This document shows positions 1 to 64,000 of a stretch of 64,000 nt of DNA, piece by piece (the stretch's first letter is position 1; the number at the start of each line of letters is the position of its first letter). The stretch comes from a virus. The notes beneath the pieces are model-generated. The model was not told where the DNA came from. It saw only the letters and a list, made by a program, of their open reading frames with translations, and ran no database searches. Location of the stretch: IMG/VR virus record IMGVR_UViG_3300017991_000091, positions 20,030 through 84,029 of that record. One strand, 5' to 3'. Position numbers and translations under genes: made by a program.

Positions 1-1503
1 CTTTATCTGAACGATGTCTCCTACATCAAATCCTTCTGTAATTTCAACCTTCTCACCAATCTTTACGAAGTCCTCATCATCTAAGGATTCCCATGAAATA
101 TGTTTCTCAGAAGCGGGTTCACCTGGTTGTGTTACAGTAACTCCAGAAGCGTCTGAATTTTTCACAATCCAAGTTTCCTCACCTTTCTTCAGAACGTTTC
201 CTTGTGCAACCTTAGAGCTGACTCCTCCTTCAGTAGGAAGAGATTTTTCCTCAATATCAACATCCATATCTTTCAACTTGGACTCAATATCTACCAACTC
301 CTTTCGCTCATCCTCAGTACATTTTCCAGCTTCTTTTTTGGCCAGGAGTTCTTCCTTACGAGCCACGAGTTGATCCATTCCTTCCTTCATCTTTTTCTTC
401 TTGGGGTGGGACTTACTACATTTCTCTTCCAGATCCTCTAAAGTTAAACCATCCTCAAGATCCGCTCTATCCAATTCCATCATCTTACGGAATCTTTGAA
501 GATCTTCAGAATCAGCAAACTTCAAATCATCCTTAGTTATGACAATTCTTCCTTTATGGCTGACCGTCTCCTTAGTCTCCTTTTTCTCCTCCATCTCAGG
601 CTCAAAATCTCCAACCGGTTCTGCCTCAGGAACATCTATATCCATCTCCTCCTTCGGCCAGACATGAACTTTTCCAGAGTCTACTTCTATAGTAGCAACC
701 TCTGCACCTTCGATAGCAATGTCTCCTTCTTTTCCTGGGAGTCCAACCAGAACTCTTCCTTCATCAATCTTAATTATCTTGACCTCCTGATCACCATAAA
801 GGAGTTCTGTTCCTTCTTTGATCTTATCTTCTTTAAGAAGGGATTCGACGGTGGTTTTAGATTCCTTGGATTCCTCTGTCTTAGAAATAGACTCAAACAA
901 CTGCTTAGCAAAGTCCCTCTCTGCCGATGTAGCACTCTTGTTCTCCATCTCGGCCTGAACCGTAGGTAGTACATTCCTTTTAATAGAGGCAGGTAAAACT
1001 CCGAACGTGCTCGGGTCCGCAGTAAAATCAGTCGTGCGGTAAACATATGATTCCGGAATCACCCTACTGAACTTTCCGGTGTCATCCTCAGACTCTTCCA
1101 GGTCTCCCTCTGCCCGAGTGCTAACACCAACACCACACTCAGCCCGGATTAAACTATCCACAATTCTACCCATAGGAGTATCCAGAACGTCCATGGTCTG
1201 CCAAACATTATTCTCATCCATCCACATCTTATGGATAACATGAGAAGTAAGTTGAAGATCAGATTGAGTCTCCGTAGGATGTTCCGCCTGACCAAATAGT
1301 CTTCGATTCTGAATCATTTCCTGAAGAGTTTCATCGGCAAGGACTTTATCAAAGACCCCTCTCTCATAGATGCGATTGTTTGCATTCCTTTCTCCCAGAT
1401 TACATATATTGTAAGTAACCCGGCAAAGGACAGCATCCGGAAGGTTTCCCTGATCCTTCTCTTCAATTATTGGTTTATTCTTCAGATTTTCAATAATATT
1501 CAT
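1..1503 (-). CDS. Prohead protease, gp21-like (C-terminus runs off window)
   Basis: The frame is open for 501 codons without a stop and continues past base 1. The N-terminal 165 residues look like a T4 gp21-type prohead protease, which processes head proteins during capsid maturation. Seen: NLGERNANNRIYERGVF near residues 35-51, GQAEHP with His75, and GVGVSTRAEG with Ser128; I infer His75 and Ser128 are catalytic. T4 gp21 is about 210 residues, so over 330 extra residues follow here, mostly acidic and Lys/Glu-rich with two adjacent ESK tripeptides (EESKESK). The tail may be a fused scaffold or core segment. Its position downstream of the portal in the same operon fits T4-like head gene order. 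Confidence 0.8.
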   Translation of the reverse strand, partial: MNIIENLKNKPIIEEKDQGNLPDAVLCRVTYNICNLGERNANNRIYERGVFDKVLADETLQEMIQNRRLFGQAEHPTETQSDLQLTSHVIHKMWMDENNVWQTMDVLDTPMGRIVDSLIRAECGVGVSTRAEGDLEESEDDTGKFSRVIPESYVYRTTDFTADPSTFGVLPASIKRNVLPTVQAEMENKSATSAERDFAKQLFESISKTEESKESKTTVESLLKEDKIKEGTELLYGDQEVKIIKIDEGRVLVGLPGKEGDIAIEGAEVATIEVDSGKVHVWPKEEMDIDVPEAEPVGDFEPEMEEKKETKETVSHKGRIVITKDDLKFADSEDLQRFRKMMELDRADLEDGLTLEDLEEKCSKSHPKKKKMKEGMDQLVARKEELLAKKEAGKCTEDERKELVDIESKLKDMDVDIEEKSLPTEGGVSSKVAQGNVLKKGEETWIVKNSDASGVTVTQPGEPASEKHISWESLDDEDFVKIGEKVEITEGFDVGDIVQIK

Positions 1504-1518
1504 ATCTATATCCTCAAC

Positions 1519-3384
1519 TTAGTCTAACATCTCCAACAGAGCTCTGGTTAGATTCATATCTCGGGACTCATTCTTTGAAACCTTTGTAACCTTTACGACA
1601 GTAATTCCAGGTTTCTTTTCCATTTCTTTCTTGGCGTCAGAATCATCAAAGGCCATCACTCTAGTGGATTTATTTTCTCCATCCTCTTCATAGTCTACTT
1701 GGAAGACTTTCTTCATAAAACTGACGTCTTCACCTCTTTCATCAGTTTTAGATTCCTTAGGACACTTTTCTCCTCGTTCCTTCCTTTTACCCACATTACC
1801 TTTTTTCTTCCTTTGCAAAGAACGTTTAGCAGGACCAGTTCCAGTTCGAACTCCGGGTTTATTGTATCCTTCATCCGTTTTGGATTCTTTATCATTATTC
1901 TCTTTTTTCTTTTTACCTCTTTTACCTAAAGACCCATACTTAGCTGCTTCTTCTTTGGTTAATTTTGATTCATTCCTACCCAGTGCCTCTCTCCCCTTAT
2001 CAGATAACTCTAAGCCCATTGCCTCACCCAGAAGGGCAGCCTCTCGAGGAGTTTCATACTTACTGGTCATATACTTAGCAAAGTTCGGATCTATTGAGGC
2101 AAATAGTTCCTGAACCCCTTGGATTGAAAGAGCCTCATTTGTTTTAGACTCATACTCCGTGCCTTTCTTAATCGGCTCAGGAGGAAGAGCTGCATTCTCC
2201 TCTTCTGGACTGGCTGCTACTAACTGATTATAATCATCTTCCTCCATATTGGAAAGGGCATCTAAGGCCAGTTCTTTCAAACCTTCCTCAGTTAACTCAC
2301 CTTCCTCATTTCTCCACATGGAAGCAAATTCAGAATCGAAGCGGAACTCTTTTCCATTGACATCGATCACAGTATCTGTAGAGCCGTCATCCACTAAGAA
2401 TACGTTGAAGGAATTGTTCTCGTGGTCCGTAAATTTCATTTCCTTTAGATTCTTTTTGGATTCCCCCACTTCCTTTTTATCTTCTGCCAAAGATAGCCAG
2501 TCATTAACAAGTTCTAATTTGGCTCCACATTCGGGACATTTTAGATTTTCAACTACATCAACTGATTCATTCTTCTTACTCTCTCTGGGCTCCTCCGGCT
2601 CTTCGCCTGGTTCCTCTGGCAACTCCTCCATCTCCTCAGGAGCCGCTTCCTCCTCTTCCCCCCGCTCATCCTCAATATAAGCAGGGTAGAGGTATTTATC
2701 AAAGATACCAAATTCAATATCCGCAATCTTCAATTCGTGGATTCCCACATAAAGGAATTCTGGAATATTCTCCAAAGGAATAGAACTGGCCCTTGCTGAG
2801 AATTTTTCAACGCCTTCCTGATCCACGATCTTAAGATCAGAAACTTCTCCAGCATCATTTTCTTCGGAGATAAGATAGTAGTTTATATCCTCTGTATTCC
2901 CAATATACTCTTTGGTAATTTCTGGAGCTTCATTTTCCTCAGGTCGTTTTATCTCAGGAACTTCCTCCTCTTCTGGTTCTTCCTCAGGAGGTTCAACAAT
3001 ATCTTCATCTTCTACTTCATCCTGCTCAGTCAACTTCTCAATTTTCTTATCCTCTGGGTCCTTATAGTCGTCAGGGACTTTTCCTTCGACCAATCCCTTA
3101 AAGTTGATATCTAGAGCAGAAGCGAGCTTTCGGGCAGTTTCCACTGCTTCAGTTTCATCCGTTGAAGATCCTATATAATCCTTTTGGACATCTGGCTTCT
3201 TAGAAGAGAAAAGGGCAATCTCATATTTACCACCAATAAAAAATACTCCTACGGAATCCAGAGGAAAGGTCTCCACCTTCTCATCCAACTTCCTTCTTTC
3301 CTTCTTGACTCGAGAAGTCCTCTTTAGGATCTCATCCCCAGAACTTACCACTTTTAAAGTTGCTCGAAGTAAATCTTCGTACAT
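1519..3384 (-). CDS. Acidic head-region protein, 621 aa, unknown function
   Basis: Not recognised as a known family. Residues of about 95-160 are a very Glu-rich low-complexity stretch, and a second acidic stretch lies near 240-270. One CPECG pair lies near residue 280. The tripeptide ESK occurs six times (for example VGESKK, YESKTN, NESKLT, KESKTD twice), usually between predicted helical segments. It lies 15 bp upstream of the prohead protease in the same operon, so an internal scaffold, core or protease-processed head protein is plausible. This is inference from position and composition only. Confidence 0.6.
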   Translation of the reverse strand: MYEDLLRATLKVVSSGDEILKRTSRVKKERRKLDEKVETFPLDSVGVFFIGGKYEIALFSSKKPDVQKDYIGSSTDETEAVETARKLASALDINFKGLVEGKVPDDYKDPEDKKIEKLTEQDEVEDEDIVEPPEEEPEEEEVPEIKRPEENEAPEITKEYIGNTEDINYYLISEENDAGEVSDLKIVDQEGVEKFSARASSIPLENIPEFLYVGIHELKIADIEFGIFDKYLYPAYIEDERGEEEEAAPEEMEELPEEPGEEPEEPRESKKNESVDVVENLKCPECGAKLELVNDWLSLAEDKKEVGESKKNLKEMKFTDHENNSFNVFLVDDGSTDTVIDVNGKEFRFDSEFASMWRNEEGELTEEGLKELALDALSNMEEDDYNQLVAASPEEENAALPPEPIKKGTEYESKTNEALSIQGVQELFASIDPNFAKYMTSKYETPREAALLGEAMGLELSDKGREALGRNESKLTKEEAAKYGSLGKRGKKKKENNDKESKTDEGYNKPGVRTGTGPAKRSLQRKKKGNVGKRKERGEKCPKESKTDERGEDVSFMKKVFQVDYEEDGENKSTRVMAFDDSDAKKEMEKKPGITVVKVTKVSKNESRDMNLTRALLEMLD

Positions 3385-3405
3385 TTCTTTATCCTTCCTT
3401 TTGTA

Positions 3406-3735
3406 TTAAAATCCCAAAGCGCCACCAATAGGAGGAGCGTCCCATTGTAATTCTATATCATCTGTATTCTGAGGAACGCTACCCGCTTGTTTATGTGCAA
3501 TGAAGTCATATGTACCTGCTGGGACATCCTCTGGAACTATCACAGGATACTGTCCGGTCGTTCCCGTCTCCGTCATTGAAATAGCGGAATCCTCCCAATT
3601 TGGATTCGCAGAAAGTTGCTCGTTTACATTATCCCAAATAAGTCCGGTTCTCTTCTGAACTAATCGATAATAATAAGTATTTCCAGTATGTCCTAAGGAA
3701 TCATATAAGATTCTGTGAGTATAGCTAAGTCCCAT
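3406..3735 (-). CDS. Small beta-rich virion-associated protein
   Basis: A 109-residue protein with alternating hydrophobic and polar segments and a turn-rich motif (GTTGQYPVIVPEDVPAGTYDF). This resembles the Ig-like or jelly-roll modules of small phage baseplate or fibre proteins. The pattern also appears in the neighbours at 4214-4516 and 4535-5029. No enzymatic motif is visible. The role as a structural accessory protein is inferred from fold pattern and operon position. Confidence 0.55.
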   Translation of the reverse strand: MGLSYTHRILYDSLGHTGNTYYYRLVQKRTGLIWDNVNEQLSANPNWEDSAISMTETGTTGQYPVIVPEDVPAGTYDFIAHKQAGSVPQNTDDIELQWDAPPIGGALGF

Positions 3736-3745
3736 TTTGTATCCC

Positions 3746-3949
3746 TTACTTCATGTATGCTAGTATTGAACTTGCAACCGCAATAACTGCGGTGAATAAA
3801 GATCCTAAAGTCACCGACAACATCACCGAATCATGTCTTCGATGATGCTCTAAGTGGTTTTCATGTCCCTTCTTAACTTCTCTTAAGATGGTTATGGCTT
3901 CAATTAAGAGATCGTGATCACTTCTTTCCTTAGACTCCTGTTCCATCAT
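3746..3949 (-). CDS. Small single-span membrane protein
   Basis: A 67-residue protein with a charged, helical N-terminal half (HENHLEHHRRHD) and one C-terminal hydrophobic segment (about residues 44-65) ending in a short tail. Topology resembles XhlA-type or other small phage lysis-associated membrane proteins. That function is a guess, because size and topology alone do not decide it. It sits between structural genes with 1-10 bp spacing. Confidence 0.5.
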   Translation of the reverse strand: MMEQESKERSDHDLLIEAITILREVKKGHENHLEHHRRHDSVMLSVTLGSLFTAVIAVASSILAYMK

Positions 3950-3950
3950 A

Positions 3951-4214
3951 TCACTTTCCTTTCCCGGATTCCCGAATAATTGACATAAGCTTACTTATGT
4001 CCCTTGCGGATGCCTCCCGATTAAATCTTTCGTAGACCAGATACAATTTGATCATATCCATATGATCCATGAGAACATCTAGAATATCTTCATCCAAACT
4101 TTCAGAAATCTTATCAAATAAAATGCCCCCAGAGGGAGCATGTAAAATTTCTGAACAGTCGATAACCTTGGAGACTAAAAGAGCTAACTTTTTCTTTTCT
4201 TTTCTGTTCATCAC
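3951..4214 (-). CDS. Hypothetical protein, 87 aa
   Basis: Predicted mostly helical; no signal peptide, membrane span or recognised motif. It overlaps the upstream gene at 4214 by one base (TAATG type) and is two bases from the next gene, which supports it being translated as part of the late operon. Function unknown. Confidence 0.5.
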   Translation of the reverse strand: MMNRKEKKKLALLVSKVIDCSEILHAPSGGILFDKISESLDEDILDVLMDHMDMIKLYLVYERFNREASARDISKLMSIIRESGKGK

Positions 4215-4516
4215 TAATTATTAATTACAGAAGGTCCCTTTCCCATCGGCGTTGGTAATACAAAATCATCCTCGAATACGTAATAACTCGTGGAAGTTTT
4301 CTTTGCCCCATCCTCGTATAAAATCGCATAATAGCTGCCCAACATAGAAAAGTTGAAATCCAAAAAGTACACTCCCTTTCCAACTTCTATGAACTGAAAT
4401 CCAGAAAACCAAACCAAGGAAGGATCTAAAATATCCATGGTTACTTCAACCTCTTCCTTAAAAGAAGAAGATCGATAATATAATCTCTGGATACCCCTTT
4501 TATATTTCTCAGCCAT
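4214..4516 (-). CDS. Small beta-rich protein, late operon
   Basis: A 100-residue protein whose centre (KGVYFLDFNFSMLGSYYAIL) has the same strand-turn-strand pattern as the products at 3406 and 4535. These are probably divergent copies of one beta-sandwich module. There is no recognised catalytic motif. A structural (baseplate, neck or fibre attachment) role is inferred. Confidence 0.5.
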   Translation of the reverse strand: MAEKYKRGIQRLYYRSSSFKEEVEVTMDILDPSLVWFSGFQFIEVGKGVYFLDFNFSMLGSYYAILYEDGAKKTSTSYYVFEDDFVLPTPMGKGPSVINN

Positions 4517-4534
4517 AAGATAAATCGAACCAGC

Positions 4535-5029
4535 TTATCCTATCATAGGCGGAGAGGATAAACCATCAATCTGATCTGATAAAGATTTTAAATCATCACC
4601 ATCGGTCCCCCGAATATTCTGCTCTGAAATATCGAGTTCTGCTTTTGTTGGAGCATCGTAGTCGGCAAGTGCTGTATCAACCTCACTATTAACCTCAGAA
4701 ACTGAAATATCATTTAAATTATCAACTTTGGTCTCAACAGATTGGACATTAGCGCCTATGGACTGAATATTATAGTCCCCAACAGAGAAATGCTTAACTA
4801 CTTCTCCACCTTTATTATCCGAACACAGGATGGACCAATCGCCATTTGCATCCGGAGTAAATGATGCTATCCAACGATTAGATGCCCCTAACTGGGTCAT
4901 TGCCCCCGATTGGGCAACATCTTGGGTATCCGTCTCATCAAACACATCCATGTTCACAGATGTAGATCCATTAGTCGCTTTAAAAAGCACCTTTATAGAT
5001 TCATTGATTTTGTAATTTCTTCTACTCAT
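4535..5029 (-). CDS. Fibre- or baseplate-like protein with beta domain and coiled coil
   Basis: Residues 1-80 form a beta-rich domain of the same type as its two small neighbours (RWIASFTPDANGDWSILC). Residues 85-105 (QSIGANVQSVETKVDNL) have heptad spacing that suggests a short trimeric coiled coil, as in phage upper-baseplate and fibre adaptors. Function is inferred from this architecture; no homologue is named. Confidence 0.55.
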   Translation of the reverse strand: MSRRNYKINESIKVLFKATNGSTSVNMDVFDETDTQDVAQSGAMTQLGASNRWIASFTPDANGDWSILCSDNKGGEVVKHFSVGDYNIQSIGANVQSVETKVDNLNDISVSEVNSEVDTALADYDAPTKAELDISEQNIRGTDGDDLKSLSDQIDGLSSPPMIG

Positions 5030-5032
5030 CTT

Positions 5033-6223
5033 TTATCCTTTTCCAGGAGTTTTAGCTTCTTTAGATACCTCAATTCCTTTATATTTCTTTTTAACCGCAT
5101 TGGCAACCTTAGTTACCAAGGTCTTTAAGGATCCATCGTACCACTTAGGAGAAGATTTATATTGATTGGCTCGGGCTAAAGCATTCCTTGCCTGCTTTTC
5201 CGAATTAATAGGGAAGTGGTCCTTATCATCCTTCACTTTGGGGGATTCGGCCGGAAACACCACATCACCCCGATTCCGGGTCTTTGCCTTTGGATCTTTC
5301 TTTGCTTCATCAATCTTAAATTCTACATCAGAATCCAGGGCGGTATCAATCATCTCTTGGAGGTTATCGTCCATAATAAATTCAGAGTGGTCCTCTTTAG
5401 ATTCTTCCATCTCATCATCTACATATCCAATTTTAGCAAGTTCCTTAGCTCTCTTTTCATCCCTAGAGATTCCAATTCCACCCTCCTCATGTTCAAGAGT
5501 CACCTCTCCTTCGGATTTTAGAGTATTTATAATTTCATCTGCACCTAAATCGGGATTAAATGAAATAGCTCCTTGGACAAGCCGTAAAGCATCATTCTCC
5601 AAATCCCCGGACTCCTCCTGAAGAACCTCTTCAATCTCCGGTAAAGTGGCTGTTCCTTCCTTTTGTGATTCGATTCCACCATATCTTTGACCTAATGCAG
5701 AATAAACATAAAAGATATCCTCAGATTCATTTACTTTGGACTCTTCCATCCCATCATCTACATCAACTGCAGGCATACCCAAACCCGTATTTCCCGGCTC
5801 AGTTTCAACCTCCTCAGGTTCCGAGACGGCCGCCTTGACTTGACTCAGACGAGAAACCAAATCTTGTGCTTCAATATAGTCACCAGAGTCCAAAGCTTCC
5901 TTTGCTTTCGTGATAAGGGATTTGACCTCCTCCGCCACATCTTCGCCCTCTGTCAGCTTTTTAATCTTTTCGGCCTCATCCTGACCATAGTCGCCCTTCT
6001 TATCGCTGGTGGGATCAATACCTTCCTCGGTCTTTGTCTCCTTCGATTCCTCCCTCTCTCCCATCTTTTGGAGTTTTGTGTCCTTCTTTCCATCCCCTTT
6101 GAGTTCCTTCGGACTTTTAGTTTTCAAGGGATCCTTGGCTTTACTGTCCTTAGACTCAGCAGTTTCCACCTTCTGAGAAATACTTTCTAACATATCACCA
6201 AATAATGCGTCTCGACCTTCCAT
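5033..6223 (-). CDS. Acidic head-region protein with basic C-terminal domain
   Basis: A 396-residue protein. Residues 1-310 are acidic and low-complexity with four ESK tripeptides (AESKDS, REESKE, MEESKV, MEESKE). The last 85 residues are basic and helical (FPINSEKQARNALARANQY and TLVTKVANAVKKKYKG). They resemble small helical domains found at the ends of phage prohead-protease or scaffold polyproteins (a DUF6582-like pattern, from memory). It may be an internal head or scaffold protein. Confidence 0.55.
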   Translation of the reverse strand: MEGRDALFGDMLESISQKVETAESKDSKAKDPLKTKSPKELKGDGKKDTKLQKMGEREESKETKTEEGIDPTSDKKGDYGQDEAEKIKKLTEGEDVAEEVKSLITKAKEALDSGDYIEAQDLVSRLSQVKAAVSEPEEVETEPGNTGLGMPAVDVDDGMEESKVNESEDIFYVYSALGQRYGGIESQKEGTATLPEIEEVLQEESGDLENDALRLVQGAISFNPDLGADEIINTLKSEGEVTLEHEEGGIGISRDEKRAKELAKIGYVDDEMEESKEDHSEFIMDDNLQEMIDTALDSDVEFKIDEAKKDPKAKTRNRGDVVFPAESPKVKDDKDHFPINSEKQARNALARANQYKSSPKWYDGSLKTLVTKVANAVKKKYKGIEVSKEAKTPGKG

Positions 6224-6231
6224 AATATCTC

Positions 6232-6474
6232 CTACTGAATATTCTCTACCCCAAGAATATGAAATATCTTTTCCGTATTCTTTTCCTTTACTGCTTGTTT
6301 CAATTCATATTTACTTTCATCAGAAAGATCATCAATTGCTCTTCCTAACTCATCTTCATCAAAAGTGGCCAAACTCATTTTATCCAGCAATTTGTCAATC
6401 TTCCGGACCAGACTTTGAGTATCCACTTCCTCTTCCAACTTTTTATTTATATCATTTAAGGTTTCCTCAAACAT
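6232..6474 (-). CDS. Hypothetical helical protein, 80 aa
   Basis: Short, acidic and almost entirely helical, with heptad-like hydrophobic spacing through residues 5-35 (a possible coiled coil). It carries one ESK (DESKYE). One base separates it from the gene upstream and 8 bp from the gene downstream, so it is co-translated with the structural genes. Function unknown. Confidence 0.5.
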   Translation of the reverse strand: MFEETLNDINKKLEEEVDTQSLVRKIDKLLDKMSLATFDEDELGRAIDDLSDESKYELKQAVKEKNTEKIFHILGVENIQ

Positions 6475-6475
6475 A

Positions 6476-6868
6476 CTAGAGTCCGTAAATCAATTCACTC
6501 TGCTTTTCCAATAGAATAGGGAGGAGGATTCCATATTCTTTTCGTCCTGACTCCATCTCGATAATGCAATGTGTCAATAGAGAGGAGATCCCCTTGATCT
6601 TGATAAGAGGACTTACCCCATCCTTCTCATGAATCTGGCGGAGAGTCTTATACACTGACTTCCCCTTTAACTTAGCCACCAAAGACTCCAAGAGTTGATC
6701 TTTAGTGGGAAGCCTATCCAGCATATTTGAGCAGGACACCAGATTTCCCTGGGATAGAAAGGATTCCGCCAAAGAAAGGACCGTCTGATACTGATCGGTA
6801 GCAAAGTATCTTTTGGACTCCTCTATCCTATTTCTCAAATGAATTTTCTTTTTATTCCTTGGTCCCAT
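6476..6868 (-). CDS. Hypothetical protein, 130 aa
   Basis: Basic N-terminus (NKKKIHLRNRIEESKR) followed by a helical domain. Overlaps the upstream gene (6852-7271) by 17 bp in a different frame. Paired overlapping small genes in a structural operon sometimes encode tail-assembly chaperones, but no slippery sequence was identified here, so that role is not claimed. Confidence 0.5.
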   Translation of the reverse strand: MGPRNKKKIHLRNRIEESKRYFATDQYQTVLSLAESFLSQGNLVSCSNMLDRLPTKDQLLESLVAKLKGKSVYKTLRQIHEKDGVSPLIKIKGISSLLTHCIIEMESGRKEYGILLPILLEKQSELIYGL

Positions 6869-7271
6869 CTTCTACCTCTGTAGTATCCTCTTTGGGTTCA
6901 AATGGATTTTCTTTTCCTTCTAAAACTCGAAGAACCTGACCAGTAATAAGATTATTATAAGCGACTTTGGATACTCGATCTTTCAGTTTGGTTTGTTCCT
7001 CCGAACTTAAATCAACAACTGGATCTCCATGAATCCTCATAAGAAGGTCAAACATCTCTTCTCTTTCCTTTGGAGATTTTTTGGCGTCCTCCTGCATTGG
7101 GGTTTGTAGAGCAGCAGACACGATCGATCGAATTGTTAAATCTACTTTACGAGAAGTTGATTCCAATACAACTTTATTACAATGAGGACAAATAAGTTCC
7201 TTAGATCCAGAACTTTCTTGAATTACTTCTTTTCCTACTGTGTACAATTTTCTACTGAAATCTACTAACAT
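6852..7271 (-). CDS. Protein with single CPHC zinc-type pair, 139 aa
   Basis: Contains one CPHC pair near residue 28 that could share a metal between subunits. A helical segment with RIHGDPVVDLSSEEQTKL follows, then an acidic tail. There is no second cysteine pair within the protein. Late operon context suggests a virion or assembly protein. Function not recognised. Confidence 0.5.
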   Translation of the reverse strand: MLVDFSRKLYTVGKEVIQESSGSKELICPHCNKVVLESTSRKVDLTIRSIVSAALQTPMQEDAKKSPKEREEMFDLLMRIHGDPVVDLSSEEQTKLKDRVSKVAYNNLITGQVLRVLEGKENPFEPKEDTTEVEDGTKE

Positions 7272-7326
7272 CTTCTTCTCTCCTAAACAGGATTATAAAT
7301 GTTTATATTAATTTAGGAACTTAACT

Positions 7327-7842
7327 TTAAATTCCCATTTTAACTGATTGACTTGAAGAGTCAAACCACAATTCGCTGGAAGATGCTCCAGCATCCTGTT
7401 GACTCGTTCCAGACTTAAGATTAAACATATACACACCACCATCCGATGCGACTCTTATTTGAACGGCATTGCCCGTACAAAGTTCAAAAGGTCTGTTGTC
7501 CGGATGTACGGTTAACACGCAAGCATGTGGAGATGTTCCTTGATTAATCCCACCACCAACACTATTTTCCACACCAAAATATGTATTGGAACCTTGGCCT
7601 CCCTCATCCCTAAAGTTAATATAGCAATGTTTTCCAGATTTAGATTCTAATCGAACACAAAGATAATCCTCAGGATTTTGAACCTCAAATGTGCATATTG
7701 GAGCATTCGTATTAATTCCTACTCTTCGGTTATTAATATCAACCTGAACTGTTGGATTAGCTTGAAAATCCTGAATTTGAAGGAATGAAGTTTCCTCGTT
7801 TTCAGGACGAACAAAAATAACATTTTCTTCTATAATTTTCAT
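7327..7842 (-). CDS. Tail-fibre-like protein
   Basis: Starting at the ATG at 7842, which follows a GGAAAAG ribosome site (a TTG 33 bases upstream is possible), the protein is 171 residues. It has repeated short beta segments typical of fibre shafts: RRVGINTNAPICTFEV, then glycine-rich loops, and near the C-terminus GASSSELWFDSSSQSVKMG. It follows a second fibre-like gene. Probable receptor-binding or fibre segment. Confidence 0.6.
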   Translation of the reverse strand: MKIIEENVIFVRPENEETSFLQIQDFQANPTVQVDINNRRVGINTNAPICTFEVQNPEDYLCVRLESKSGKHCYINFRDEGGQGSNTYFGVENSVGGGINQGTSPHACVLTVHPDNRPFELCTGNAVQIRVASDGGVYMFNLKSGTSQQDAGASSSELWFDSSSQSVKMGI

Positions 7843-7889
7843 ATCTTTTCCGTTCTTATATTCTAATATAAACAATTTTATAATCCTAT

Positions 7890-9128
7890 TTAAGAAATAG
7901 CTGTGACAATACCACCAACAACGGTTATATTTGTAACCAATCCATTGAAATCAGCCCCATTATCAGCTTCTATTGTTCCAGCAGTGAAGTTACCGGGGAC
8001 ATCGACGTCACCATTTGATAAATCTACATCGAGTCTTGTGGTAGCGACGGTTCGTGCGTCATTTATAGTTTGCACTTCCCAATGATCGCCGTCCACGATA
8101 AAACGTCCTTCTTTTGAATTAGCGGTAGCCCCGCTATCAAACAGACTTATTGAAGCTTGGGAGGTGCCAGAAAGCTGCAATTCTGGCGTAGCCGTTGACC
8201 CATTTGCTTTAACTCTAGAATTAGCCCATCCAGAAGAAGAAATATAAGGAATATAATCATCTGTTATATTGGTTAGATCACCACCTGCAAATGTAGGAGT
8301 TCCAGTTTGAGTTACATCCTGATCTATGTAAGAATGATCGGTCCCATTATTTGATACATGTGTAAAAGCAGAATCCCAATTTGAATTTTCTGCGACGGAC
8401 ACATGAACACTATCACCACCTGCAATTTGAGAATGATCATATGCTGTCTTTGCATTAGCTATAGTGAGTGAATTACTACCATCCGTAAGACTGTTTTGTA
8501 TGTTAATATTACCCCCAGCTTCTACTGTCATCCTTATAGCATTACTGGTGGCAAAGTGGATTGGTGTATTTTCGAAATTACACAAAGAGAAAGAATAATC
8601 AACACTACCTGCTGGTAGTGTACCAGGCGATCCATTAAAGCCCAGATAAAAATTAACATTAGTTGGTCCCGTATCTCTAAACCGGAAATATCCTGCAGAG
8701 TCTACTGCTGAATTTACCTGATTAAAGCATGTACCACTGGCATTCGTCAAGATTTGGCTTGTAAATGTTGGAGTATCCCCCTCACCTACTCCCAAGCTGT
8801 TTCTGGCAGTAGATCCGAATTCGACTACCCATCCTGCAGCACTGCCCACAATAAAATTACCATCAGAACTATCTAATCCGGCTAAAGTTGTCAGATTAGA
8901 ATCATAAGCTTGGATATCAGATCCAATTGCTAATTGTAACTTTGATCTCGCAGAGGCCCCCGAGTAAACATTACATTCCCCTCCCTCGATATACATCATG
9001 CCCAGAAGGCCAGAAAGATCAATATCGGCACCACCCGCCTGCAAATCAACTTTCCCATTCCCGTCTTGATCAAAGTCCGAATAAGTCCTTTGATTTATTA
9101 CGGAATCGTTATTATCACCAAATCCCAT
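7890..9128 (-). CDS. Tail fibre protein
   Basis: A 412-residue, Gly/Ser/Thr/Asn-rich, beta-repetitive protein typical of tail fibres (LGVGEGDTPTFTSQILTNA and VTQTGTPTFAGGDLTNI are fibre-shaft repeats). The N-terminus carries an EF-hand or dockerin-like calcium loop (DFDQDGNGKVDL, residues 18-29, with acidic residues at 18, 20, 22 and 28). Calcium-dependent attachment or folding is therefore possible. It is followed 14 bp downstream by the reading frame of the second fibre-like gene. Confidence 0.7.
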   Translation of the reverse strand: MGFGDNNDSVINQRTYSDFDQDGNGKVDLQAGGADIDLSGLLGMMYIEGGECNVYSGASARSKLQLAIGSDIQAYDSNLTTLAGLDSSDGNFIVGSAAGWVVEFGSTARNSLGVGEGDTPTFTSQILTNASGTCFNQVNSAVDSAGYFRFRDTGPTNVNFYLGFNGSPGTLPAGSVDYSFSLCNFENTPIHFATSNAIRMTVEAGGNINIQNSLTDGSNSLTIANAKTAYDHSQIAGGDSVHVSVAENSNWDSAFTHVSNNGTDHSYIDQDVTQTGTPTFAGGDLTNITDDYIPYISSSGWANSRVKANGSTATPELQLSGTSQASISLFDSGATANSKEGRFIVDGDHWEVQTINDARTVATTRLDVDLSNGDVDVPGNFTAGTIEADNGADFNGLVTNITVVGGIVTAIS

Positions 9129-9148
9129 TTTATCTTCCTGTGAAACCT

Positions 9149-10069
9149 TTAAATGTCCTCATACATCTTCTTGATTAGTATGGGTATTGTCCTTTTGATT
9201 ACATTTACTGGAACAAAGAAACTTAATCCATCAGAATTCAGGACCCCCCAAGAACATATTCCATAACATCTTCCATCTAAACCAAAAACAGGACCGCCAG
9301 AATTTCCTCCATTAACTGGAGCATCTGTCTGGATATAGAATTGTTTTCTTCCCTCCCTAAAACCTTCATGACAAAGACGACTAAGAATTCCTTTAGTTAC
9401 AGAATGCTCATATCCGTGAGGGTTTCCAATAACAATCATTTCTTGACCAAAATTCAGATCTGTAAGGTTGCCCAGGGAAATTGGTGTATACTTACGACAA
9501 CCCTTTGGAAAATCCACTTTTATTATTCCAAGATCGACTTCACCCGATTCCAAATTAAGGTAGGACGAATCCAAAATTTCCAGGATACTCCCATCAGCCA
9601 TTCGGACACGGATATCCTTTACTCTACCCATATCCAAATTCAACATATGTCCCGCAGTAAGAATAAGTCCTTGATTGTTTAAAACAACCCCGGTTCCACC
9701 AATCATCCATTCATACTCTCCGGCGGACCCATATTGACCCCATTTCTCCACCAAACCCTCAATACTAACAAGGGAAAAGTATGTATCCTTATATACTCTA
9801 TTCACCTGATCAGATTGAAGATCCAGCATTGTATTTGTGTATTCAATAGCTCCTTTGGATACTGACTCTATGAGGGCTTTGCTTTCTAATTTACTTCTCT
9901 GATTCATTTCATGGACCGCAGAGAAACCTTTAGATACAAAATGTGCTATATCAAGATCCCTTTGGATCATTTCCTCTTGGAGATTTACTACATCCTTTTT
10001 TATGTTCCAGATATTAAAGGCAGCGAATAAAAGGACCAATGCTAAAACTATTTGGGTTATCTTCCTCAT
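9149..10069 (-). CDS. Membrane-anchored trypsin-like serine protease
   Basis: A 306-residue protein with an N-terminal membrane anchor (residues 5-22), a helical stalk to about residue 110, and a trypsin-fold (HtrA/DegP-type) protease domain. The full triad is visible: His141 in LTAGH, Asp179 in GEVDLGI and Ser257 in GGNSGGPV. There is no PDZ domain, so it is shorter than DegP. The anchor implies it acts at the inner membrane, facing the periplasm. It overlaps the 47-residue gene upstream (ATGA). The substrate is unknown: it could process virion proteins, host envelope proteins or a superinfecting phage. Confidence 0.85.
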   Translation of the reverse strand: MRKITQIVLALVLLFAAFNIWNIKKDVVNLQEEMIQRDLDIAHFVSKGFSAVHEMNQRSKLESKALIESVSKGAIEYTNTMLDLQSDQVNRVYKDTYFSLVSIEGLVEKWGQYGSAGEYEWMIGGTGVVLNNQGLILTAGHMLNLDMGRVKDIRVRMADGSILEILDSSYLNLESGEVDLGIIKVDFPKGCRKYTPISLGNLTDLNFGQEMIVIGNPHGYEHSVTKGILSRLCHEGFREGRKQFYIQTDAPVNGGNSGGPVFGLDGRCYGICSWGVLNSDGLSFFVPVNVIKRTIPILIKKMYEDI

Positions 10070-10209
10070 CGATTGGTTCTCCTTCTCTCTTTCTGTTTTT
10101 CAAAAGCTGCTGGGCACCTATCTAAATCCTTTCTTTTCCGGTAGAGGTTCTTTTCCTTACAGATCCCATCACAGAGTTTTCCATTACATGCACAAAGTAA
10201 CTTAGACAT
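10066..10209 (-). CDS. Cys-rich micro-protein, 47 aa
   Basis: Starts at ATG 10209 inside the end of the upstream gene. Its TGA overlaps the protease start (ATGA). The sequence has LCACNGKLCDGIC and DRCP, so five cysteines in its first 35 residues could bind a metal. Support comes from the perfect overlaps on both sides; function unknown. Confidence 0.55.
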   Translation of the reverse strand: MSKLLCACNGKLCDGICKEKNLYRKRKDLDRCPAAFEKQKERRRTNR

Positions 10210-10594
10210 CTGGACCATCCTCCTGAATTTGTTCATTCTTTGGCCAATCTACTAAGGGTTTTGATTCTTCCTTCTTAGTGGACTTACTAATAATATAAAG
10301 TATATGATGTGCAAAATTTTTGGCGGTTGATCCAGACATACATACCATAGAAGTCCATAAAGATTTACCCCTCAAAATTCTCCAGGCATATTTAATCCTT
10401 TGCCTGTAAGCCAATCCCTTATCCTTTTCCAAAGGAGTACAATGTTCCCAGAAGGCTAAGTTAATAAATGGAGCATCGGCACAATCACAGAAATCTTCAT
10501 CATCTTCTACCGACACAGCTACTCCTTCCGATCCGCAATCGCAAGGGAACACTTTGGTAGGTAACCATCTACCTTCATCATCTTGCTGCATCAT
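10202..10594 (-). CDS. Conserved phage hypothetical protein, 130 aa
   Basis: The N-terminus has a CDCGSEG motif and a second Cys cluster (FCDCAD). A basic helical segment (RIKYAWRILRGKSLW) and a hydrophobic helix follow. This Cys-cluster plus AWRILRGK arrangement recurs in unannotated phage proteins. No function is known to me. Confidence 0.6.
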   Translation of the reverse strand: MMQQDDEGRWLPTKVFPCDCGSEGVAVSVEDDEDFCDCADAPFINLAFWEHCTPLEKDKGLAYRQRIKYAWRILRGKSLWTSMVCMSGSTAKNFAHHILYIISKSTKKEESKPLVDWPKNEQIQEDGPDV

Positions 10595-10733
10595 CTTCTT
10601 CTCTCATCCTTTCCCTACATCTTTTACAATATCGGATACAAAAGTGCCCAGATGTATTCTCCTTATAACCGCATCTGGGGCAAACCCAATCCTTTCGGAC
10701 TTCCCAATACATGCCCCCTTTCCCAGAAGACAT
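10578..10733 (-). CDS. Zinc-ribbon micro-protein, 51 aa
   Basis: ATG at 10733, 17-bp overlap with the next gene. Two cysteine pairs (CPRCGY and CKRC, with an extra FC between them) form a compact zinc ribbon, followed by a basic and acidic tail. Micro-proteins of this kind may bind nucleic acid or partner proteins. Function not known. Confidence 0.55.
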   Translation of the reverse strand: MSSGKGGMYWEVRKDWVCPRCGYKENTSGHFCIRYCKRCRERMREEDDAAR

Positions 10734-10744
10734 CACATAACTCC

Positions 10745-11512
10745 TTACAGAATATCCAATCGGAGTTCTTCAAGAACATCCAAATCATTTCCATCACAAA
10801 GGCGGATTCTGGAGTCAGTAAGTTCTATGAAAGTGGGATATGCTTCATCCGTCCATGCTCCCGTATTTGCATATATCCTTTTCTTACCCTCTTCCTCAAT
10901 AACAGAAAGTTCTGGTTCATGGGTATGACCAAAGATACTAATAGGAGCTAAATTGATGTCTCTTTGCTTTTGAATGGACAGAGCTAACTGATCTAAATCT
11001 CCTCGGCTATGTGCATTATTTTGAATGGTGGCGGACTCTACCAGAAAATCACCGAACTTCTCCTTCATCTTCAATAACCAAGTATCCATATCTGGGTGAA
11101 CCCATCGTTCCAGTTCCCCCACTAAGACTGTGATATACTTTCCGATGGGCCACTTCAAGTTGAACAGCGGATTTTTGAATCTATTGAATTGATCATACTG
11201 ATGACCATGGAGAGCCACAATTTTTTCACCCTCATATATTTCTGGACATAGTCTAGAGAAAGGGATATAGTCATGATTTCCATAGATATGGGTGACATTT
11301 TTCATGCCTTGAAGTTTTTGAATGATTGCTGGATGGGACCAGAAAATCTTTTCCAGATCCGATTGCCAGAGTTCATATAGATCTCCAAGAATGATTAACT
11401 CTGAGGCTCTCCTATCTGCATAGTCCAGGAAGTTGAGGAAAAGATCATCCCGATGGAAATCATCTATTCCAGTTCCATCGCCTAAATGTATATCGGATAT
11501 GAAGATACGCAT
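10745..11512 (-). CDS. LpxH-like metallophosphoesterase
   Basis: A 255-residue calcineurin-type phosphoesterase. The five metal motifs are in order: SDIHLGD (Asp7, His9), GDLYELW (Asp44), GNHD (79-81), HGHQYD and FGHTHEP. GDLYELW and the overall length match the LpxH branch, which hydrolyses UDP-2,3-diacylglucosamine in lipid A synthesis. Phage homologues could instead act on nucleotides or other phosphodiesters. It sits in the late operon, one base after a Cys-rich micro-protein. The family call is firm; the substrate is inferred. Confidence 0.8.
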   Translation of the reverse strand: MRIFISDIHLGDGTGIDDFHRDDLFLNFLDYADRRASELIILGDLYELWQSDLEKIFWSHPAIIQKLQGMKNVTHIYGNHDYIPFSRLCPEIYEGEKIVALHGHQYDQFNRFKNPLFNLKWPIGKYITVLVGELERWVHPDMDTWLLKMKEKFGDFLVESATIQNNAHSRGDLDQLALSIQKQRDINLAPISIFGHTHEPELSVIEEEGKKRIYANTGAWTDEAYPTFIELTDSRIRLCDGNDLDVLEELRLDIL

Positions 11513-11685
11513 TACGCTATATTCCCATCAAATGGAATTTGTAATTGGACTTCCTTATCCCTTCTTTTTCTGTGCTGATAACCTAGATTTGACATTCTGC
11601 AGGTCCAAAAAGGGCATTTTCGGTCCTCACACCCTTTAATTTCTTCCACATCCTTGGAGGTACAAAAAAGACAGAAATCGTTCAT
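11512..11685 (-). CDS. Cys-rich micro-protein, 57 aa
   Basis: ATG at 11685; its TAA shares one base with the LpxH-like start (TAATG). Cysteines in the order CLFC, C, C, C over residues 5-29 suggest a zinc-binding knuckle. The basic RKRRDK segment suggests nucleic-acid contact. Function unknown. Confidence 0.55.
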   Translation of the reverse strand: MNDFCLFCTSKDVEEIKGCEDRKCPFWTCRMSNLGYQHRKRRDKEVQLQIPFDGNIA

Positions 11686-11790
11686 TGGCTTGAGCTTACT
11701 CCCTTCCTTTCCCTAAGAAAGACTGAATCTCAACTAGGGAATATAGTACCGCGTGCCTCTATTTATATTGTATAATGGCCTTTTGTTTTG
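11686..11790 (-). promoter_or_regulatory. AT-rich gap, possible leftward promoter
   Basis: This gap reads, on the minus strand, TATACAATATAAAT followed by a further TATATT about 25 bases on. These are TATAAT-like hexamers ahead of the 11685 gene. No clear -35 box is visible and no gene was found, so this is a weak candidate for a secondary promoter within the late operon. Confidence 0.25.
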
Positions 11791-11910
11791 TTACTTTTCC
11801 TGATTTTGTTGGCTTTTTTCTTCCCTTTGCTTTTCTGATTCATCCTTCATCTGCCTACAGACTACGGTACTAAATATATCCATCTCTTCTAAGTATACTT
11901 TTTCACCCAT
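11791..11910 (-). CDS. Possible micro-protein, 39 aa
   Basis: ATG at 11910 (a second in-frame ATG at 11913) overlaps the end of the cupin gene, with GGAGAAGA just upstream. The product is highly charged and Gln-rich at its end (SQQNQEK), with no motif. Support is only the ribosome site and the overlap, so it may not be real. Confidence 0.35.
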   Translation of the reverse strand: MGEKVYLEEMDIFSTVVCRQMKDESEKQREEKSQQNQEK

Positions 11911-12292
11911 CATTCTTCTCCAAATCTTCGTAGATTACTGGTCCTACCCTACCAGCAAGCTTACCTATAAATCCAACTGATTCCCTTTGGATATCATTTT
12001 CATCATATCTTACAAACATCACTTCAATGCAAATAGTCTCCTCTGAGGCCTGAAACTGATGCTTTGTTCCGGCAAAGACTGTAAAACTGTGCCCAGGTGA
12101 CAGGACCGAGTCGCCTTTATCTGTCTTTATCTTCAACTGTCCTGAAATCACATGGAACACATTATGCTTTGCTTTATGAGTATGTAGGGAACAAGTCCCA
12201 CCCTTCTTTATTTTTAGTACATTAACGCTACAGAGATCATTGTTGTAGATCTCGTCATTCGTTCCCCAGATTTTCGGCCAACAGTTGGACAT
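11903..12292 (-). CDS. Single-domain cupin (mannose-6-P isomerase-like)
   Basis: About 129 residues forming one cupin barrel. Motif 1 is GTCSLHTHKAKHNVFHVISG with two His ligands, and motif 2 is PGHSFTVFAGTKHQF. This pattern is seen in type II mannose-6-phosphate isomerase C-domains and in small sugar-binding cupins. It starts at ATG 12292 (GTG 12295 possible), overlapping the stop of the 32-residue gene. Its activity is not determined; it could bind or isomerise a sugar phosphate. Confidence 0.7.
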   Translation of the reverse strand: MSNCWPKIWGTNDEIYNNDLCSVNVLKIKKGGTCSLHTHKAKHNVFHVISGQLKIKTDKGDSVLSPGHSFTVFAGTKHQFQASEETICIEVMFVRYDENDIQRESVGFIGKLAGRVGPVIYEDLEKNDG

Positions 12293-12390
12293 CACTTCTC
12301 CCTAAATAAATCCCAAGTCCTTAATACCATATATACATAGTAGGGCACAACCAGAGCAACCAATAAATTTTCAATTGGGTTGATCTCCAT
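12292..12390 (-). CDS. Possible one-span membrane micro-protein, 32 aa
   Basis: ATG at 12390, stop overlapping the cupin start. Almost all of residues 7-24 are hydrophobic (LLVALVVPYYVYMVL). Translational coupling at both ends supports it, but it is very short. Function unknown. Confidence 0.4.
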   Translation of the reverse strand: MEINPIENLLVALVVPYYVYMVLRTWDLFREK

Positions 12391-12400
12391 TAAGAACCGA

Positions 12401-13036
12401 CTATCCCTTTCGTGCCACTTGATACTTTACAACTACCTGATTTCCACCATTAAAGTTCTTGGCCGCCAATCGGCACTTTCCATTCTCATAGATTACACCG
12501 GAGATCATTTCTCCTTGGATATTCCCACCCGGAGTGCCTGTGGAAATTACTTCACCTGACATAGTATGAATTGTGATTTGGCCCCTGTTCACTATTTTCA
12601 AACCAGGATCAGTAAATAGGTCCCCGGTAAATCCACTATCAGAAAGGTTTAAAGTGGACTCCTTTGGCTGTGCTTCACCTACTGTTCCTATTGGCGGAGC
12701 GATGGTACTAGGTTGTTGGATTGGAATACCTTCCTGGGGAGGTGGTGGAGATATTGGAACTATCCTACCACTCTTCTTCTGATTAAGATCAGGAGGACTG
12801 GGCATCTCATCTTTTAGGACTTCCAGGATATCTCCTACCCTGGTTTTAAAAGTATTAAAGTCCATACTATCATGGAAAGTTCCATGAGGTGTAACCACAT
12901 CCATTCCTTCGATTTCCCCTTTATCATTCCTATGGGCACAAATGGCCTTGACTTCTGAAGTTAGAACGAAGGAGGATTCCAGTTCTGTAAAGTTCTTCAG
13001 TAGCCGTGCCAATTTAGTTACGTTTGATTTATCCAT
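12401..13036 (-). CDS. Hypothetical protein with Pro-rich linker, 211 aa
   Basis: Residues 1-85 form an N-terminal helical and beta domain. A Pro-rich linker follows (about 90-125, including PISPPPPQEG), then a Gly/Ser/Thr-rich beta domain to the end. The two-domain layout joined by a Pro linker is seen in virion accessory proteins. No motif gives a function. Confidence 0.5.
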   Translation of the reverse strand: MDKSNVTKLARLLKNFTELESSFVLTSEVKAICAHRNDKGEIEGMDVVTPHGTFHDSMDFNTFKTRVGDILEVLKDEMPSPPDLNQKKSGRIVPISPPPPQEGIPIQQPSTIAPPIGTVGEAQPKESTLNLSDSGFTGDLFTDPGLKIVNRGQITIHTMSGEVISTGTPGGNIQGEMISGVIYENGKCRLAAKNFNGGNQVVVKYQVARKG

Positions 13037-13067
13037 GCTTCTTCTCCAATTACAGATTACATGAAAG

Positions 13068-13205
13068 TTACACTACCATCATTCCGGGAGGATTATGTTG
13101 TGGATGCAGACAAGGTTTTGGTGGTACCCAAGTTCCATTTGGATGCCAATTATCCTTTATCTTTCCAAACTGAGACCAATCTACATTGGCTATCGCATCA
13201 TACAT
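13068..13205 (-). CDS. Small protein with CLHPQHNPP motif, 45 aa
   Basis: ATG at 13205 preceded by AGGAGAAC. The C-terminal half has CLHPQHNPPG, a Cys-His motif that recurs at the ends of small unannotated phage proteins. It may bind a metal. A strong ribosome site and this motif support it despite its length; its function is unknown. Confidence 0.6.
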   Translation of the reverse strand: MYDAIANVDWSQFGKIKDNWHPNGTWVPPKPCLHPQHNPPGMMVV

Positions 13206-13230
13206 TTTGTTCTCCTAAAAGTAAAAGAGG

Positions 13231-13902
13231 TTACCCTATCAAACTTTCTTTCTTTGCTGTTGCCACCGCTACCTGAGTCTCCGTATCCTGAGTTGTATTA
13301 AAGACGGCCTTTGCCTTCTCATACAATTCTGGGCTATTGGTCTTCCAATCTTTCATCAAAGTGCTAACCCCAGAGATAACTTGGACAAACTGTTTCTGTT
13401 TGGCAGACAACTCTTCTGCTGTCTTTCCGGTAGCTTCTGCTAAGGCCTTCTCCATATCTTGAGGAGTCATATCACCAGGCCTCTTTCTCATCAGACCCAG
13501 AAGTCCAGTTAAAGTACCCATTCCAGCTAAACTTAGTCCTAAGGAAAGTAATCCCTTTTCACCAAATAAGGCCTCTTCTCTTTGTAGTCCAGAATTCACA
13601 TTATGAGAACTAACCTTCTTACAATGAGAGTAATCCTTTATATCCTTAGCCCTGGCCTGATCCAGACGGAACTGTTCCATATCATGGGCAATATCCAAAT
13701 CTTCATCCAACTTCTGGGCATCTGCAAGATTAGGCCAAAGCCAACTGCGATAGTCCCCTTCCTCTCCGGCTCCTTTTTCAATTACATAATTCTTTGATCT
13801 CTGGTCTACTTCTGTGGGGGTCATAAGATGACTAAGAGTAGCACACCCAATTCCTACAACGAGCATTAAAGCACTTACCAAAATTACTAAGAACTTTTTC
13901 AT
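13231..13902 (-). CDS. Predicted lipoprotein, 223 aa
   Basis: A signal peptide (MKKFLVILVSALMLVV) ends in lipobox VGIGC, with Cys20 as the lipidated residue, so the protein should be anchored in a bacterial membrane facing the periplasm. The mature part is helical, with a Gly/Leu-rich hydrophobic stretch near residues 118-140. Neighbours downstream of the portal are small membrane proteins. A lysis (spanin-like) or superinfection-exclusion role is possible but not shown. Confidence 0.65.
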   Translation of the reverse strand: MKKFLVILVSALMLVVGIGCATLSHLMTPTEVDQRSKNYVIEKGAGEEGDYRSWLWPNLADAQKLDEDLDIAHDMEQFRLDQARAKDIKDYSHCKKVSSHNVNSGLQREEALFGEKGLLSLGLSLAGMGTLTGLLGLMRKRPGDMTPQDMEKALAEATGKTAEELSAKQKQFVQVISGVSTLMKDWKTNSPELYEKAKAVFNTTQDTETQVAVATAKKESLIG

Positions 13903-14096
13903 TTTGTTTCTCCTTTTTTATTCTTTGTCAACAAAAGGGCTATAATTATCGGTATCGAATAGTATTGTAGCCTATCCGGCATATTTTGGCAAATCATGGA
14001 CAACCAATGCCAGGGAGCAATCCGAGCTAACCAATAGCTCTCCCCAAAAACTCCCCAAAGGGAGATTAAAAAGATACACCAAAGAAGTAATTTCAT
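13899..14096 (-). CDS. Small membrane protein, 65 aa
   Basis: Two hydrophobic segments (about residues 2-18 and 46-58) with a Lys-rich C-terminus (TKNKKGETK). This is the size and layout of class II holins. It overlaps the lipoprotein gene by 4 bp (ATGA) and the 14093 gene by 4 bp. A lysis role is a hypothesis based on topology. Confidence 0.5.
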   Translation of the reverse strand: MKLLLWCIFLISLWGVFGESYWLARIAPWHWLSMICQNMPDRLQYYSIPIIIALLLTKNKKGETK

Positions 14097-14344
14097 TCTT
14101 CTTCTCCTAACTTTTCAATTTCTTTTATTCTCTGTTCCAATAATTTCCAGATCTCCGTCTTCCTCTTCTCTTCCTGTTCTACATGATATCGAAAGAAAAG
14201 AAATAGACTACCCAGTCCGACACAAATAAAGGCCAAAAGGATATCCTTCTCAACAAATATGAGATACATCCCAATTAGGCCACCAAATAGGGCGGGTAAG
14301 ATATTCAAAAGAGAATTCCCTACTTTAGAGGACTGATAAAACAT
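14093..14344 (-). CDS. Small two-span membrane protein with coiled-coil tail
   Basis: An 83-residue protein with two adjacent membrane spans (about 12-30 and 34-50) and a charged, helical C-terminal tail (EEKRKTEIWKLLEQRIKEI). Overlaps its upstream neighbour by 20 bp and its downstream neighbour by 4 bp. It could be part of a holin or antiholin set with the 13899 gene. Function unproven. Confidence 0.5.
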   Translation of the reverse strand: MFYQSSKVGNSLLNILPALFGGLIGMYLIFVEKDILLAFICVGLGSLFLFFRYHVEQEEKRKTEIWKLLEQRIKEIEKLGEEE

Positions 14345-14564
14345 GATTATCCACCTTAATTTTCTTTTTCCTTATAATGGTTGAGATGGCCCTAAGAGTT
14401 AATTGTTCTCCTGTTATGAGAGAGAATAGAGTTATTAATGAGGATCCCAGGAACCTATCCGCCGACTCTACCTTAGACCCATCCTTTCGGAAACCAATTA
14501 ATCGTGCAGGAACATATGGGTCCTCCTCGACTATATTGGTTTTTATTCTTGTGAGATCAATCAT
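14325..14564 (-). CDS. Hypothetical protein, 79 aa
   Basis: A soluble beta-then-helix protein that starts MIDLTRIKTNIVEEDPYVPA. It is the second gene of the late operon, 75 bp after the portal, and overlaps the next gene by 20 bp. No recognised motif. Confidence 0.5.
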   Translation of the reverse strand: MIDLTRIKTNIVEEDPYVPARLIGFRKDGSKVESADRFLGSSLITLFSLITGEQLTLRAISTIIRKKKIKVDNHVLSVL

Positions 14565-14639
14565 TTTTCTTCTCCTAAGATGAAAATATGGCGTCCCCGA
14601 ACTTAATCAGGAACGCACTTTGTTTAGTTGAAAGAGGAC

Positions 14640-16433
14640 TTACCTGGGATCCCCCATCTCGGATACTTCCGTTCTCCTCTGTTCATCCTCAAGTGTCATT
14701 TGACGAGAGGGCTTCTCATCTCTTTTATGTTCCTTTATTACTGCACTTCCATATCGATCCTTCCAATCCTTCTCCCATCTGTTCTGGAAAAGTAGGGTTG
14801 ATCTTTCTCTCAGATATGGACCAATATCTCTCCCTTCCTTAAGTAACTTCCTAGTAGTCAAAGGCAAGAAGGACATTAAATCCGTATTGTAAATAGGATA
14901 CCTCTTATACTCATTCTCCTTACTTTCGCCCACAATTATGGTCTGAGCCCCCTTCTTGAACTGAGATAGATCGAAGTCCTCTAACTTTAAGATCTTCTGA
15001 TTTAGATAATTGAATATCTTTTCTTGGTCCAAATCAGAGTCCACTTTTTCCAACATATCCATAAATCGTTCAATGGTTTCCGTTCCTTCGGCCAGATTTT
15101 CTTGAAGTTGCTTTTCCTCTGCCGTACTTGGACTAGACATGTTCACTTCAAACAGTGCTGGATCTGGATCTAAGTTCTGGTAGGCCAGATGAATTTGACA
15201 CAGTCTCTTAATCCCCATAATAAGGGCTCTTTGTAATCTACGAGAGTTTCTTGCGAAACCAATGTCCAATTGTTCAATGGCCTCAGATCCTAAGGACCCG
15301 GTGGCCTCATCCACATATCCGCCCAGTAAGGAAAGTGGTGTACTTAGAGCACAAGCCAATTGTTGCTTAAGTTCTTCCACATCCACAATCCAACGGATAT
15401 CCGGATTCCCACCTATCTCATCTATGGCCAAATCATTAGTATCTGGAAGAGGTAGGAAAAGATCTTCTGTTACTCCGAATGGATTTTCCTTTGACGAAAA
15501 ATTAGGGTCACTATCGGATGTATTAATCGTCCTGGCCCTTTTTAGTGTATTTGCTATTTGATCAATAAGGGAATCAAGCATTTCCGCATTATTTGCATCA
15601 ACCTTCAGTGTATAAATGTACCTAAGTATTCCTCTTGTCATCCTGGCCAGAAGTAAACTATCCTCTGCCATCCTCAATCTTCTATACGTAGGAAGTGCAT
15701 CTAATATGAGGGAAGTGCCATATCTGGTTGAGGCCTGTCTAGTATCATGCCCTAACATTAAGGACATCGTTTTGAACTCTGTGTAGGAGGGATCCCCAAA
15801 CTGGGGTCTGGTTCGCTTGGCTCCCAAAAGGCGGAAATGTACATACTTCCAGGGCTCAATTAAGGCCTGTTCACTTGTATTTGAGCTCTGGCCTAAGGGA
15901 GTATCATAAAATCCTACTAAAATACCATCATGCTCTACCCTACTAATTTCAATGGGATTCCTATCATCCTGAATGGATACTACTCCTAGATTAGGAAGTC
16001 CTTTTACCTCTACAAACAAATCACCAAAGGCCGCAACTGTCCAAGCCCAGTCATAGATCTTTTCTTCTATACCTATATCATCCAGGAAGTTCGATAGTAT
16101 CTTTTGGTACTTTGAACTTTCACTCGTTACCCAGACGGACGCGTTATGAATCGGCGACATTGTGCAGGAAGACGTCGCGTAAAGTCTCACTGCTGCTGCC
16201 ATAAGTGCATGGTCAAGTGATCGGTTTAGTTGTGCAGTGTAACGTTGACGGTCCCACGTAACACTTACATCAGCCTGGATATCCCTTTGCAATTGGCTGA
16301 AAGTAATTCCCACCCTTCGGATGAGTTCCTTTTCCTTCTGGGTGAGCTTTCCTTGATCCAGGACGTCTGCTGAAATGGTTGGGGACTTTTTGGTTAAGTC
16401 CCTAAGGAGGGTAAATGGATTATATATCTCCAC
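14640..16433 (-). CDS. Portal protein (T4 gp20-like class)
   Basis: A 597-residue protein with portal features: an N-terminal clip and stem region, TWDRQRYTAQLNRSLDHALM, a conserved core with EPWKYVHFRLLGAKR and GTSLILDALPTYRRLRMAEDSLLLARMTRG, and later ALSTPLSLLGGYVDEATG. The dodecameric portal forms the DNA entry vertex of the capsid and nucleates head assembly. It is the first gene of the leftward operon. One ESK (VGESKE) occurs near residue 517, as in the downstream head proteins. Confidence 0.85.
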   Translation of the reverse strand: MEIYNPFTLLRDLTKKSPTISADVLDQGKLTQKEKELIRRVGITFSQLQRDIQADVSVTWDRQRYTAQLNRSLDHALMAAAVRLYATSSCTMSPIHNASVWVTSESSKYQKILSNFLDDIGIEEKIYDWAWTVAAFGDLFVEVKGLPNLGVVSIQDDRNPIEISRVEHDGILVGFYDTPLGQSSNTSEQALIEPWKYVHFRLLGAKRTRPQFGDPSYTEFKTMSLMLGHDTRQASTRYGTSLILDALPTYRRLRMAEDSLLLARMTRGILRYIYTLKVDANNAEMLDSLIDQIANTLKRARTINTSDSDPNFSSKENPFGVTEDLFLPLPDTNDLAIDEIGGNPDIRWIVDVEELKQQLACALSTPLSLLGGYVDEATGSLGSEAIEQLDIGFARNSRRLQRALIMGIKRLCQIHLAYQNLDPDPALFEVNMSSPSTAEEKQLQENLAEGTETIERFMDMLEKVDSDLDQEKIFNYLNQKILKLEDFDLSQFKKGAQTIIVGESKENEYKRYPIYNTDLMSFLPLTTRKLLKEGRDIGPYLRERSTLLFQNRWEKDWKDRYGSAVIKEHKRDEKPSRQMTLEDEQRRTEVSEMGDPR

Positions 16434-16788
16434 TATAAAACCTTTATTTTTGAATTAAAAAAGGGGTTTACTATAAAAGTGATCTTCCTTGCTACATATC
16501 ATTAATTATATTGAGTAAATGGCATAAATAATATGGATTTTTTAGTATAATAATTTGGCCTTAGGAATGGTATTAGGAAACCAATTGTTTTTAGTTCAAT
16601 AATTAGGGTATTATTGGATACCTAAAAATTTTAAAAATTCTGGATTTTTTGTTTGTTTTTCCTTTAAAATAGGTTATAATTTAAATGTAAGGGGGAAACT
16701 TTTTGGGGGATTTAGGATGATAGGGGCACAAAAGCATATGGGGACTTTAAGGTATAATATTTCCATCCTTTTTATCAAGTTCTATTCC
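16434..16788. promoter_or_regulatory. Divergent control region between late and early/middle operons
   Basis: An AT-rich stretch without a convincing gene. It separates the leftward portal operon from the rightward genes, so promoters for both are expected here. On the minus strand TATAAT lies at 16510-16505. On the plus strand, TATAAT boxes lie at 16546-16551 (within TAGTATAATAA), 16675-16680 and 16753-16758. Several T- and A-runs could bend the DNA. Confidence 0.6.
16653..16680 (+). promoter_or_regulatory. Sigma70-like promoter
   Basis: TTGTTT at 16653-16658 and TATAAT at 16675-16680 with 16-bp spacing. The box is followed by TTAAATGTAAGG. The same downstream string (TTTAAATATA or TTTATATATAAGG) follows the promoters at 19486 and 43298, which suggests a shared promoter type. 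Confidence 0.55.
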
Positions 16789-16959
16789 ATGAACGCTGGC
16801 TCTATTGGAATCCACGGATGTTTAGGAGCAACCTCCTACATTGATAAAGTCCTTACTAAGGACGATGCCAAGAAGTACTGGAAGAAGAAAGTATCCGAAG
16901 GCTGGCACAAATGTGATAATAATGGGGCACCGATACGAGATTGGTGGTTTTGGAATTAA
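16789..16959 (+). CDS. Small hypothetical protein, 56 aa
   Basis: ATG at 16789 (an in-frame ATG at 16717 would add 24 residues but would span a TATAAT box at 16753). The product ends in GWHKCDNNGAPIRDWWFWN, rich in Trp. No good ribosome site is seen. Function unknown. Confidence 0.4.
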   Translation: MNAGSIGIHGCLGATSYIDKVLTKDDAKKYWKKKVSEGWHKCDNNGAPIRDWWFWN

Positions 16960-17082
16960 AAGTTCATTTTTGAATTGTTGAGGTGGAAAATAGCAAAGAT
17001 AACAATTTACGCTGGGTTTGTAAGGCGAACCAAAAACGTGGGCGAAGGGTTTGCCGAGATATGTAAGAGATCTGCGAGGATT

Positions 17083-17568
17083 ATGGAGGGTGAGATATTT
17101 ACGCGAAGAGCTGTGGAAGATGAGTTGGAGGTCGAGCCGGAATTAATGTGGTATATAGTCATTCCTGGCTCAACATTAGGCAGTGCTTATTCGGTCGAAG
17201 GCAAACGAATCGGGTGTAAATCCGAGGGTCACGCCAATCACATCATGAGCCGTAAAGGGTTTGTTCGTGAACAACTCCTTGGAAAGAACTGGTTTCAAAC
17301 CGCCGAGCAGGCCGCAAAGTACGCTTATGACCTCTTATTAGAAAAAGCGAGATTTGACGCAGAAAAGCCGTCAACTATCGAGGAGGCGGTCGAACGGTTG
17401 TGCGCGGCGGAGCTATTAGACCCACGGCGATCCTTGTCGCCCACGTGGTTCAAAAAACCGTTGAGCCGCAAGCGAGTTGCGCTGGCTCTTCGGGGCGACA
17501 AACAATCCATCGGCTTGATTCGCCGAGACTCTTTTTCAAATTTGAAGAGGGAAACTGAAAATGACTGA
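17083..17568 (+). CDS. Hypothetical protein of foreign base composition
   Basis: From ATG 17083 the product is 161 residues; the frame is open back to TTG 16975, so the start is uncertain. The DNA is visibly richer in GC than its neighbours, and Arg CGN and Ala GCG/GCC codons are common, unlike the AGA and GGA-rich phage genes around it. The C-terminus is basic. No family recognised. Recent acquisition from another genome is likely. Confidence 0.5.
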   Translation: MEGEIFTRRAVEDELEVEPELMWYIVIPGSTLGSAYSVEGKRIGCKSEGHANHIMSRKGFVREQLLGKNWFQTAEQAAKYAYDLLLEKARFDAEKPSTIEEAVERLCAAELLDPRRSLSPTWFKKPLSRKRVALALRGDKQSIGLIRRDSFSNLKRETEND

Positions 17569-17646
17569 ATATACTACGACATTTTGTGGAGGACTATCGG
17601 AGGAGAGTGGAAAAGTGCGGGGACTTTATTAATTAGGAGAATAATT

Positions 17647-18258
17647 ATGTGTAATTGGTTTTCATGCGTGTCCAATGGAAAAGGAAAAGTTTACTTTTTC
17701 AATGGGGAACAAAGAAAAGAAATCAAAGAAGGAACTTTAGTAGATAAGTCCAGAAATACCTTCTATCCGGATTCCCATAGTTCAATCTCTGCTTTTTTTG
17801 GACTTGACGATGATAAGGTCAACAAATATGAATATCGTCCTTTGGATAGAAGGTTTATTGTTGATCAAATTAATTGTGAGGATGACCAAAAACAGGTTCT
17901 TCGGAAGATTTGCCAATTGGACTTTTCCAAATTGGCTCCTCCGGAACTAATTTTAAAGCCCATTGTTCATCCGCTTAAAGACAGAAAGAGAACCAGAATT
18001 TCCAAAAAGGATCTTGAACTTCTAAAAACCTGGATTTCTGTATGGGATTCTGTAGTGGATTCTGTAGGGGCCTATATTTCCTCTTTCTTCAACCTAAAGA
18101 AATGGAAATACATTAAGCATCCAGAAGGAAAAAACCCCTACCAATCTGGAATTGATCTTTGGGAAAGAGGAGTTATCCCTGTATTCAATGGGGATGACTG
18201 GTATCTCTTTGGGTACGAAGGAAAATTATTAAAGAAAATCAAAAAGACTGATCTTTAG
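17647..18258 (+). CDS. Conserved phage hypothetical protein, 203 aa
   Basis: The start is the ATG at 17647, which follows TTAGGAG; an in-frame ATG at 17584 lacks such a site. It begins MCNWFSCVSNGKGKVYFF and has a DSHSSISAFFGLDDDKVNKY segment, a pattern I have seen in unannotated phage proteins that begin CNWFSC. Residues 120-203 are basic. It lies 10 bp before the ligase gene. Function unknown. Confidence 0.6.
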   Translation: MCNWFSCVSNGKGKVYFFNGEQRKEIKEGTLVDKSRNTFYPDSHSSISAFFGLDDDKVNKYEYRPLDRRFIVDQINCEDDQKQVLRKICQLDFSKLAPPELILKPIVHPLKDRKRTRISKKDLELLKTWISVWDSVVDSVGAYISSFFNLKKWKYIKHPEGKNPYQSGIDLWERGVIPVFNGDDWYLFGYEGKLLKKIKKTDL

Positions 18259-18267
18259 GAAAACAAA

Positions 18268-19155
18268 ATGATTACGAAACCAATGCTTGCAGGAAGATAC
18301 ACGAATAGGCCTATTAATTTTCCAGTCCTTGCGACCCCTAAACTGGATGGGGTACGTTGTCTGGTTATCAATGGGCGGGCGGTTTCCAGAAAGTTCAAAC
18401 CTATTCCTAATCCATATATCCGAGAGGAGGTTGTAAAGAACTTTCCGGATGGATGTGATGGAGAACTTATGATCCCGGGAAAAGCCTTCGGGGAAGCTAC
18501 CGGAACTATTATGAGAAGTAAGTCCGGGAAGCCAGAGGACGCCGAGAACTTTGAATATTGGGTATTTGATTATGTGGTCCAGGGAAAGACGGAAGTCCCA
18601 TATGGAGATAGAATGAACAATCTGGACCTTCTAAATAACAGTATCCCCCACCTGAAAAAAGTACTTCCTGTCTGGATCTATAACCAAGAGGTCTTGGATG
18701 CCTTTGAAGAGAAGTGCCTTGAGGAAGGATATGAGGGAGTAATAATCCGAGACCCCAAAGGACCCTATAAAAATGGACGATCCACGGAGAAAGAAGGATA
18801 TTTGTTGAAAATCAAACGTTTTGAACATGGAGAGGCAGTAGTACTTGGGTTCGAAGAGAAGATGCATAACCAAAACGAGGCTAAGGAGGATGTCTTTGGA
18901 CATACCGAAAGGAGTCACCACAAAGACGGAATGGTTCCGGCGGGGACTTTGGGGAATCTGAGGGTTCGAGATCTCAAGACGGGGATTGAATTCTCCATCG
19001 GAACCGGCTTTGATGATGAGAAGAGAAAGGAAATTTGGGAGAATCCGGATAAGTACCTGGGACAAATAGCACGTTATAGGTATCAACCTTATGGGGTGAA
19101 AGAGGCTCCCCGATTCCCAGTATTTGATGGATTTCGTCACCCAGATGATATGTAG
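18268..19155 (+). CDS. ATP-dependent DNA ligase
   Basis: A 295-residue minimal ligase of the T7 type. The adenylation lysine is Lys25 in KLDGVR (motif I). Further motifs are DGELMIPG, YWVFDYV, EGVIIRDPKGPY and LLKIKRF (motif V), followed by a short OB domain (GTLGNLRVRD). It seals nicks during replication and recombination. Length is near that of T7 and Chlorella virus ligases. Confidence 0.9.
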   Translation: MITKPMLAGRYTNRPINFPVLATPKLDGVRCLVINGRAVSRKFKPIPNPYIREEVVKNFPDGCDGELMIPGKAFGEATGTIMRSKSGKPEDAENFEYWVFDYVVQGKTEVPYGDRMNNLDLLNNSIPHLKKVLPVWIYNQEVLDAFEEKCLEEGYEGVIIRDPKGPYKNGRSTEKEGYLLKIKRFEHGEAVVLGFEEKMHNQNEAKEDVFGHTERSHHKDGMVPAGTLGNLRVRDLKTGIEFSIGTGFDDEKRKEIWENPDKYLGQIARYRYQPYGVKEAPRFPVFDGFRHPDDM

Positions 19156-19158
19156 GAG

Positions 19159-19293
19159 ATGAAAAAATGGTCAATTTATCCATCGCCAAGTGTATCATGG
19201 GTCGGACCCTGGAATGTTAGGACAAAACCAGATAACAGATTTAATAGGCTGTCTTCGGATATCACAAATGGGAGAGAAATGGAAGAAAATTAG
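19159..19293 (+). CDS. Possible small protein, 44 aa
   Basis: ATG at 19159 directly follows TAGGAG (little spacing). Product MKKWSIYPSPSVSWVGPWNVR and so on, with no motif. The next bases up to the tRNA contain no other frame. Kept as a weak candidate. Confidence 0.35.
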   Translation: MKKWSIYPSPSVSWVGPWNVRTKPDNRFNRLSSDITNGREMEEN

Positions 19294-19381
19294 GGAAATA
19301 TTGGAAATATGAGCAAAAGAGAAAATGCTGAAGGAGATTTGATCCTATTGGATTTTAGGAGTTCAATGCTTTTCTCTTCTT

Positions 19382-19456
19382 TCTCCCAGTAGCTTAACTT
19401 GGCAGAGTGCTCGGTTTGGGGCCGAGAAGTTGTCAATTCAAATCTGACCTGGGAGA
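19382..19456 (+). tRNA. tRNA-Pro (anticodon UGG)
   Basis: 75 nt folding as a cloverleaf. The acceptor is TCTCCCA/TGGGAGA (7 pairs), and the anticodon stem CTCGG/CCGAG encloses loop TTTGGGG with anticodon TGG. The T loop is TTCAAAT with one mismatch at the last stem pair. CCA is not encoded. It may help translate the Pro codons CCA and CCT, which are common in these genes. Confidence 0.85.
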
Positions 19457-19462
19457 TTTTAT

Positions 19463-19491
19463 TTGGCCTTCCCGGAAAAGTGGGCTATATT
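19463..19491 (+). promoter_or_regulatory. Sigma70-like promoter
   Basis: TTGGCC at 19463-19468 and TATATT at 19486-19491, 17-bp spacing, followed by TTAAATATAGGG. It lies directly after the tRNA and ahead of a zinc-ribbon gene. Confidence 0.5.
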
Positions 19492-19507
19492 TTAAATATA
19501 GGGTTTA

Positions 19508-19796
19508 ATGCGAAAGGGAGATTACGAAACTATTCAATCTGAGAAAAAGAGCAAGTGAAAAAGGACTTGTAGTTCTTGAAATCCAAGAAGAGGGATTCTT
19601 ACTTTCCAATCTATCTTCCAAAAATTTAGTGGGGTTTAAGTGCTCCACCTTGGAAGAAGTTGAAAAGAAACTACATTCTATGGGAGAGAATTGTTCCAAC
19701 TGTCAAACGGAATTAGAGCCAGGAAAAACTGTCTGGTATGAGGACGAACCCCTTTGCTTCACCTGTTTTAGAGGAAACGTAAATGAGTCCAATTAA
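19508..19796 (+). CDS. Zinc-ribbon protein with disrupted 5' frame
   Basis: A 91-codon frame (19521-19796) has no ATG, GTG or TTG start. It ends in a zinc ribbon with CSNC, then CFTC. An ATG at 19508 lies 1 base out of frame, and removing one A from the A5 run at about 19542-19546 would join them into one protein starting MRKGDYETIQSEKRASEK. Either the gene uses a rare start (ATT 19521 or ACG 19524, close to GGGAG), or it has an indel in the A-run. The stop overlaps the HNH gene start. Confidence 0.5.
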
Positions 19797-20292
19797 TGAA
19801 ACTGGTAACATACAAATGAAAAATGGACTGACCTCTATCCTAAGATTTGTTCCAAAACATTTTCTCTGGAATATTCGGACAGCTAAGAACAATAGGAATA
19901 AGAGGAGGATCTTCATTGGATCGGAAAAAGGATTGGTTCCAATTAAAATCACCTCTCAGAGATATCGACTATTTGAGAGAAGCCTTATTTGTGTCTCTTG
20001 TGGAAAAATCGGAAATGTACTAAGTGTCGATCAAAGAGAAACCGAAAATGGGAAACCTCTTTTCCATCTTAATCTCTACCATATTGATGGGGAAGAAATC
20101 ACCTTAATGACAAAAGATCATATTATTCCCAAATCAAAAAGGGGGCCAAATCATCAAGACAATTACCAAGTTATGTGCCAACCCTGTAATCAGAAAAAAG
20201 GAAATAAAACCAAAGAAGAGATAAACCATTACAAAAAGAGGAAGAAAAGAAAAAGACAATCATGCAATGAACTGGTTCTAGTAGGAGCTTAA
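19783..20292 (+). CDS. HNH endonuclease
   Basis: 169 residues. The C-terminal 100 residues hold the HNH core: CVSCG, then TKDHIIPKSKRGPNHQDNYQ and CQPCNQKKGN, with His, Asn and His/Lys catalytic positions and two Cys pairs for zinc. Phage HNH proteins of this type are usually homing or DNA-processing nucleases. It starts by overlapping the zinc-ribbon gene. Free-standing, no intron is evident nearby. Confidence 0.8.
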   Translation: MSPINETGNIQMKNGLTSILRFVPKHFLWNIRTAKNNRNKRRIFIGSEKGLVPIKITSQRYRLFERSLICVSCGKIGNVLSVDQRETENGKPLFHLNLYHIDGEEITLMTKDHIIPKSKRGPNHQDNYQVMCQPCNQKKGNKTKEEINHYKKRKKRKRQSCNELVLVGA

Positions 20293-20293
20293 A

Positions 20294-20635
20294 ATGAAAT
20301 ATATAGAAGTGCCAACTAAGTTAGATGATGTATGGAAGGAATGTCTAAGGATGTGGAGATGGATCTCAGATCAAGTGAGAAAAGGGAATAGTAGGGATAT
20401 TAATGAATTAAAGTCGATCTGGTTTAATAAGGAAGGATATGTCGAATCAGATATATGTTGTGGATGTTTCTTTTGTAAATATGATCAAGAGGAGAATGGA
20501 TCGATGTGTTCTAATTGTCCAGGTGCTCTGGTTGATCCAGAGTTTGATTGTAGATATACAGAATATGATTCTTTTCAAGAACCCATCAAGTTTTACAATA
20601 AACTTAGATCTTTGAATCGAAAGAGATTGAAGTAG
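20294..20635 (+). CDS. Cys-rich hypothetical protein, 113 aa
   Basis: Contains CCGCFFCKYDQE, then CSNCPG and a later Cys in DCRY: at least six cysteines between residues 54 and 95 that would suit a zinc cluster. Starts one base after the HNH stop. Function not known. Confidence 0.5.
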   Translation: MKYIEVPTKLDDVWKECLRMWRWISDQVRKGNSRDINELKSIWFNKEGYVESDICCGCFFCKYDQEENGSMCSNCPGALVDPEFDCRYTEYDSFQEPIKFYNKLRSLNRKRLK

Positions 20636-20644
20636 GAGCTTAAA

Positions 20645-20791
20645 ATGAAAGTTTATCTGTGTGATGGACCAAAAAGAAAGTATTCTTACTGTGTTGGTCC
20701 GGAAAACTGTAAGGATGAAACGTGTATATTAGTCAAACGTTACCGAGAGAATGGAGGAGGTTCGGAAAATCCCAAATCAAACCCTGGTTAA
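20645..20791 (+). CDS. Cys-rich micro-protein, 48 aa
   Basis: ATG at 20645, seven bases after TAGGAGC. Product begins MKVYLCDGPKRKYSYCVG with four cysteines (C6, C16, C22, C27) that may bind zinc. Fits the run of small Cys-rich genes here. Confidence 0.5.
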   Translation: MKVYLCDGPKRKYSYCVGPENCKDETCILVKRYRENGGGSENPKSNPG

Positions 20792-20800
20792 AAGTATAAT
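20792..20800 (+). promoter_or_regulatory. TATAAT-type promoter box
   Basis: AAGTATAAT; the TATAAT is at 20795-20800, 20 bases ahead of the 20820 gene. Belongs to the AGTATAATA set found ahead of several transcription units. Confidence 0.45.
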
Positions 20801-20819
20801 ATAGATAGGTGGATATTTG

Positions 20820-22355
20820 ATGATTAAAAAACTAACAACAGAACAAAAAGAAAAAGAAATTCCTATTATTCGGGACAAATGGATTAAAATAGGGTTGAAT
20901 ACTGCTCCCTTCACCCTAAGTGAAGCAACCCCTATTATTTATAGTTTATACGACAATATTCTAAAAAAGAAAAGAGTTCCAATATTTATCTTTAATTGTC
21001 CTATCACAACTTGGTATGGGATAATCTATTTGTATTCTCTAGGAGATCAAGTAAGGAATCAAGTATGGAGTCAAGTAGACAGTCAAGTAGAGAGTCAAGT
21101 AAGGGGTCAAGTAAGGAATCAAGTAGGGAGTCAAGTAAGGAATCAAGTAGAGAGTCAAGTATGGAATCAAGTAAGGAATCAAGTAGGGGGTCAAGTATGG
21201 AGTCAAGTATGGAGTCAAGTATGGAGTCAAGTAGAGAGTCAAGTAAGGGGTCAAGTAGGGAGTCAAGTATGGAATCAAGTAGGGAGTCAAGTAGGGAGTC
21301 AAGTAGGGAGTCAAGTAAGGAATCAAGTAAGGAATCAAGTAAGGAATCAAGTAGTGGATCAAGTAGGGGGTCAAGTAGAGAGTCAAGTAAGGAATCAAGT
21401 AAGGAATCAAGTAAGGAGTCAAGTATGGAGTCAAGTATGGAGTCAAGTAAGGAATCAAGTAGAGAGTCAAGTAGAGAGTCAAGTAAGGAATCAAGTATGG
21501 AGTCAAGTAGTGGATCAAGTAAGGAGTCAAGTATGGAATCAAGTATGGAGTCAAGTAAGGGATCAAGTAGAGAGTCAAGTAGGGGGTCAAGTATGGAGTC
21601 AAGTACCTAACTTTACTTGGCCTTATTTGGATGGTCAATTTTCCAGCCCAATTTTATCCTTCTATGACTACTTTAATATAATTTTGGGTATTTCTTTTCC
21701 AAAGAAACTATGGGAAACCTGGAGGGACACAACTAAATTATCCTTAATCTACCCTTTTGAAAACTTCTGTGTTCTTTGCCAAAAACCAAAAGAAATACAT
21801 TTGGGAGAAAATGGGCTGCATAAAGAAGGTCGTCCTGCAATCACATATCAGAACGGTTGGTCTATTTGGTCCTTAAACGGGGTAAGAGTTCCCCAATGGT
21901 TGGCAGAAACGAGAGACACCAAAATAGATCCAGGAAAAATAAATGAATTAAAAAATGCTGAACAACGTAGGGAATTTGTCCGAAAGATAGGATATGAAAG
22001 ACTACACCATAAATTAGGTGGGAAAGTTCTGGATAAAAAGGAATTATTAATCTCCAATGGAAAAGAAATATTCAAACATCTTTATGAAGTAGTTTATCTT
22101 AATATTGGAAAGGGGTGGACCTTACTTAAAATGGTTAATCCATCCCTTTCCACCAAAAATAATCTGATCTATCATCTTGAAGGATTACCCCCCGAGTGTA
22201 GTACGGTTGAAAAAGCATTACACTTTAGAAAACCAAATTGGTTTAAAGAATATCCAATTGATACAAACGGGAAAGATTGGTTTCAACAAGGAGATGTTGT
22301 AATAGCGCCAAAAGAAAAATGTTCAATAAAACCGCTTCCAACTATTTTAACTTAA
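20820..22355 (+). CDS. DUF6745-like protein with QV tetrapeptide repeats
   Basis: ATG at 20820 (a TTG at 20817 is in frame). Residues 1-75 are an N-terminal region. Residues 76-265 are about 47 copies of a 4-residue unit xQV[RWEG] (for example SQVWSQVR). The C-terminal 245 residues match, from memory, the DUF6745 pattern ([46 protein letters not shown]). The function of that family is unknown. The DNA repeat makes all three forward frames and one reverse frame open. The next gene encodes the usual small partner. Confidence 0.65.
21045..21606. repeat. 12-bp tandem repeat array
   Basis: About 47 tandem copies of a 12-bp unit close to GGAGTCAAGTAW, with frequent A/G and T/A changes at fixed positions, entirely inside the QV-repeat coding region. 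Unit length is a multiple of three, so copy-number changes keep the frame. This is a likely site of replication slippage or recombination. Confidence 0.9.
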
Positions 22356-22370
22356 TTGAAAGGGTAAAAA

Positions 22371-22622
22371 ATGAAGAAGAAAGAAAACAATCATTTGGCA
22401 GAAGGAGAAGTTACAGGACACTATCACGCAGCAGCAGGAAAAGAGGTTGTGGTTTTTGAAGAAGTATTCGGAGATAATAGTTTACAATTAAATGCTCCAC
22501 AAGGAAGTGAAGTAACCCATCAAGAGCATAAAACAATTGTACTGCCTGCAGGGACGTATAGAACTGGACAGGTTCTTGAATATGATCCGGCAGAGGAAGA
22601 AGCAAGAGAAGTACGAGACTAA
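22371..22622 (+). CDS. Small partner of DUF6745-like protein
   Basis: 83 residues with LAEGEVTGHYHA, THQEHKTIVLPAGTYRTGQV and LEYDPAEEE. In bacteria a small protein with this GEVTGH, HEEH and LPPGxY order is encoded beside DUF6745 genes. Those relatives usually begin with a QGDV motif, and here that motif ([10 protein letters not shown]) is at the very end of the upstream protein. The module may have been rearranged in the phage. Function unknown. Confidence 0.6.
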   Translation: MKKKENNHLAEGEVTGHYHAAAGKEVVVFEEVFGDNSLQLNAPQGSEVTHQEHKTIVLPAGTYRTGQVLEYDPAEEEAREVRD

Positions 22623-22623
22623 A

Positions 22624-22633
22624 ACAGTATAAT
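22624..22633 (+). promoter_or_regulatory. TATAAT-type promoter for tRNA unit
   Basis: ACAGTATAAT with TATAAT at 22628-22633, 5 bases before the tRNA-Gln. Member of the AGTATAATA set. The short distance implies the transcript starts at or within the first bases of the tRNA. Confidence 0.4.
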
Positions 22634-22637
22634 ATTA

Positions 22638-22709
22638 TAACCCCTTAGTGTAATGGATAGCACAGGAGGTTTTGATCCCACAATTCAGGTTCGAGTCCTG
22701 GGGGGTTAG
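22638..22709 (+). tRNA. tRNA-Gln (anticodon UUG), divergent
   Basis: 72 nt. The acceptor TAACCCC/GGGGTTA pairs fully, the D arm is GTGT/GCAC, and the anticodon loop TTTTGAT holds TTG. The T arm is TCAGG-TTCGAGT-CCTGG. Two of five pairs in the anticodon stem (GGAGG/CCCAC) do not match and the variable loop is short. It resembles bacterial tRNA-Gln in the GTGTAATGG-GCAC D arm. It may be functional or decaying. CCA is not encoded. Confidence 0.7.
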
Positions 22710-22790
22710 TGCGGTGTAGAGCAGCCGATGTCCAACACTTTCACGTAAACTATCGGTTGAGAGGGCGAAAGATACCGAGTCGGCTTTTTA
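22710..22790 (+). ncRNA. Small structured RNA ending in an intrinsic terminator
   Basis: Immediately 3' of the tRNA. AGCCGA (22723-22728) can pair with TCGGCT (22780-22785), which runs into T5. An inner stem TCGGT/ACCGA (22753-22757 with 22774-22778) makes a two-level hairpin. It could simply be a terminator with a long loop, or a small RNA processed from the tRNA transcript. The ACCGAGTCGG string is also found at the end of Cas9 tracrRNAs, but no CRISPR genes are present. Confidence 0.5.
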
Positions 22791-22875
22791 AAGAGAGAAT
22801 TTACCCGAAAGATGTTAGATAAAATCAATATACTAGGAAAATAGATATGACGTATAATCCAGACCCAATTCGACA

Positions 22876-23210
22876 ATGCTCAATAACCAAGAATGGTTCT
22901 TCTGGGATGAAACATGGACGTGCAAATTTGGTCCATTCGACACAAGAGAAGAAGCAGAATTAAAATGTATTATAAAACACATCTATCTAACCTCAAAACC
23001 CCAAGACAATACTCCCTTGTTCGATACTGTGGAGATATGGGATGCTTTCCTCCTGAACTCAATCACTGGAGAGTGGAAAGAGGCCCATTCATATTCCTGG
23101 GAGAAATTCCAAATATGGAAGGCCACTGTACAATCGCAACCAGAGACGGAAGAATTATCTGGGGACTACACACAAATAATTTTGAAGAAATTCCAGAAGA
23201 GGAGACTTAG
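22876..23210 (+). pseudogene. Conserved phage protein gene with -1 frame disruption
   Basis: The first frame (from 22876) has KFGPFDTREEAE and VEIWDAFLLNSITGEWK. The continuation (GPFIFLGEIPNMEGHC, DGRIIWGLHTNNFEEIPEEE) is found one base back, from about 23075, ending at TAG 23210. Together they match, from memory, a common phage protein ending GEIPNMPGHC-GYHTDNF. Inserting one A in the AAA at about 23075-23080 restores a single frame. There is no good ribosome site at 22876; a second ATG at 22847 is in another frame. Either an indel error or a true lesion. Confidence 0.6.
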
Positions 23211-23211
23211 A

Positions 23212-23331
23212 ATGGATGCCGAAACAGAACACCTTAAAATAATCCTTCGAAACCTAAAAGCAGGGGCCGTAGGCCTCCAATGGGTTCAGGAGTATATTGA
23301 GAAAGTCCTTGAGGAAGGGGGAGATGAGTAA
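23212..23331 (+). CDS. Small helical protein, 39 aa
   Basis: ATG at 23212, one base after the preceding stop. Product MDAETEHLKIILRNLKAGAV and so on to VQEYIEKVLEEGGDE: a short amphipathic helical pair. It shares the frame of the broken gene's first half, so a simple frame scan would fuse the two. Function unknown. Confidence 0.45.
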   Translation: MDAETEHLKIILRNLKAGAVGLQWVQEYIEKVLEEGGDE

Positions 23332-23609
23332 TGGATAGAATTAAATCCAGAGGGCAAATAGCTGAATCTTTCAGAGGGGTAAATGAATCATATTCATTTA
23401 CACTATACGAGGATGGGCGAGTATCGGTAGGCAATTGCTATGGGTATTGGCCAACTCCAGAAGAAATTAATTTACTTATAGAGTCTTTACAGGAACTAAA
23501 AAGCTTCGGATCGGATGAAATTCAAGAACACAACGATAAGATAACTCTAAAAATTCAAAAAGAAATTGATATTCACAACCAAGAAACAAAACCCCAAAAA
23601 TATCCATAA
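23331..23609 (+). CDS. Hypothetical protein, 92 aa
   Basis: Overlaps the preceding stop by one base (TAATG). It has SYSFTLYEDGRVSVGN and a WPTPEEINLLIESLQEL helix, a small alpha/beta fold seen in unannotated phage proteins. Function unknown. Confidence 0.5.
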   Translation: MDRIKSRGQIAESFRGVNESYSFTLYEDGRVSVGNCYGYWPTPEEINLLIESLQELKSFGSDEIQEHNDKITLKIQKEIDIHNQETKPQKYP

Positions 23610-23612
23610 CTA

Positions 23613-23882
23613 AAAGGAAAAAAGGATATGTCTACTTTGCTAAAAAGGAAAGTATGTAAAAATCGGGGAAACTTCCCAAGATCCCGAAGTTAGAGTAAAA
23701 AAATTAAATGGTTGTAATTATCCAGAACCCACACCAATACTTCTTCCTTCGATAAAAGTCAATATTGTACTTTGTTAGAAAGCTCCTTTCATGAGGAATT
23801 TAAGGACAAAAGAGTACAAGGAGAGTGGTTTGACCTCTCTGAAGAGGATATTGAAGAGATTAAAAAGATAAAGACCGTGTAG
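23613..23882 (+). pseudogene. Decayed T5orf172 / Mug113-type nuclease-like gene
   Basis: Three frames together give GYVYFAKKESM, then VKIGETSQDPEVRVKKLN, then ESSFHEEFKDKRVQGEWFDL and SEEDIEEIKKI to TAG 23882. This is the order of the T5orf172 (GIY-YIG-related) domain: GYVYF, KIG-R--L, H--F---R--GEWF. No start codon is in frame with the first piece, and at least two frameshifts separate the pieces (near 23655 and 23770), so it is a remnant unless the sequence has errors. Confidence 0.65.
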
Positions 23883-23947
23883 GTGTTGGACTGTTTTGAT
23901 CTGCCATATTTTTGATGGTAGGAAAATAAGATGGCAAAGAAATAACA

Positions 23948-23993
23948 TATAAATGCTTATAGACTAATAATATAAATGCTTATAGACTAATAA
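23948..23993. repeat. Tandem 23-bp direct repeat (iteron-like)
   Basis: Two perfect adjacent copies of a 23-bp AT-rich unit starting TATAAATGCTTATAG and ending ACTAATAA. It lies in the only intergenic gap ahead of a replication-initiator-like gene, 58 bp before its start. Such iterons can bind an initiator or repressor. Two copies only, so function is inferred. Confidence 0.7.
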
Positions 23994-24005
23994 TTTGAAA
24001 TGCGA

Positions 24006-24014
24006 TGATATAAT
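24006..24014 (+). promoter_or_regulatory. Extended -10 promoter
   Basis: TGATATAAT at 24006-24014 is a perfect extended -10 (TGnTATAAT), 36 bases before the 24051 start and just after the iterons, so iteron binding could control it. A ribosome site AGGAG follows. Confidence 0.55.
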
Positions 24015-24050
24015 GTTTTCGCTTTTTAACTTTTCCAGGAGTAGAAGATA

Positions 24051-25052
24051 ATGAGTAGTCCTACCCAGAATCTAATTGCCACACATAAGAGTACTTTTGA
24101 TAAAATTCTTTCTTTGCGGGACTATAAAGTAAAAAATATTTCGGACATATTATCCGTGTATATGTTTATTCTTTACACCTCCGATTGGCAAAAAACAAAT
24201 CAAGCACATGCTACTGTTGGGTTTATTGCGGAAGGTCTATCCATAACCTTAAACAGAGTTAGGAAAGCAAAAATGATTCTTCGTCAACTAGAACTTATTG
24301 AGGATGTACCGGCAGCGGGTTCTCAATCAAAAGCGTATGTAAAGATTAATCACTACCTCAGAAGGGATACATTAGTAAATTATCAAGAAGAAAATCCAGA
24401 ATTATATGGGAATGTTCCAATTACAATCGAACAAGAAGAAAAGAAACAAAAACTAACAAAAGAAGAAAAGGAACGACTGGAAAAATTATTTAATTCCTTT
24501 TGGGATTTGTATCCTAAAAAGGTGGAAAAGAAAGTAGCCCTTACAAAGTTCTGTACACTTAACCCAAATGATGAAGAATATGAAAAAATAATGTTGGGAC
24601 TCAAACTCTATCTTCGTACCCCTTCTTGGAGACAAGAAGTAGAAACAAAGAAAATGAAATATATTCCTCATCCCCATAGATGGATTGAAAAAAGACGGTG
24701 GGAGGATGACATCAAAATTGAGGTTGATTCCTACGAAAAGGATTCTCAAGAATATCTACTCGCAAAGAAACTTTTTGATTCCTTATGTAACAATATTCCT
24801 CAATTTCAGGAGGCTCATAAACATGAGAGGAGTAATAGAATACTACTACAATCTTGGGCAAAGGATGCCCACGAGCTTCTGGAAAGAGGCACTTCCTTTG
24901 AAACAATTGAAGAAGTTATTGATTTCTGTAGGGAAGATTCCTGGTTTTCTGGAAAGATTGTTTGTGTAAAAGATCTTCAAAAATACTGGGACCGACTGGT
25001 TGCGGAAAAACAAAGGCAGGAGAAAGATGTGGACTTACGAGATTTAATTTAG
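24051..25052 (+). CDS. Replication initiator / helicase-loader-like protein
   Basis: 333 residues. Residues 25-115 look like a winged-helix domain (ATVGFIAEGLSITLNRVRKAKMI). The middle has FNSFWDLYPKKVEKKVALTKF and IPHPHRWIEKRRWED, a pair of motifs common in phage replication proteins (O-like or DnaT-like). The position directly before the helicase gene and after iteron-like repeats supports origin binding and helicase loading. Confidence 0.65.
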   Translation: MSSPTQNLIATHKSTFDKILSLRDYKVKNISDILSVYMFILYTSDWQKTNQAHATVGFIAEGLSITLNRVRKAKMILRQLELIEDVPAAGSQSKAYVKINHYLRRDTLVNYQEENPELYGNVPITIEQEEKKQKLTKEEKERLEKLFNSFWDLYPKKVEKKVALTKFCTLNPNDEEYEKIMLGLKLYLRTPSWRQEVETKKMKYIPHPHRWIEKRRWEDDIKIEVDSYEKDSQEYLLAKKLFDSLCNNIPQFQEAHKHERSNRILLQSWAKDAHELLERGTSFETIEEVIDFCREDSWFSGKIVCVKDLQKYWDRLVAEKQRQEKDVDLRDLI

Positions 25053-25065
25053 GAAGAGAAGTAAA

Positions 25066-25566
25066 ATGAAAAAAGATCTTAGATATCAAGACTTGGCAAA
25101 AAGAATAAAAAAGGGATTCTTACAGCTTAGAGAAATAAATCTCAAAGAATATGCTTATACTAATCAAGCAGCAGGATTCTTCCTAAAAGGTGCAGAATAC
25201 TTTATGAATTTCAATTGGGGATTGGACTTAAGTGAGCAGGCAAAGTTGAACTGCGTATTCGAATGCTTGCTCTTTCACCAGAATGAGGGGAAAGTTATAA
25301 AGGAAAATATTTTTGTTTCCTCAATTCTCTGGAATAAATGGCTCCCAGACTATTTGGAGAAGACTCCTGACTCCTGGGTTCGTCGGGAAGGAACTAATGG
25401 AGAAAAAGTACTAAACAGAGAAGAACTTCAACAAATGGTTAAAGAACGGAAAAGGAGGGCTAAGGATCTACAAAAGAAAATTGAACAACAATATCAAGAA
25501 TATTCTGAAACAGAAGTTCCCTTGATAAAGTATAATAAATTGGACTTGAAACTTAGTGAAATATAG
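25066..25566 (+). CDS. Hypothetical protein in replication cluster, 166 aa
   Basis: Helical protein with a Lys/Arg-rich C-terminal coil (REELQQMVKERKRRAKDL). It lies between the initiator-like and helicase genes, with short gaps, so a helper role in replication is possible. No recognised domain. Confidence 0.5.
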   Translation: MKKDLRYQDLAKRIKKGFLQLREINLKEYAYTNQAAGFFLKGAEYFMNFNWGLDLSEQAKLNCVFECLLFHQNEGKVIKENIFVSSILWNKWLPDYLEKTPDSWVRREGTNGEKVLNREELQQMVKERKRRAKDLQKKIEQQYQEYSETEVPLIKYNKLDLKLSEI

Positions 25567-25577
25567 ATCGGGACAAA

Positions 25578-26951
25578 ATGAAAGACTCCGTCGTATCACA
25601 ACGCATTATCGATTCCTTTGTCTTCCTGTGCATCACGGACAGTAAGTTTCTAAAGACTGTCCGGGGAGTTGTTTCGGAGCGAGCCTTTAAGAAGTCTGAG
25701 ATTGTCCGGAACTCCATCCGCCTGTGCTACAACTTCTTTGATGTAGTCGGACAAGCCCCTGAGGATCATCTTCACGACGAATTAACCAAATTTCTGGATG
25801 GTCGGGACAAGGAGGAAAAGGAATTCTATATCACCTATCTTACAAAGATACAGGAGATGGATCCCCCGAACAAGGACTACATCCTTTCCAGGATTCACAA
25901 GTTTATCCAGGCAGTAGAGTTTGAAAATGCTGCTGTTCGTTTCATTGACACGGCCAAGAATGGGGATTTTGAAAAAGCCCGACAAATAATGCAGAAGGCC
26001 TTAAGAGTTGGGATTCAAGGGGAAGACGATGGTTTTGATCTCCTAAAGGACTATCCTGTTCATCTACTCCCGGAGAAGAAGAACGAATATCTCATGCCCA
26101 TTGGCATACCCCTCATCGATGATAGATTAACTCGAGGACTTCGGAGAACCGATTTTGTTTGTATTGTCGGAGGATTTAAAGGAAAGAAATCCTGGGGATG
26201 TATTAATATGGGGGTCGTGGCCTTAGAGCATGGACTTAAAGTCCTGCATATTACCCATGAGTTATCGGAAGAGGATACTGCCGCAAGATACTATATGAAC
26301 ATTGGGGAGCTAACTGATCGGGATGGGATAGAAAGGATCGCCTTTGAAAATTATGATCAGGAAGGGTCCAGAATTGAAACCTGGGAAGAGGAAGTAGATA
26401 CTATTTACAATCTAAAGAAAGTAGTTGAAAGTAGAAATGCTTTGGCTCGAATGGGTGGACAACTAAAGATTAAGAAGTATGATATGGGCCGTTGTTCCAT
26501 GGGTGAGATCAACAGATACTTAGATTGGTTGGAAACCTACAAAGGGTTCCTTCCAGATGTGGTCATTAACGACTATATTGAGAAGATGCACATCCCCCCA
26601 GGAGAAAAAAGAAATGATGCAATCAATGATATGTATATCGAGTCCAAAGCGATTGCCGACGAGAGAAAGCTTCTTATGGTTACCGCAAGCCAGGTCAACC
26701 GCCAGGCTCTATCCAAAGCGGTTATGGACCAGAGTGACACGGCGGAGGATATCCGGAAAGTGGGGAATGTTGATTTAATGCTGGCTATATCTCAAAGTAA
26801 GAAGCAGCATCAGAGTAATGTAATGCAGGCTTGGGTATTGGCGAATAGGCACCGAGGCGGCGAATTCTTTGGTTGTTCCTTTAACTATAACTTGAATGTA
26901 GGCCAATTGATCATGGATTGTTGGCCTTTGAGAAGAGAAAATTGGGGATAG
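25578..26951 (+). CDS. DnaB-like replicative helicase
   Basis: 457 residues with a RecA-fold helicase core. Walker A is GGFKGKKS (198-205), a variant in which GKT/S is GKKS. The HELSEED helix follows, the Walker B is PDVVINDY, and the end has QVNRQALSK and RHRGGEF. The N-terminal 150 residues correspond to the DnaB N-domain (helical, primase-facing). It unwinds the fork 5' to 3' ahead of the polymerase encoded at 53585. Confidence 0.8.
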   Translation: MKDSVVSQRIIDSFVFLCITDSKFLKTVRGVVSERAFKKSEIVRNSIRLCYNFFDVVGQAPEDHLHDELTKFLDGRDKEEKEFYITYLTKIQEMDPPNKDYILSRIHKFIQAVEFENAAVRFIDTAKNGDFEKARQIMQKALRVGIQGEDDGFDLLKDYPVHLLPEKKNEYLMPIGIPLIDDRLTRGLRRTDFVCIVGGFKGKKSWGCINMGVVALEHGLKVLHITHELSEEDTAARYYMNIGELTDRDGIERIAFENYDQEGSRIETWEEEVDTIYNLKKVVESRNALARMGGQLKIKKYDMGRCSMGEINRYLDWLETYKGFLPDVVINDYIEKMHIPPGEKRNDAINDMYIESKAIADERKLLMVTASQVNRQALSKAVMDQSDTAEDIRKVGNVDLMLAISQSKKQHQSNVMQAWVLANRHRGGEFFGCSFNYNLNVGQLIMDCWPLRRENWG

Positions 26952-26953
26952 AG

Positions 26954-27385
26954 ATGAGTTGCTGGAACAAAGAACAGCTTAAAAATATGCTCGAAGATGT
27001 TATAAATGAACTTGAGCTTTCTGATATTATGATTGAAAAACATGGTCCTTTAGGTACTCCACCAGCAGAATTGGTTCGATTGGTACTTGACCGAAAAGAT
27101 TTACAAATTAGGATGCTTAGGCAAGGATTTGTAGAAATAGGAGAAGTAAAAATGAAAATAAAATATCCCATTTTTCTTACAATATTAGAACTTTTGATTG
27201 ATATCTTAGCATTTGGGGCCTCTATTATATCATTGGGATTTCTTTGTCTAATTACGGTTTTTGTTTTAAGATGTCCGGGTGAATATATTTCAACTCCTGA
27301 AAGGGTTTATCTTTGTTTTGTCTTTATTATTTCAATCTTTCCATACATTTGGGTCCTTTGGGATCTCCTTAGGAGGAAAGACTAA
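26954..27385 (+). CDS. Hypothetical protein with C-terminal membrane hairpin
   Basis: Start ATG 26954, just after the helicase stop. Residues 1-60 are soluble, with LGTPPAELVRLVLDRKDLQIR, a pattern seen in small phage proteins. Residues 67-140 have two membrane spans. The two halves may be a fusion of formerly separate genes: an internal ATG follows AGGAGAAGTAAAA at about 27151. Function unknown. Confidence 0.5.
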   Translation: MSCWNKEQLKNMLEDVINELELSDIMIEKHGPLGTPPAELVRLVLDRKDLQIRMLRQGFVEIGEVKMKIKYPIFLTILELLIDILAFGASIISLGFLCLITVFVLRCPGEYISTPERVYLCFVFIISIFPYIWVLWDLLRRKD

Positions 27386-27819
27386 TGATTTTCAAAGACG
27401 AATTGAAATTTCTTAGTAACTTTTATCCTTCCAGAATATTGTATCGAGGAACTTTCTGGCCAACGGTAGAGCATGCTTTTCAAGCGACAAAGGCCAAAGA
27501 TCTTTCCTTTGATGAATACATTCGGAATCTTCCTTTTCCAAAGGACGCGAAGGCAGTTGGGAGAAGATTAGATCTTCGAAAAGACTGGGAAGAGATTAAA
27601 GTTGATGTAATGACCGACCTGGTTCTTCTCAAATTTACCCAGAACAGGGATTTAACAGAGAAACTACTAGAATTACAGTATGAGTACCTTGAAGAAGGAA
27701 ACTACTGGCATGACAATTTCTGGGGCAACTGTTACTGCCCAAAGTGCAAGAAGATTGAAGGACAGAATGTTTTAGGGATAATTTTGATGGAAGTTCGAGA
27801 TTTTCTCAGGTGCGAATGA
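27385..27819 (+). CDS. NADAR-domain protein (YbiA-like)
   Basis: 144 residues covering the whole NADAR domain: FLSNFYPSRI, FWPTVEHAFQATKA, AKAVGRRLDLRKDWEE, VLLKFTQNRDLTEKLL and WHDNFWGNC. In bacteria YbiA acts as an N-glycosidase on riboflavin intermediates, and other NADAR proteins remove ADP-ribose from guanine in DNA or RNA as antidotes to DarT-type toxins. An extra CPKC insert lies near residue 117. In a phage it may counter ADP-ribosylating defence. The family call is firm; the substrate is inferred. Confidence 0.85.
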   Translation: MIFKDELKFLSNFYPSRILYRGTFWPTVEHAFQATKAKDLSFDEYIRNLPFPKDAKAVGRRLDLRKDWEEIKVDVMTDLVLLKFTQNRDLTEKLLELQYEYLEEGNYWHDNFWGNCYCPKCKKIEGQNVLGIILMEVRDFLRCE

Positions 27820-28667
27820 TGGACTTATATATTCTTGACAGCTATTCTCTGATGTACACTTCCTTCTTTGCTGGGGGATATACCGGATTGACTTCCCCTT
27901 CTGGGGAACCAACATATGGCACTTTTATCTTTACAAAGACCATACTTAGAATTTTAGACACATATCTTCCAGACATGATCTGTTGTGCGGTTGATGGTCC
28001 GGATAAAACCTTCCGAAAGAAAATGTATCCAGAGTATAAGAATAACCGAAAGAAGGAGAAGCCCCAGGATCTCTTTGTTCAAGTAGATCGGATGAAACAA
28101 ATTTTGGAAGCTATGGGATTCCCCATCTACTATGCTCCAGGATTTGAAGCCGATGATGTGATAGCAACAATTGTGAAAAGAGCTGATCCCTCTTTTCTGA
28201 TTACGATTTGTACCAAGGATAAAGACTTACTTCAATTAACTGACGAGGGAAACAGAATCAATATTTTGGATCCATACAAGAATACCAGAATGTATGTAGA
28301 AGAAGTAAAAAAGAAGTATAATATTGAGGCGTCCCAGTTTGTGGATTACTTAGGGTTGATTGGTGACAGTTCTGATAATATACCAGGCATAAAAGGAGTG
28401 GGGCCAAAAACTGCGGTCAAATTTTTGAACAAACATAAAACTGGGGATAAGATATTTGAAAATTTATGTGAGCAAAAGAATCTCAGTAACGCCGAACTGA
28501 AAATCCTAAAAGGGTATGATGACTTTGTTCTCAGCCGTTCTTTGGCCACCCTAAAAGATGATATCGATATGAAGATCGATTTTGATGGTATGAAAAGGAA
28601 ACCCTTAAAATGGGACAAATTAGATCCAATCTTCGAGGAATTAGGCTTCGACTCTTTATTGACCTAA
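27816..28667 (+). CDS. 5'-3' exonuclease (FEN/T5 type)
   Basis: 283 residues from ATG 27816 (overlapping the NADAR stop). It shows DSYSLMYTSFFA, AVDGPDKTFRKKMYPEYK, FEADDVIATI, CTKDKDLLQL and the helix-hairpin-helix IGDSSDNIPGIKGVGPKTA. Acidic metal ligands are in the expected places. It removes RNA primers and flaps, supplying the 5' nuclease that the fused polymerase at 53585 lacks. Confidence 0.9.
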   Translation: MMDLYILDSYSLMYTSFFAGGYTGLTSPSGEPTYGTFIFTKTILRILDTYLPDMICCAVDGPDKTFRKKMYPEYKNNRKKEKPQDLFVQVDRMKQILEAMGFPIYYAPGFEADDVIATIVKRADPSFLITICTKDKDLLQLTDEGNRINILDPYKNTRMYVEEVKKKYNIEASQFVDYLGLIGDSSDNIPGIKGVGPKTAVKFLNKHKTGDKIFENLCEQKNLSNAELKILKGYDDFVLSRSLATLKDDIDMKIDFDGMKRKPLKWDKLDPIFEELGFDSLLT

Positions 28668-28678
28668 AGGAGATCTGA

Positions 28679-29122
28679 ATGTGGATTAGGATTTTTGATA
28701 TATTATCCAGTATACTTATTACTTTAGGTATCTTTAACGCTACTAAACATCGGAACTGGTGGCTGGTGTACCTATCCGGATCAATCTTTTTTATCATCAC
28801 TCAACTACATAATCAGATGTACTTCTTATGTTGCATGGGAATCATCACTTCAATAAGTGCAATTAGAAATTACCGAAGAAAAAATCCCGAGGAAGATAAA
28901 TCAACCCCTCTAATAGATCCAGGAAATGTTAGATACAGACTGGCAAAAATTTTTGCTGTGGAGATAAAAAAGAACAAGATCCGGGCCGAGACAGTAAAAT
29001 GGATAGCAGATCAATATGAAAAAGACTATAATCGTTGTTTGGATACCTGTAAGGATATTAGACAAGATGAATTAGATATACGGGAGAAGAAGAGTGGATC
29101 TAACAAAGTCCGAAACAAATAA
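28679..29122 (+). CDS. Membrane protein with cytosolic tail, 147 aa
   Basis: Two to three membrane spans in residues 4-60 (ILSSILITLGIF and NWWLVYLSGSIFFII), then a charged soluble tail. The span pattern is loosely like a small PnuC-type protein but too short for a transporter. It overlaps the RNA ligase gene by 29 bp. Function unknown. Confidence 0.5.
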   Translation: MWIRIFDILSSILITLGIFNATKHRNWWLVYLSGSIFFIITQLHNQMYFLCCMGIITSISAIRNYRRKNPEEDKSTPLIDPGNVRYRLAKIFAVEIKKNKIRAETVKWIADQYEKDYNRCLDTCKDIRQDELDIREKKSGSNKVRNK

Positions 29123-30314
29123 TGCGATTGTTACCCGTCTTAAGAATGTTCGATCTCATCCTAATGCTGATCGATTAAAATTAGCAACCGTTTTAGGAAC
29201 CCAAGTCGTAGTCGGACTGGATTCGAAAGAGGATGATTTGGTGGTTTACTTCGACAGCAATCTTCGATTGTCCCATAAATATCTCCACCACAACAATCTC
29301 TACTCAAGGAAGGAAATGAATTCTGACAACACAATGAAAGGATACTTCGGGAAGAATGGTAGAGTCCGATCTCAAAAATTTAGAGGAGAGGTGAGCAATG
29401 GATTTGTTGCAGATCTTTGGATCCTAACAAATATTCCAGGAGTGGGAGAAAATCTATTTGAGGAAGGAACTGAGTTTACCCATATCAATGGAATTGAAAT
29501 TTGTTCCAAGTATGTTGCACCAGTTGGTCGTGGAGGATATACCCCAAGAAATAAAATAACTCGGATCAAGTCTGCAATGTTTCATCGACACTGGGACACT
29601 AAGCAGCTAATGAGGGAATTGAAAAGTATTCCTGAGGGGGCTACTTGCTATATTGAGGAAAAAATTCATGGAACTTCTGGTAGAACCGGGAGAGTCCTTT
29701 GTTCCACCAATCGACCTTGGTGGAAGTTTTGGAAACCTAAACAGGAATGGAAAGTAATTAGTGGAACCAGAAGAGTTGACAATATCAATTTCCATATTCC
29801 GAAAGTGCGGGAAGAGATTGAAAAAAAGGTTGCTCCCCATCTAAGGAAAGGGGAGACCATCTATTATGAAATTTATGGATACGACATAAATGGTTCAATG
29901 ATTCAAAATGGATTCCCTTATGATTGCAGACCTGGTGAATTTAAATGTATGCTTTACCGAGTCTGTTTTGTAAATGAAGATGGTTTCTCCATTGATTTAA
30001 ACCGAAAGCAGGTTTATAAACGGGCAGAGGAATTGGGATTAGAAAAACCTAAAGTTTTTGGAAACAGTTTTTGGGCCCCCTTAGATCCATTGGAAAGAAA
30101 CCATCCGGATTATGGAATTGGAACAAGTGAGGTTCTGAAATATTATAAAGGTAAATCTTCTCTAGATGCCGGAACTTTAAGGGAAGGAGTAGTTGTCTGG
30201 TTTCAAGATAAGGACGGAAATTGGTCCTGTTTGAAGCATAAAAGCGAAGAGTTCCTAATGGATCAGGATAAGAAATATGAAAAAGAAGAAGGAGATGTGG
30301 AGGATAACTTATAG
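29094..30314 (+). CDS. RNA ligase (Rnl5 / DraRnl-like)
   Basis: 406 residues from GTG 29094 (after GAGAAGAAGA). The N-terminal 130 residues are OB-like (SHPNADRLKLATVLGTQVVVG), as in Deinococcus Rnl5. The adenylation motif is EEKIHGTS with Lys190, followed by nucleotidyltransferase motifs (YYEIYGYD, REGVVVWF, LKHKSEEF). It seals RNA breaks, and together with the kinase at 32824 could repair tRNAs cut by host anticodon nucleases. Its stop lies 2 bases past the start of KdsA. Confidence 0.8.
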   Translation: MDLTKSETNNAIVTRLKNVRSHPNADRLKLATVLGTQVVVGLDSKEDDLVVYFDSNLRLSHKYLHHNNLYSRKEMNSDNTMKGYFGKNGRVRSQKFRGEVSNGFVADLWILTNIPGVGENLFEEGTEFTHINGIEICSKYVAPVGRGGYTPRNKITRIKSAMFHRHWDTKQLMRELKSIPEGATCYIEEKIHGTSGRTGRVLCSTNRPWWKFWKPKQEWKVISGTRRVDNINFHIPKVREEIEKKVAPHLRKGETIYYEIYGYDINGSMIQNGFPYDCRPGEFKCMLYRVCFVNEDGFSIDLNRKQVYKRAEELGLEKPKVFGNSFWAPLDPLERNHPDYGIGTSEVLKYYKGKSSLDAGTLREGVVVWFQDKDGNWSCLKHKSEEFLMDQDKKYEKEEGDVEDNL

Positions 30315-31129
30315 CGTTTAAAATTGGAAATATACCAATTGGTTTAGATTCCCCATTCTTCATCATAGCTGGACCTTGTGTTATTGAAAGTAAGAAGATC
30401 TGTTTGGACATTGCAAGAAGATTAGTTGAAATATCCAAAAGAACTAAAGTCAAGATTATATTCAAGGCCAGCTTCGATAAAGCTAACAGATCAAGCATAT
30501 ATGGTTTCCGAGGGATAGGAAAGGCAGAGGGGATAAAAGTACTCCAAAAAGTGAAGGAGGAAACCAAACTACCCATACTGACAGATGTTCATGAAGTAGA
30601 CCAGGTAGGTCCGGTTTCCCAGATTGTTGATTGTTTACAGATTCCTGCCTTTCTTTGTAGGCAGACAGATTTAATTGTAGCATGTGCAAAAACCGGAAAA
30701 CCTATTAATATAAAGAAAGGACAATTTCTTTCTCCTTGGGATATGAAGAATGTTGTTGAAAAGATTAAATATGTTGGAAACAAAAAGATTCTCATAACCG
30801 AAAGGGGAACCTGTTTTGGATATAACCAACTGATTAATGACATGACATCAATTTCTCGTATTCAAAGACATGGATGGTCGGTTGTTTTTGATGCTACTCA
30901 TAGTGTGCAAAGACCTGGTGCTTTGGGGGCACAAAGTGGTGGAGAAAGAGCATACGCTCCGATCTTAGCTAAAGCAGCAGTTGCCGCAGGAGCTAATGGG
31001 ATATTTACTGAGGTTCATACCCATATTGAAAAATCTAAATCAGATACTGCCACCATTATGCCTATTGAATGGTTGGAAGATCTGATTGTCCAATGTAAGG
31101 AAATTCATAAAATAGTGGGGGGGAAGTAA
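30311..31129 (+). CDS. kdsA: KdsA, 3-deoxy-8-phosphooctulonate synthase
   Basis: 272 residues matching KdsA end to end: IIAGPCVIES, FKASFDKANRSSI, LPILTDVHE, IPAFLCRQTDL, NIKKGQFLSPWDMKN, ERGTCFGYNQL, FDATHSVQRPG. Cys23 in GPC marks the metal-dependent class. It joins phosphoenolpyruvate and arabinose-5-phosphate to make Kdo-8-phosphate for lipopolysaccharide. The start is odd: the frame opens only after a stop at 30305, and the best site is ATA 30311, 7 bases after GGAGG. An ATG here would remove the stop of the RNA ligase. Confidence 0.85.
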   Translation: MAFKIGNIPIGLDSPFFIIAGPCVIESKKICLDIARRLVEISKRTKVKIIFKASFDKANRSSIYGFRGIGKAEGIKVLQKVKEETKLPILTDVHEVDQVGPVSQIVDCLQIPAFLCRQTDLIVACAKTGKPINIKKGQFLSPWDMKNVVEKIKYVGNKKILITERGTCFGYNQLINDMTSISRIQRHGWSVVFDATHSVQRPGALGAQSGGERAYAPILAKAAVAAGANGIFTEVHTHIEKSKSDTATIMPIEWLEDLIVQCKEIHKIVGGK

Positions 31130-31130
31130 A

Positions 31131-32003
31131 ATGGGATGTATCGAAAAGATTTATAGTGTTTCCGCACTTATAGGAACTGGAAAATGTAATGGAAAATGCA
31201 AATTTTGTGCAGCAACTGATCTACGCAAAGAGGTTGGTGTAGTATCCAAGGATTTATATTTTAGAAATTTTGATACTGCGTTAAGATTGTCAGCAAGATA
31301 TGGGGGATGGTCATTATCTTTGACAGGAAGTGGAGAACCATCGGTTGAACCGGAGTGTGTAACTGAAGCATTGGAGCATTATTCTGCTTGTGCTAAGCAA
31401 GGAGCCTATTTTCCAAATGTAAACCTATTTACCAATGGAATATTGTTTGGTGATGGGGAATACTGTAATACGTATCTTCCTTTATGGAGAAAACTTGGTT
31501 TAACTAATGTCGCTATATCAATTCATGATGTAGAGGAAACTGGACAAGCAGAAGCATACAATATAGACTCTTATCCTAATCTTGTGGATATAAAACGCAA
31601 TATTGAAAAACATGGAGTTGGTGTCCGACTTACTCTACTTCTTCATAAAGGAATAGTAGATTCTTCATATACCTATGCAGTAGCTGTAAGTAGATTACTT
31701 GAAAAGGGATTTAACAATATAACCTCCTGGCCTGTGGGGAATCCGGATAACTCAAGAAATGAATTTACTCCTTCTCGATGGGGACTATTTTCCATACGAA
31801 GGTGGTTGAGAAAAAATGCAAAAATGTGTCATGGTCACGCTTGGGGAGGTGGTGTATTTGACTACAATGGGGCGATCTTAAGATACACAGACTACGTAAC
31901 AAAACATAATAGGAGAAAGGATTTTGTTAGACAATTAGTGGTATTTCAGGATGGGACGGTAGCCTACTCCTGGATAAGGGAGGGGGCCCTATGTATGAAG
32001 TAA
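31131..32003 (+). CDS. Radical-SAM enzyme, paralogue 1
   Basis: 290 residues. The cluster motif is Cys19, Cys23 and Cys26 in GKCNGKCKFC (CxxxCxxC), with the downstream TGSGEP (GGE-type SAM motif), NLFTNGI, AISIHD and SWPVGN. It starts after GGGGGGAAG, one base past kdsA. The product shares order and motifs with the next gene, so the two are paralogues. Substrate unknown; proximity to kdsA suggests a sugar or nucleotide substrate but does not prove it. Confidence 0.75.
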   Translation: MGCIEKIYSVSALIGTGKCNGKCKFCAATDLRKEVGVVSKDLYFRNFDTALRLSARYGGWSLSLTGSGEPSVEPECVTEALEHYSACAKQGAYFPNVNLFTNGILFGDGEYCNTYLPLWRKLGLTNVAISIHDVEETGQAEAYNIDSYPNLVDIKRNIEKHGVGVRLTLLLHKGIVDSSYTYAVAVSRLLEKGFNNITSWPVGNPDNSRNEFTPSRWGLFSIRRWLRKNAKMCHGHAWGGGVFDYNGAILRYTDYVTKHNRRKDFVRQLVVFQDGTVAYSWIREGALCMK

Positions 32004-32812
32004 AAATATCCGATCGGGTAAAGAGTCTTTCCATCTTTGTGGGTATGGGAATCTGCAATGCTACTTGTTCCCATTGTGCGGGAATGCCCTTGAGAAAATA
32101 TTCTCCAATAAAAGATGGAGAAATTGATCTTGATTTAATTAAGAAGTTGGTAATTTCTTGCCATAATAAAGGAGCAAGAAATTTGACAATTAGTGGTAGT
32201 GGGGAACCCACCCTATCTCCGGTTTCCTTAACCAAACTTATGAATCTACTATTTTATTTATCTGAAATCGGTTATAAATTTCAATCGATTAATCTTTATT
32301 CTAATGGTATTAGGATAGGGCAAGATCTTCCCTTTTGTGAGAAGTACTTGACTCTTTGGAAATCCCGAGGTCTGTCCACCGTATATGTTACTGTTCATCA
32401 CACTAATGAAAAGGAAAACGCTAAAATTTTTAATGTGCCTTCTTACCCACCACTTAAAGAGGTTTTCAGTAGAATACACCAGACGGAATTGAATTCTCGG
32501 GCCAATTTAATTTTGGGTCGATTGAATATTTCAACATTTAGTAGATTCAAAGAAGTTGTAGAATTTCTTTTCCAGCTGGGAGTATCTAATATTTCAGCAT
32601 GGCCTATCCGGGACCACCATTCAGATGTGGTTGATACATCTCTGATTCCTGATCATAATGAATTGAATAAAATGGTGGATTATTCAAATGAACAAAACAA
32701 ACAAGGAAAGAGGATAAGAATACTTTTAGAAGATTCTAAACTTAGATATAAGTTAGGAGAAAAACTGACCTTATTTCCCAATGGGAAAATATCCAATACT
32801 TGGTGTGTTTAA
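31991..32812 (+). CDS. Radical-SAM enzyme, paralogue 2
   Basis: 273 residues. Cys22, Cys26 and Cys29 (GICNATCSHC) bind the 4Fe-4S cluster; ISGSGEPTLSP, NLYSNGI, VTVHHT and SAWPI correspond in order to paralogue 1. It overlaps its partner by 13 bp. Two adjacent paralogues may form a heterodimer or act on successive steps. Function unknown. Confidence 0.75.
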   Translation: MYEVKISDRVKSLSIFVGMGICNATCSHCAGMPLRKYSPIKDGEIDLDLIKKLVISCHNKGARNLTISGSGEPTLSPVSLTKLMNLLFYLSEIGYKFQSINLYSNGIRIGQDLPFCEKYLTLWKSRGLSTVYVTVHHTNEKENAKIFNVPSYPPLKEVFSRIHQTELNSRANLILGRLNISTFSRFKEVVEFLFQLGVSNISAWPIRDHHSDVVDTSLIPDHNELNKMVDYSNEQNKQGKRIRILLEDSKLRYKLGEKLTLFPNGKISNTWCV

Positions 32813-32823
32813 AGGAAGATAAA

Positions 32824-33345
32824 ATGAATAAACTGTATATTTTAGTTGGGAATATTGGGTCTGGTAAATCCACCTTTGCTCAAAATTTCATTGAAGAAAA
32901 AAGAAAGAAGGGGAAGAAAATCATTTATGTCAGTAGAGACTCCCTCCGATATATGTTTGGAGCAGGTAAGTATAATTTTGATCCAGAGTTGGAGCCACTT
33001 GTCATTCAAGGTACTTTGGACTTACTAAATGGTTTTATGAGAACTGGTATTGATATTGTTCTGGATGAAACAAATATATCCGTTGATCTTAGAAAGGATT
33101 TTATTGATTTAGGAAAGAAGTATCAGTATTATAATATTGCTTTGATTATGCCACGTCTCTTAAAAAAGACCTCTGTGGATAGGAGAATGAAAATTCCACA
33201 TGATATCCGAGACAGAAAGATTTGGGAGAGAGTCTGGGATAAATTTAACGAACAATATGATACTCCTACCATTAAAGAAGGATTTAATGAGATTCGATTC
33301 TTAGAAAAGGATAATGAGCACTTACTGCGCTTTAAAAAATTATAG
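32824..33345 (+). CDS. Polynucleotide kinase-like P-loop protein
   Basis: 173 residues starting at ATG 32824 after AGGAAGAT. The P-loop is GNIGSGKST (residues 9-17), followed by VSRDSLRYMF and VLDETNIS, the order of the T4 Pnk kinase domain. The 3'-phosphatase domain of T4 Pnk is absent. It would phosphorylate 5' ends of RNA for ligation by the RNA ligase at 29094. Confidence 0.75.
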   Translation: MNKLYILVGNIGSGKSTFAQNFIEEKRKKGKKIIYVSRDSLRYMFGAGKYNFDPELEPLVIQGTLDLLNGFMRTGIDIVLDETNISVDLRKDFIDLGKKYQYYNIALIMPRLLKKTSVDRRMKIPHDIRDRKIWERVWDKFNEQYDTPTIKEGFNEIRFLEKDNEHLLRFKKL

Positions 33346-33353
33346 GAAGAAGA

Positions 33354-34412
33354 ATGATCAGAAAATCTACAATAAATCTAAATTATTGTAATATAGGAAA
33401 GAAGAACAAGGTTCTTGATTTCCTAGATAGATACACTGAAGCAGTTAATCAATATATAGATACTCTATGGGAAATAAAAAGATTTACCGGTTCGTTCGTG
33501 GAACGAGAGGTCCTGGATCAGGTGGATTCGCCCCTATCATTTACCGCAAGACAGGGAGCAGCATGCTCTGCTCTCCATATAGTAAAATCTCAAAGGCAGA
33601 GAAAGAAGAAAACGAAACCCACTTTTAGTGGAAAAAGTTTTGAACTTGATCAACGATTCGTTGTGATTCAAGAAGGAAAGAACTCTTTTGATCTATGGAT
33701 TACTATTAAAGGAATGGGTAGGAGATCTGGGAAGCAGTGTTTTGTAAAAATTCCAACCAAAAAGCACAAGCATTTCAATAAGTTTATTCAAGAAGATTGG
33801 AAATTAAAGAAGTCCATTAGAATTAGGAGAAAGGGGTCTGACCTATTTGGAGACCTCTTCTTTGAGAAGGCTGCTCCGGAACCAAAAGAGGAAGGAGAGA
33901 TGATCGGCCTAGATTGTGGATACAAGAAGTTGGCCGTATTGTCCACAGGACAGATGGTTGGGGAGGAACTTGTACAAAAGATTGAAAAGATATCAAGGAA
34001 GAAGCAAGGAAGTAAGGCTTTCTATCGTGCTCTAAAAGAGCGAGATGAATATATCAATAGGGAAGTTAAAAAGATTAAGCTTTCAGATCTAAAGGGGATA
34101 GTGGTTGAAAATCTGAAGGGCATAAAGAAAAGGACTAAAGAAAAAGTGGCCAGGAAGGTGATGAACAAATTACAGAGATGGACTTACCCGTACTTCCTAA
34201 GAAGACTGGAACAAGCTTGTGAGGTAGTTGGCGTCCAATGTCATAAAGTAAATCCAGCCTATACGAGTCAGAAATGTAATCGTTGCGGAAGTATCCATAA
34301 AGAGAATCGTAAAGGTGAGGTATTTAAGTGTATGGAGTGTGGATACACATCGGATGCAGATTACAACGCGTCTTTGAATATCTTGAATCGGTTCCTTACA
34401 GGAATAGAATAA
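33354..34412 (+). CDS. TnpB-type RNA-guided nuclease
   Basis: 352 residues. All RuvC residues are present: Asp187 in IGLDCGYKKLAV, Glu252 in VVENLKG and Asp336 in SDADYNASLNI. A zinc finger CNRCG...CMECG lies between the last two. The protein should be active as a nuclease, guided by RNA from its own 3' end. No TnpA and no left-end repeat is visible; the gene starts nine bases after the kinase gene, with its own AGGAAGAAG site. It has the look of a domesticated gene, not an intact IS605 element. Confidence 0.85.
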   Translation: MIRKSTINLNYCNIGKKNKVLDFLDRYTEAVNQYIDTLWEIKRFTGSFVEREVLDQVDSPLSFTARQGAACSALHIVKSQRQRKKKTKPTFSGKSFELDQRFVVIQEGKNSFDLWITIKGMGRRSGKQCFVKIPTKKHKHFNKFIQEDWKLKKSIRIRRKGSDLFGDLFFEKAAPEPKEEGEMIGLDCGYKKLAVLSTGQMVGEELVQKIEKISRKKQGSKAFYRALKERDEYINREVKKIKLSDLKGIVVENLKGIKKRTKEKVARKVMNKLQRWTYPYFLRRLEQACEVVGVQCHKVNPAYTSQKCNRCGSIHKENRKGEVFKCMECGYTSDADYNASLNILNRFLTGIE

Positions 34413-34413
34413 C

Positions 34414-34446
34414 ATTCGGAGCCTGTTGAAAAGAAAAGATCCGAAT
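34414..34446 (+). ncRNA. Putative omega-RNA terminal hairpin
   Basis: ATTCGGA (34414-34420) pairs perfectly with TCCGAAT (34440-34446) around a 19-base loop, starting two bases after the TnpB stop. TnpB omega-RNA scaffolds run from the 3' end of the gene into a hairpin at the element's right end, and the guide is the next ~16-20 bases. This hairpin is where that structure is expected. The guide would start near 34447. Confidence 0.55.
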
Positions 34447-34507
34447 ATTGTAAATTGATGAAAGGAAAAGGTTGGAAGACCAAATTCTCCTCCTTCGTCC
34501 ACAAATT
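34445..34507. repeat. 63-nt copy of helicase gene sequence at TnpB 3' flank
   Basis: Matches 34901-34963 inside the SNF2-like gene: the first 35 nt are identical (starting ATATTGTAAATTGATG), and four mismatches occur in the remaining 28. Here it is followed by TAG and is no longer part of a gene. The copy begins exactly where the TnpB guide would begin. Confidence 0.85.
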
Positions 34508-34526
34508 CTATTTGTAGTAAAAGATA

Positions 34527-36011
34527 ATGAGAACCTTCGACTATAAAAAACTGATAAAGGAAGAGTTAGATGATATCTTTGGGGATTTCCCATTTAAACT
34601 ATCCCCGATGAGACATCAACTTATTTCCATGGCCTTCGCAGCGGCCTCCTCCCGTTGTGCATTTTTGCATGGTGTTGGTACAGGGAAAACCCTCACGGCT
34701 CTCTGGACAACTCAACTGTGGGAAAATAAGAAAATTCTGGTAGTTTGTCCCTCCTCTGCTTTTAGTGCCTGGGAAAGGGATATCTCCAAGTATACTGACT
34801 ACTCTCATGAATTCCTTTTAGGATCAGGAAAACATCGTCGGTCTCTATTAAAAAAGAAAAGGGATATTTTTATAATCAATTATGAAGGATTAAAAACAGT
34901 ATATTGTAAATTGATGAAAGGAAAAGGTTGGAAGATCAATTACTCCTCCTTCATCCACAAATTTGATTGTATAATACTGGATGAGATTCATAAATGCAAA
35001 AGTTACAAATCCCTTCAAAGTATTATCTGTCATCAGTTATCCAAGCTATCAAAGAATGTAATAGGACTTACCGGAACACCAATTGACAATTCTCTTCTCG
35101 AAGCCTTTAATATCTATAGAGTGATTGATCTCGGAAGAACCCTGGGGACCAGTTTCTTTGCTTATAGGAATAGGTATTTTTACCCCGTGGTATTTGACTG
35201 GAAACTTAAAAAGGGAGCCAAAGAAAAAATCCTGGAACAAATTTCAAAAACATCCATCAGCTTCGACAGAGAAGAATGCTTTGATCTTCCAGAGATTCAG
35301 GAAATAGTCCGGGAGGTAAATCCATCAAAAGGGTATCTGAAACTACAAGACGCGATAATAACTCAACCATCTATTACCCTAAACGGAACCATTGTAAAAT
35401 TGGAACCTACAGAATTGAATGAGGATGAAGATAAGTTTAAAAAACTTAAGTCCCGACTTCTTAGGCAACTACCTTTAGGCTTTCTATATTACAAGACAGA
35501 GGATGGACCGACTCAAACATATTACCTAAAACAAAACCCAAAGATAGAATCCTTAATAGACTTCCTGGAGGATATTTCGGGGAAAGTTATAATATTCTAT
35601 TACTTCAAGGAGGAAGTTAATATGATCCAAAGGGCCTTGGAAAAAGAAAAATATTTGTATTCAAGAATCTATGGAGGGCAAGATTTAAAGGAACGAACCG
35701 AAAGCGTAAAAAGATTTACTCAAGAAGAGAAAGTAAAATGTATCTTAGTCCAACGGGGGGCCGGGGCGGAAGGATGGGATGGAACCGCATCAAGCACTAT
35801 ACTTAATTTTAGTCCGACTCCTTCTCCATTGTCCCGGAAGCAAACTACGGGACGAATCCATCGAAAAGGACAAAAAAATACCTGTCTGGTTGTGGATTTG
35901 ATTATGAAGAGCTCGGTGGAACCTAGAACTTTAAAGAACCGATCTGAGAGGTTTGACTTCGTGACAGAAGTTATGGCCTATATTCAAGAGTATGGGGGAG
36001 TAGAAAAATGA
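34527..36011 (+). CDS. SNF2-like (superfamily 2) helicase
   Basis: 494 residues with motifs in order: GVGTGKT (49-55), a DEIH box in CIILDEIHKC, LTGTPIDN, then QRGAGAEGWDG and QTTGRIHRKGQ. It is an ATP-dependent DNA translocase that may act at forks or displace proteins. It lies directly downstream of the TnpB hairpin, and its codons near residue 125-146 are the source of the 63-nt copy. Confidence 0.85.
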   Translation: MRTFDYKKLIKEELDDIFGDFPFKLSPMRHQLISMAFAAASSRCAFLHGVGTGKTLTALWTTQLWENKKILVVCPSSAFSAWERDISKYTDYSHEFLLGSGKHRRSLLKKKRDIFIINYEGLKTVYCKLMKGKGWKINYSSFIHKFDCIILDEIHKCKSYKSLQSIICHQLSKLSKNVIGLTGTPIDNSLLEAFNIYRVIDLGRTLGTSFFAYRNRYFYPVVFDWKLKKGAKEKILEQISKTSISFDREECFDLPEIQEIVREVNPSKGYLKLQDAIITQPSITLNGTIVKLEPTELNEDEDKFKKLKSRLLRQLPLGFLYYKTEDGPTQTYYLKQNPKIESLIDFLEDISGKVIIFYYFKEEVNMIQRALEKEKYLYSRIYGGQDLKERTESVKRFTQEEKVKCILVQRGAGAEGWDGTASSTILNFSPTPSPLSRKQTTGRIHRKGQKNTCLVVDLIMKSSVEPRTLKNRSERFDFVTEVMAYIQEYGGVEK

Positions 36012-36994
36012 AAATCAATGAACCCATTACATGTTTAGGAAGATTCCAAGATGAAGATGGAACCGAAAAATTTGTTTTTGAAGTAGAGGACAAAGGGATT
36101 ATTGAAGTTGCCTGGATAAAAAATAAACTTGGGATAGACGTTCTATGTCTCCCCACCCACTACTATTGTACACTAGGATGTAAATTTTGTCATCTAACCC
36201 AATCAAACGATAGAATAAATAATATGGGATCGATAAGTGTCTTGGATCTATATCCCATAATTCAATGGATCAATTCTCGATATCTTACAAACGAAAAATG
36301 TCTCCTTTCCTTCATGGGAGTTGGAGAACCTCTTTTCAATCCACATCTTATTTTAGGCATTTATAAAATGCTTAATGATGATGAAAAGAAGAAAATGTTT
36401 TCCATTGCCCTCTCCACTATAGTACCAGAACAAAGAATCCTGGGTGCGGCGATACATACAATTTTACAAGAAAAAGTTCCAACTAAAATACATTTTTCTT
36501 TGCATTCTCCTGATTTAAGTTCCCGAAGAAACCTTCTTCCAAAATCATGGATAAAAATAGATCCTGCACTGCTACGATTATATGATTACGCAACTTTGTG
36601 CTCTAATGAGGTTAAAAAGAATCTTTCAATTTTCCATGATGGGGATTGCTTTCGAGAACTTTGTTCAGAGATTCACTACACTCTAATTGATGGGATAAAT
36701 GATTCAGAAGATGAATATTTTCTACTGAAAGAGTTGGGGCAAAAGTTCCACATCCCATTAAAATTTTTAAAATTTAACCCAATCGGTAATTTAAAAAGAA
36801 GTCCTAAAGAGGAATTGTGGATCAAAGAACTAAAGAAGGAGTATGAAGCCAAAGTATCTGCCTATTCTCCTCCGGGTTCAAACATTGGTAGTTCTTGTGG
36901 TCAGTTCACCAAGCATTACTATTTAGGTTGTAAAGATGATAAGGAAAGAGAGGAATTTGAAACCTGGAAAAAGATGTATCGAATAGATCTGTGA
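36008..36994 (+). CDS. RlmN-like radical-SAM enzyme
   Basis: 328 residues. The cluster is Cys54, Cys58 and Cys61 (YYCTLGCKFCHL). The two extra catalytic cysteines of RlmN and Cfr are also kept: Cys47 (seven before Cys54) and Cys297 in SSCGQF. GVGEPLFNP and the IHFSLHSP region fit the family. The N-terminal helical domain of RlmN, about 100 residues, is missing, and the N-terminus is a short beta domain. Likely methylates RNA adenine at C2 or a related position; the target is unknown. Overlaps the helicase stop by 4 bp. Confidence 0.8.
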   Translation: MKINEPITCLGRFQDEDGTEKFVFEVEDKGIIEVAWIKNKLGIDVLCLPTHYYCTLGCKFCHLTQSNDRINNMGSISVLDLYPIIQWINSRYLTNEKCLLSFMGVGEPLFNPHLILGIYKMLNDDEKKKMFSIALSTIVPEQRILGAAIHTILQEKVPTKIHFSLHSPDLSSRRNLLPKSWIKIDPALLRLYDYATLCSNEVKKNLSIFHDGDCFRELCSEIHYTLIDGINDSEDEYFLLKELGQKFHIPLKFLKFNPIGNLKRSPKEELWIKELKKEYEAKVSAYSPPGSNIGSSCGQFTKHYYLGCKDDKEREEFETWKKMYRIDL

Positions 36995-36995
36995 A

Positions 36996-37004
36996 CAGTA
37001 TAAT
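36996..37004 (+). promoter_or_regulatory. TATAAT-type promoter box
   Basis: CAGTATAAT, TATAAT at 36999-37004, 16 bases before the 37020 start and right after the RlmN-like stop. Belongs to the AGTATAATA set. No clear -35. Confidence 0.4.
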
Positions 37005-37019
37005 AATCAAGGAACAATT

Positions 37020-37679
37020 ATGAAAGATATGATAAAAGTAAAGGCCCAAAGGACCAACTGTCTCACCAATGTAGTGATTGATGTGGAGTTGGTAGTTGTC
37101 AAAAAGTACAATGACTACCTAAATTCTCATTGGATCAGCATTGAAGAAGGGGGAGTTACTGGGTTCGAGAGTATGAGGTTTGATCTTATACCTGCTACTC
37201 TGGCAGACCGGAATGGTTGGTTAGCTTGTGCAGGAACCCCCAACCAGTGGGATAAGTTATTCATTCCCGGAGAGGAGATGAAAAAGATCTATGATTATTT
37301 CTCGGGAAATTTAAAGGAGGAAGAGGTTTCTGAGGAGCTGCCAGAGGAGAAGGAAGAAAAGATGATGGGAACTGACAATACGATTGTGTCTTGTTCTGGG
37401 GGTAAATACACTTTTATCCTTGAAGAAGGAGATTGGAGAGTCCGAGTCGATCGTCATGGGGAGCCTTGGTTGAAGATAGAACAAGGGCATAAGGCCGTGT
37501 CCAATCTGGTTTTAGAGATGTTGGAAGTAAAAGAGGCTTTAGATAAATCTGTCAAATTACAATCCCATTACGCAAAACTTCTTAATCAATATGATGGGAG
37601 AGAAAGAATATGTTTTTCTAATGAGGAAGAGTGGTTGAAAGAACTTAGAAAAGGAAAAAGAGGAGTAAATGATGAATAA
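37020..37679 (+). CDS. Hypothetical protein, 219 aa
   Basis: Two domains separated by an acidic linker (KEEEVSEELPEEKEE, residues 98-113). The C-terminal part is beta then helical (YTFILEEGDWRVRVDRHGEPW). An internal start (ATG GGA, near 37366) follows the linker. No family recognised. Overlaps folE by 11 bp. Confidence 0.45.
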   Translation: MKDMIKVKAQRTNCLTNVVIDVELVVVKKYNDYLNSHWISIEEGGVTGFESMRFDLIPATLADRNGWLACAGTPNQWDKLFIPGEEMKKIYDYFSGNLKEEEVSEELPEEKEEKMMGTDNTIVSCSGGKYTFILEEGDWRVRVDRHGEPWLKIEQGHKAVSNLVLEMLEVKEALDKSVKLQSHYAKLLNQYDGRERICFSNEEEWLKELRKGKRGVNDE

Positions 37680-38229
37680 AGATCAAATGAAAAAGGGAAT
37701 TGAGCTTTTTCTAGAAGGAATGGGATTAGATTTAAATGATCAACATCTCCTTCGAACCCCAGAAAGAGTTGTCAAAGCTTGGACCCAAGAATTTGGTAAA
37801 GGTTATTTTTTTACTGAAGAGGACATACAAAATATTTTATCGGTTGATTTTGCTGAAGACTGTGATGAGATGGTTGTGGTAAAAGACATTCCTTTTACTT
37901 CTCATTGTTCGCATCATATAGTAAAATTCTCTGGAATTGGCAAGATTGGATATGTCCCGAATAAAAAGGTTGTTGGACTTTCAAAACTTGGACGAGTTCT
38001 AGATGTTTTTGCTTGCAGACTTCAAGTCCAAGAAAGACTCACAAATCAGGTTGCAGAAACTATTATGAAGTATTTAGATCCTTTGGGGGTAGGAGTTGTT
38101 CTTGAAGCTTCCCATTCCTGCATGTGCGATAGAGGTGTTAAAAAGGTAGGAAGTAAAATGGTTACTAGCTGCCTTCTGGGTAAAATGAGAACGGATAAAA
38201 TGATGAGACAGGAGTTTATGGACTTATAA
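37669..38229 (+). CDS. folE: GTP cyclohydrolase I
   Basis: 186 residues covering the full FolE-type fold. The zinc ligands are Cys80, His83 and Cys151 (HCSHH and SCMCDRG). KVVGLSKLGRV, ACRLQVQERLTNQVA and GVGVVLEASH are the usual substrate-site motifs. It converts GTP to dihydroneopterin triphosphate, the first step toward preQ0 (and folate). With queE, queC and the DpdA-like gene it makes most of a 7-deazaguanine pathway. Confidence 0.9.
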   Translation: MMNKDQMKKGIELFLEGMGLDLNDQHLLRTPERVVKAWTQEFGKGYFFTEEDIQNILSVDFAEDCDEMVVVKDIPFTSHCSHHIVKFSGIGKIGYVPNKKVVGLSKLGRVLDVFACRLQVQERLTNQVAETIMKYLDPLGVGVVLEASHSCMCDRGVKKVGSKMVTSCLLGKMRTDKMMRQEFMDL

Positions 38230-38486
38230 TGAAAAAAGAAATTCGTATTAATGGACAATTTTATCGGAAAAAGGAAGTGAATTCCTATGATTTAGTTCAT
38301 GGGTATACAGTAGAGTATGCTTGTGCTATTCCTATTAGAATTAGTGAAGAAGTAGTTCCGAATGATATGGTTCAAATTAAGCAATTTGTAATTCCGTACG
38401 ACAGAAATTTAGATGTGTTCTCTTTGGCTTGTTCTGAGATCTATATCAAAGAATTCGATGGAAAGGTAGGACTTTATTTAAAATGA
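38229..38486 (+). CDS. Hypothetical protein, 85 aa
   Basis: Small beta-rich protein (IRINGQFYRKKEV, then VVPNDMVQIKQFVIPYDR). It overlaps folE by one base and the primase by 4 bases. No motif identified. Confidence 0.45.
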   Translation: MKKEIRINGQFYRKKEVNSYDLVHGYTVEYACAIPIRISEEVVPNDMVQIKQFVIPYDRNLDVFSLACSEIYIKEFDGKVGLYLK

Positions 38487-39406
38487 ACTATGAGAGGTTG
38501 ATAACTAACATCCTAGATCGATACAACATATCCTACTGGTCCGAAGGAAAAAATGTTTCTGAGGACTCTATCAATATTCAATGCCCTTTCTACTCCTGTG
38601 GAGACCATAGTAACCACATGGGTATTTTTACGGACTCCCTCTTCTTTAATTGTTGGAAATGTGGTCGAAAGGGCCACTTCTCCTTCCTCCTAAAGATTTT
38701 AACAAAAATGACGGACTCAGAGTGTCAGGCAGAAATTGAAGAGGAAAAGATCCTTTTAGGATTATCTGAAGATACAATAGAGGAAAAACCCCCTAAGGAA
38801 TCGATTACTCCTCTTCCGGAATACTTTGAAAAAATTGATGAAAGGATTAAATTTGCTCTGCTGTTTAAATATCTAAAGAGAAGAAAAATATCAATTGATC
38901 AGGTAATTAAGAAGGGTTGTGGAATATGTAGAGTCGGACATTATATGAATCGAATGATTATACCCATTTACTTTGAGGGAGAACAAGTTTCCTTTGTTGC
39001 TGCAGACCTAACCGGAACCGCAAAACTAAAGTATGATATGCCTGGAGATATCATCAAGTACCTTTATGGATATGATGATGTGGAAGGAAATACGATTATA
39101 ATTACTGAAGGAATACTGGACGCCTGGAGAATCCAAGATAATGTAATGGCTATGTTAGGTTCATATTTGACGGACTTCCAAAAGAGTTTAATCCTCCGGA
39201 AACAACCAAAGAATCTGATTTTCTGTTTAGATGGAGATGCTTACTGGCACGCTCGAGATGAGTCTGGTTTCTTTGAGCCCTTTGTTGATCATGTATCCGT
39301 AATACGCATGGACTTTGAGGAGGATCCTGATAGTTTAGGGACGGATAAGATTTGGTCATTAATTGAAGAACAAATATTCTCACAGGATGAAGACCCCGTT
39401 TTTTAA
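38483..39406 (+). CDS. DNA primase (CHC2 zinc plus TOPRIM)
   Basis: 307 residues. A zinc domain has CPFYSCGDHSNH and FNCWKCGRKGH (Cys34, His42 and Cys57/60 as likely ligands). The TOPRIM part is IIITEGILDAWR and LIFCLDGDAYW, with the acidic metal residues present. It makes RNA primers at the replication fork and is shorter than DnaG, lacking the helicase-binding domain. Confidence 0.85.
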   Translation: MNYERLITNILDRYNISYWSEGKNVSEDSINIQCPFYSCGDHSNHMGIFTDSLFFNCWKCGRKGHFSFLLKILTKMTDSECQAEIEEEKILLGLSEDTIEEKPPKESITPLPEYFEKIDERIKFALLFKYLKRRKISIDQVIKKGCGICRVGHYMNRMIIPIYFEGEQVSFVAADLTGTAKLKYDMPGDIIKYLYGYDDVEGNTIIITEGILDAWRIQDNVMAMLGSYLTDFQKSLILRKQPKNLIFCLDGDAYWHARDESGFFEPFVDHVSVIRMDFEEDPDSLGTDKIWSLIEEQIFSQDEDPVF

Positions 39407-39409
39407 ATG

Positions 39410-39437
39410 TAGACAAGTTAATTACAAATAGTATAAT
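39410..39437 (+). promoter_or_regulatory. Promoter ahead of structured RNA
   Basis: TAGACA (39410-39415) and TATAAT (39432-39437) with 16-bp spacing; the -10 is part of TAGTATAATAA. It directly precedes the structured RNA at 39445. Confidence 0.5.
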
Positions 39438-39444
39438 AACTAAG

Positions 39445-39650
39445 GAAAGCTCTCAGACAATTAAAAATAGCCTACTACCCTACGGCGTAAACACGCCGAA
39501 TTAGTGAAGAACTAATTGTTAGTTAGGTGGGCGACTCGAACGTCCCAAAGGCTGAGAAGGGGCTCGTAAAACGAGAGAACAAGAGCGTGGGGTTCCCACT
39601 CACAAACAGAAAGGTAATTCGAGGGAACAACTTGAAAAAGTCAAATTAGG
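39445..39650 (+). ncRNA. Large structured RNA of unknown class
   Basis: About 200 nt with no convincing reading frame. Clear hairpins: CGGCGT/ACGCCG (39483-39498), AATTAGT/ACTAATT (39499-39517), CTCGT/ACGAG (39563-39575), GTGGG/CCCAC (39587-39599), and a small ACTT/AAGT one near 39630. Long-range stem CTCAG (39452-39456) with CTGAG (39552-39556), or AGCCT with AGGCT, closes the first half. It ends just before the 39665 gene, so it could be a leader or an independent RNA. I do not recognise it as a known family. Confidence 0.65.
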
Positions 39651-39664
39651 TTGGGGAGACTACG

Positions 39665-40087
39665 ATGAATAAGAAATACACTATTGGTGACTATGTTATT
39701 GTTTCAAAAATAAGAGTTCGGGATAGACAAGGAAATAAAGTAAACTGGAAAATTCTTCCATTAGTTGAAAATAGATTGGGACAAGTTGTGGGTTTGTGTA
39801 CTCGGTATGATGGCCATATTGGGAGTGTTTATTTCAATTATGAGGATCCTCCTTATTTTGTTCCCAAGAAAACTCATATATTTTGGCTCGTTAGATTCGG
39901 TCTGATGAACAAAGCAGTTGAAGTGCATGAAGGAGATATGAAATTAGCTCCTTTAGAGGAGATTAAAGAACTACCTACTCGATTCCCAAAATTAACAGAA
40001 AAGGATAAACAATATTTGTCGGAAGACTCTAAAAATTGGCCAAGAGACAAGAAGGGAAGATGGGTTTCCGGACCTTGTATTCATTAG
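39665..40087 (+). CDS. Hypothetical protein, 140 aa
   Basis: Beta-rich (YTIGDYVIVSKIRVRDRQGN, FVPKKTHIFWLVRFG) with a basic C-terminus. It starts after TTGGGGAGACT, 15 bases past the structured RNA, which may control it. The neighbour downstream is an epimerase-like gene. No known function. Confidence 0.45.
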   Translation: MNKKYTIGDYVIVSKIRVRDRQGNKVNWKILPLVENRLGQVVGLCTRYDGHIGSVYFNYEDPPYFVPKKTHIFWLVRFGLMNKAVEVHEGDMKLAPLEEIKELPTRFPKLTEKDKQYLSEDSKNWPRDKKGRWVSGPCIH

Positions 40088-40096
40088 GAGAAGAAA

Positions 40097-40606
40097 ATGG
40101 AAATTAAAAAGAAAAACCAAGAGGGTGGTTTATTTGTAGACGATCGTGGGGTTATCAGATTCATTAATGATTTCCCGCCCGACATACGGCGGATGTATCA
40201 GGTAGAAAATCTAAGAGCTGGAATGATTCGGGCTTTCCATGGGCATAAAAAAGAGGAAAAGTATGTTTGGGTTCCCCGAGGAATAGTTGAGGTAAAAATA
40301 ATTTCATTTGATATGGTTCTGGATTCTCCAACATATTCCCACCAGGAAGGACTTGCGGAACACCATAATAAGCTATTGGCGTGGAAAAAGGATAATGAAA
40401 AATGCATGACATCTTTTGTCCTATCCTCTTTCAAACCTTCCCTACTTCATATATCCGCGGGGTATTACAATGGATTTAAAACCCTAACAGATGATGCTGT
40501 AATCCAGTTTTATTCAACTTATACTCTTGAAGAAAGTAAAGAGGACGATTTTCGGTTGCCTTGGGACCACTTTGGAAAAGAAATTTGGGAAGAGAAGCCC
40601 AGATAG
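40097..40606 (+). CDS. RmlC-like sugar 3,5-epimerase family protein
   Basis: 169 residues on a cupin-type barrel. It has GMIRAFHGHKKEEKYVWVPR, HHNKLLAWK, LLHISAGYYNGFKTLTDDAV, QFYSTYTLEES and FRLPWDHFG, the order of the RmlC (dTDP-4-dehydrorhamnose 3,5-epimerase) family. Family members such as FdtA and WxcM-type isomerases also share it. The substrate cannot be told from sequence. It may alter a nucleotide sugar, matching other sugar-related genes here. Confidence 0.75.
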   Translation: MEIKKKNQEGGLFVDDRGVIRFINDFPPDIRRMYQVENLRAGMIRAFHGHKKEEKYVWVPRGIVEVKIISFDMVLDSPTYSHQEGLAEHHNKLLAWKKDNEKCMTSFVLSSFKPSLLHISAGYYNGFKTLTDDAVIQFYSTYTLEESKEDDFRLPWDHFGKEIWEEKPR

Positions 40607-40619
40607 GGGGCCAGAAGGT

Positions 40620-40988
40620 ATGGGAGTAGAATACATACGGACGAAAACACTATTAGATTTATTCCAACAAATTGGAGCTTCTTTGTGTTGCGAAGAAGAA
40701 ACAGAAGGAAGCACCAAACTATATCATAAAAATGAAAAGGAAAAATGGATAGAGGTAACAAAATGGTACAGAAAATGCTTATTAACTCGTCCAGATTCAT
40801 TAAGAGAAGAATTCTGGTCCGAGACCCAAGGGAGATTGTTGGGACTATTAAGAGCTAAAATATCTCAGGAATTCCACACAGAAGTCAGAAGTATTCTATC
40901 CTGTGTTAATCGAGTTGAGGATTCAAGAACAGTTGATACTATTGTGTGCTACTGGATTTTAACCGGAAAGGAAAAGATCAGCAATTAG
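40620..40988 (+). CDS. Hypothetical protein, 122 aa
   Basis: ATG at 40620 follows AGGGGG (an ATG at 40527 would overlap the preceding gene by 80 bases). It shows KTLLDLFQQIGASLCC and WKVTKWYRK-type segments and an LLGLLRAKI helix. No recognised domain. Confidence 0.45.
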   Translation: MGVEYIRTKTLLDLFQQIGASLCCEEETEGSTKLYHKNEKEKWIEVTKWYRKCLLTRPDSLREEFWSETQGRLLGLLRAKISQEFHTEVRSILSCVNRVEDSRTVDTIVCYWILTGKEKISN

Positions 40989-41007
40989 ATAAAAGGAGTA
41001 TAATACT

Positions 41008-41163
41008 ATGGCAGGAAAAGGTAGCAAAAGAAGACCTAGACTAATCAGCAGGGAAGAAGAAGAACTGCGTTGGCAGTTAGCGGAAGGGAAAATTTCAAGA
41101 GTCACCTTTAATAAGAGGATTCTCGAAATGATTAAAGAAGGAAAAATCAATCGGAGAAGATAA
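41008..41163 (+). CDS. Small basic protein, 51 aa
   Basis: ATG at 41008 preceded by AAAGGAG, with TATAAT at 40999-41004 inside the same stretch. If that box were a promoter, the transcript would start close to or past the ATG, so the ribosome site is probably the functional element. Product is highly charged with SKRRPRLISREEEELR. Its stop abuts the 41164 start. Confidence 0.5.
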   Translation: MAGKGSKRRPRLISREEEELRWQLAEGKISRVTFNKRILEMIKEGKINRRR

Positions 41164-41706
41164 ATGATCAATAAGGTAAAGAATATTTACTTTTCCCTTC
41201 GAGGATTCTACTATCGGAATCTCACACCAAGTACCTTGTACTACCGAACAAAATACGGTATAAGAAATCTGATTGTCTGGTTTCCTATCATCTGGAGGGA
41301 TAGAGACTTTGACCACGCTTACTTGTTCACCATGTTGGAGTACAAATTCTCCCGAATGGAAAAATTATTCCGAAAGTATGGACATCTGGTCAGTTCCGAC
41401 AGAAATGCCCATACCACAATGATTTGTAAGAATTTATGTAAAAGGCTTGCAGATGATGACTATACGAATCCATATGAAAAAAGGAATCGTCCACATACTG
41501 AATGGTTTAGAAAAAAATTGCAGGAAGCAATGCACAGAGAGCTGGATGAAAAAGGTTGTATAGTTATCGTCCGACACTATAAACTAGACGAGCCGGACAG
41601 TAGGTGGATACTTCCTGCACATGAACATGAAGTATACCTTGCAGATCAAGATTTGGAATTACTCTGTAAACTAATTCAAAAACATTCGAGAGGATGGTGG
41701 GACTAA
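41164..41706 (+). CDS. Conserved phage hypothetical protein, 180 aa
   Basis: It has RDRDFDHAYLFTMLEYKFSRM, then ALE-like segments and EHEVYLADQDLELLCKLI. The RDFDH-YL-ML--K--RM motif recurs in unannotated phage proteins of this size. Function unknown. Its last base is the first of the 41706 gene. Confidence 0.55.
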   Translation: MINKVKNIYFSLRGFYYRNLTPSTLYYRTKYGIRNLIVWFPIIWRDRDFDHAYLFTMLEYKFSRMEKLFRKYGHLVSSDRNAHTTMICKNLCKRLADDDYTNPYEKRNRPHTEWFRKKLQEAMHRELDEKGCIVIVRHYKLDEPDSRWILPAHEHEVYLADQDLELLCKLIQKHSRGWWD

Positions 41707-41987
41707 TGAATGAAAAGAAGAAATTTATAATGTGTAATAAGTGTGGTTACATTATGACGGAGAAGGAATATGAAGATTTTCCTCAATGCCCAGACTGTTA
41801 CGGAAGTTATGTAACTGAAAAAACAGCAAAAGATTGGACAACGACACTACTGGTGGAAACGTTAGCGCCGGAAGAATCCCTTAAAGAATTAAAAGATACC
41901 CTCAAAACTTTGGGGATGGGGCCCGATAATTCTATATGGAAAAATTTGGTAAAAATCCAACAATTGACAAAAGGGTTGGTAAAATGA
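41706..41987 (+). CDS. Zinc-finger hypothetical protein, 93 aa
   Basis: Start at ATG 41706 (an upstream in-frame ATG 41694 lies inside the previous gene). CNKCGYIMTEKEYED and CPDCYG make one treble-type zinc ribbon; the rest is helical. Function unknown. Confidence 0.5.
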   Translation: MNEKKKFIMCNKCGYIMTEKEYEDFPQCPDCYGSYVTEKTAKDWTTTLLVETLAPEESLKELKDTLKTLGMGPDNSIWKNLVKIQQLTKGLVK

Positions 41988-42166
41988 CACTTGAAGAACG
42001 TAGATTGTGGGAATGGATTTCGTATCTTGAGGATGCAGCAATAGCAGATTTTGATGACACAAAAGTTGGGATGTTTAGAAAAATTCGGGAAGGAAAGACC
42101 CTAAAAGATTATTTTAAGGAGTTGGGGAAAGAAGATTTATATAAAGCTTACAGAGGAGGAAGATAA
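41984..42166 (+). CDS. Small acidic helical protein, 60 aa
   Basis: ATG at 41984 overlaps the previous stop (ATGA). Product starts MTLEERRLWEWISYLEDAAI and has no known motif. Its stop overlaps the 42166 start (TAATG). Confidence 0.5.
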   Translation: MTLEERRLWEWISYLEDAAIADFDDTKVGMFRKIREGKTLKDYFKELGKEDLYKAYRGGR

Positions 42167-42480
42167 TGCCATATATAAAACCAGAAGAACGAGAATTCTA
42201 TGATAATCTAATCGAGAATATTATAGATCAGATTTTTTTGTTTGGGATTTCTGAATTCGATAGAAATGATTGGAAAGGGCATCTTAACTACATCATTTCC
42301 AGATTGTGTCATGAAGTAATTAAGAAAAGAGGCCTTCGCTACCATACTTGCAACGATGTTATTGGGGTCCTAGAATGTATCAAACAAGAACTCTACCGAA
42401 CTGTGATTGCCCCATATGAGGATAGGAAGAGATCCGAAAATGGTCCAGTTAGTGAATTGGATTTTGTGGAGGATGAGTAA
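42166..42480 (+). CDS. Hypothetical protein, 104 aa
   Basis: Helical (YDNLIENIIDQIFLFG, GHLNYIISRLCHEVIKK, ECIKQELYRTVIAPYED). The pattern resembles small phage proteins that contain a YRT-V-APYE-like motif. It overlaps queE by one base. Function unknown. Confidence 0.5.
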   Translation: MPYIKPEEREFYDNLIENIIDQIFLFGISEFDRNDWKGHLNYIISRLCHEVIKKRGLRYHTCNDVIGVLECIKQELYRTVIAPYEDRKRSENGPVSELDFVEDE

Positions 42481-43199
42481 TGACTAAACTAAACGTACAA
42501 TCTATCTTCCATAGTATAGACGGGGAGATTAATGGTTTTCTTGGGGCGGGACAATTCTCAACTTTTATACGTCTGAAAGGATGTAATTTGCAATGTGCAT
42601 ATTGCGACACAGAATATTCCCAAGAATTCCAACCCTATAATTGGATGACAATCCAAGAAATAATTAATGAAGTTCGATTCCCTAAAATAACAATTACTGG
42701 GGGAGAACCCTTAGAACAACAAAAAGGACTGGAAGCACTTATCATCCAACTTCTATTTTCAAAAGGAATTGAATATACTATTTCTGTCGAAACGAATGGA
42801 TCAATGGTTCCTTCTCTTTTTTGGACAAGAGTACGATATATAGTGGACTTCAAGTTGCATTCGTCCGGTATGTCGGATAAGATGAATCCCGCTGCCTTTG
42901 ATTCCTTGAGAGAAGAAGATGTGATCAAATTTGTGGTTTCCGATTGGGACGACTATGATCAAATGGTTGAACTTGTACAATCTAATCCTCAATGGAAAGC
43001 AAAGACAGCAGTTAGCCCAGCTATACAGATTATACATCCAACTGTTGAATCCGAAGAAGAGTATGTTGGTATTCTTCCAGCCGTTGATTTGGAATGGCCC
43101 AGAAAGTTATTGGACCGGACAATGCAAGATGGGTATGTCAATTCCTTCTCGTTACAAAATCATAAAATTATGTGGCCAGGGACCACTGAAGAAAAATAG
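42480..43199 (+). CDS. queE: 7-carboxy-7-deazaguanine synthase
   Basis: 239 residues. Radical-SAM cysteines Cys35, Cys39 and Cys42 are in GCNLQCAYCDTEY, preceded by SIDGEINGF (typical of QueE) and followed by TITGGEPLEQ and SVETNGS. It makes 7-carboxy-7-deazaguanine, the intermediate before QueC. The substrate, carboxytetrahydropterin, is made by QueD, which is not in the window. Confidence 0.9.
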   Translation: MTKLNVQSIFHSIDGEINGFLGAGQFSTFIRLKGCNLQCAYCDTEYSQEFQPYNWMTIQEIINEVRFPKITITGGEPLEQQKGLEALIIQLLFSKGIEYTISVETNGSMVPSLFWTRVRYIVDFKLHSSGMSDKMNPAAFDSLREEDVIKFVVSDWDDYDQMVELVQSNPQWKAKTAVSPAIQIIHPTVESEEEYVGILPAVDLEWPRKLLDRTMQDGYVNSFSLQNHKIMWPGTTEEK

Positions 43200-43275
43200 T
43201 ACCAATTCCGTTTATTTCACATCAAAATCAAGTATATTATAGGCCCTAAAATATCAAAATTTTCTAATTTTCTTC

Positions 43276-43303
43276 TTGCCTTTTCCCTAAAATATCCTAT
43301 AAT
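43276..43303 (+). promoter_or_regulatory. Sigma70-like promoter
   Basis: TTGCCT (43276-43281) and TATAAT (43298-43303), 16-bp spacing, with TTATATATAAGG downstream, as at 16653 and 19463. It drives the zinc-ribbon gene at 43351 and probably the queC operon. Confidence 0.55.
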
Positions 43304-43350
43304 TTATATATAAGGTAAGGTTCAAAAGTTAATATTTTACGGGGTTGAAA

Positions 43351-43500
43351 ATGTTAAAAACAGTAGATGTTGTAAAAATTGATAATACAGGGCATATAGA
43401 TGAGGATTATGTCTGTGGCAACTGCGGCAGTGGTTTTCTGGGATGGGACGAAGTAGATTGCTGCCCAGTGTGCGGCGCAAAGAATATCGTCAAAGATTAA
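43351..43500 (+). CDS. Zinc-ribbon micro-protein, 49 aa
   Basis: ATG at 43351. CGNCGSGF and CCPVCGAKN form a classic two-knuckle zinc ribbon. First gene after the promoter at 43298. Function unknown; could be a small regulator. Confidence 0.6.
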   Translation: MLKTVDVVKIDNTGHIDEDYVCGNCGSGFLGWDEVDCCPVCGAKNIVKD

Positions 43501-43531
43501 CTTTTAGACCATCGATCCGGTGGAGGATTAA

Positions 43532-43831
43532 ATGTCAAAGCCAATAGGAACAACCAGGATGTTAGTCCGCCCTCTTGAAGAGGGAACCTGGGGAATCTGG
43601 AGAGTAAATGAGGAAGGTATCCCAATTGGTCCACTACTCATTGATCCAGATTTGGAGGAGGTGACTCAAAAAGCAAAAGATCTGGGAAAGATTCTAGGAC
43701 TTCCTTGTGAGGTTCGGGACAAGAAATGTATGACATGTGGCATATATACCACGAAATTATACCCCTTTTGGAATGGGAAAAAGGATATCCAAATTTGTAT
43801 AAGGTGCCAGAAAACACTTAAAAAGAAATAG
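43532..43831 (+). CDS. Zinc-ribbon hypothetical protein, 99 aa
   Basis: Starts after GGAGGATTAA. N-terminal beta segment (LEEGTWGIWRVNEEG), C-terminal CMTCGIYTTK and CIRCQKTL make a zinc ribbon. Function unknown. Confidence 0.5.
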   Translation: MSKPIGTTRMLVRPLEEGTWGIWRVNEEGIPIGPLLIDPDLEEVTQKAKDLGKILGLPCEVRDKKCMTCGIYTTKLYPFWNGKKDIQICIRCQKTLKKK

Positions 43832-43844
43832 GAGGTGTAATCAG

Positions 43845-44162
43845 ATGAAAGCGGTTTCCGATGCATGTACACCCGATTTGACGGATGAAAGAAGTGTCAT
43901 CCAACATTTTCGGGACCTACATAATGTCTCCGATCTTTTGGGTGATGATGGATATCAGGAAGAGGTCCGATCTTTCATCAAAAAACTTTCCGATATTGGG
44001 TGGGGTTCTGACAGAATCCAACAAATGTTGACCTACTCTGGATATGGTTGCCGTTTCGAATATATGAAGGACCAAGAGGGTGGTCCATTAATTCCCCGTC
44101 CCATCCCGAACTCGGGAAGCCAAAGAGAGTGGAGAAAATTAAAAACCCGAACAAAGAGGTAA
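43845..44162 (+). CDS. Hypothetical protein, 105 aa
   Basis: Starts after AGGAGGTGTAATCAG. Helical, with a WGSDRIQQMLTYSGYG segment resembling a small helix-turn-helix, and a basic C-terminus. It may bind DNA, but this is not shown. Confidence 0.45.
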   Translation: MKAVSDACTPDLTDERSVIQHFRDLHNVSDLLGDDGYQEEVRSFIKKLSDIGWGSDRIQQMLTYSGYGCRFEYMKDQEGGPLIPRPIPNSGSQREWRKLKTRTKR

Positions 44163-44165
44163 ACT

Positions 44166-44831
44166 ATGAATATTTATACTGGTGATCCCTTAGACGGAAT
44201 AAAAGTCAAGAAAACAATTTCGGATGAATTTGGAGTATATCTGGTCAGTAGTGGAAATGATTACCTGGCTTTTCCATTTTCTTCTGCAACAGAGGCAATT
44301 TTTTCCGGAAAAAGGATAGCACAACTCCTTGATGTGCAGTATAATATATCGGACGAGGTAGAATTTTCAGCAGCATATGAACAAAAACAAAAAACAGAAG
44401 TGACGTCCATAAAAGTGGACACGGGAGGATCAAAAATGGCAAAAAAGGCCGGAAACATTCGTAAAGTTGCAAAGGAGATGTTAGAGTCCGGAAAGACTCA
44501 ACAGGAAGTTCTGGATTCCCTTATTCAAAGCTACAAGGATTTGGGAAAGGATGAGAAGTATTCAAAGAGTCGGGCACGTGTAGTCCTTGTGTCTGTTCTG
44601 AAGAAGATGAACCTGTCTGTGGATGAGGGTATCAAGAAGTCCAGGAAGAACAAGAAGGTGGAGACGACAGAGACACCGGAAAGAGTGGAGGAGAAGAAAG
44701 AAACCTCCGCAGAGACGGCGGAAGGAACTGAGATGACACAGGAAGGTTCCAATCCTGCAGAGACGGTAGAAGAGGCGGAAACCGAAGCAGTAGAAACCGA
44801 ACAAGATCAGACGGCAGAAGTGGTTGAGTAA
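44166..44831 (+). CDS. Hypothetical protein with acidic tail; possible internal start
   Basis: 221 residues: residues 1-85 are a beta/alpha domain, 90-150 a basic helical domain (GNIRKVAKEMLESG, SKSRARVVLVSVLKKM), and 160-221 a Glu/Thr-rich tail. A second start, ATG 44436, has an excellent site (GGGAGG, 7-base spacing) and would give a 131-residue product of the helical domain plus tail. The two products, or two fused genes, are possible. Function unknown. Confidence 0.5.
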   Translation: MNIYTGDPLDGIKVKKTISDEFGVYLVSSGNDYLAFPFSSATEAIFSGKRIAQLLDVQYNISDEVEFSAAYEQKQKTEVTSIKVDTGGSKMAKKAGNIRKVAKEMLESGKTQQEVLDSLIQSYKDLGKDEKYSKSRARVVLVSVLKKMNLSVDEGIKKSRKNKKVETTETPERVEEKKETSAETAEGTEMTQEGSNPAETVEEAETEAVETEQDQTAEVVE

Positions 44832-45003
44832 GTGCAAGCCAGCGGAAATAGGATTTGATTACTGGGCATAGGAGGTTCCTTACAAATGACTACTTGAGAG
44901 CCGGAAACGGCTCTTGCCAAATATACTTCCCGCCTAATTAAATATAAACGGGCAAAGAAGGTTCCTTACAAATCATATTGGATGAATTACCTTCCGCCCC
45001 TTT
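44832..45003 (+). ncRNA. Tandem structured RNA elements in the 5' leader of the TerD-like gene
   Basis: Two copies of the 15-mer AGGTTCCTTACAAAT lie at 44873-44887 and 44959-44973. Module 1: outer stem GCAAG/CTTGC (44834-44838 with 44913-44917), CCAG/CTGG (44839-44842 with 44862-44865), and GAGCCG-GAAA-CGGCTC (44898-44913). Module 2: CCCG/CGGG (44929-44932 with 44949-44952) and GAAGGT/ACCTTC (44957-44962 with 44989-44994). The second stem would hide part of the conserved 15-mer. The pattern suits a tandem aptamer or regulatory RNA of unknown ligand. Confidence 0.6.
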
Positions 45004-45015
45004 TTGGAGCAAAAG

Positions 45016-46908
45016 ATGAATGCGAACCAAGCAACTCTACGTCTTTTTAATGCAATTCAGGTAGGAGAAAGGATCTCAGAGAATGGGGACCACGAAAAGT
45101 TCTACGGAAGGATGCTTCAAAATGGATATGTCGTCGATCCACATATTAAGGTAACCGAAGATCTTCTGGACGAAATTGAGGGAATTGTTGGAATATCCGG
45201 GGAAAAGGCCAATTCCTCTTTTCACAAATCCTGGAGGGTTATCCGGGATACCCCCCAAGAAGCTCTTTGGATACAAGCCGCAATACATTATTTGACCACC
45301 TACGGGTTCGAACGGTTAGGAATTTATCAAGAAGAGATAGTCTATATTCCAAGGGAGGAACTTGATCTTCCCAATATGAACGAAGATCTACCTCTGGTAG
45401 TAATTAAAGGAATATCCCGAAAGGAGATCCTTAATAGGATCACTCAACTCGGCCAAGGGATAGCCCTGCATGAAAATACCCTAACGGATATTATGGAAAT
45501 TATCCGATTTAATGAATTTGGTTCTGCTTTTGTCCACAGAATCAAAAATCGAGAATTGAAGATAAGGCTATATGATTACTACCATATTGCTCCCACTGAT
45601 CCGGAAGAGTATTTGAGATATCTAATTCACAAATTGACTGGAGAATCTTTAGTAATTAAGAACGAAAGTCTGATTGAAAAGATCAAACAATCTGACGGTT
45701 ACCATCTGGACAATCTATTAACTTTAGTTCCTTGGAATCTGGCATCAATTTTCTATAGATATAAACCACCTTTTCTGGCCATGAAATCAATTTCAGGAAA
45801 TAAGAGATTCTTCAACCGGCTACGAAGGAGTGCAAGGAAGATCCATCGTCCTCTCCTTCCGGATTACTTAAATAATATAACCGCATCCATTAAAAGGGAT
45901 CAATTGGCAAAGGATCAACCTTTATTCCGGAAGCTTCAAAGAGCCACTATTTTCAGAAAGATACGGTTGGCACAGGCTCTAAAATTCCGATTACAAGGAA
46001 GTAAATCAATAGTTTACCGGATCCGGAATGGTAGAGGATGGATTGACGATTTTAATTGGCCGGAGGATAAAAGAGAAGAAACCCAAGGAGTACTTAATAT
46101 AGTAATTCGATCAATTGTTCAGGATATTAAAAAGAATGTGGAAGGAAAGACCATTCTTATTCCCAAGGGAATTCATTATACACTCCCGGCAACTGAAAAA
46201 CAATTCACCGGATTTCTTCCTACTGGAAGTAGTATATCAGTAGATGAGGATATGATTGTAGGAATTCATTGGTTCAATACTAAAGGACATCGAATTGATT
46301 TAGATCTTTCCATAATCTCTGCAGGAATGGGGAAAATCGGGTGGAATTCTAATTATCGAAATGAAATGGGTAATGTGCTCTTCTCTGGAGATATGGCAGA
46401 TGCACCAAAACCAAATGGAGCTTCCGAATTATTTTACCTGAAGAAGGATATTTCAGAGCCCGTTTTGATGTTAGTAAACTATTATAATTATACTTTTACT
46501 AATGGTGATCCCGTTCCCACAAAAATATTGGTAGCAAAAGAAAGAGCCACAAGGAGAAATTTTGAACATAACTACATGGTAGATCCCAATAATATTCTTC
46601 TTTCAGCAAATATAGAAATGAGCCAGTCACAATCTGTTTTGGGATTGATTACAAATATGGATGGATACAATCGTTTCTATTTTTCCAATATTTCGTATGG
46701 GACTTCAAATGTTTCTGGCTCAGGAGAATCATCTGGAAAAATGACAGAATATCTAAAGAACGATCTACTATCCAGATTGGATCTGAAAAGTACATTAATT
46801 CAAGCAGGTGCCATTGTAGTTGATGTTCCCCCGGAGGATGGAAAAGTTGATATTGATCTTTCACCGAATGGTTTAAGCAAAGATAGTATAATTAATCTTT
46901 TGCAGTAA
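45016..46908 (+). CDS. Large protein with TerD-like C-terminal domain
   Basis: 630 residues from ATG 45016, 7 bases after GGAG. Residues 1-350 are mostly helical with no known motif. Residues of about 370-520 resemble a TerD-type fold: IVGIHWFNTKGHRIDLDLSII, GKIGWNSNYRNEMGNVLFSGDM and APKPNGASELFYL. TerD proteins bind calcium and are linked to stress and phage resistance in bacteria. The call is by pattern only. It follows the tandem RNA elements and precedes the aminotransferase. Confidence 0.5.
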   Translation: MNANQATLRLFNAIQVGERISENGDHEKFYGRMLQNGYVVDPHIKVTEDLLDEIEGIVGISGEKANSSFHKSWRVIRDTPQEALWIQAAIHYLTTYGFERLGIYQEEIVYIPREELDLPNMNEDLPLVVIKGISRKEILNRITQLGQGIALHENTLTDIMEIIRFNEFGSAFVHRIKNRELKIRLYDYYHIAPTDPEEYLRYLIHKLTGESLVIKNESLIEKIKQSDGYHLDNLLTLVPWNLASIFYRYKPPFLAMKSISGNKRFFNRLRRSARKIHRPLLPDYLNNITASIKRDQLAKDQPLFRKLQRATIFRKIRLAQALKFRLQGSKSIVYRIRNGRGWIDDFNWPEDKREETQGVLNIVIRSIVQDIKKNVEGKTILIPKGIHYTLPATEKQFTGFLPTGSSISVDEDMIVGIHWFNTKGHRIDLDLSIISAGMGKIGWNSNYRNEMGNVLFSGDMADAPKPNGASELFYLKKDISEPVLMLVNYYNYTFTNGDPVPTKILVAKERATRRNFEHNYMVDPNNILLSANIEMSQSQSVLGLITNMDGYNRFYFSNISYGTSNVSGSGESSGKMTEYLKNDLLSRLDLKSTLIQAGAIVVDVPPEDGKVDIDLSPNGLSKDSIINLLQ

Positions 46909-46920
46909 ATAGGAGGCCTA

Positions 46921-47874
46921 ATGACAACGATCCCAAAGGACATTTTACAGGCTTCGAAGTTATATAGTCCTGGGCCCATTCCTCAACATATTGAATTGAA
47001 TATAGATTTCAGTCATCGAAGTCCTGAATTTAGGAATCTGTATTCAGGTACAATAAAAAAATTGAGGGACAAATTCAAAATCCCGGACAAGTACGAAATC
47101 ATATTTACACAAGGGAGCGGGACTAGCGCAATAGAAACTATACTTAGTTGTGTAAAAGGTTTCCCCAGATGGCATTCTACGGGAACCTTTACCCAAAGAT
47201 CTATTGAGATGTCCAAATTCTACGGTGGGAAACCGGGAACAAATAGAGGTTATCATTACTATACCCAATTTGAAACCTCTGAAAGTAGATATTATAGCCC
47301 GGAATTTAGAATCGATGAAGAGATCAAAAAGGAGTATCCTGGTAATCTTCTCATTGTGGATTGTGTCAGTGGATTTGGTTTCTATCCTCTTCCAGACTCA
47401 GCAAATGTGATTATTGCGTCCTCCTCCAAAATTCTAGGTGGACTTCCGGCAATGGGTATCATCTTATACGACAAAGAGGCTCTGTCACGATTTGAGGATC
47501 ACGGAGACTATTTGAATATTCTTAAATATATCAAATATGCAAAGAAGAATGAAACTCCCCACACCTCTTTAATCCCCCAACTATGGAGTCTGAACTCCGC
47601 TCTAAATAATGTCATTAGTAGAGAACAAATAGAGGAAAATTGCCGGGCCGTCCATTCAGATAAGATCCAATTTATTGGTGAAACGGTCTGTCCAGTCCTT
47701 ACTATCCAAGTTAAGGATCCGGATTACTGGGTTCAAAAATTCCGAAAGTTTAATGCAGAAGTGTATTGGAACCCAGCATATATGACGGATCATTTCCAGG
47801 TTAGTGCCTTTAATTACCGAGACCCGAAGTATTATCACTTCGTACGAGAAGTGCTGGAAGGAAAAGTATCATGA
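46921..47874 (+). CDS. Class V aminotransferase (PLP enzyme)
   Basis: 317 residues. GPIPQH and SHRSPEFRNLYSGTI are the N-terminal motifs of alanine-glyoxylate, 2-aminoethylphosphonate and related transaminases. IVDCVSGFG has Asp147 and SSSKILGG has the PLP lysine Lys170. It lies between the queE and queC genes, after a GGAGG site. A transaminase acting on a deazaguanine or sugar intermediate would fit the context, but the substrate cannot be told from sequence. Confidence 0.75.
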   Translation: MTTIPKDILQASKLYSPGPIPQHIELNIDFSHRSPEFRNLYSGTIKKLRDKFKIPDKYEIIFTQGSGTSAIETILSCVKGFPRWHSTGTFTQRSIEMSKFYGGKPGTNRGYHYYTQFETSESRYYSPEFRIDEEIKKEYPGNLLIVDCVSGFGFYPLPDSANVIIASSSKILGGLPAMGIILYDKEALSRFEDHGDYLNILKYIKYAKKNETPHTSLIPQLWSLNSALNNVISREQIEENCRAVHSDKIQFIGETVCPVLTIQVKDPDYWVQKFRKFNAEVYWNPAYMTDHFQVSAFNYRDPKYYHFVREVLEGKVS

Positions 47875-48359
47875 ATATTGAGCCAGAATTTAAAAAATCT
47901 TTGACTCCAGAAGAAATCCAATCAGAAATACAGAGGATTAAGGACTTCTTTGAACAGGTTCCAGATGATCTGAAATCTGTTACGGCAGAAGATCTTATCT
48001 TCGAAACGGTTGTTTGGGGATCTGGAAGCCATTATGAGGCCTTAGGTATTTTCCAAGAGGCGATGATTCGCTATAGAGAGGTTTCCATACATATTATGCA
48101 GGAAGAAGCAAGAGAAGCTTCCGAGGCGGAACAGTATGAGAATGCTATTAATTCCTCCAAGAAGTATCGCTGCATTAAAGAGCTCAATATCCCTGGAAAG
48201 GAAATTTCATTTGGGGAAATTCGGACTATTGGGTTCGCCGGGGAGGATGATAGATATTCCCAAGGGAAGAAGTACTACTTATTTATTGATAATGATCTCA
48301 TGGAATTCGTGGATATTTGCCAGACATGTTTAGATGAGCATTTTGAGTTAGTGGGGTAG
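47871..48359 (+). CDS. Hypothetical protein, 162 aa
   Basis: Overlaps the aminotransferase stop (ATGA). Helical N-terminus (TPEEIQSEIQRIKDFFEQ), then a beta segment (YYLFIDNDLMEFVDICQTCLDEHF) with CQTC. No recognised family. It precedes queC by 3 bases. Confidence 0.5.
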   Translation: MNIEPEFKKSLTPEEIQSEIQRIKDFFEQVPDDLKSVTAEDLIFETVVWGSGSHYEALGIFQEAMIRYREVSIHIMQEEAREASEAEQYENAINSSKKYRCIKELNIPGKEISFGEIRTIGFAGEDDRYSQGKKYYLFIDNDLMEFVDICQTCLDEHFELVG

Positions 48360-48362
48360 AAA

Positions 48363-49010
48363 ATGAAAATTGTCATAACTCTTAGCGGTGGAGCAGATAG
48401 CACCTTGGCCGCCTTAAAAATGAAAGAAAGATGGCCAGACGCAGAATACTACCCCGTCTTTATCGACTATGGCCAAATCTGTGCAGATCAGGAAAAGAAA
48501 ACCGCCTTTGATCTGGCCAGAAAACTGGACTTCCTTGGGCTTCACATGATTACTCTTGGTAAGATCTGGTCTGGGGGTGGTATGATTGATGGTGAGAGCG
48601 AAGATAATGATGTCTATACCCCCGTCCGAAATCTGGCCCTCCTAAGTTGCACAATAGCTTACGCCGAATCAATTGAAGCCGATATTGTAGTTACTGGAAG
48701 CAAGGGCCATTCAAAGATCCTATCTGAAGAACATAGCTACTATGATAGCACCATTCCCTTTGCTAAGATGATGGAATCCATCTGGTATTACGCCTCAGAG
48801 AACAAAAGGAGAGTTCAAGTTGTTCCTATCCTGGCCGAAGGCCGAAAAGAAACAATGACAAAAGAAGAGGTATATAAAGAGCTTCTACAGTATAATATTC
48901 TGTATAAGGATACTTGGAGTTGTTTTCAGGGAGGACGAGACGAATGTGGTCGTTGTTCCAATTGCCTGGAAAAGGACCGAATATTTCAGAAATTATCCGA
49001 AGGGGAATAA
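48363..49010 (+). CDS. queC: 7-cyano-7-deazaguanine synthase
   Basis: 215 residues. The PP-loop SGGADST is at residues 8-14, and the C-terminal zinc site is SCFQGG-CGRCSNC. YTPVRNL and the LSEEHSYYDS region fit QueC. It converts 7-carboxy-7-deazaguanine to preQ0 using ATP and ammonia, giving the base that DpdA would put in DNA. Confidence 0.9.
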   Translation: MKIVITLSGGADSTLAALKMKERWPDAEYYPVFIDYGQICADQEKKTAFDLARKLDFLGLHMITLGKIWSGGGMIDGESEDNDVYTPVRNLALLSCTIAYAESIEADIVVTGSKGHSKILSEEHSYYDSTIPFAKMMESIWYYASENKRRVQVVPILAEGRKETMTKEEVYKELLQYNILYKDTWSCFQGGRDECGRCSNCLEKDRIFQKLSEGE

Positions 49011-49011
49011 G

Positions 49012-49215
49012 ATGACAGAGAATGAAAAGAAATCTAAAGAATTATATGAAAAAGGAAGAAAATTAAACGAGGAAGGTCGGAAGCTTCTTGCGGAATCAAG
49101 AAAAATCCGATTTGGGGCCCAAACAATCCTAAAGGACATAGAAGAGTTAAAAAGAAAAAACAAAAGAGAAAATGAAAGGGCTAATGAGTTGTTCGAGTCC
49201 GGAACTTTTAGATGA
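49012..49215 (+). CDS. Small coiled-coil protein, 67 aa
   Basis: ATG 49012, one base after the queC stop. Almost wholly heptad coiled coil (SKELYEKGRKLNEEGRKL, then KDIEELKRKNKREN), with many Lys and Glu. Function unknown. Confidence 0.5.
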   Translation: MTENEKKSKELYEKGRKLNEEGRKLLAESRKIRFGAQTILKDIEELKRKNKRENERANELFESGTFR

Positions 49216-49376
49216 GGAAGGAAAACCAATTTCAGACTCCTTTCATGTGGATAGAAAGTCTCTGTCCTGATTGTATTCCAGAAGATACAAAGAAAGCAAT
49301 AGAAGACTATAATGAGGATTTGAAGAAGAGATGTGCTAAAATCTATAAAATAAAAATGGAGAAGAAAAATGATTAA
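49212..49376 (+). CDS. Small hypothetical protein, 54 aa
   Basis: ATG at 49212 overlaps the previous stop (ATGA). Its first 40 bases resemble 50059-50096 in a different frame (see repeat entry). Contains CPDC. Function unknown; it overlaps the Tat-signal gene by 8 bp. Confidence 0.4.
   Translation: MRKENQFQTPFMWIESLCPDCIPEDTKKAIEDYNEDLKKRCAKIYKIKMEKKND
49217..49253. repeat. Short imperfect repeat shared with 50059-50096
   Basis: GAAGGAAAACCAATTTCAG is shared by both places, followed by a further ten or so matching bases (TCCTTTCATGTGGA). The reading frames differ. It may be a remnant of a duplicated gene start. Confidence 0.6.
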
Positions 49377-49950
49377 TAGAAGAACTTTAATAAAGACTGC
49401 TCTGGTAGGCTTAGGAATATCACCAATACTTGGGAGGGGAGCAGAAGCAGATATCCAGTCCGAAAAAGGTATTATTAAGTACTCCTCAGATTTCGATCAG
49501 ACAGAAGAAATTGATTTCGAATCTTTATCTGAGGAACAATTAAAGGAAAAATTATTTTCAACCACCTGGCAAGAGAGTAATAATATCCAATTTGCTCTTC
49601 CCAATCAAAGGAAAAAGTGGTGGTTCTGCTATAGCGGTATGGGAATGGATGCAGAAAATATCGGCGAGTCCCCATACTACATTATTGTGGGAAGCAATAG
49701 AATTATGGGGATGCCCACCGAGGATTTCTTTTCTGCGGGAGAATATTTTGAGGAGAAACTATACAACTGTTATTTAATTAGAAGATGCAATCTAGGGGAA
49801 GGGTGGGTGGAAATTTCTTCTGAAGAAGATCCTAAAGGGACAAAAAGGATAAATATGAGCCATATCGAAATGAGGCTATCTCCCGACTTTCTATTAATTC
49901 AGAGAGAAGGCAAATATAAATCCACTTCTACCCTCCTCCGTTTTGGATAA
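49369..49950 (+). CDS. Predicted Tat-exported protein, 193 aa
   Basis: The N-terminus, MINRRTLIKTALVGLG, has a twin-arginine motif (RRTLIK, Arg4 and Arg5), a hydrophobic core and a likely cleavage site after AEA near residue 27. It should therefore be exported folded by the Tat system to the periplasm. The mature part is acidic near residues 35-60 and then beta-rich (KWWFCYSGMGMD, YYIIVGSNRI). Its function is unknown; Tat export of a phage protein is uncommon. Confidence 0.65.
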   Translation: MINRRTLIKTALVGLGISPILGRGAEADIQSEKGIIKYSSDFDQTEEIDFESLSEEQLKEKLFSTTWQESNNIQFALPNQRKKWWFCYSGMGMDAENIGESPYYIIVGSNRIMGMPTEDFFSAGEYFEEKLYNCYLIRRCNLGEGWVEISSEEDPKGTKRINMSHIEMRLSPDFLLIQREGKYKSTSTLLRFG

Positions 49951-50023
49951 GAATAGAATACAAATTCAAATTGATAAAACGAATCTATATTAAATCTTTC
50001 ATGGTTGTGATAGGAAAAGAAAA

Positions 50024-50188
50024 ATGAATAATCTAAAAGTAGAATTCGACAAATTCAATAAAGAAGGAAAACCAATTTCAGTTTCCTTTCATGTGGAGGG
50101 AACCCCCGAACTCATTGAGAATATTTTGGGTCTGATCACAGATAACGTTATGTGCAAGTCCGATTTTAATCCCAAAAGGAAGAGATGA
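50024..50188 (+). CDS. Small protein, likely 5' part of a frame-disrupted gene
   Basis: ATG 50024; 54 residues ending KSDFNPKRKR. Removing one A from AAAA at about 50173-50176 would continue the frame into the next gene, giving FNPKGRDEEKYLIYLDGEE and then the 50223 product. The next frame is open from about 50143 and has coding-like sequence before its only start candidate (TTG 50223), which supports one disrupted gene. As drawn it could also be an independent small gene. Confidence 0.45.
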   Translation: MNNLKVEFDKFNKEGKPISVSFHVEGTPELIENILGLITDNVMCKSDFNPKRKR

Positions 50189-50222
50189 GGAAAAATACCT
50201 TATTTATCTTGATGGGGAAGAA

Positions 50223-50762
50223 TTGTATCAAAAAGTAATTACTGCCTCTCCGGCTTTCCGATATCATAAAGGGAGTGATGGAAAAGCTGAGGTTCGTCGC
50301 TATAAGAAACAAAAACAATCTGATGGTTCTTATAAACTGAAATTTGAGCTTTTAGATCGTTTTATCACTGGACTATCCCCAGGGGATAAAAGATCAGCAA
50401 AAACTCTTCGAAAACATTATACCTTACGAGGAGAAGAGGTTCCCATAAACTATTTTTCAGAAGATTTAGTTCAGATACGTGAAAACCATCCCCAATCTGT
50501 TTTAATACAGAAAAGTTTTTCTTTGGGCACAAATAGAACCGATAGAACCGAAGAATCGTTTTATGAACAAGAAAGAAGAAATACAAGGATCATGCACATC
50601 AGAACTTTGGATCTATTAAAAAGATTTATTACTACTACAATTCCTTTGGTTAGAAGAAATTCGGATTTAGAAATTTCTCAATCGACGGCAATAATTTCGG
50701 AATTGGGAAGTATTCAGGCGGAAGCAACCGATCTTATTAATGCTTTAAATGGAACGGAATAA
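50223..50762 (+). CDS. Hypothetical protein, 179 aa (start uncertain)
   Basis: Starts at TTG 50223, but the frame is open and coding-like to about 50143 (IPKGRDEEKYLIYLDGEE), so the true start may be the 50024 gene through a one-base change. It has a basic N-terminal half and a helical C-terminus. Function unknown. Confidence 0.5.
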   Translation: MYQKVITASPAFRYHKGSDGKAEVRRYKKQKQSDGSYKLKFELLDRFITGLSPGDKRSAKTLRKHYTLRGEEVPINYFSEDLVQIRENHPQSVLIQKSFSLGTNRTDRTEESFYEQERRNTRIMHIRTLDLLKRFITTTIPLVRRNSDLEISQSTAIISELGSIQAEATDLINALNGTE

Positions 50763-51062
50763 ATGAGCGTTGAACATCACGAAAATATTCTTACTGAGAT
50801 CAGTAAATCTGAATTTGAAGATCTCTTTCAACCTGCTTCTCCGGAAGAACTTAAGTCCAGATTGATAGACTACATCAAGTCCGTCTGCACTCAAAATCCA
50901 GATGGCACTTGGAGTGCCAGTGGAGATGTAGATCTATCCGAAAGGGGTTTAACTAAATTACCCGTTAAATTCAAGGAAGTAGGCGGACACTTTGATTGTT
51001 CCAACAACAAACTTTCAGTTGAAGAATTAAAGAAAACAATTGATAGACCCTATTTGGATTGA
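50763..51062 (+). CDS. Small leucine-rich-repeat-like protein, 99 aa
   Basis: Residues 55-90 have GDVDLSERGLTKLPVKF and FDCSNNKLS, the L--L--N-L spacing of a single leucine-rich repeat pair. Ends in a short helix. Starts MSVE, like the DpdA-like gene. Might bind a partner protein; function unknown. Confidence 0.5.
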   Translation: MSVEHHENILTEISKSEFEDLFQPASPEELKSRLIDYIKSVCTQNPDGTWSASGDVDLSERGLTKLPVKFKEVGGHFDCSNNKLSVEELKKTIDRPYLD

Positions 51063-51070
51063 ATAAGATA

Positions 51071-52129
51071 ATGAGCGTTGAACGAATCCACTTAGCAAAC
51101 TTAATGACGACTGGATCAAAGAAAGGTATTCAAGGTAGATTCCCTTTCCTGGAAAGAAAAGGAGTATTCACCCTTGAAACTTTCTATAAGGACCGAATAG
51201 TAGGAAACCTCCTCACTGATCATCCAGAAGTTCATGTCCTACTAGATTCCGGAGCATACTCCCTTATCAGTAACGCTATTAAGTTAGGAATGAGTAAACT
51301 TGAGGAAGAAGGAAAGATTCAAGAGTCGGACAAGAAGCAAAGTGGCTCAGTTCAACGAAAAGGAGATGCCCGATCAATAGCAGATTTCTCTTACTTTGAT
51401 ACGAAAGAAGTAAAGGACTTCATGGAAAGATATGTCGAGTTTGTGAACAAATATAAGGACCAGCTCGATATATATGTAAACATTGATGTGATTTTTAATC
51501 CAGAGAGAACCTGGGAGAACCAGAAGTATCTGGAGTCTATGGGTATCCGACCTATGCCAGTCTACCACTTTGGTGAGGATATCAAATGGTTGAAGAAGTA
51601 TATGGATGAATATGAGTATATTGGAATTGGTGGATTAGGACAGGATGTCACAAAGAATAGATTTGTTCTCCATCATGGTGATCCAATATTTTCTCTCCTT
51701 GAAGAGTCCAAGCAGGAATTTAAGACTCATGGATTTGCAATCACCTCTTTGGATTTAATGTTAAGGTACCGATTTTTTTCCGTTGATTCAACCACGTGGG
51801 TCAAGCATGCAGCATATGGAGCTATTCTGGTTCCTCGATTTAAAAAGGACAGAAAGACACCGGACTATAGCAAAACCCCGTATGTTATTTCGGTTTCAAA
51901 TCAATCCAGATTTGGGGACAAGCAAAGGCCCCATTTTACCCAGGATTTATCTCCAGAAGAAGTGACAATAATTTACGACTACTTCGAATCTAAAGGTTGG
52001 ACAGAAGAAAAATTAGGAGAAGATTGGGAGGAAAGGGTCCGTGCCAATATTGTCTACTTTGAGGACTCGAGCGACTATATACGGAATACCCCCCCAAGAA
52101 GAATAAAAATACAGAAGAGATTTTTCTAG
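51071..52129 (+). CDS. DpdA-like DNA 7-deazaguanine transglycosylase
   Basis: 352 residues from ATG 51071 (in-frame TTG 51059 is less likely). It is a TIM-barrel relative of tRNA-guanine transglycosylase: VLLDSGAYS with Asp59, IYVNIDVIFNPERTW with Asp139, PVYHFGED and YIGIGGLG. Phage DpdA proteins of this type replace guanine in DNA with a 7-deazaguanine. The FolE, QueE and QueC genes provide the substrate. The assignment to DNA rather than tRNA rests on family and context. Confidence 0.75.
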   Translation: MSVERIHLANLMTTGSKKGIQGRFPFLERKGVFTLETFYKDRIVGNLLTDHPEVHVLLDSGAYSLISNAIKLGMSKLEEEGKIQESDKKQSGSVQRKGDARSIADFSYFDTKEVKDFMERYVEFVNKYKDQLDIYVNIDVIFNPERTWENQKYLESMGIRPMPVYHFGEDIKWLKKYMDEYEYIGIGGLGQDVTKNRFVLHHGDPIFSLLEESKQEFKTHGFAITSLDLMLRYRFFSVDSTTWVKHAAYGAILVPRFKKDRKTPDYSKTPYVISVSNQSRFGDKQRPHFTQDLSPEEVTIIYDYFESKGWTEEKLGEDWEERVRANIVYFEDSSDYIRNTPPRRIKIQKRFF

Positions 52130-52138
52130 AGGACTAAA

Positions 52139-53173
52139 ATGAAAATAAATAGAAACGAACTTATAGAAAAATTAGAATTTGTCCTTCCCGCGGTAGGTAG
52201 AGGTTCTTTTGTTCTCGATCATCAGAACTTCCATTTTAATGGAGATACCCTCTTCGCTACGGATGGGCAGACAACCTCCTTTACCCAGAACCCAATTCCA
52301 GAAGAATCCTTCTCGATTAAGGCGGACTCTTTTCTTAATCTTCTGAGAAATATTTCTTCGGAAGAAGTTACCTTAGTAATGAAGGACACCAATCTGGTTG
52401 TAAAGACAAATAAGGTTCAAGGGAAATTTCGGGTAGAAAAACCAAGAGAGGTTGAACTTCCTAATACTGAAGGTGCTAAAAATCTTAGCATTTGTCCGGA
52501 TCTATTGGAAGGTCTCCGCCTTTGCCGATTTGGGGTTTGTAAGGAAAAGACTTCCGGATCAATTGGAGGCATACGAGTTGAGGGGTCTAAAATATATTCA
52601 ACCGATCGATTCCGTATACATAGGTATACTCTAGGAATTTCTTCTGGAATAGATCCGTTTACCATCCCCGCCAAATTTGTTGATATAGTATTAAAGAATC
52701 GGGAGAGGATTCATAGGTATGGTCTCCTGGAAAATCTTTTCTATGTTATCCTAGAAGATGGATCGATGATACAAAGCTCAATCTACCTGGATGATTTTCC
52801 AAATCTTGAGGAGTATTTCGAACAAATAGATAAGGAAAGTTTTTCAGATCTGGTTTTTGAATCTGATTTAGGAGGAGTTCTAGAAAGACACTTAAAGAGC
52901 TTTTTAGGAGGAGTGGATTTCTTTGATAAGGAGACTCGGTTCGAGATCTTGGATAGTTCTTGTACTTTGTTTTCTGAAAGCAAAGGAAGTGGAAATCTGG
53001 TTGAGTCCGTCGGATTAGAATCGGATATTGGAGAACATAAATTCGTTGTGAATCCCTCCCTCGTATTTGAGGTTCTTCAGTATGGAAAAGGAAAGTTTCT
53101 GTATCATCCAGAGGAAAGAATTATCCTTTTGGATTCTGACAAACTACAAGTATTAATTCAGACGAAGGTGTAG
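52139..53173 (+). CDS. Sliding clamp (DnaN-like)
   Basis: 344 residues with clamp features: FFATDGQTT-type strand (LFATDGQTTSF), STDRFRIHRYTLG, and the end FVVNPSLVFEVLQYG and YHPEERIILLDSDKLQ, which corresponds to the C-terminal clamp domain. Three-domain layout like bacterial beta. It tethers the polymerase at 53585 and is loaded by the AAA+ protein at 57523. Confidence 0.8.
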   Translation: MKINRNELIEKLEFVLPAVGRGSFVLDHQNFHFNGDTLFATDGQTTSFTQNPIPEESFSIKADSFLNLLRNISSEEVTLVMKDTNLVVKTNKVQGKFRVEKPREVELPNTEGAKNLSICPDLLEGLRLCRFGVCKEKTSGSIGGIRVEGSKIYSTDRFRIHRYTLGISSGIDPFTIPAKFVDIVLKNRERIHRYGLLENLFYVILEDGSMIQSSIYLDDFPNLEEYFEQIDKESFSDLVFESDLGGVLERHLKSFLGGVDFFDKETRFEILDSSCTLFSESKGSGNLVESVGLESDIGEHKFVVNPSLVFEVLQYGKGKFLYHPEERIILLDSDKLQVLIQTKV

Positions 53174-53174
53174 A

Positions 53175-53348
53175 ATGGTTTATTTTTCAATTATACTTTT
53201 ATTGCTACTTTTTTCCTTTGGGGGGCTTATCTTTGATGTCCTTTTGAAAGTAAAAGAACCTATGTTCTATTGGCTTCTTGGTGGAATTTCGGTATTAGCT
53301 GCTTTGGCCGCAGTTTTGTGCTACAACTCGTGGGTATATTATGGATGA
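53175..53348 (+). CDS. Small two-span membrane protein, 57 aa
   Basis: ATG 53175. Two hydrophobic segments (about 3-19 and 31-50) joined by a short charged loop (DVLLKVKEP). Overlaps the next gene by 8 bp. Function unknown; small phage membrane proteins at replication loci occur. Confidence 0.5.
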   Translation: MVYFSIILLLLLFSFGGLIFDVLLKVKEPMFYWLLGGISVLAALAAVLCYNSWVYYG

Positions 53349-53580
53349 ATTTCAGATAAATAGACACTCGGATTGTTTTAATCCAAAAAATGGATTCGCA
53401 AATATGCCTGCAGAATATATGGGGCATTTCTTTAACGGAGGAAGTGAATATGATATGTTAAGTGGTCCTTGTTCTTGTGGTGCTTGGCATACCCAGGAGG
53501 AATGGCCAGAACAACTCCAGTTGGAAGTATTTGGATTCATCTCAGAAAAAGAGTCCGGTACAAAACGAAGATATCAATAA
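53341..53580 (+). CDS. Conserved small hypothetical protein, 79 aa
   Basis: Has GPCSCGAWHTQEEWP, a Cys-rich knuckle, between aromatic segments. Starts within the previous gene and ends 4 bases before the polymerase start. No known function. Confidence 0.5.
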   Translation: MDEFQINRHSDCFNPKNGFANMPAEYMGHFFNGGSEYDMLSGPCSCGAWHTQEEWPEQLQLEVFGFISEKESGTKRRYQ

Positions 53581-53584
53581 TCTT

Positions 53585-56209
53585 ATGGCAAAACAAAAAG
53601 CATTCTTTCTATCTCCCCTTGAAATATATCAGCAAGAGCATCCCGAACTTTTCGAGAAGAAGAAAAGGTCTACTTCCTCTAAACCAAGAAAGGAGAAGAT
53701 CTACAACTGTGACTCTTGTGGATTAAAATCCAAATGTAAGTCCCCTAAAATGCAAAGATATGGAAAGGGAGGAAAGGGCATTCTTATTGTCGGTCTTTGC
53801 CCTGGAAGATCGGAGGATAGGTATGGTATCCCCTTTGTTGGTGCTTCCGGAAAGTTCCTGCGAAGAGCCTTGTCCTACGTAGGAATAGATATGGACAAGG
53901 ATTGTATCAGAACTAATATAGTTCAATGCTTTCCTGGACTGGACAAAAAAGGAAGGGACGTAGCTCCTACAAATGATCAGATTTTGTGTTGTTCATCCAA
54001 TCTTCAGAAGGATATTGAAGAAGTAAAACCCAAACTGATTATTTCTCTTGGGACTAAAGCAATTCAATCCCTTGTGAATACGAAAGGACTATCTTCCTTC
54101 ACTGCATCTGGAACCCATGGATTGGTCTTCCCAATCCAAAAGTACAATTCTTGGGTGGGGTGTTCATATCATCCTTCCTTCTTCTGCAGGCAAAAGAAAG
54201 ACAAAGGCCTAAAAAATGATGACATAGTCTTCATCAATGACATGGCTGATATAATCTCTTTCCTTGACGAGCCACTGCCGAAACCGTTTACCGAAGAAGG
54301 AAACGAGTTAATAACCGATTATCAAGAGGCCATAGATATCTTAGAATATATGTCGGCATCCGAATCCCCGGTTTGTCATGACTTTGAAACAAATATTCTT
54401 TCTCCTTACGAAAAAGAGTCCAAAATCTTAACCGTATCTATTACCAATGAGGTGGACTCTGCTGCTTGTATTCCCATTAATTTCCTTCAGGATGGAAAAA
54501 GGATCTTTTCTGATGATCAGTTATCTAAAATAACGGGGGCATTTTCTCGGTTCCTTAAAAGCGATGCACCAAAAGTAGTCCAAAATTATTATATGGAGGA
54601 ACTTTGGGGAAGAGTTTTCTTTGGCACATCCATGAATAATTTTATCCACGATACAATGGTTACCGCCCATGTTCTAAATTGTCAAAGGGGAACTACTGGT
54701 CTGGGATTTCAGGCATATCAGTTAACCGGACATGATTACAAGAAAATGGTTGACGTGGTTGACCTACAAAAGGAGACCTTAGAGGATACTTCAAACTATA
54801 ATAATTGGGATACCAGGCACACTTTAAATTCTTACTATGACCAACAAAGAAGACTTTCTATTGACCCGGAAAGAAGTAGATTTAATAATTGGTTAACCTC
54901 TTGTCTTCCGTGTCTCGCAAATCTAAAGCATCGTGGAATATTAATTGATCAGAAGATGATGATGGAGCTTTATGATCAATTTACTGAAGAGGGTGAAGAA
55001 CTACTAGAAAAAATTAGGAATACAGATAAGGTCAAAGAGTTCGAATCCATTGAGGATAGTAAAGGAAAAACCAAGAAATTTAATCCAAATTCTGGTCCTC
55101 AGATAGGAAAGATTATATATGATTTATGGAAGGAACCCATCCTTCAGGAAACAGAAAAGACGAAGAAAGGAAAAACGGACGAACCCGCATTAGTAGAGGT
55201 GTCCGGAAAAACCAAGAATGATAACGTCCGAAGATTCATCTCTAACATTCTTCGGTATCGAAAGTGTGGTAGCATACCTAAAAGAGTAAAAACATATAAG
55301 AAGTTCCTTGACCCAAATTCCCGAATCCATCCTACCTTCAATATGAATATTGCCGCTACATACCGGAGTTCAGCGAATGATCCATCCGTACAAAACATAT
55401 ATAAACATGACGAAGAGCTTCAGGTTTTCCGTAAGATTATCATTCCCAGACCGGGAAATTTATTATTGCAGGTAGATTATTCCGGAATGGAAGTGTGTGG
55501 CATTGCAATGATGTCCAAGGATTCAGAACTGGTAAATCAACTCCATAAAATGCGGCAGTGGGATCTGGAACATCCTAATAAAATAAATCCGTGGGATACC
55601 CACAGAAGATGGGCTGTCCTACTATACTCCAAGGCTCTGGAAGAAATTACTAAAGATGATAGATACTACTCTAAGAACGGGTTTATTTTTCCCTCCTTCT
55701 ATGGATCTCAACCTAAGGCGATGGTACGGTATGAGGGGTTCCGAGGAAGAGTATCTCAGGAACATATTGCTAAAGTTTTTGCTGACTTTTGGAAGGAATA
55801 TCCAGATGTTCGAGAATGGCAGAATGATCAAATAAAGTACTATAATGAGAATGGTTGTTATGTGAGTCCTCTTGGATGTAAACGTCCGGGTCCTCTAAGT
55901 TATTATCAATTATTCAATAATAATATTCAAGGATTGGCTTTTCATCTACTCTTAGATGCCTTACAAAGAATTGATGATGAGATGGTTCAAAGAGGAATGG
56001 AATCTCAAGCTTTTTTGGAAACCCACGATTCAATTGATTTTGATGTGGTTCCTGAGGAATTCGAAGATCTGGTTCAATTATCCAATGAGATACTCTTAGC
56101 GAAACGTTTCGATTGGCAATGTGTTCCATTAGCAGTCGAGTGGGAAGCCAGTTGTACTAATTGGTATGAGTTGTCCTCAAAAACTTTTAAGGAGTTGATG
56201 GCAGTATGA
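53585..56209 (+). CDS. DN​A polymerase A with N-terminal uracil-glycosylase-like domain
   Basis: 874 residues from ATG 53585. Residues 45-215 are a UDG-family domain (CDSCGLKSKC, GLCPGRSEDRYGIPFVGASG and CSYHPSFF). Residues 250-400 hold a 3'-5' exonuclease (CHDFETN). Then polymerase motifs: LLQVDYSGMEVCG (motif A), SFYGSQPKAM near a Lys/Arg helix (motif B) and ETHDSIDF (motif C). Such UDG-Pol fusions occur in SPO1-type phages. No 5' nuclease domain; the separate gene at 27816 supplies it. The UDG-like part may be catalytic or structural. Confidence 0.85.
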   Translation: MAKQKAFFLSPLEIYQQEHPELFEKKKRSTSSKPRKEKIYNCDSCGLKSKCKSPKMQRYGKGGKGILIVGLCPGRSEDRYGIPFVGASGKFLRRALSYVGIDMDKDCIRTNIVQCFPGLDKKGRDVAPTNDQILCCSSNLQKDIEEVKPKLIISLGTKAIQSLVNTKGLSSFTASGTHGLVFPIQKYNSWVGCSYHPSFFCRQKKDKGLKNDDIVFINDMADIISFLDEPLPKPFTEEGNELITDYQEAIDILEYMSASESPVCHDFETNILSPYEKESKILTVSITNEVDSAACIPINFLQDGKRIFSDDQLSKITGAFSRFLKSDAPKVVQNYYMEELWGRVFFGTSMNNFIHDTMVTAHVLNCQRGTTGLGFQAYQLTGHDYKKMVDVVDLQKETLEDTSNYNNWDTRHTLNSYYDQQRRLSIDPERSRFNNWLTSCLPCLANLKHRGILIDQKMMMELYDQFTEEGEELLEKIRNTDKVKEFESIEDSKGKTKKFNPNSGPQIGKIIYDLWKEPILQETEKTKKGKTDEPALVEVSGKTKNDNVRRFISNILRYRKCGSIPKRVKTYKKFLDPNSRIHPTFNMNIAATYRSSANDPSVQNIYKHDEELQVFRKIIIPRPGNLLLQVDYSGMEVCGIAMMSKDSELVNQLHKMRQWDLEHPNKINPWDTHRRWAVLLYSKALEEITKDDRYYSKNGFIFPSFYGSQPKAMVRYEGFRGRVSQEHIAKVFADFWKEYPDVREWQNDQIKYYNENGCYVSPLGCKRPGPLSYYQLFNNNIQGLAFHLLLDALQRIDDEMVQRGMESQAFLETHDSIDFDVVPEEFEDLVQLSNEILLAKRFDWQCVPLAVEWEASCTNWYELSSKTFKELMAV

Positions 56210-56295
56210 AAAAGCTAACCAAACTTGATTTAGTAATACTAATCGATGGAGAAGATGTGGATTCTATTGTTGGACTTATCCTAATGAAAATATAG
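56206..56295 (+). CDS. Possible micro-protein, 29 aa
   Basis: ATG overlaps the polymerase stop (TATGA). Product MKKLTKLDLVILIDGEDVDS and so on, with no motif. Only the overlap supports it. Confidence 0.3.
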   Translation: MKKLTKLDLVILIDGEDVDSIVGLILMKI

Positions 56296-56317
56296 TATCC
56301 AGCCAGATAAGATAATT

Positions 56318-56347
56318 TTGAAACCAAAAGGATCAAAACAGTATAAT
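56318..56347 (+). promoter_or_regulatory. Sigma70-like promoter
   Basis: TTGAAA (56318-56323) and TATAAT (56342-56347), 18-bp spacing, inside CAGTATAATAA. It lies 41 bases ahead of the 56388 gene and is the best-matched member of the AGTATAATA set. Confidence 0.6.
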
Positions 56348-56387
56348 AATACAGGAAGAAAATAAACTACAATAAAGGAAGAATAAA

Positions 56388-57410
56388 ATGAGTGAGAAAA
56401 CAAAACCAAGTGATCTTAAACTTCTGAATAGAGATGAAGTTACGGCAACTTTGGCCCCCACGGAAAATTTGGAATTTACAGATCTGAAGCCCGGGGATAA
56501 TCTGGAAGTTCGTTTTCATGGTTCCAAGGACGAGCCCGTTGTGGATTTGGGGGGAAGGGATTTACAAATAATTCCTTCTGCTTTTCTTGACGTAGCAAAA
56601 TGTGTTGGATTGACTCGAAAGTATACTGGTAAATGTCCAGCAAATCTACTCTTTCCTCACCTTGACTATTTCTTTGGAGAAGGGATGTCCGCACCAATTC
56701 GAGCAATTTCTCAAGGAGATCAACTAATTGGTATGACAAAAGATCGGGTAAAAACCCAAGTGATTTCCAATGAGAGATTATTAAGAGCAGCCGAAGCCAA
56801 TCTAGGAGACAGAATATTGGGATTCCACCAGGTTAGCACGAATTTAGGGTACAGTAGAATGGGGATAGTAACGGATAAAAGTTTTACTCCCTTAAATTCG
56901 GAACCCACAGATATACTTTACGGAGGAATTCAAATTCAAAATAGTATTTTAGGGAAAGACGTGGTAGAAGTGTCTCCTTACATCTTTCGGCAGTGGTGCT
57001 CGAACGGGGCGATTTCCTCTGAAAGGTTGGGGACTTTCACCAGAAAGAAACGTGGAGATGGTTTGGATGATTGGTTCCATGAGATTATTGGAGATGCGGA
57101 CAGTAAATTGGATAGAGAATTCGAAAGAATTTCCCATTTAACTTCAATTTCTGTAAGAGGGCATATCCCTGAGGTTTTGGAGGGAATTCGGCGAGATCAT
57201 CATATATCTAAGAAAATTATTGAGGTAGTCCAAGATCAGGCTACCTCATCTAATGTTCAGACGATGTACGATTTATGGAATTGTATAACAAGGGTCGCTA
57301 CGCATAATGAGACTTTGTCCCCTATGGCTTCAAGTAGACTGCAAAATGTAGCTGGTCATGTAACAAAGAATCATGAGCTTTGTTCTCAATGTCATCGAGT
57401 TTTGAATTAG
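56388..57410 (+). CDS. DUF932-like phage protein, 340 aa
   Basis: Residues 150-330 show GIQIQNSILGKDVVEVSPYIFRQWCSNGAI, then TRVATHNETLSPMASSRLQNVAG, an order that recalls DUF932-family (plasmid/phage) proteins of unknown function. First gene after the promoter at 56342, just before the clamp loader. The family name is tentative. Confidence 0.5.
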   Translation: MSEKTKPSDLKLLNRDEVTATLAPTENLEFTDLKPGDNLEVRFHGSKDEPVVDLGGRDLQIIPSAFLDVAKCVGLTRKYTGKCPANLLFPHLDYFFGEGMSAPIRAISQGDQLIGMTKDRVKTQVISNERLLRAAEANLGDRILGFHQVSTNLGYSRMGIVTDKSFTPLNSEPTDILYGGIQIQNSILGKDVVEVSPYIFRQWCSNGAISSERLGTFTRKKRGDGLDDWFHEIIGDADSKLDREFERISHLTSISVRGHIPEVLEGIRRDHHISKKIIEVVQDQATSSNVQTMYDLWNCITRVATHNETLSPMASSRLQNVAGHVTKNHELCSQCHRVLN

Positions 57411-57421
57411 AAAGGTTAAAA

Positions 57422-57496
57422 ATGAAAAAGATTATATTTACCATTATAGTCGCGGCTGTTTTGATTCAAACTCCGGCAGATCCAAACATTCAATAA
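57422..57496 (+). CDS. Possible hydrophobic micro-protein, 24 aa
   Basis: ATG 57422 gives MKKIIFTIIVAAVLIQTPA and a short tail, a signal-peptide-like segment ahead of the clamp-loader gene. Very short; may be a leader peptide or not translated. Confidence 0.3.
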   Translation: MKKIIFTIIVAAVLIQTPADPNIQ

Positions 57497-57522
57497 CTTA
57501 ACCATAAAGGGAGGGTATTGAA

Positions 57523-58479
57523 ATGCTATATCAAAATGTGCGTCCAAAGTCATTCTCAGAAGTGGTGGGTAATAGATCCACGGTATGTGGTCTGAGATCT
57601 GTAGTGAAAAGAGATCCCAAGGATCGTCCACATACTATTCTACTTAGTGGCCCGAAGGGATGTGGTAAATCTACTCTTGCAAGAATTCTTGCCACGGAAT
57701 TCGGAACAAAGGATTCTAATATCCAAATTCTTAATGCTGCCAACACTAGAGGGATAGAAACTGTTCGAGAAGTGATTGAAGAGATGAAATTTTCTCCTTT
57801 AGGTGGGGGATGCATAACTTATATTTTGGACGAATGCCATGGAATGACTTTGGATGCACAAAGAGCGTTTCTCGAGGATACAGAGAACACCCCACTTCAC
57901 GTGTACTTTATTCTGACAACTACGAACCCAGAGAAGATTCATGCACCGCTAAAGAACCGAGCAACAGAATATAAAGTAGAAAAATTAAAATCCGCCGATA
58001 TCGTTGAAATATTAAAAAGAGCTTGTAAGCTACAGGAAATGGAAATTGATGGGGAAATACTGGAACTAATTGCATCGAACTGTGATAGAACTCCCAGAAG
58101 CGCATTAATTTTACTTGAGAAGATTCAGGATATAGAAGATCCGGACGAATTAGCAGATATCATTGCTTCAGAGATCCAATTGCAGGAGGATGGGGATTTC
58201 TTTACCTTATGCCAATTACTCATTACGACCCCGGAGAAGAGGAAGAAGAATTGGAAGAAGGCAGTAATAGAGGTGGAGAAATTGGAACAGGAACCGGAAG
58301 CCGTCCGCGTGGGGATTATGTCCTTCATGAGAAAACAACTCTTAAAAATAGATCCGACGGATATCGAATATGCAAAGGACCTTTCTCGGATTTTAGATAT
58401 TCTGGGATCGACTAATACCTTTTACGGGAAAAAGAACTCACTAGTTGCTCTAATTACAAAAATCTGTCTTTTTGATTAA
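57523..58479 (+). CDS. Clamp-loader ATPase (DnaX-like)
   Basis: 318 residues, AAA+ fold. Walker A GPKGCGKST at 43-51, Walker B YILDECH, sensor 1 TTNPEKI, and CDRTPRSAL near the arginine-finger region. It loads the sliding clamp onto primed DNA. A separate small clamp-loader subunit was not found in the window. Confidence 0.8.
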   Translation: MLYQNVRPKSFSEVVGNRSTVCGLRSVVKRDPKDRPHTILLSGPKGCGKSTLARILATEFGTKDSNIQILNAANTRGIETVREVIEEMKFSPLGGGCITYILDECHGMTLDAQRAFLEDTENTPLHVYFILTTTNPEKIHAPLKNRATEYKVEKLKSADIVEILKRACKLQEMEIDGEILELIASNCDRTPRSALILLEKIQDIEDPDELADIIASEIQLQEDGDFFTLCQLLITTPEKRKKNWKKAVIEVEKLEQEPEAVRVGIMSFMRKQLLKIDPTDIEYAKDLSRILDILGSTNTFYGKKNSLVALITKICLFD

Positions 58480-58494
58480 AAACAAGTAAATTTC

Positions 58495-58503
58495 CAGTAT
58501 AAT
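58495..58503 (+). promoter_or_regulatory. TATAAT-type promoter box
   Basis: CCAGTATAATA with TATAAT at 58498-58503, 40 bases ahead of the SSB start. A TTGATT lies 20 bases upstream, longer than the usual spacing. AGTATAATA set. Confidence 0.45.
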
Positions 58504-58543
58504 ATGATGAAGACAAATAACTCTATTTTGATCGAGGTGAATT

Positions 58544-59503
58544 ATGGTAGATAGAAGTTCAGCAATGGAGAAAGAATTCTCAAAGAGTGGTGGAGGAAAC
58601 TACTTTAACTATGTGGATACTGCCAAATTGGAACGTTTAGGGATAACCCGGTATAAGCCCAGCATTGGAGAGAATATGATTCGGATCGTCTTTCCTCCTA
58701 CTAGGGAAGGGTTTTACGGCCTGGAAATCTTTAGGCATAGTAATGTTGGGGTCAACCGGAAAGCCTTCCTATGCTACAAAAGAATGTTTGATCAACCCTG
58801 CCTGATTTGTGATCAAGCAGATGCTTTCCGAAAAGAGGATCCTCAAGATAAGAGAGCGGCAGCCCTTTACGCTTCAAGAAGGTATTTATTCTTTGTTGTT
58901 GATGTTTCTAGTGATGCTGAAATGGCAAAGGGGGTTCGTTGGTTTGATTGTCCTGTTAAGTTGTTTAATGAAATTCGCTCCAGATCTAAGAATAAAAGAA
59001 GAGGAGGATCTGAGGATGGGGCAGATCATAAGAAATGGATCGACATAAGTCATCCAAAGGACGGTCGAGATATTTCCTTTGAGCAAACCAAAGAAGGAAA
59101 GAAATACGAGTACGTGGGTGTGGATTTACATACTTCGGATCCCTGTCCAGACGAGTGGTATGAGGATCTTCCAGAGTTTGAGGATATTTTAAAGATGTCC
59201 CCCGAAGAGGAGATCAGGGAAGCTTTATGTGGTGAAAATACCCCAGAGGAAGATTCAACCGATGATTCAACTGACGATACTCCAGATGAAGTAGTGGAAG
59301 AGGAACCGCCCCGGAGAAGATCAGCAGCTAAAGAACAAGAAGAAGTTGTTGAAGAAGAAGCACCACCAGCAGAAGAGGTGAAAAAGGAACCCAAGAGAAC
59401 GGAGACTACCAGAAGTGCTGGAACTGCCAGATCAAGTAGCATAAAGGAGAAGGTACAACAGCGTTTGGAACAGGCAAAAAGAGCGAAAGCGGGGGAAGAG
59501 TAA
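58544..59503 (+). CDS. Single-stranded DNA-binding protein (gp32-like)
   Basis: 319 residues. The core has RIVFPPTREGFYGLE, a zinc region with Cys77, Cys86 and Cys89 (CYKRMFDQPCLIC) and RRYLFFVVDV, the layout of T4 gp32-type proteins. A long acidic tail (residues 230-300) ends in a basic region, SSSIKEKVQQRLEQAKRAK. It coats single-stranded DNA; acidic tails typically recruit replication proteins. Confidence 0.75.
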   Translation: MVDRSSAMEKEFSKSGGGNYFNYVDTAKLERLGITRYKPSIGENMIRIVFPPTREGFYGLEIFRHSNVGVNRKAFLCYKRMFDQPCLICDQADAFRKEDPQDKRAAALYASRRYLFFVVDVSSDAEMAKGVRWFDCPVKLFNEIRSRSKNKRRGGSEDGADHKKWIDISHPKDGRDISFEQTKEGKKYEYVGVDLHTSDPCPDEWYEDLPEFEDILKMSPEEEIREALCGENTPEEDSTDDSTDDTPDEVVEEEPPRRRSAAKEQEEVVEEEAPPAEEVKKEPKRTETTRSAGTARSSSIKEKVQQRLEQAKRAKAGEE

Positions 59504-59934
59504 TGTCCTTTGAAGAAATCCAAAGTAAGTGGGTTAAGACAAGGAAGGATCATCAATGTATTTGGTGCGACGAAAAGATTGAAAGTGGAACCAAAGCACG
59601 CTATCGGGTATATACGTTTGATGGTGATTTTAATGCGGACTACATGCACGAAGAATGTTACGAAGCAATGAGTAGAACCGATGCGGATTTAGATGAAGGA
59701 TTCTTTCCAGGAGAATTTTTGAGAGGAAAAACTCCAGAAGAAATGGAATGGGATTCCATGGTAGAAGATGCGGTTTCCGAGGATCTTGAAAGATTTCCAA
59801 TGATGGAAAAATTGGATACTCTGGAAAGATCCATGGTTCATGAATTCTTAAAATCGGAAGTCGGCCTATTTTGTATCGGGGGAGTACTTCTAACGCTCAT
59901 TGCTTTTATAGCATTTGTGATTTGTATCCTTTGA
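59503..59934 (+). CDS. Zinc-finger protein with C-terminal membrane span
   Basis: 143 residues. CIWCDEKI with later HEECYE make a zinc site; residues 118-142 are a hydrophobic span (LFCIGGVLLTLIAFIAFVIC). It overlaps the SSB gene by one base. Function unknown; it may tether replication to the membrane. Confidence 0.5.
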   Translation: MSFEEIQSKWVKTRKDHQCIWCDEKIESGTKARYRVYTFDGDFNADYMHEECYEAMSRTDADLDEGFFPGEFLRGKTPEEMEWDSMVEDAVSEDLERFPMMEKLDTLERSMVHEFLKSEVGLFCIGGVLLTLIAFIAFVICIL

Positions 59935-59949
59935 CTTTGGAGAATTAAT

Positions 59950-60474
59950 ATGAATCAAGAACTTGAATCCGAATTAAATGATTTACAAGAGTCCTTACAG
60001 GAGTGTAAAGCCAATCTTCCTATTAATGCTCATGAACTTGATGAGGCTTGTCGAAGACAACCGCAACTTTATCATGAAATTGGGGAGTTATCCACTCTTG
60101 CTAAATCCTTGGCAAAAAGGGCAAAAGATACTCTAGATTTTTTGGAGGCTGATCTCAAATCAAGAATCCGAAGGAATCCAGAAGAATTTGGGCTTATGGG
60201 AAAAGTAACGAATGACGCGGTGAATGAAACCTTAACAATTCAAGAATCGTATCAGGAGGCTAAAAGGGATCTTATTGAGGTTTCAAAAGTAGCTGATGGT
60301 TTCTCCATCCTAGTAGATAGTATGGGACAAAGAAAGAGTATGCTGCAAAGTTTAGTATCTTTGTTTGTTCATAAATATTACGGGAACCAGAGTTTATTAG
60401 GGGAGGAAAGAGAACTCGATAAGTCCTTTGAAAGAGAAGTAGAAGAGGAAAGGAATCTGGAAAATGATTTCTAA
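59950..60474 (+). CDS. Coiled-coil protein in recombination cluster, 174 aa
   Basis: Mostly helical with heptads at 1-20 and 75-130. It resembles, from memory, a phage family that starts with a coiled coil, has RQPQLYHEIGELS and LIEVSKVADGFS, and sits near RecA and SSB genes. Function unknown; mediator or structural partner is possible. Confidence 0.55.
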   Translation: MNQELESELNDLQESLQECKANLPINAHELDEACRRQPQLYHEIGELSTLAKSLAKRAKDTLDFLEADLKSRIRRNPEEFGLMGKVTNDAVNETLTIQESYQEAKRDLIEVSKVADGFSILVDSMGQRKSMLQSLVSLFVHKYYGNQSLLGEERELDKSFEREVEEERNLENDF

Positions 60475-60550
60475 TTATGTTGAATTAAGTTTTGTTAAGT
60501 TGCATTGTTTTAAATTAAGTTAAGTTGTGTTGCGTTCCGTTCCATTTTAT
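60475..60550. repeat. Low-complexity TTAAGTTG-like stretch
   Basis: Several close copies of AAGTTG and GTTGTG runs around 60485-60535 (TTAAGTTGCATTG, TTAAGTTAAGTTGTG). No gene is encoded here unless the next gene starts upstream at 60525. It might be a recombination or transcription feature, or nothing. Confidence 0.35.
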
Positions 60551-60575
60551 TACTCCCAGCCATATCCAAGGGAGG

Positions 60576-61019
60576 ATGTATTTTCCGATAGCGATTGTGC
60601 TTGCATATTATTATGCTTGGTCGGGGTTTTACTTTATGTATTCGGATAATAAAACAATTGAGGAGTTCGTTTGTTGGCTACAACGAAGTTTTCCAAAACT
60701 GGCTTTTGTTGTAAAACAGCCTCTATATGAACTCTTTCCTGAGCCATCTAAATACAAGAGTTTCTGGAAGAACAAAAATGCACATATTGACATTTCAGTA
60801 TTCCGACACGGAAAGTTAGTATGTGCAATAGAGCCAGGAGGATTCCAGCATCTTACGGATAGGAAACAAATGGCAAGGGATAAGAAGAAGTCCTTTATTT
60901 GTAAAGAGAATGGGGTTAGTTTCCTTCCTTTAATGAATAGTTGTTTGAAAGAGAAAGAAGATAAAGAATTCAAGAAGTTATTGAAATTTGCCTTTTACAG
61001 TGAGAAGAAAGATGGATGA
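60576..61019 (+). CDS. PD-(D/E)XK-like nuclease (DUF2726-like)
   Basis: 147 residues from ATG 60576 (directly after GGGAGG; the frame opens earlier at 60525). A hydrophobic start (PIAIVLAYYYAW) may be a membrane span. The catalytic core is HIDISVFRHGKLVCAIEPGG, with Asp and Glu in place, and HLTDRKQMARDKKKSF, the order of DUF2726 and Vsr-type nucleases. Placed among recombination genes, it likely nicks or resects DNA. The substrate is unknown. Confidence 0.65.
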   Translation: MYFPIAIVLAYYYAWSGFYFMYSDNKTIEEFVCWLQRSFPKLAFVVKQPLYELFPEPSKYKSFWKNKNAHIDISVFRHGKLVCAIEPGGFQHLTDRKQMARDKKKSFICKENGVSFLPLMNSCLKEKEDKEFKKLLKFAFYSEKKDG

Positions 61020-61596
61020 ATTAGTTAAACGAATCAAAATAAAGTTTAAAAGTATCAGTCCTGTTCTGTTTGATCAATACATCGATCAGGAAAAAGAAGA
61101 GGGTGAAACCCCTCAACAATTTGAAGAGAGGTATTGGAAGGAAAGAGCCCATTACAATGAGGATGGAAAGGTAATCATCCCAGGTTTTCTTCTAAAGAGA
61201 ACTCTGGAGCCTGCTGCCAAACTTTTAGGAAAAAGAGTAGGAGGAGGAAAAAGAGGAAAAGGTTTAGTCCATTATATTAGATTGATACAAATTGAGGGAG
61301 ATATAGTTACCGAACTTACCAAAGATACAATTCAAGGAAGAAAATCTTTTGTCTCCTCTAATGGAAAACCAGATGGAGGAAGGATTTCAAGAAGATACCC
61401 AAAGATCCCTAAATGGGAAGGAACTCTTACAGTGGTTTATCCTACAATTGCTGGGGCCCTAAATGAACAAATTGTTTTGGAACATTTGCAGGTTGCTGGT
61501 GAATTTATTGGAATAGGTCATTGGAGGCCAGGTGCACCTTCCTGTGGAACTTTTGGAAGATTTTCAGTTGAGAGGATGGTGGATAAAAATGTCTAA
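61012..61596 (+). CDS. Conserved phage recombination-cluster protein, 194 aa
   Basis: Start ATG 61012 inside the nuclease gene (overlap). It has GFLLKRTLEPAAKLLGK, GRKSFVSSNGKPDGG and GEFIGIGHWRPGAPSCGTFG with FSVERM. A glycine-rich loop with GIG-RP-G-YGRF-like spacing recurs in phage proteins near RecA, and it loosely resembles RAMP/Cas7-type RNA or DNA binding. That link is speculative. Ends inside the RecA gene start. Confidence 0.5.
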   Translation: MDELVKRIKIKFKSISPVLFDQYIDQEKEEGETPQQFEERYWKERAHYNEDGKVIIPGFLLKRTLEPAAKLLGKRVGGGKRGKGLVHYIRLIQIEGDIVTELTKDTIQGRKSFVSSNGKPDGGRISRRYPKIPKWEGTLTVVYPTIAGALNEQIVLEHLQVAGEFIGIGHWRPGAPSCGTFGRFSVERMVDKNV

Positions 61597-62656
61597 AAAT
61601 GAAAAAATAGAAGATACGATTAAAGAGACTGCAAAACAATCCTCAGATATTATTGGACTTCCGGGAGTCCGCAATTTCTTTTCTACCGGATGTACGACTC
61701 TAGATATAGCTCTTGCAAACCAATATCCGGGTGGTATTCCGGTTGGTAGAATAGTCCACGTCTTTGGGGGAGGAAGTACTTCTAAATCCGTCTTAGCAAC
61801 AATGGTTTGTGGATATGCCCAACGTTCTGGAAAAAAAGCATATTATGCTGATATAGAACATACTTTGGATCCTCATTTTGCATCCTTATATGGACTAGAT
61901 TGTGATAAAGTGATTGTTGGACATCCTTCCACCCTAGAGGAGTTTTTTGATGTATATCTTTCAGATATCATCTATAATAAGACTCCTACTGGACAAATCA
62001 AAAAGAAGGATCCTCTAAACAGAGAATCGAAAATAGTAGTAGTTGACAGTGTCAGCGCGTTGCCCACCCAGGTCGAATTGGAAGAAAGTATGATGGACGG
62101 GACGTACGGAACCTCCAGAGCCAAACAGATGTCCAAAGGATTCCGAAAGTATTTATTTGCTCTTGCGGAAAGCAATACAACTCTATTTTGTATAGATCAA
62201 ACTCGCGATAATATCGGAGCAGGACCTTTTTCGGCGAACAAAGAGGTTACCTCCGGTGGAAGAGCTCTGGAATTTTATAGTTCAATTCAAATACATCTTA
62301 AGCACCTTTCAGGGATTAAAAACAAGGAAGGAAGCCCAATTGGAATCTGGGTAAAATTCAAGATTACGAAGAACAAGGTTGCCCCCCCATTCAAAGAAGG
62401 AAGATTCCGAATCTTATTCTCCTATGGCCTAGATGACATCTCCACAAATATCCAATTTCTTAATATTCTCCAAAATGGAGATCAAAAAGCAAAGAATAAA
62501 ACAACCACAATAAAAATATTTGATGAAGAAAAAACTCGAGTAGAGTGGATTCAATATATTGAAGAAAATAATAAGGAGAAAGAACTTCGTGAAGAAATCT
62601 GGAAAACCTGGCAAGAACTTCATAAAACTGAGAAGAGAAAAGCGAGGGTATGGTAA
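61589..62656 (+). CDS. RecA-like recombinase
   Basis: 355 residues from ATG 61589. The Walker A is GGGSTSKS (60-67), a variant of GPESSGKT in RecA; IVVVDSVSALP is the Walker B with DSVAAL-like sequence. LFCIDQTRDNIGAGPF resembles the RecA/UvsX L1-side region and GGRALEFYSSIQI is also typical. The C-terminal 100 residues are charged. It promotes strand exchange for recombination-dependent replication. Confidence 0.8.
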   Translation: MSKNEKIEDTIKETAKQSSDIIGLPGVRNFFSTGCTTLDIALANQYPGGIPVGRIVHVFGGGSTSKSVLATMVCGYAQRSGKKAYYADIEHTLDPHFASLYGLDCDKVIVGHPSTLEEFFDVYLSDIIYNKTPTGQIKKKDPLNRESKIVVVDSVSALPTQVELEESMMDGTYGTSRAKQMSKGFRKYLFALAESNTTLFCIDQTRDNIGAGPFSANKEVTSGGRALEFYSSIQIHLKHLSGIKNKEGSPIGIWVKFKITKNKVAPPFKEGRFRILFSYGLDDISTNIQFLNILQNGDQKAKNKTTTIKIFDEEKTRVEWIQYIEENNKEKELREEIWKTWQELHKTEKRKARVW

Positions 62657-62922
62657 TGAATGAAAACGATCTTAAAGAACAACTGGACAAATTAATTGAA
62701 GAATCCTCAGGATCTACTGATCCACAACACAAGAAATTAGTTCAACTTGCCAAACAGGCAAAAGCCAATAGAGCAAAGCTTGAAAAGAGTATCAGCAGTC
62801 TACAGGATTCCCTGGATCATCTGAGGGTATGTATTAAGTATCAACTCTTCGACCTTGAGGCGACTCGTCGAGAGAATTCATATCTGAGGAAGTTGCTGGA
62901 AGAGAGGAATGGACTAGAATGA
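62656..62922 (+). CDS. Small coiled-coil protein, 88 aa
   Basis: ATG 62656 overlaps the RecA stop. Two heptad segments (NDLKEQLDKLIEES and ANRAKLEKSISSLQDSL). Co-translated with the RuvC-like gene (overlap 4 bp). Function unknown. Confidence 0.5.
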   Translation: MNENDLKEQLDKLIEESSGSTDPQHKKLVQLAKQAKANRAKLEKSISSLQDSLDHLRVCIKYQLFDLEATRRENSYLRKLLEERNGLE

Positions 62923-63440
62923 GTCTATACATTGGAATTGATCCAGGACTTCAGGGAGCAATCGGAGTTGTCGATGAACAAGGAAAACATATATGGATAT
63001 ACGACACTCCCATTATAGAATTTACAAAAGGGAAGAAAAAGAAACGAGAATACGATATCCCGGCAATTAGAAATATTCTTATGAACTTTTCTGATATAGG
63101 ACCCACAAAAGTTACCGTCGCACTCGAAAAAATGCAGAGCCTACCCCCGGGAATCCGGATACAGGCCACCTTTGGTCTAGGATTATGTCAGGGTATTTTT
63201 GAGGGCCTCCTGGTAGGATTGAATATACCATATGAGTTAGTCATTCCAAAAACTTGGCAAAAGGAATTTCAAATTACAAAATCGAAAGGGGATAAGAAGG
63301 CACAGAGTCTAATGATCGCCGAAAGATTATTCCCCTCCGCAGAATTAAGGGGACCTAGAGGAGGGAAGAAGGATGGAAGAAGTGATGCCCTATTAATTGC
63401 CGAATGGATCAGAAGATCCAGTTTAGGGCAAATGGCATGA
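62919..63440 (+). CDS. RuvC-like Holliday-junction resolvase
   Basis: 173 residues. IGIDPGLQGAIG, VALEKMQSL and DGRSDALLIAEW give the acidic residues of the RuvC/RNase H fold in the right order (Asp, Glu, Asp/His-type). GVDPG-like start and length match RuvC. It cuts four-way junctions made by the RecA-like protein. Starts within the previous gene. Confidence 0.85.
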   Translation: MSLYIGIDPGLQGAIGVVDEQGKHIWIYDTPIIEFTKGKKKKREYDIPAIRNILMNFSDIGPTKVTVALEKMQSLPPGIRIQATFGLGLCQGIFEGLLVGLNIPYELVIPKTWQKEFQITKSKGDKKAQSLMIAERLFPSAELRGPRGGKKDGRSDALLIAEWIRRSSLGQMA

Positions 63441-63823
63441 AACTAAACAAAGAGACGATTAATTATGATATTGATCGCATGTCCGCAATTAAAGAGGCCG
63501 AAGAAAAAGGATTAAAAGTCGTCTATCCTAAGGATACTGAACTCCTTTTGGATATTGACACGGAAGAACAAATGCAGCTCTTTGAGGAAAGAGCAGAGTA
63601 TTTAAACCAATTTCTTCCGATAGATTTTGAAATTAAACAATCCCAATCAGGACACCCTCACTACCATATTTAGGTTACTTTAGAGGATCGAAAAGGTACT
63701 CTAGAAGATATTGAGAGGATATTCCTCCAACTATTTTTGGGGTCTGACCCAACCAGAGAATTTCTATCTTATTTGAGAGTTTTATCTGGAGAAGAACTCC
63801 CCACTTTGCTACTGGAGAGATAA
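63437..63823 (+). CDS. Conserved hypothetical protein interrupted by an in-frame TAG
   Basis: ATG 63437 overlaps the RuvC stop (ATGA). Codons 1-78 end in SGHPHYHI, then TAG at 63671-63673, then the same frame continues (VTLEDRKGTLEDIERIFLQ, then LGSDPTREFLSYLRV) to TAA 63823. The second half (LGSDP-RE-L-----G---PTLL-E) matches, from memory, the end of a phage/plasmid protein with SG-PH-HV before it, so the TAG lies inside one gene. It could be a nonsense mutation, a read-through site or an error. Confidence 0.6.
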
Positions 63824-63824
63824 A

Positions 63825-64000
63825 ATGAAATTAACATTCATCATAGCAGATACCTGGGGACCAATACTTCATGCCCAATATACGGGTCAAACCATTCCTA
63901 TTAGAAAAAGAACGGTGACCATAGATTTGACTTCTGAACAAGTAAATAAATTAAATTTACAAAAGACAGGAACAAACAAGGGAAAAGATGTATTCGAAGA
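63825..64000 (+). CDS. Hypothetical protein, 5' part (runs off window)
   Basis: ATG 63825, two bases after the previous stop. The 58 visible residues include DTWGPILHAQYTG and RTVTIDLTSEQVNKL, with KTGTNKGKD near the edge. Similar small proteins follow resolvase genes in other phages, from memory. Function unknown. Confidence 0.5.
   Translation, partial: MKLTFIIADTWGPILHAQYTGQTIPIRKRTVTIDLTSEQVNKLNLQKTGTNKGKDVFE

What the first reader, a model, noticed from the sequence alone, without database searches (positions are those of the whole stretch)
33354..34963. Domesticated TnpB whose predicted guide matches the phage's own helicase gene
An intact-looking TnpB (all RuvC residues present, no TnpA, no left end) lies in an operon between a polynucleotide kinase and a SNF2-like helicase. 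Two bases after its stop is a perfect 7-bp hairpin (34414-34446), as in omega-RNA ends, and the following bases repeat 34901-34963 in the helicase: 35 nt identical, then four mismatches in 28. If TnpB uses the sequence after the hairpin as its guide, it would be addressed to the helicase gene. Possible roles: an RNA-guided homing nuclease that spreads the gene into relatives with a matching helicase, or a weapon against them, with its own copy spared by an unfavourable TAM. A simple duplication scar is the alternative.
Basis: partly seen in the sequence, partly recalled or inferred. Interest (0 to 1): 0.85.

Follow-up and report, generated by a model that had tools for sequence, protein, structure and literature searches.

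The report
Phage RNA-guided nuclease aimed next door
A phage carries a small RNA-guided DNA-cutting enzyme (TnpB) whose built-in guide is a copy of the neighbouring helicase gene, and related enzymes in other phages have guides copied from other neighbouring genes, which suggests a self-spreading 'homing' system that uses RNA instead of protein to find its target.

Summary
An intact, TnpA-less TnpB (33354-34412) lies between a kinase and a SNF2-type helicase. Bases 34445-34479 are identical to 34901-34935 in the helicase, followed by about 28 diverged bases. The '7-bp hairpin' is better read as the 3' pseudoknot of the omega-RNA: it crosses a second conserved stem (ACAGG/CCTGT) and covaries across 17 relatives. 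In ISDra2 the guide follows the pseudoknot, so the predicted guide starts at about 34447, exactly where the helicase copy starts.

The best evidence is from relatives. About 28 phage TnpB loci were recovered. In the window's 8-member clade, four have a guide copied from an adjacent gene. L035 repeats the window's pattern (36 identical nt, then about 12% divergence, inside the next gene). In L033 and L034 the guide is a second, separately diverged 3' end of the upstream gene (regA in L034).

I read this as free-standing RNA-guided homing, the TnpB counterpart of T4 'intronless homing'. The TAM, cleavage and RNA are untested. The weak point is that the window's guide matches its own intact helicase perfectly, so self-protection must be explained. 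A duplication scar remains the main rival.

The parts
32824..33345 (+). polynucleotide-kinase-like gene, upstream neighbour
   Evidence: phrog_505, AAA_33
33354..34412 (+). tnpB gene (352 aa), no TnpA partner; RuvC residues D187, E252, D336 and Zn-ribbon cysteines intact
   Evidence: Pfam PF07282 8.6e-20; invariant residues; AlphaFold model pLDDT 87 matches Cas12f/TnpB over its whole length
34398..34402 (+). omega-RNA terminal stem, 5' arm (ACAGG), inside the 3' end of tnpB
   Evidence: conserved in L001, L002; counterpart AGAGG/CCTCT or CATAG/CTATG in others
34414..34420 (+). pseudoknot 5' strand (ATTCGGA) in the loop of the terminal stem
   Evidence: pairs with 34440-34446; own-versus-cross pairing permutation test P<5e-5 over 17 relatives
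34422..34426 (+). omega-RNA terminal stem, 3' arm (CCTGT)
34440..34446 (+). pseudoknot 3' strand (TCCGAAT), end of the omega-RNA scaffold
   Evidence: in ISDra2 the guide follows the pseudoknot after one base (PMC10097598)
34447..34466 (+). predicted guide (about 16-20 nt)
   Evidence: identical to 34903-34922 in the helicase; guide length from ISDra2 literature
34445..34509 (+). copy of the helicase segment: 35 identical nt, then a diverged tail
34527..36011 (+). SNF2-type helicase gene, the predicted target gene
   Evidence: Pfam/PHROG; 62% identical relative L003 without TnpB
34901..34964 (+). matching segment in the helicase (predicted target; 5' flank AAAACAGTAT, TAM unknown)

Best explanation
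The locus encodes a free-standing, TnpA-less TnpB nuclease descended from an IS607-type transposon. Its omega-RNA lies at the 3' end of its own mRNA and ends in a pseudoknot; the bases after it (34447 onward) are the guide, which addresses the adjacent helicase gene. In a mixed infection the enzyme would cut the helicase gene of a related phage that lacks this locus. Repair from the TnpB-carrying genome would copy TnpB and its flanks into the relative, or exclude the relative's allele. This is homing without an intron, with the protein-DNA recognition of SegF-type enzymes replaced by an RNA guide. Shown: intact enzyme, omega-RNA end, guide-helicase identity, and recurrence of neighbour-gene guides in the clade. 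Inferred: expression, cleavage, homing, and how the phage's own helicase escapes.
For: (1) Four of eight members of the window's clade (100/100 support) have a guide copied from an adjacent gene: window; L035 (36 identical nt in the next gene, which precedes a gp32-like gene); L033 (47-nt match within a 34-codon copy of the upstream gene's 3' end including its stop); L034 (second regA 3' end). Two weaker cases lie outside the clade (L011, L052). (2) In every case the copy begins at the pseudoknot end to within a few bases. (3) In L033 the two ends differ at all 19 synonymous sites but only 7 of 83 nonsynonymous ones: they come from two phage lineages, as expected if an incoming element supplied a replacement end and displaced the original, which became the guide. 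(4) In the window and L035 the guide-proximal 35-36 nt stay identical while the rest has diverged about equally at synonymous and nonsynonymous sites (hypergeometric P 0.034 and 0.047). (5) TnpB is under purifying selection (pN 0.18, pS 0.75 against L001); catalytic residues are invariant; the fold is complete. (6) L037, in the same clade, is an IS607-type pair with a resolvase-type TnpA, so TnpA was lost in the others. (7) TnpB acting as a gene drive is shown on plasmids (PMC11870625), and intronless homing is established in T4 (PMC2988022).
Against: The window's guide matches its own intact helicase perfectly, and no TAM could be derived to show that this copy is spared; an active enzyme might cut its own genome. 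No close relative with an empty kinase-helicase junction was found. No RNA or cleavage data exist. In about half of the clade (L001, L002, L006, L037) the guide shows no copy elsewhere. The identity-gradient P values are modest. Some pseudoknot 3' strands were picked by eye with complementarity in mind, so the permutation P is optimistic.
Confidence: 0.55

Rival explanations
1. Duplication or rearrangement scar: a TnpB element once inserted into a helicase copy (or a template switch during repair) carried 63 nt of helicase to the upstream position. The sequence is not used as a guide now.
For: The right junction is exactly what insertion of an IS607/IS605-like element into the helicase would leave. 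The copy tail shows no coding constraint (1 syn/11.2, 7 nonsyn/57.8 sites). L035 contains a second, nearly identical RE copy followed by native leader, as expected from a template switch. No TAM or RNA evidence exists.
Against: The same junction recurs in at least four independent clade members, at the guide boundary each time. The guide-proximal 35-36 nt are spared from divergence in both internal-copy cases. It also does not explain the displaced, separately diverged gene ends in L033 and L034.
Confidence: 0.27
2. Regulator: TnpB-omegaRNA binds the own helicase gene and tunes its expression, like the nuclease-dead TldR proteins, with the perfect self-match being the point.
For: Perfect match to a gene in the same operon; a TldR that regulates flagellin is phage-encoded (PMC13418256).
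Against: All RuvC residues are intact and under purifying selection in the window and its relatives; TldR is defined by loss of them. The target lies inside the coding region, 376 nt after the start. Guides of relatives address unrelated genes.
Confidence: 0.08
3. Interference weapon only: TnpB cuts co-infecting relatives at the helicase and so excludes them, without copying itself into them.
For: Targets of the two internal-copy cases lie in replication genes or next to one (helicase; gene next to gp32-like SSB). Same anatomy as homing, so the present data do not separate the two.
Against: In L033 and L034 the neighbour's end was replaced together with TnpB, which points to past insertion by repair.
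Confidence: 0.1

Closest known systems
TnpB of IS200/IS605 and IS607 transposons (ISDra2, ISFba1)
   Same: Fold, RuvC and Zn-ribbon residues, omega-RNA in the 3' part of tnpB with a pseudoknot before the guide; guide taken from the right flank (PMC10097598).
   Different: No TnpA and no recognisable left end; the flank that acts as guide is a copy of a neighbouring gene that is intact elsewhere in the genome. No Rfam reRNA (e.g. RAGATH-18) match.
T4 intronless homing (SegF, SegG)
   Same: Endonuclease gene sits beside, not inside, the gene it would cut; spread by repair and co-conversion from a distance (PMC2988022).
   Different: Target recognition here would be by RNA and so could be re-addressed by copying a short sequence next to the gene.
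TnpB gene drive of insertion sequences on plasmids (Mears et al. 2025, PMC11870625)
   Same: TnpB guide cuts copies lacking the element and so drives it.
   Different: There TnpB accompanies its transposon on plasmids; here it is TnpA-less, in phages, with a guide to a neighbouring gene and, in L033/L034, a replacement gene end.
TldR (exapted TnpB transcription factors; PMC13418256)
   Same: TnpA-less TnpB with a guide to a specific gene; phage-encoded cases exist.
   Different: TldR lacks nuclease residues; these are intact here.
Cas12f (OsCas12f, AsCas12f)
   Same: Best structural and profile matches.
   Different: No CRISPR array seen next to the gene; guide is on the tnpB transcript.

Membership tests
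TnpB (RNA-guided nuclease of IS200/IS605/IS607) | RuvC-like nuclease with D/E/D and C-terminal Zn ribbon | tested here: met
   D187, E252, D336 and cysteines conserved; full-length fold match to TnpB/Cas12f
TnpB (RNA-guided nuclease of IS200/IS605/IS607) | omega-RNA at the 3' end of tnpB with pseudoknot directly before the guide | tested here: met
   conserved stem plus covarying pseudoknot, computed only; no RNA data
TnpB (RNA-guided nuclease of IS200/IS605/IS607) | RNA-guided, TAM-dependent DNA cleavage | not testable with these tools
   needs biochemistry; TAM could not be derived because no empty site was found
IS200/IS605 or IS607 transposon | TnpA transposase in the element | tested here: not met
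   neighbours are a kinase and a helicase; only L037 of the clade has an IS607-type resolvase TnpA
Free-standing homing endonuclease system (intronless homing) | nuclease gene adjacent to the gene that contains its target | tested here: met
   predicted guide identical to helicase 34903-34922; same adjacency in L033, L034, L035
Free-standing homing endonuclease system (intronless homing) | own allele resistant to cleavage | tested here: inconclusive
   own target is a perfect match and TAM unknown in the window and L035; diverged in L033 and L034
Free-standing homing endonuclease system (intronless homing) | transfer to alleles lacking the gene in mixed infection | not testable with these tools
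   needs phages; L033 anatomy is consistent with a past event
TldR | loss of RuvC active site | tested here: not met
   all three acidic residues intact

The most novel reading that the evidence does not exclude
A phage clade of TnpA-less TnpBs is a general class of re-addressable RNA-guided homing elements. Each acquires a guide by copying a piece of a neighbouring gene next to its omega-RNA, and some carry a recoded replacement 3' end of the target gene that keeps the gene working and makes the carrier immune: a natural 'cleave and rescue' drive.
Probability: 0.35. Interest if true: 0.92.

Novelty: new variant of a known kind. Interest (0 to 1): 0.8.

Why it matters
It would join two known things not found together in the literature searched here: phage homing endonucleases and TnpB RNA guidance. 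Homing specificity would then be changed by copying about 20-35 bases rather than by evolving a new DNA-binding surface. L033 and L034 look like natural gene drives with a recoded rescue end. It also offers a selective reason why TnpB persists in phages without TnpA, and candidate guide-target pairs ready for test.

Tried and rejected
Guide right after CCTGT (34427): considered first because that stem is the most conserved; dropped after the pseudoknot pairing and the sharp RE boundaries in the five copies of 3300001580_000013/_000017 (L038, L041, L042, L046, L048) placed the scaffold end later. Apparent target of L006's guide 5 kb away: chance level. SRB7757 thyX match (16/17): mostly inside the scaffold, not counted. 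LR756500 copy B and the G005/G006 copies: no guide match beyond chance in any held sequence. TAM from target flanks: flanks resemble the pseudoknot end (20 of 24 bases) but gave no consistent motif. Empty sites: kinase search found nothing, L033 gene found only itself, regA search gave 80 homologues, of which the 28 inspected are too diverged for DNA comparison but confirm the natural C-terminus (KYN[IL]GK). DNA search in phages: no match. Rfam: nothing relevant. TldR-type inactivation: rejected.

Full report
Observation. The TnpB ORF (33354-34412), the complementary 7-mers (34414-34420 and 34440-34446) and the repeat are present as described. The identical stretch is 35 nt, 34445-34479 against 34901-34935; the next 28 nt hold four differences. 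Random 35-mers of the same locus did not reach such a match (0 of 150), and it is the longest non-tandem exact repeat inside the window. The contig is 84 kb and carries a T4-type portal, PolA-type polymerase, RecA and clamp loader.

The enzyme. Pfam recognises the Cas12f1-like TNB domain. An AlphaFold model (pLDDT 87) matches OsCas12f, AsCas12f, ISFba1 TnpB and ISDra2 TnpB over the whole length. D187, E252, D336 and the zinc cysteines are conserved in the 21 proteins compared, apart from one member (L056) that lacks the last segment. pN/pS against L001 is 0.18/0.75. So the protein is very probably an active nuclease. There is no TnpA next to it.

Where the guide starts. Two helices can be drawn at the 3' end: ACAGG/CCTGT (34398-34402/34422-34426), conserved in L001 and L002, and ATTCGGA/TCCGAAT, whose 5' strand lies in the loop of the first: a pseudoknot. 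Across 17 relatives the loop and the segment before the guide pair better with each other than with those of other members (permutation P<5e-5), including a compensatory change between two near-identical copies in LR756500.1 (ATGTGGT/ACTACAT and ATATGGT/ACTATAT). Caveat: several 3' strands were chosen with pairing in mind. In five copies from two contigs (L038, L041, L042, L046, L048) the conserved right end stops exactly at ...GCTGACTGT and then diverges. In ISDra2 the guide follows the pseudoknot after a single base (PMC10097598). The window's guide is therefore 34447 onward, where the helicase copy begins.

Relatives. Profile scans gave about 28 phage TnpBs. The tree puts window, L001, L002, L006, L033, L034, L035 and L037 in one clade (100/100). 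L037 keeps an upstream resolvase-type TnpA with a MerR-like start, the IS607 arrangement, so the clade is IS607-derived (inference). Two contigs hold several copies each, all with different guides.

Guides from neighbours, internal type. In L035 the 36 nt from the guide boundary equal an internal stretch of the next gene about 710 nt downstream, followed by about 33 nt with four differences. That gene precedes a gp32-like gene, the place of gene 59 in T4 (inference). L035 also has a second right-end copy with another flank, so two guide units in tandem. This is the window's pattern found independently. In both, the diverged tails show no coding constraint while the guide-proximal part is untouched (P 0.034 and 0.047).

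Guides from neighbours, end type. In L033 the upstream 1138-aa gene ends WKHKKDPEKLRQLLEEKDKQEEIEETCKALALDS*. After TnpB and its right end comes WKNRKDPEKLRQLLEEKDKQKEIDETCKALALEE*, with its own stop. All 19 synonymous sites differ but only 7 of 83 nonsynonymous ones. In L034 the upstream gene is regA, ending YNLGKYHKKVENK*, and the guide flank reads HNLGKYHKKSENIRITGV*; KYN[IL]GK is the usual RegA end. Tests restricted to the 160 nt upstream of TnpB give P=0.000 for both, 0.015 for L011 and 0.033 for L052; combined over 26 loci P=2e-4. Reading: the element brought a replacement 3' end for the gene it sits behind, and the displaced original end became the guide. Part shown (two diverged ends flanking TnpB), part inferred (order of events, immunity).

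Mechanism. The anatomy fits intronless homing of T4 (SegF, SegG), where a free-standing endonuclease cuts a neighbouring gene and spreads by co-conversion (PMC2988022), with RNA guidance added. TnpB gene drive is documented on plasmids (PMC11870625). Searches of the held literature found no description of neighbour-gene guides in phage TnpBs; subscription papers and most preprints are not held, so this is not proof of absence.

The weak point. The window and L035 match their own intact targets perfectly. Possible answers are a non-permissive TAM, protection by DNA modification (FolE, QueE-like, QueC-like and queuine tRNA-ribosyltransferase-like genes are present in the window), or an unused guide. 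None was tested. The only helicase relative found (L003, 62% identical) lacks TnpB and the copy but is too distant to serve as the empty allele.

Verdict. Observation confirmed; interpretation strengthened by independent parallels but unproven biochemically; a duplication scar remains the main rival.

Noticed in passing
window 37669-38229, 42480-43199, 48363-49010, 51059-52129: FolE (GTP cyclohydrolase I), QueE-like, QueC-like and a queuine tRNA-ribosyltransferase-like (phrog_887) gene: a likely 7-deazaguanine pathway, possibly DNA modification by a DpdA-like enzyme. It could bear on self-protection from TnpB.
   Followed up: partly
window 53462-56209: One ORF fuses a uracil-DNA-glycosylase-superfamily domain to a family A DNA polymerase with 3'-5' exonuclease domain.
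   Followed up: no
window 30404-31129: A 3-deoxy-8-phosphooctulonate (KDO8P) synthase gene in the phage (NCBIfam above cut-off), an unusual auxiliary gene.
   Followed up: no
window 31131-32003, 31991-32812, 36008-36994: Three radical SAM genes around the TnpB locus.
   Followed up: no
L035 730-1042: Two tandem copies of the tnpB 3' end/omega-RNA scaffold, each followed by a different guide: a possible two-guide TnpB locus.
   Followed up: partly
L060-L064 (G005) and L065-L068 (G006): Phage contigs with four and two TnpB copies about 80% identical, all with different guides; a short KLSEYA.. MerR-like HTH ORF overlaps the start of at least two of them.
   Followed up: partly
six guide-neighbour pairs (window, L033, L034, L035, L011, L052): The match to the neighbour runs 2-5 nt into the pseudoknot strand: 20 of the last 24 scaffold bases equal the target's flank. 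Unexplained; it may reflect an insertion-site core or microhomology.
   Followed up: partly
window 21308-21417: Tandem repeat GAATCAAGTAAG-like inside an ORF (20817-22355) with a DUF6745 match.
   Followed up: no

What the first reader, a model, noticed from the sequence alone, without database searches (positions are those of the whole stretch)
44832..45003. Tandem structured RNA elements with a repeated 15-mer
In 172 bases there are two copies of AGGTTCCTTACAAAT, 86 nt apart, each set among pairing segments. Module 1 has an outer stem, a second stem and a GAAA-capped 6-bp hairpin around the motif; module 2 has its own closing stem and one that would mask the motif. Tandem aptamers with a shared core are typical of riboswitches. 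I cannot match it to a known class. The gene controlled would be the TerD-like one.
Basis: seen in the sequence. Interest (0 to 1): 0.7.

Follow-up and report, generated by a model that had tools for sequence, protein, structure and literature searches.

The report
Phage RNA handles carrying tRNA mimics
The two repeated hairpins are members of an uncatalogued family of small RNA 'handles' that sit in rows beside one particular gene in viruses, archaea and bacteria and often carry whole or partial imitation tRNAs, so this looks like a tRNA-mimic RNA-protein system rather than a metabolite switch.

Summary
The 15-mer is only where a helix strand meets a conserved UCCU. Both modules are copies of one element: P1 (GGC/GCC), a 3x1 internal loop (AWA/C), P2 (RRRRGU/ACYYYY), UCCU, then a variable 'guest'. 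A covariance model finds both window copies (E 5e-10, 2e-7) and 147 copies, all on the coding strand, in 67 of 72 loci carrying homologues of the downstream gene: phages, Asgard and other archaeal contigs, bacteria. In one control set of 200 genomes the only carrier has the gene. Pairing is cross-validated and covaries strongly. Guests contain tRNA parts far above shuffles (T-arms 29 vs 1, anticodon arms 22 vs 3, D-arms 20 vs 1.3 among 164), as permuted tRNAs, tRNAs with the handle in the anticodon arm, whole tRNAs, or halves. The gene product is a helical-repeat plus TerD-fold protein, homologous to the uncharacterised MXAN_6230/SCO0854 family, not to Ro60. The layout parallels Ro60/YrlA Y-RNA loci without shared sequence. 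Best explanation: Y-RNA-like tRNA-mimic RNAs bound by this protein, the promoter-distal copy probably autoregulating it. Protein binding is inferred. Rivals: tRNA splicing element; purely cis autoregulation.

The parts
44864..44935 (+). Element 1 (handle plus guest): P1 GGGC 44864-44867 / GCCT 44932-44935; internal loop ATA 44868-44870 / C 44931; P2 GGAGGT 44871-44876 / ACTTCC 44925-44930; TCCT 44877-44880
   Evidence: cmsearch R1 33.0 bits, E 1.8e-7; minimum-energy fold identical
44896..44919 (+). Guest of element 1: GAGAGCC-GGAAAC-GGCTCTT-G-CCA, a 7-bp hairpin followed by G and CCA, like a tRNA acceptor microhelix (also readable as an 8-bp GAAA hairpin)
   Evidence: 4 such guests among 148 versus 0.4 expected in shuffles; post hoc and suggestive only
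44950..44999 (+). Element 2: P1 GGGC 44950-44953 / GCCC 44996-44999; loop AAA 44954-44956 / C 44995; P2 GAAGGT 44957-44962 / ACCTTC 44989-44994; TCCT 44963-44966; guest 44967-44988 without a stable fold
   Evidence: cmsearch R1 41.1 bits, E 4.9e-10
44873..44887 (+). 15-mer copy 1 (3' part of P2, UCCU and guest start)
44959..44973 (+). 15-mer copy 2
45006..45009 (+). GGAG, likely ribosome-binding site, 6 nt after element 2
   Evidence: sequence; start ATG 45016 agrees with the homologues' N-termini
45016..46908 (+). 630-aa protein: N-terminal helical repeats (1-382) plus C-terminal TerD fold; likely partner of the elements
   Evidence: AF2 pLDDT 91; TerD 3ibz Z 12.5; hhalign 98.1% to the MXAN_6230/SCO0854 family

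Best explanation
The two modules belong to a family of modular RNA elements. Each has an invariant handle (P1, AWA/C internal loop, P2, UCCU) joined by AU-rich linkers to a variable guest. The handle is most likely the binding site of the helical-repeat/TerD protein encoded next to it. Many guests are tRNAs or tRNA pieces, so the RNA-protein particle works like the Ro60/YrlA Y-RNP: a protein-bound stem that displays a tRNA mimic. In phages I think the most likely use is to recruit or distract enzymes that act on tRNAs, for example as decoys for tRNA-targeting host defences. The promoter-distal copy, which ends 16 nt before the start codon here, probably also lets the protein repress its own translation. 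Shown computationally: the family, its pairing, its linkage to the gene, the tRNA content and the protein fold. Inferred: protein binding, autoregulation, and the decoy role (my confidence in the decoy step alone is about 0.3).
For: Non-circular pairing: sites chosen by P2 alone have the C and P1 in 121/137; sites chosen by P1 alone have P2 in 116/134; controls have none or nearly none. Covariation: 98.3% of cells paired, 169 double-sided changes, score 0.80 against at most 0.18 when slid. Linkage: 147 hits, all on the gene's strand, in 67 of 72 homologue loci, two of the five exceptions lacking upstream sequence; in 200 genomes of one phylum only the gene carrier has it. In one bacterial chromosome the unit stands alone between housekeeping genes, so RNA plus protein look self-sufficient. 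tRNA content: T-arm 29, anticodon arm 22, D-arm 20 of 164 guests versus 1.0, 3.0 and 1.3 in shuffles. Topologies: handle hairpin in the anticodon arm, permuted tRNA with capped acceptor, whole tRNA with CCA but a GNRA tetraloop instead of an anticodon loop, acceptor/T minihelix, D plus anticodon half. Rfam's YrlA consensus has the same plan: two-part stem around T-arm, capped acceptor, D-arm. Last element ends within 30 nt of the start in 26 of 55 loci.
Against: No binding, expression or processing data. About three quarters of guests show no tRNA part by my strict patterns, including the window's second one. The protein has no detectable similarity to Ro60, and its N-terminal domain has no clear structural match, so RNA binding rests on association alone. 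Restored anticodon arms are at least as well explained by splicing.
Confidence: 0.5

Rival explanations
1. Splicing element. The handle is the core of a very small intron: cutting a few nt before P2' and about 10-12 nt after P2 and joining the ends makes functional tRNAs from intron-containing and permuted tRNA genes, and small circular RNAs from the other copies.
For: Removing the handle and linkers restores an exact 5-7-5 anticodon arm with U33 and purine 37 in 10 of 20 testable tRNA-like cases (0.13 expected), across different anticodons. Three further cases missed by the D-arm finder also restore by eye. The best ARAGORN scores fall at similar cut positions in most handle-in-tRNA cases. 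Some permuted tRNAs encode CCA.
Against: Many permuted tRNAs have the acceptor closed by a tetraloop and could not be charged. Some guests after removal are not tRNAs (L150 6269 lacks D and anticodon arms). Whole tRNAs can lie inside the handle with GNRA tetraloops for anticodon loops. Most guests are too short to be useful exons. Cut positions are not constant.
Confidence: 0.17
2. Purely cis-acting autoregulation. The helical-repeat/TerD protein binds its own leader, like ribosomal-protein leaders, and the tRNA pieces are incidental passengers.
For: In 26 of 55 loci the last element ends within 30 nt of the start codon; tandem copies sit mostly 10-20 nt apart. The window's second element ends 6 nt before the GGAG.
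Against: Copies also lie downstream of the gene or up to 22 kb away among tRNA genes. tRNA parts are far above chance, and anticodon loops and CCA are often preserved.
Confidence: 0.17
3. Metabolite riboswitch controlling the TerD-like gene.
For: Tandem structured elements in a leader; not in Rfam.
Against: Positions outside leaders, tRNA guests, and no conserved pocket beyond a 3x1 loop and UCCU. The associated gene is always the same family and is not a biosynthesis or transport gene.
Confidence: 0.04

Closest known systems
YrlA / bacterial Y RNAs with Ro60 (Rsr), Rfam RF02553
   Same: A two-part stem with an internal loop displays a tRNA-like module (T-arm, capped acceptor, D-arm) in permuted order; RNAs lie next to the gene of a helical-repeat RNA-binding protein. 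The Chloroflexota rsr loci read here have tandem tRNA-like RNAs upstream of rsr, with the stem in the anticodon arm.
   Different: Handle sequence differs (AWA/C loop and UUCCU against the Y-RNA motif). The protein is not TROVE (hhalign probability 0.2%) and has a TerD domain, not vWA. Most guests are small, and whole tRNAs and tRNA halves also occur as guests.
MXAN_6230/SCO0854 family RING-domain proteins (NCBIfam NF041916)
   Same: Homologous over most of the length, including the TerD part (hhalign 98.1%, 560 columns).
   Different: The phage protein lacks the RING-like insert; no handle element was found in the five cellular loci tested, whose flanks are about 1 kb.
TerD (tellurium-resistance) domain proteins
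   Same: C-terminal domain has the TerD fold (3ibz Z 12.5, 2.7 A over 148 residues; 2qz7, 2kxt).
   Different: Fused to a 380-residue helical domain; no Ter operon seen nearby.
Intron-containing and permuted tRNA genes of archaea and algae
   Same: Insertions in the anticodon arm and permuted order of tRNA halves.
   Different: By inspection no bulge-helix-bulge, acceptors often capped, most elements without tRNA.

Membership tests
Ro60/Y RNA (YrlA) system | TROVE-domain partner protein | tested here: not met
   No Pfam TROVE match in 49 members; hhalign against a real Rsr profile gives probability 0.2%. Structure inconclusive: Rsr 2nvo Z 3.9 only.
Ro60/Y RNA (YrlA) system | RNA matches the YrlA covariance model | tested here: not met
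   No YrlA hit on the element stretches scanned, with E-value limit 5 to 10. Two sub-threshold hits on L154 (24.7 and 23.4 bits, gathering 69) overlap ordinary tRNAs.
Ro60/Y RNA (YrlA) system | Stem plus tRNA-like module, encoded beside the protein gene | tested here: met
   Same layout; protein binding itself was not testable.
Riboswitch | Conserved ligand pocket in the leader of the regulated gene | tested here: not met
   Copies outside leaders; no Rfam class; only a 3x1 loop and UCCU conserved besides the helices.
Riboswitch | Ligand-dependent structural change | not testable with these tools
   Needs in-line probing.
tRNA intron / permuted tRNA | Removal restores a canonical tRNA | tested here: inconclusive
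   Anticodon arm restored in 10 of 20, but others are non-tRNA or capped.
MXAN_6230/SCO0854 protein family | Similarity to the family profile over the curated cut-off | tested here: not met
   31.8 bits against cut-off 600; homology by profile-profile comparison only.
TerD-fold domain | TerD beta-sandwich with conserved acidic residues | tested here: met
   Foldseek E about 1e-5 and VIA Z 9.4-12.5 to solved TerD structures; D428, D430 and D459 invariant in 49 homologues.

The most novel reading that the evidence does not exclude
The handle is the core of a previously unknown class of very small intron that is removed, with or without the adjacent protein, to yield functional or circular tRNAs from intron-containing and permuted tRNA genes in phages, archaea and bacteria.
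Probability: 0.15. Interest if true: 0.95.

Novelty: new variant of a known kind. Interest (0 to 1): 0.8.

Why it matters
If right, a second Y-RNA-like system exists beside Ro60/YrlA, with a different handle and protein, spread across phages, archaea and bacteria. It gives a concrete RNA partner and testable function to an uncharacterised TerD protein family. It also offers a natural library of tRNA mimics (no anticodon loop, no D/anticodon half, anticodon arm only), which bears on why large phages carry so much tRNA-related sequence and on the struggle over tRNAs between phages and hosts (phage tRNAs evading tRNA-targeting defences: PMC10264068, PMC11555353, from titles and abstracts).

Tried and rejected
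Rfam scans of the window, gathering and permissive: no family. Exact 15-mer search in viral contigs: 39 hits, all unrelated contexts. Single-protein query in viral contigs: nothing; the 4-sequence profile worked. DNA-level similarity in phages: noise. Ro60/TROVE identity of the protein was my first idea and was rejected by hhalign. N-terminal domain alone against the PDB: no clear match, best Z 6.7, which does not show that the fold is new. PADLOC: no defence family. Neighbours in cellular genomes: no RtcB or RNA ligase in the 20 flanking proteins tested. A terminator role was considered because of T-tracts after P1': only 24 of 148 copies have one. Kink-turn considered: P2 starts with Watson-Crick pairs, not sheared G-A (inspection). 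Papers: nothing found describing this RNA or linking TerD domains with such RNAs, within an open-access library only.

Full report
WHAT IS THERE. The intergenic stretch 44832-45015 lies between an acidic-tailed ORF (44166-44831) and a 630-aa ORF (45016-46908). The repeated 15-mer is exact at 44873-44887 and 44959-44973 and nowhere else in the record. Both modules fold the same way: P1 GGGC/GCCY, internal loop AWA/C, P2 GRAGGU/ACYUYC, then UCCU and a variable segment, then back. The two modules already differ by a compensatory pair in P2 (G-C to A-U). The 15-mer is the 3' part of P2 plus UCCU plus guest start. The same 15-mer in 39 other viral contigs is in unrelated contexts, so identity of the 15-mer is not the signal; structure is.

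RELATIVES. tblastn of the 630-aa protein found Synechococcus phages S-CRM01 and S-CBWM1 and gut phage Phass-1 at 27-31% identity. In the first two the gene sits inside tRNA clusters, and directly upstream in S-CRM01 are five tandem copies of the same architecture. A profile of these four proteins reached 40 viral loci and 33 loci in genome assemblies, including Asgard archaeal, Chloroflexota, Desulfobacterales and Selenomonadaceae assemblies. Some records are redundant with each other.

THE FAMILY IS REAL. A descriptor scan gave 134 copies on the gene's strand within 1.5 kb upstream against 1 on the other strand, and near zero for altered motifs. Because a descriptor imposes pairing, I cross-validated: choosing sites by UUCCU and P2 only, 121 of 137 also have the C and a complementary P1; choosing by P1 only, 116 of 134 have P2; reverse strand, gene interiors and shuffles give 0 or nearly 0. 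On 58 trimmed cores, 98.3% of cells pair, 9 of 10 pairs change on both sides, and slid registers score at most 0.18 against 0.80 (these cores were chosen by the descriptor, so one search is the independent test). The model R1 finds the two window copies and nothing else in the window, and 147 copies in 67 of 72 loci, all on the + strand. In 200 genomes of one phylum the only carrier is the one with the gene.

GUESTS ARE OFTEN tRNA PARTS. Rfam's tRNA model spans 112-116 nt in L087, L088, L089, L047, L052, L090 and L086 because a handle hairpin sits in the anticodon arm. Elsewhere the handle encloses a permuted tRNA: 3' half, acceptor often capped by UUCG or another tetraloop, 5' half. In one phage (L150) it encloses whole tRNAs ending in CCA whose anticodon loop is replaced by GAAA or GCAA; in code-15 phage Phass-1 it encloses a tRNA with a CTA anticodon; in L150 at 6269 it replaces the D and anticodon arms, leaving an acceptor/T minihelix; at 1170 and 2532 the guest is a D-arm plus an anticodon arm. 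Among 164 distinct guests: T-arm 29, anticodon arm 22, D-arm 20, against 1.0, 3.0 and 1.3 in shuffles. The window's first guest is a 7-bp hairpin followed by G-CCA; four guests have this against 0.4 expected, a post hoc and modest signal. The second window guest has no stable fold.

SPLICING OR MIMIC. Deleting handle and linkers restores a canonical anticodon arm in 10 of 20 cases against 0.13 expected (ARAGORN grid). That could mean splicing, or insertion into real tRNAs with the anticodon arm kept as part of a mimic. Against splicing as the general function: capped acceptors, guests that are not tRNAs, tRNAs without anticodon loops, and the majority of short guests. I therefore rank the mimic reading first but keep splicing at 0.17.

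THE PROTEIN. AlphaFold (pLDDT 91) gives an N-terminal helical-repeat region and a C-terminal TerD fold (Z 12.5 to 3ibz), with the acidic residues invariant in 49 homologues. The N-terminal part has no clear structural match. Profile comparison links the whole protein to the MXAN_6230/SCO0854 RING family (98.1%). It is not detectably related to Ro60/TROVE (0.2%). In the Venteria chromosome (L088) the unit is flanked by housekeeping genes, suggesting that RNA and protein form the whole system.

COMPARISON. Rfam's YrlA consensus has the same plan as the permuted elements. Chloroflexota rsr loci examined here for the profile turned out to have tandem tRNA-like RNAs upstream of rsr with the stem in the anticodon arm. 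So the layout is that of Ro60/Y RNA, but neither the RNA nor the protein passes a sequence-level membership test. It works like a Y-RNP; it is not one by detectable homology.

MECHANISM AND CONFIDENCE. Shown: conserved handle, tandem arrays, linkage to the gene, tRNA content, TerD fold. Inferred: the protein binds the handle (about 0.7); the promoter-distal copy, ending 16 nt before the start codon here and within 30 nt in 26 of 55 loci, allows autoregulation (about 0.5); guests act as tRNA mimics to recruit or distract tRNA enzymes (about 0.5), in phages perhaps as decoys against tRNA-targeting defence (about 0.3). The literature search covered only an open-access library and found nothing on this RNA, so earlier description elsewhere is possible.

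Noticed in passing
L130:2284-3420 (reverse strand), L125, L123, L126: Upstream of Ro60/Rsr genes in Chloroflexota there are tandem tRNA-like Y RNAs with the Y stem in the anticodon arm, below Rfam's YrlA gathering score and missed by ARAGORN.
   Followed up: partly
L153:1-3001 (Phass-1, reverse strand): A tRNA with a CTA anticodon in a code-15 phage lies inside one of the handle elements.
   Followed up: no
window:42480-43199 and 48363-49010: QueE-like and QueC genes flank the region, pointing to 7-deazaguanine chemistry in this phage.
   Followed up: no
window:53462-56209: Large ORF that reads like a uracil-DNA-glycosylase-type domain fused to a DNA polymerase I; judged by eye from the translation, not searched.
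   Followed up: no
L096:5700-7548: In Ktedonobacter racemifer the homologous gene is broken (a TGA and a frame break) while the elements upstream persist.
   Followed up: no
L086:13025-13145: Another over-long tRNA match (121 nt) in a phage tRNA cluster, possibly another handle insertion.
   Followed up: no
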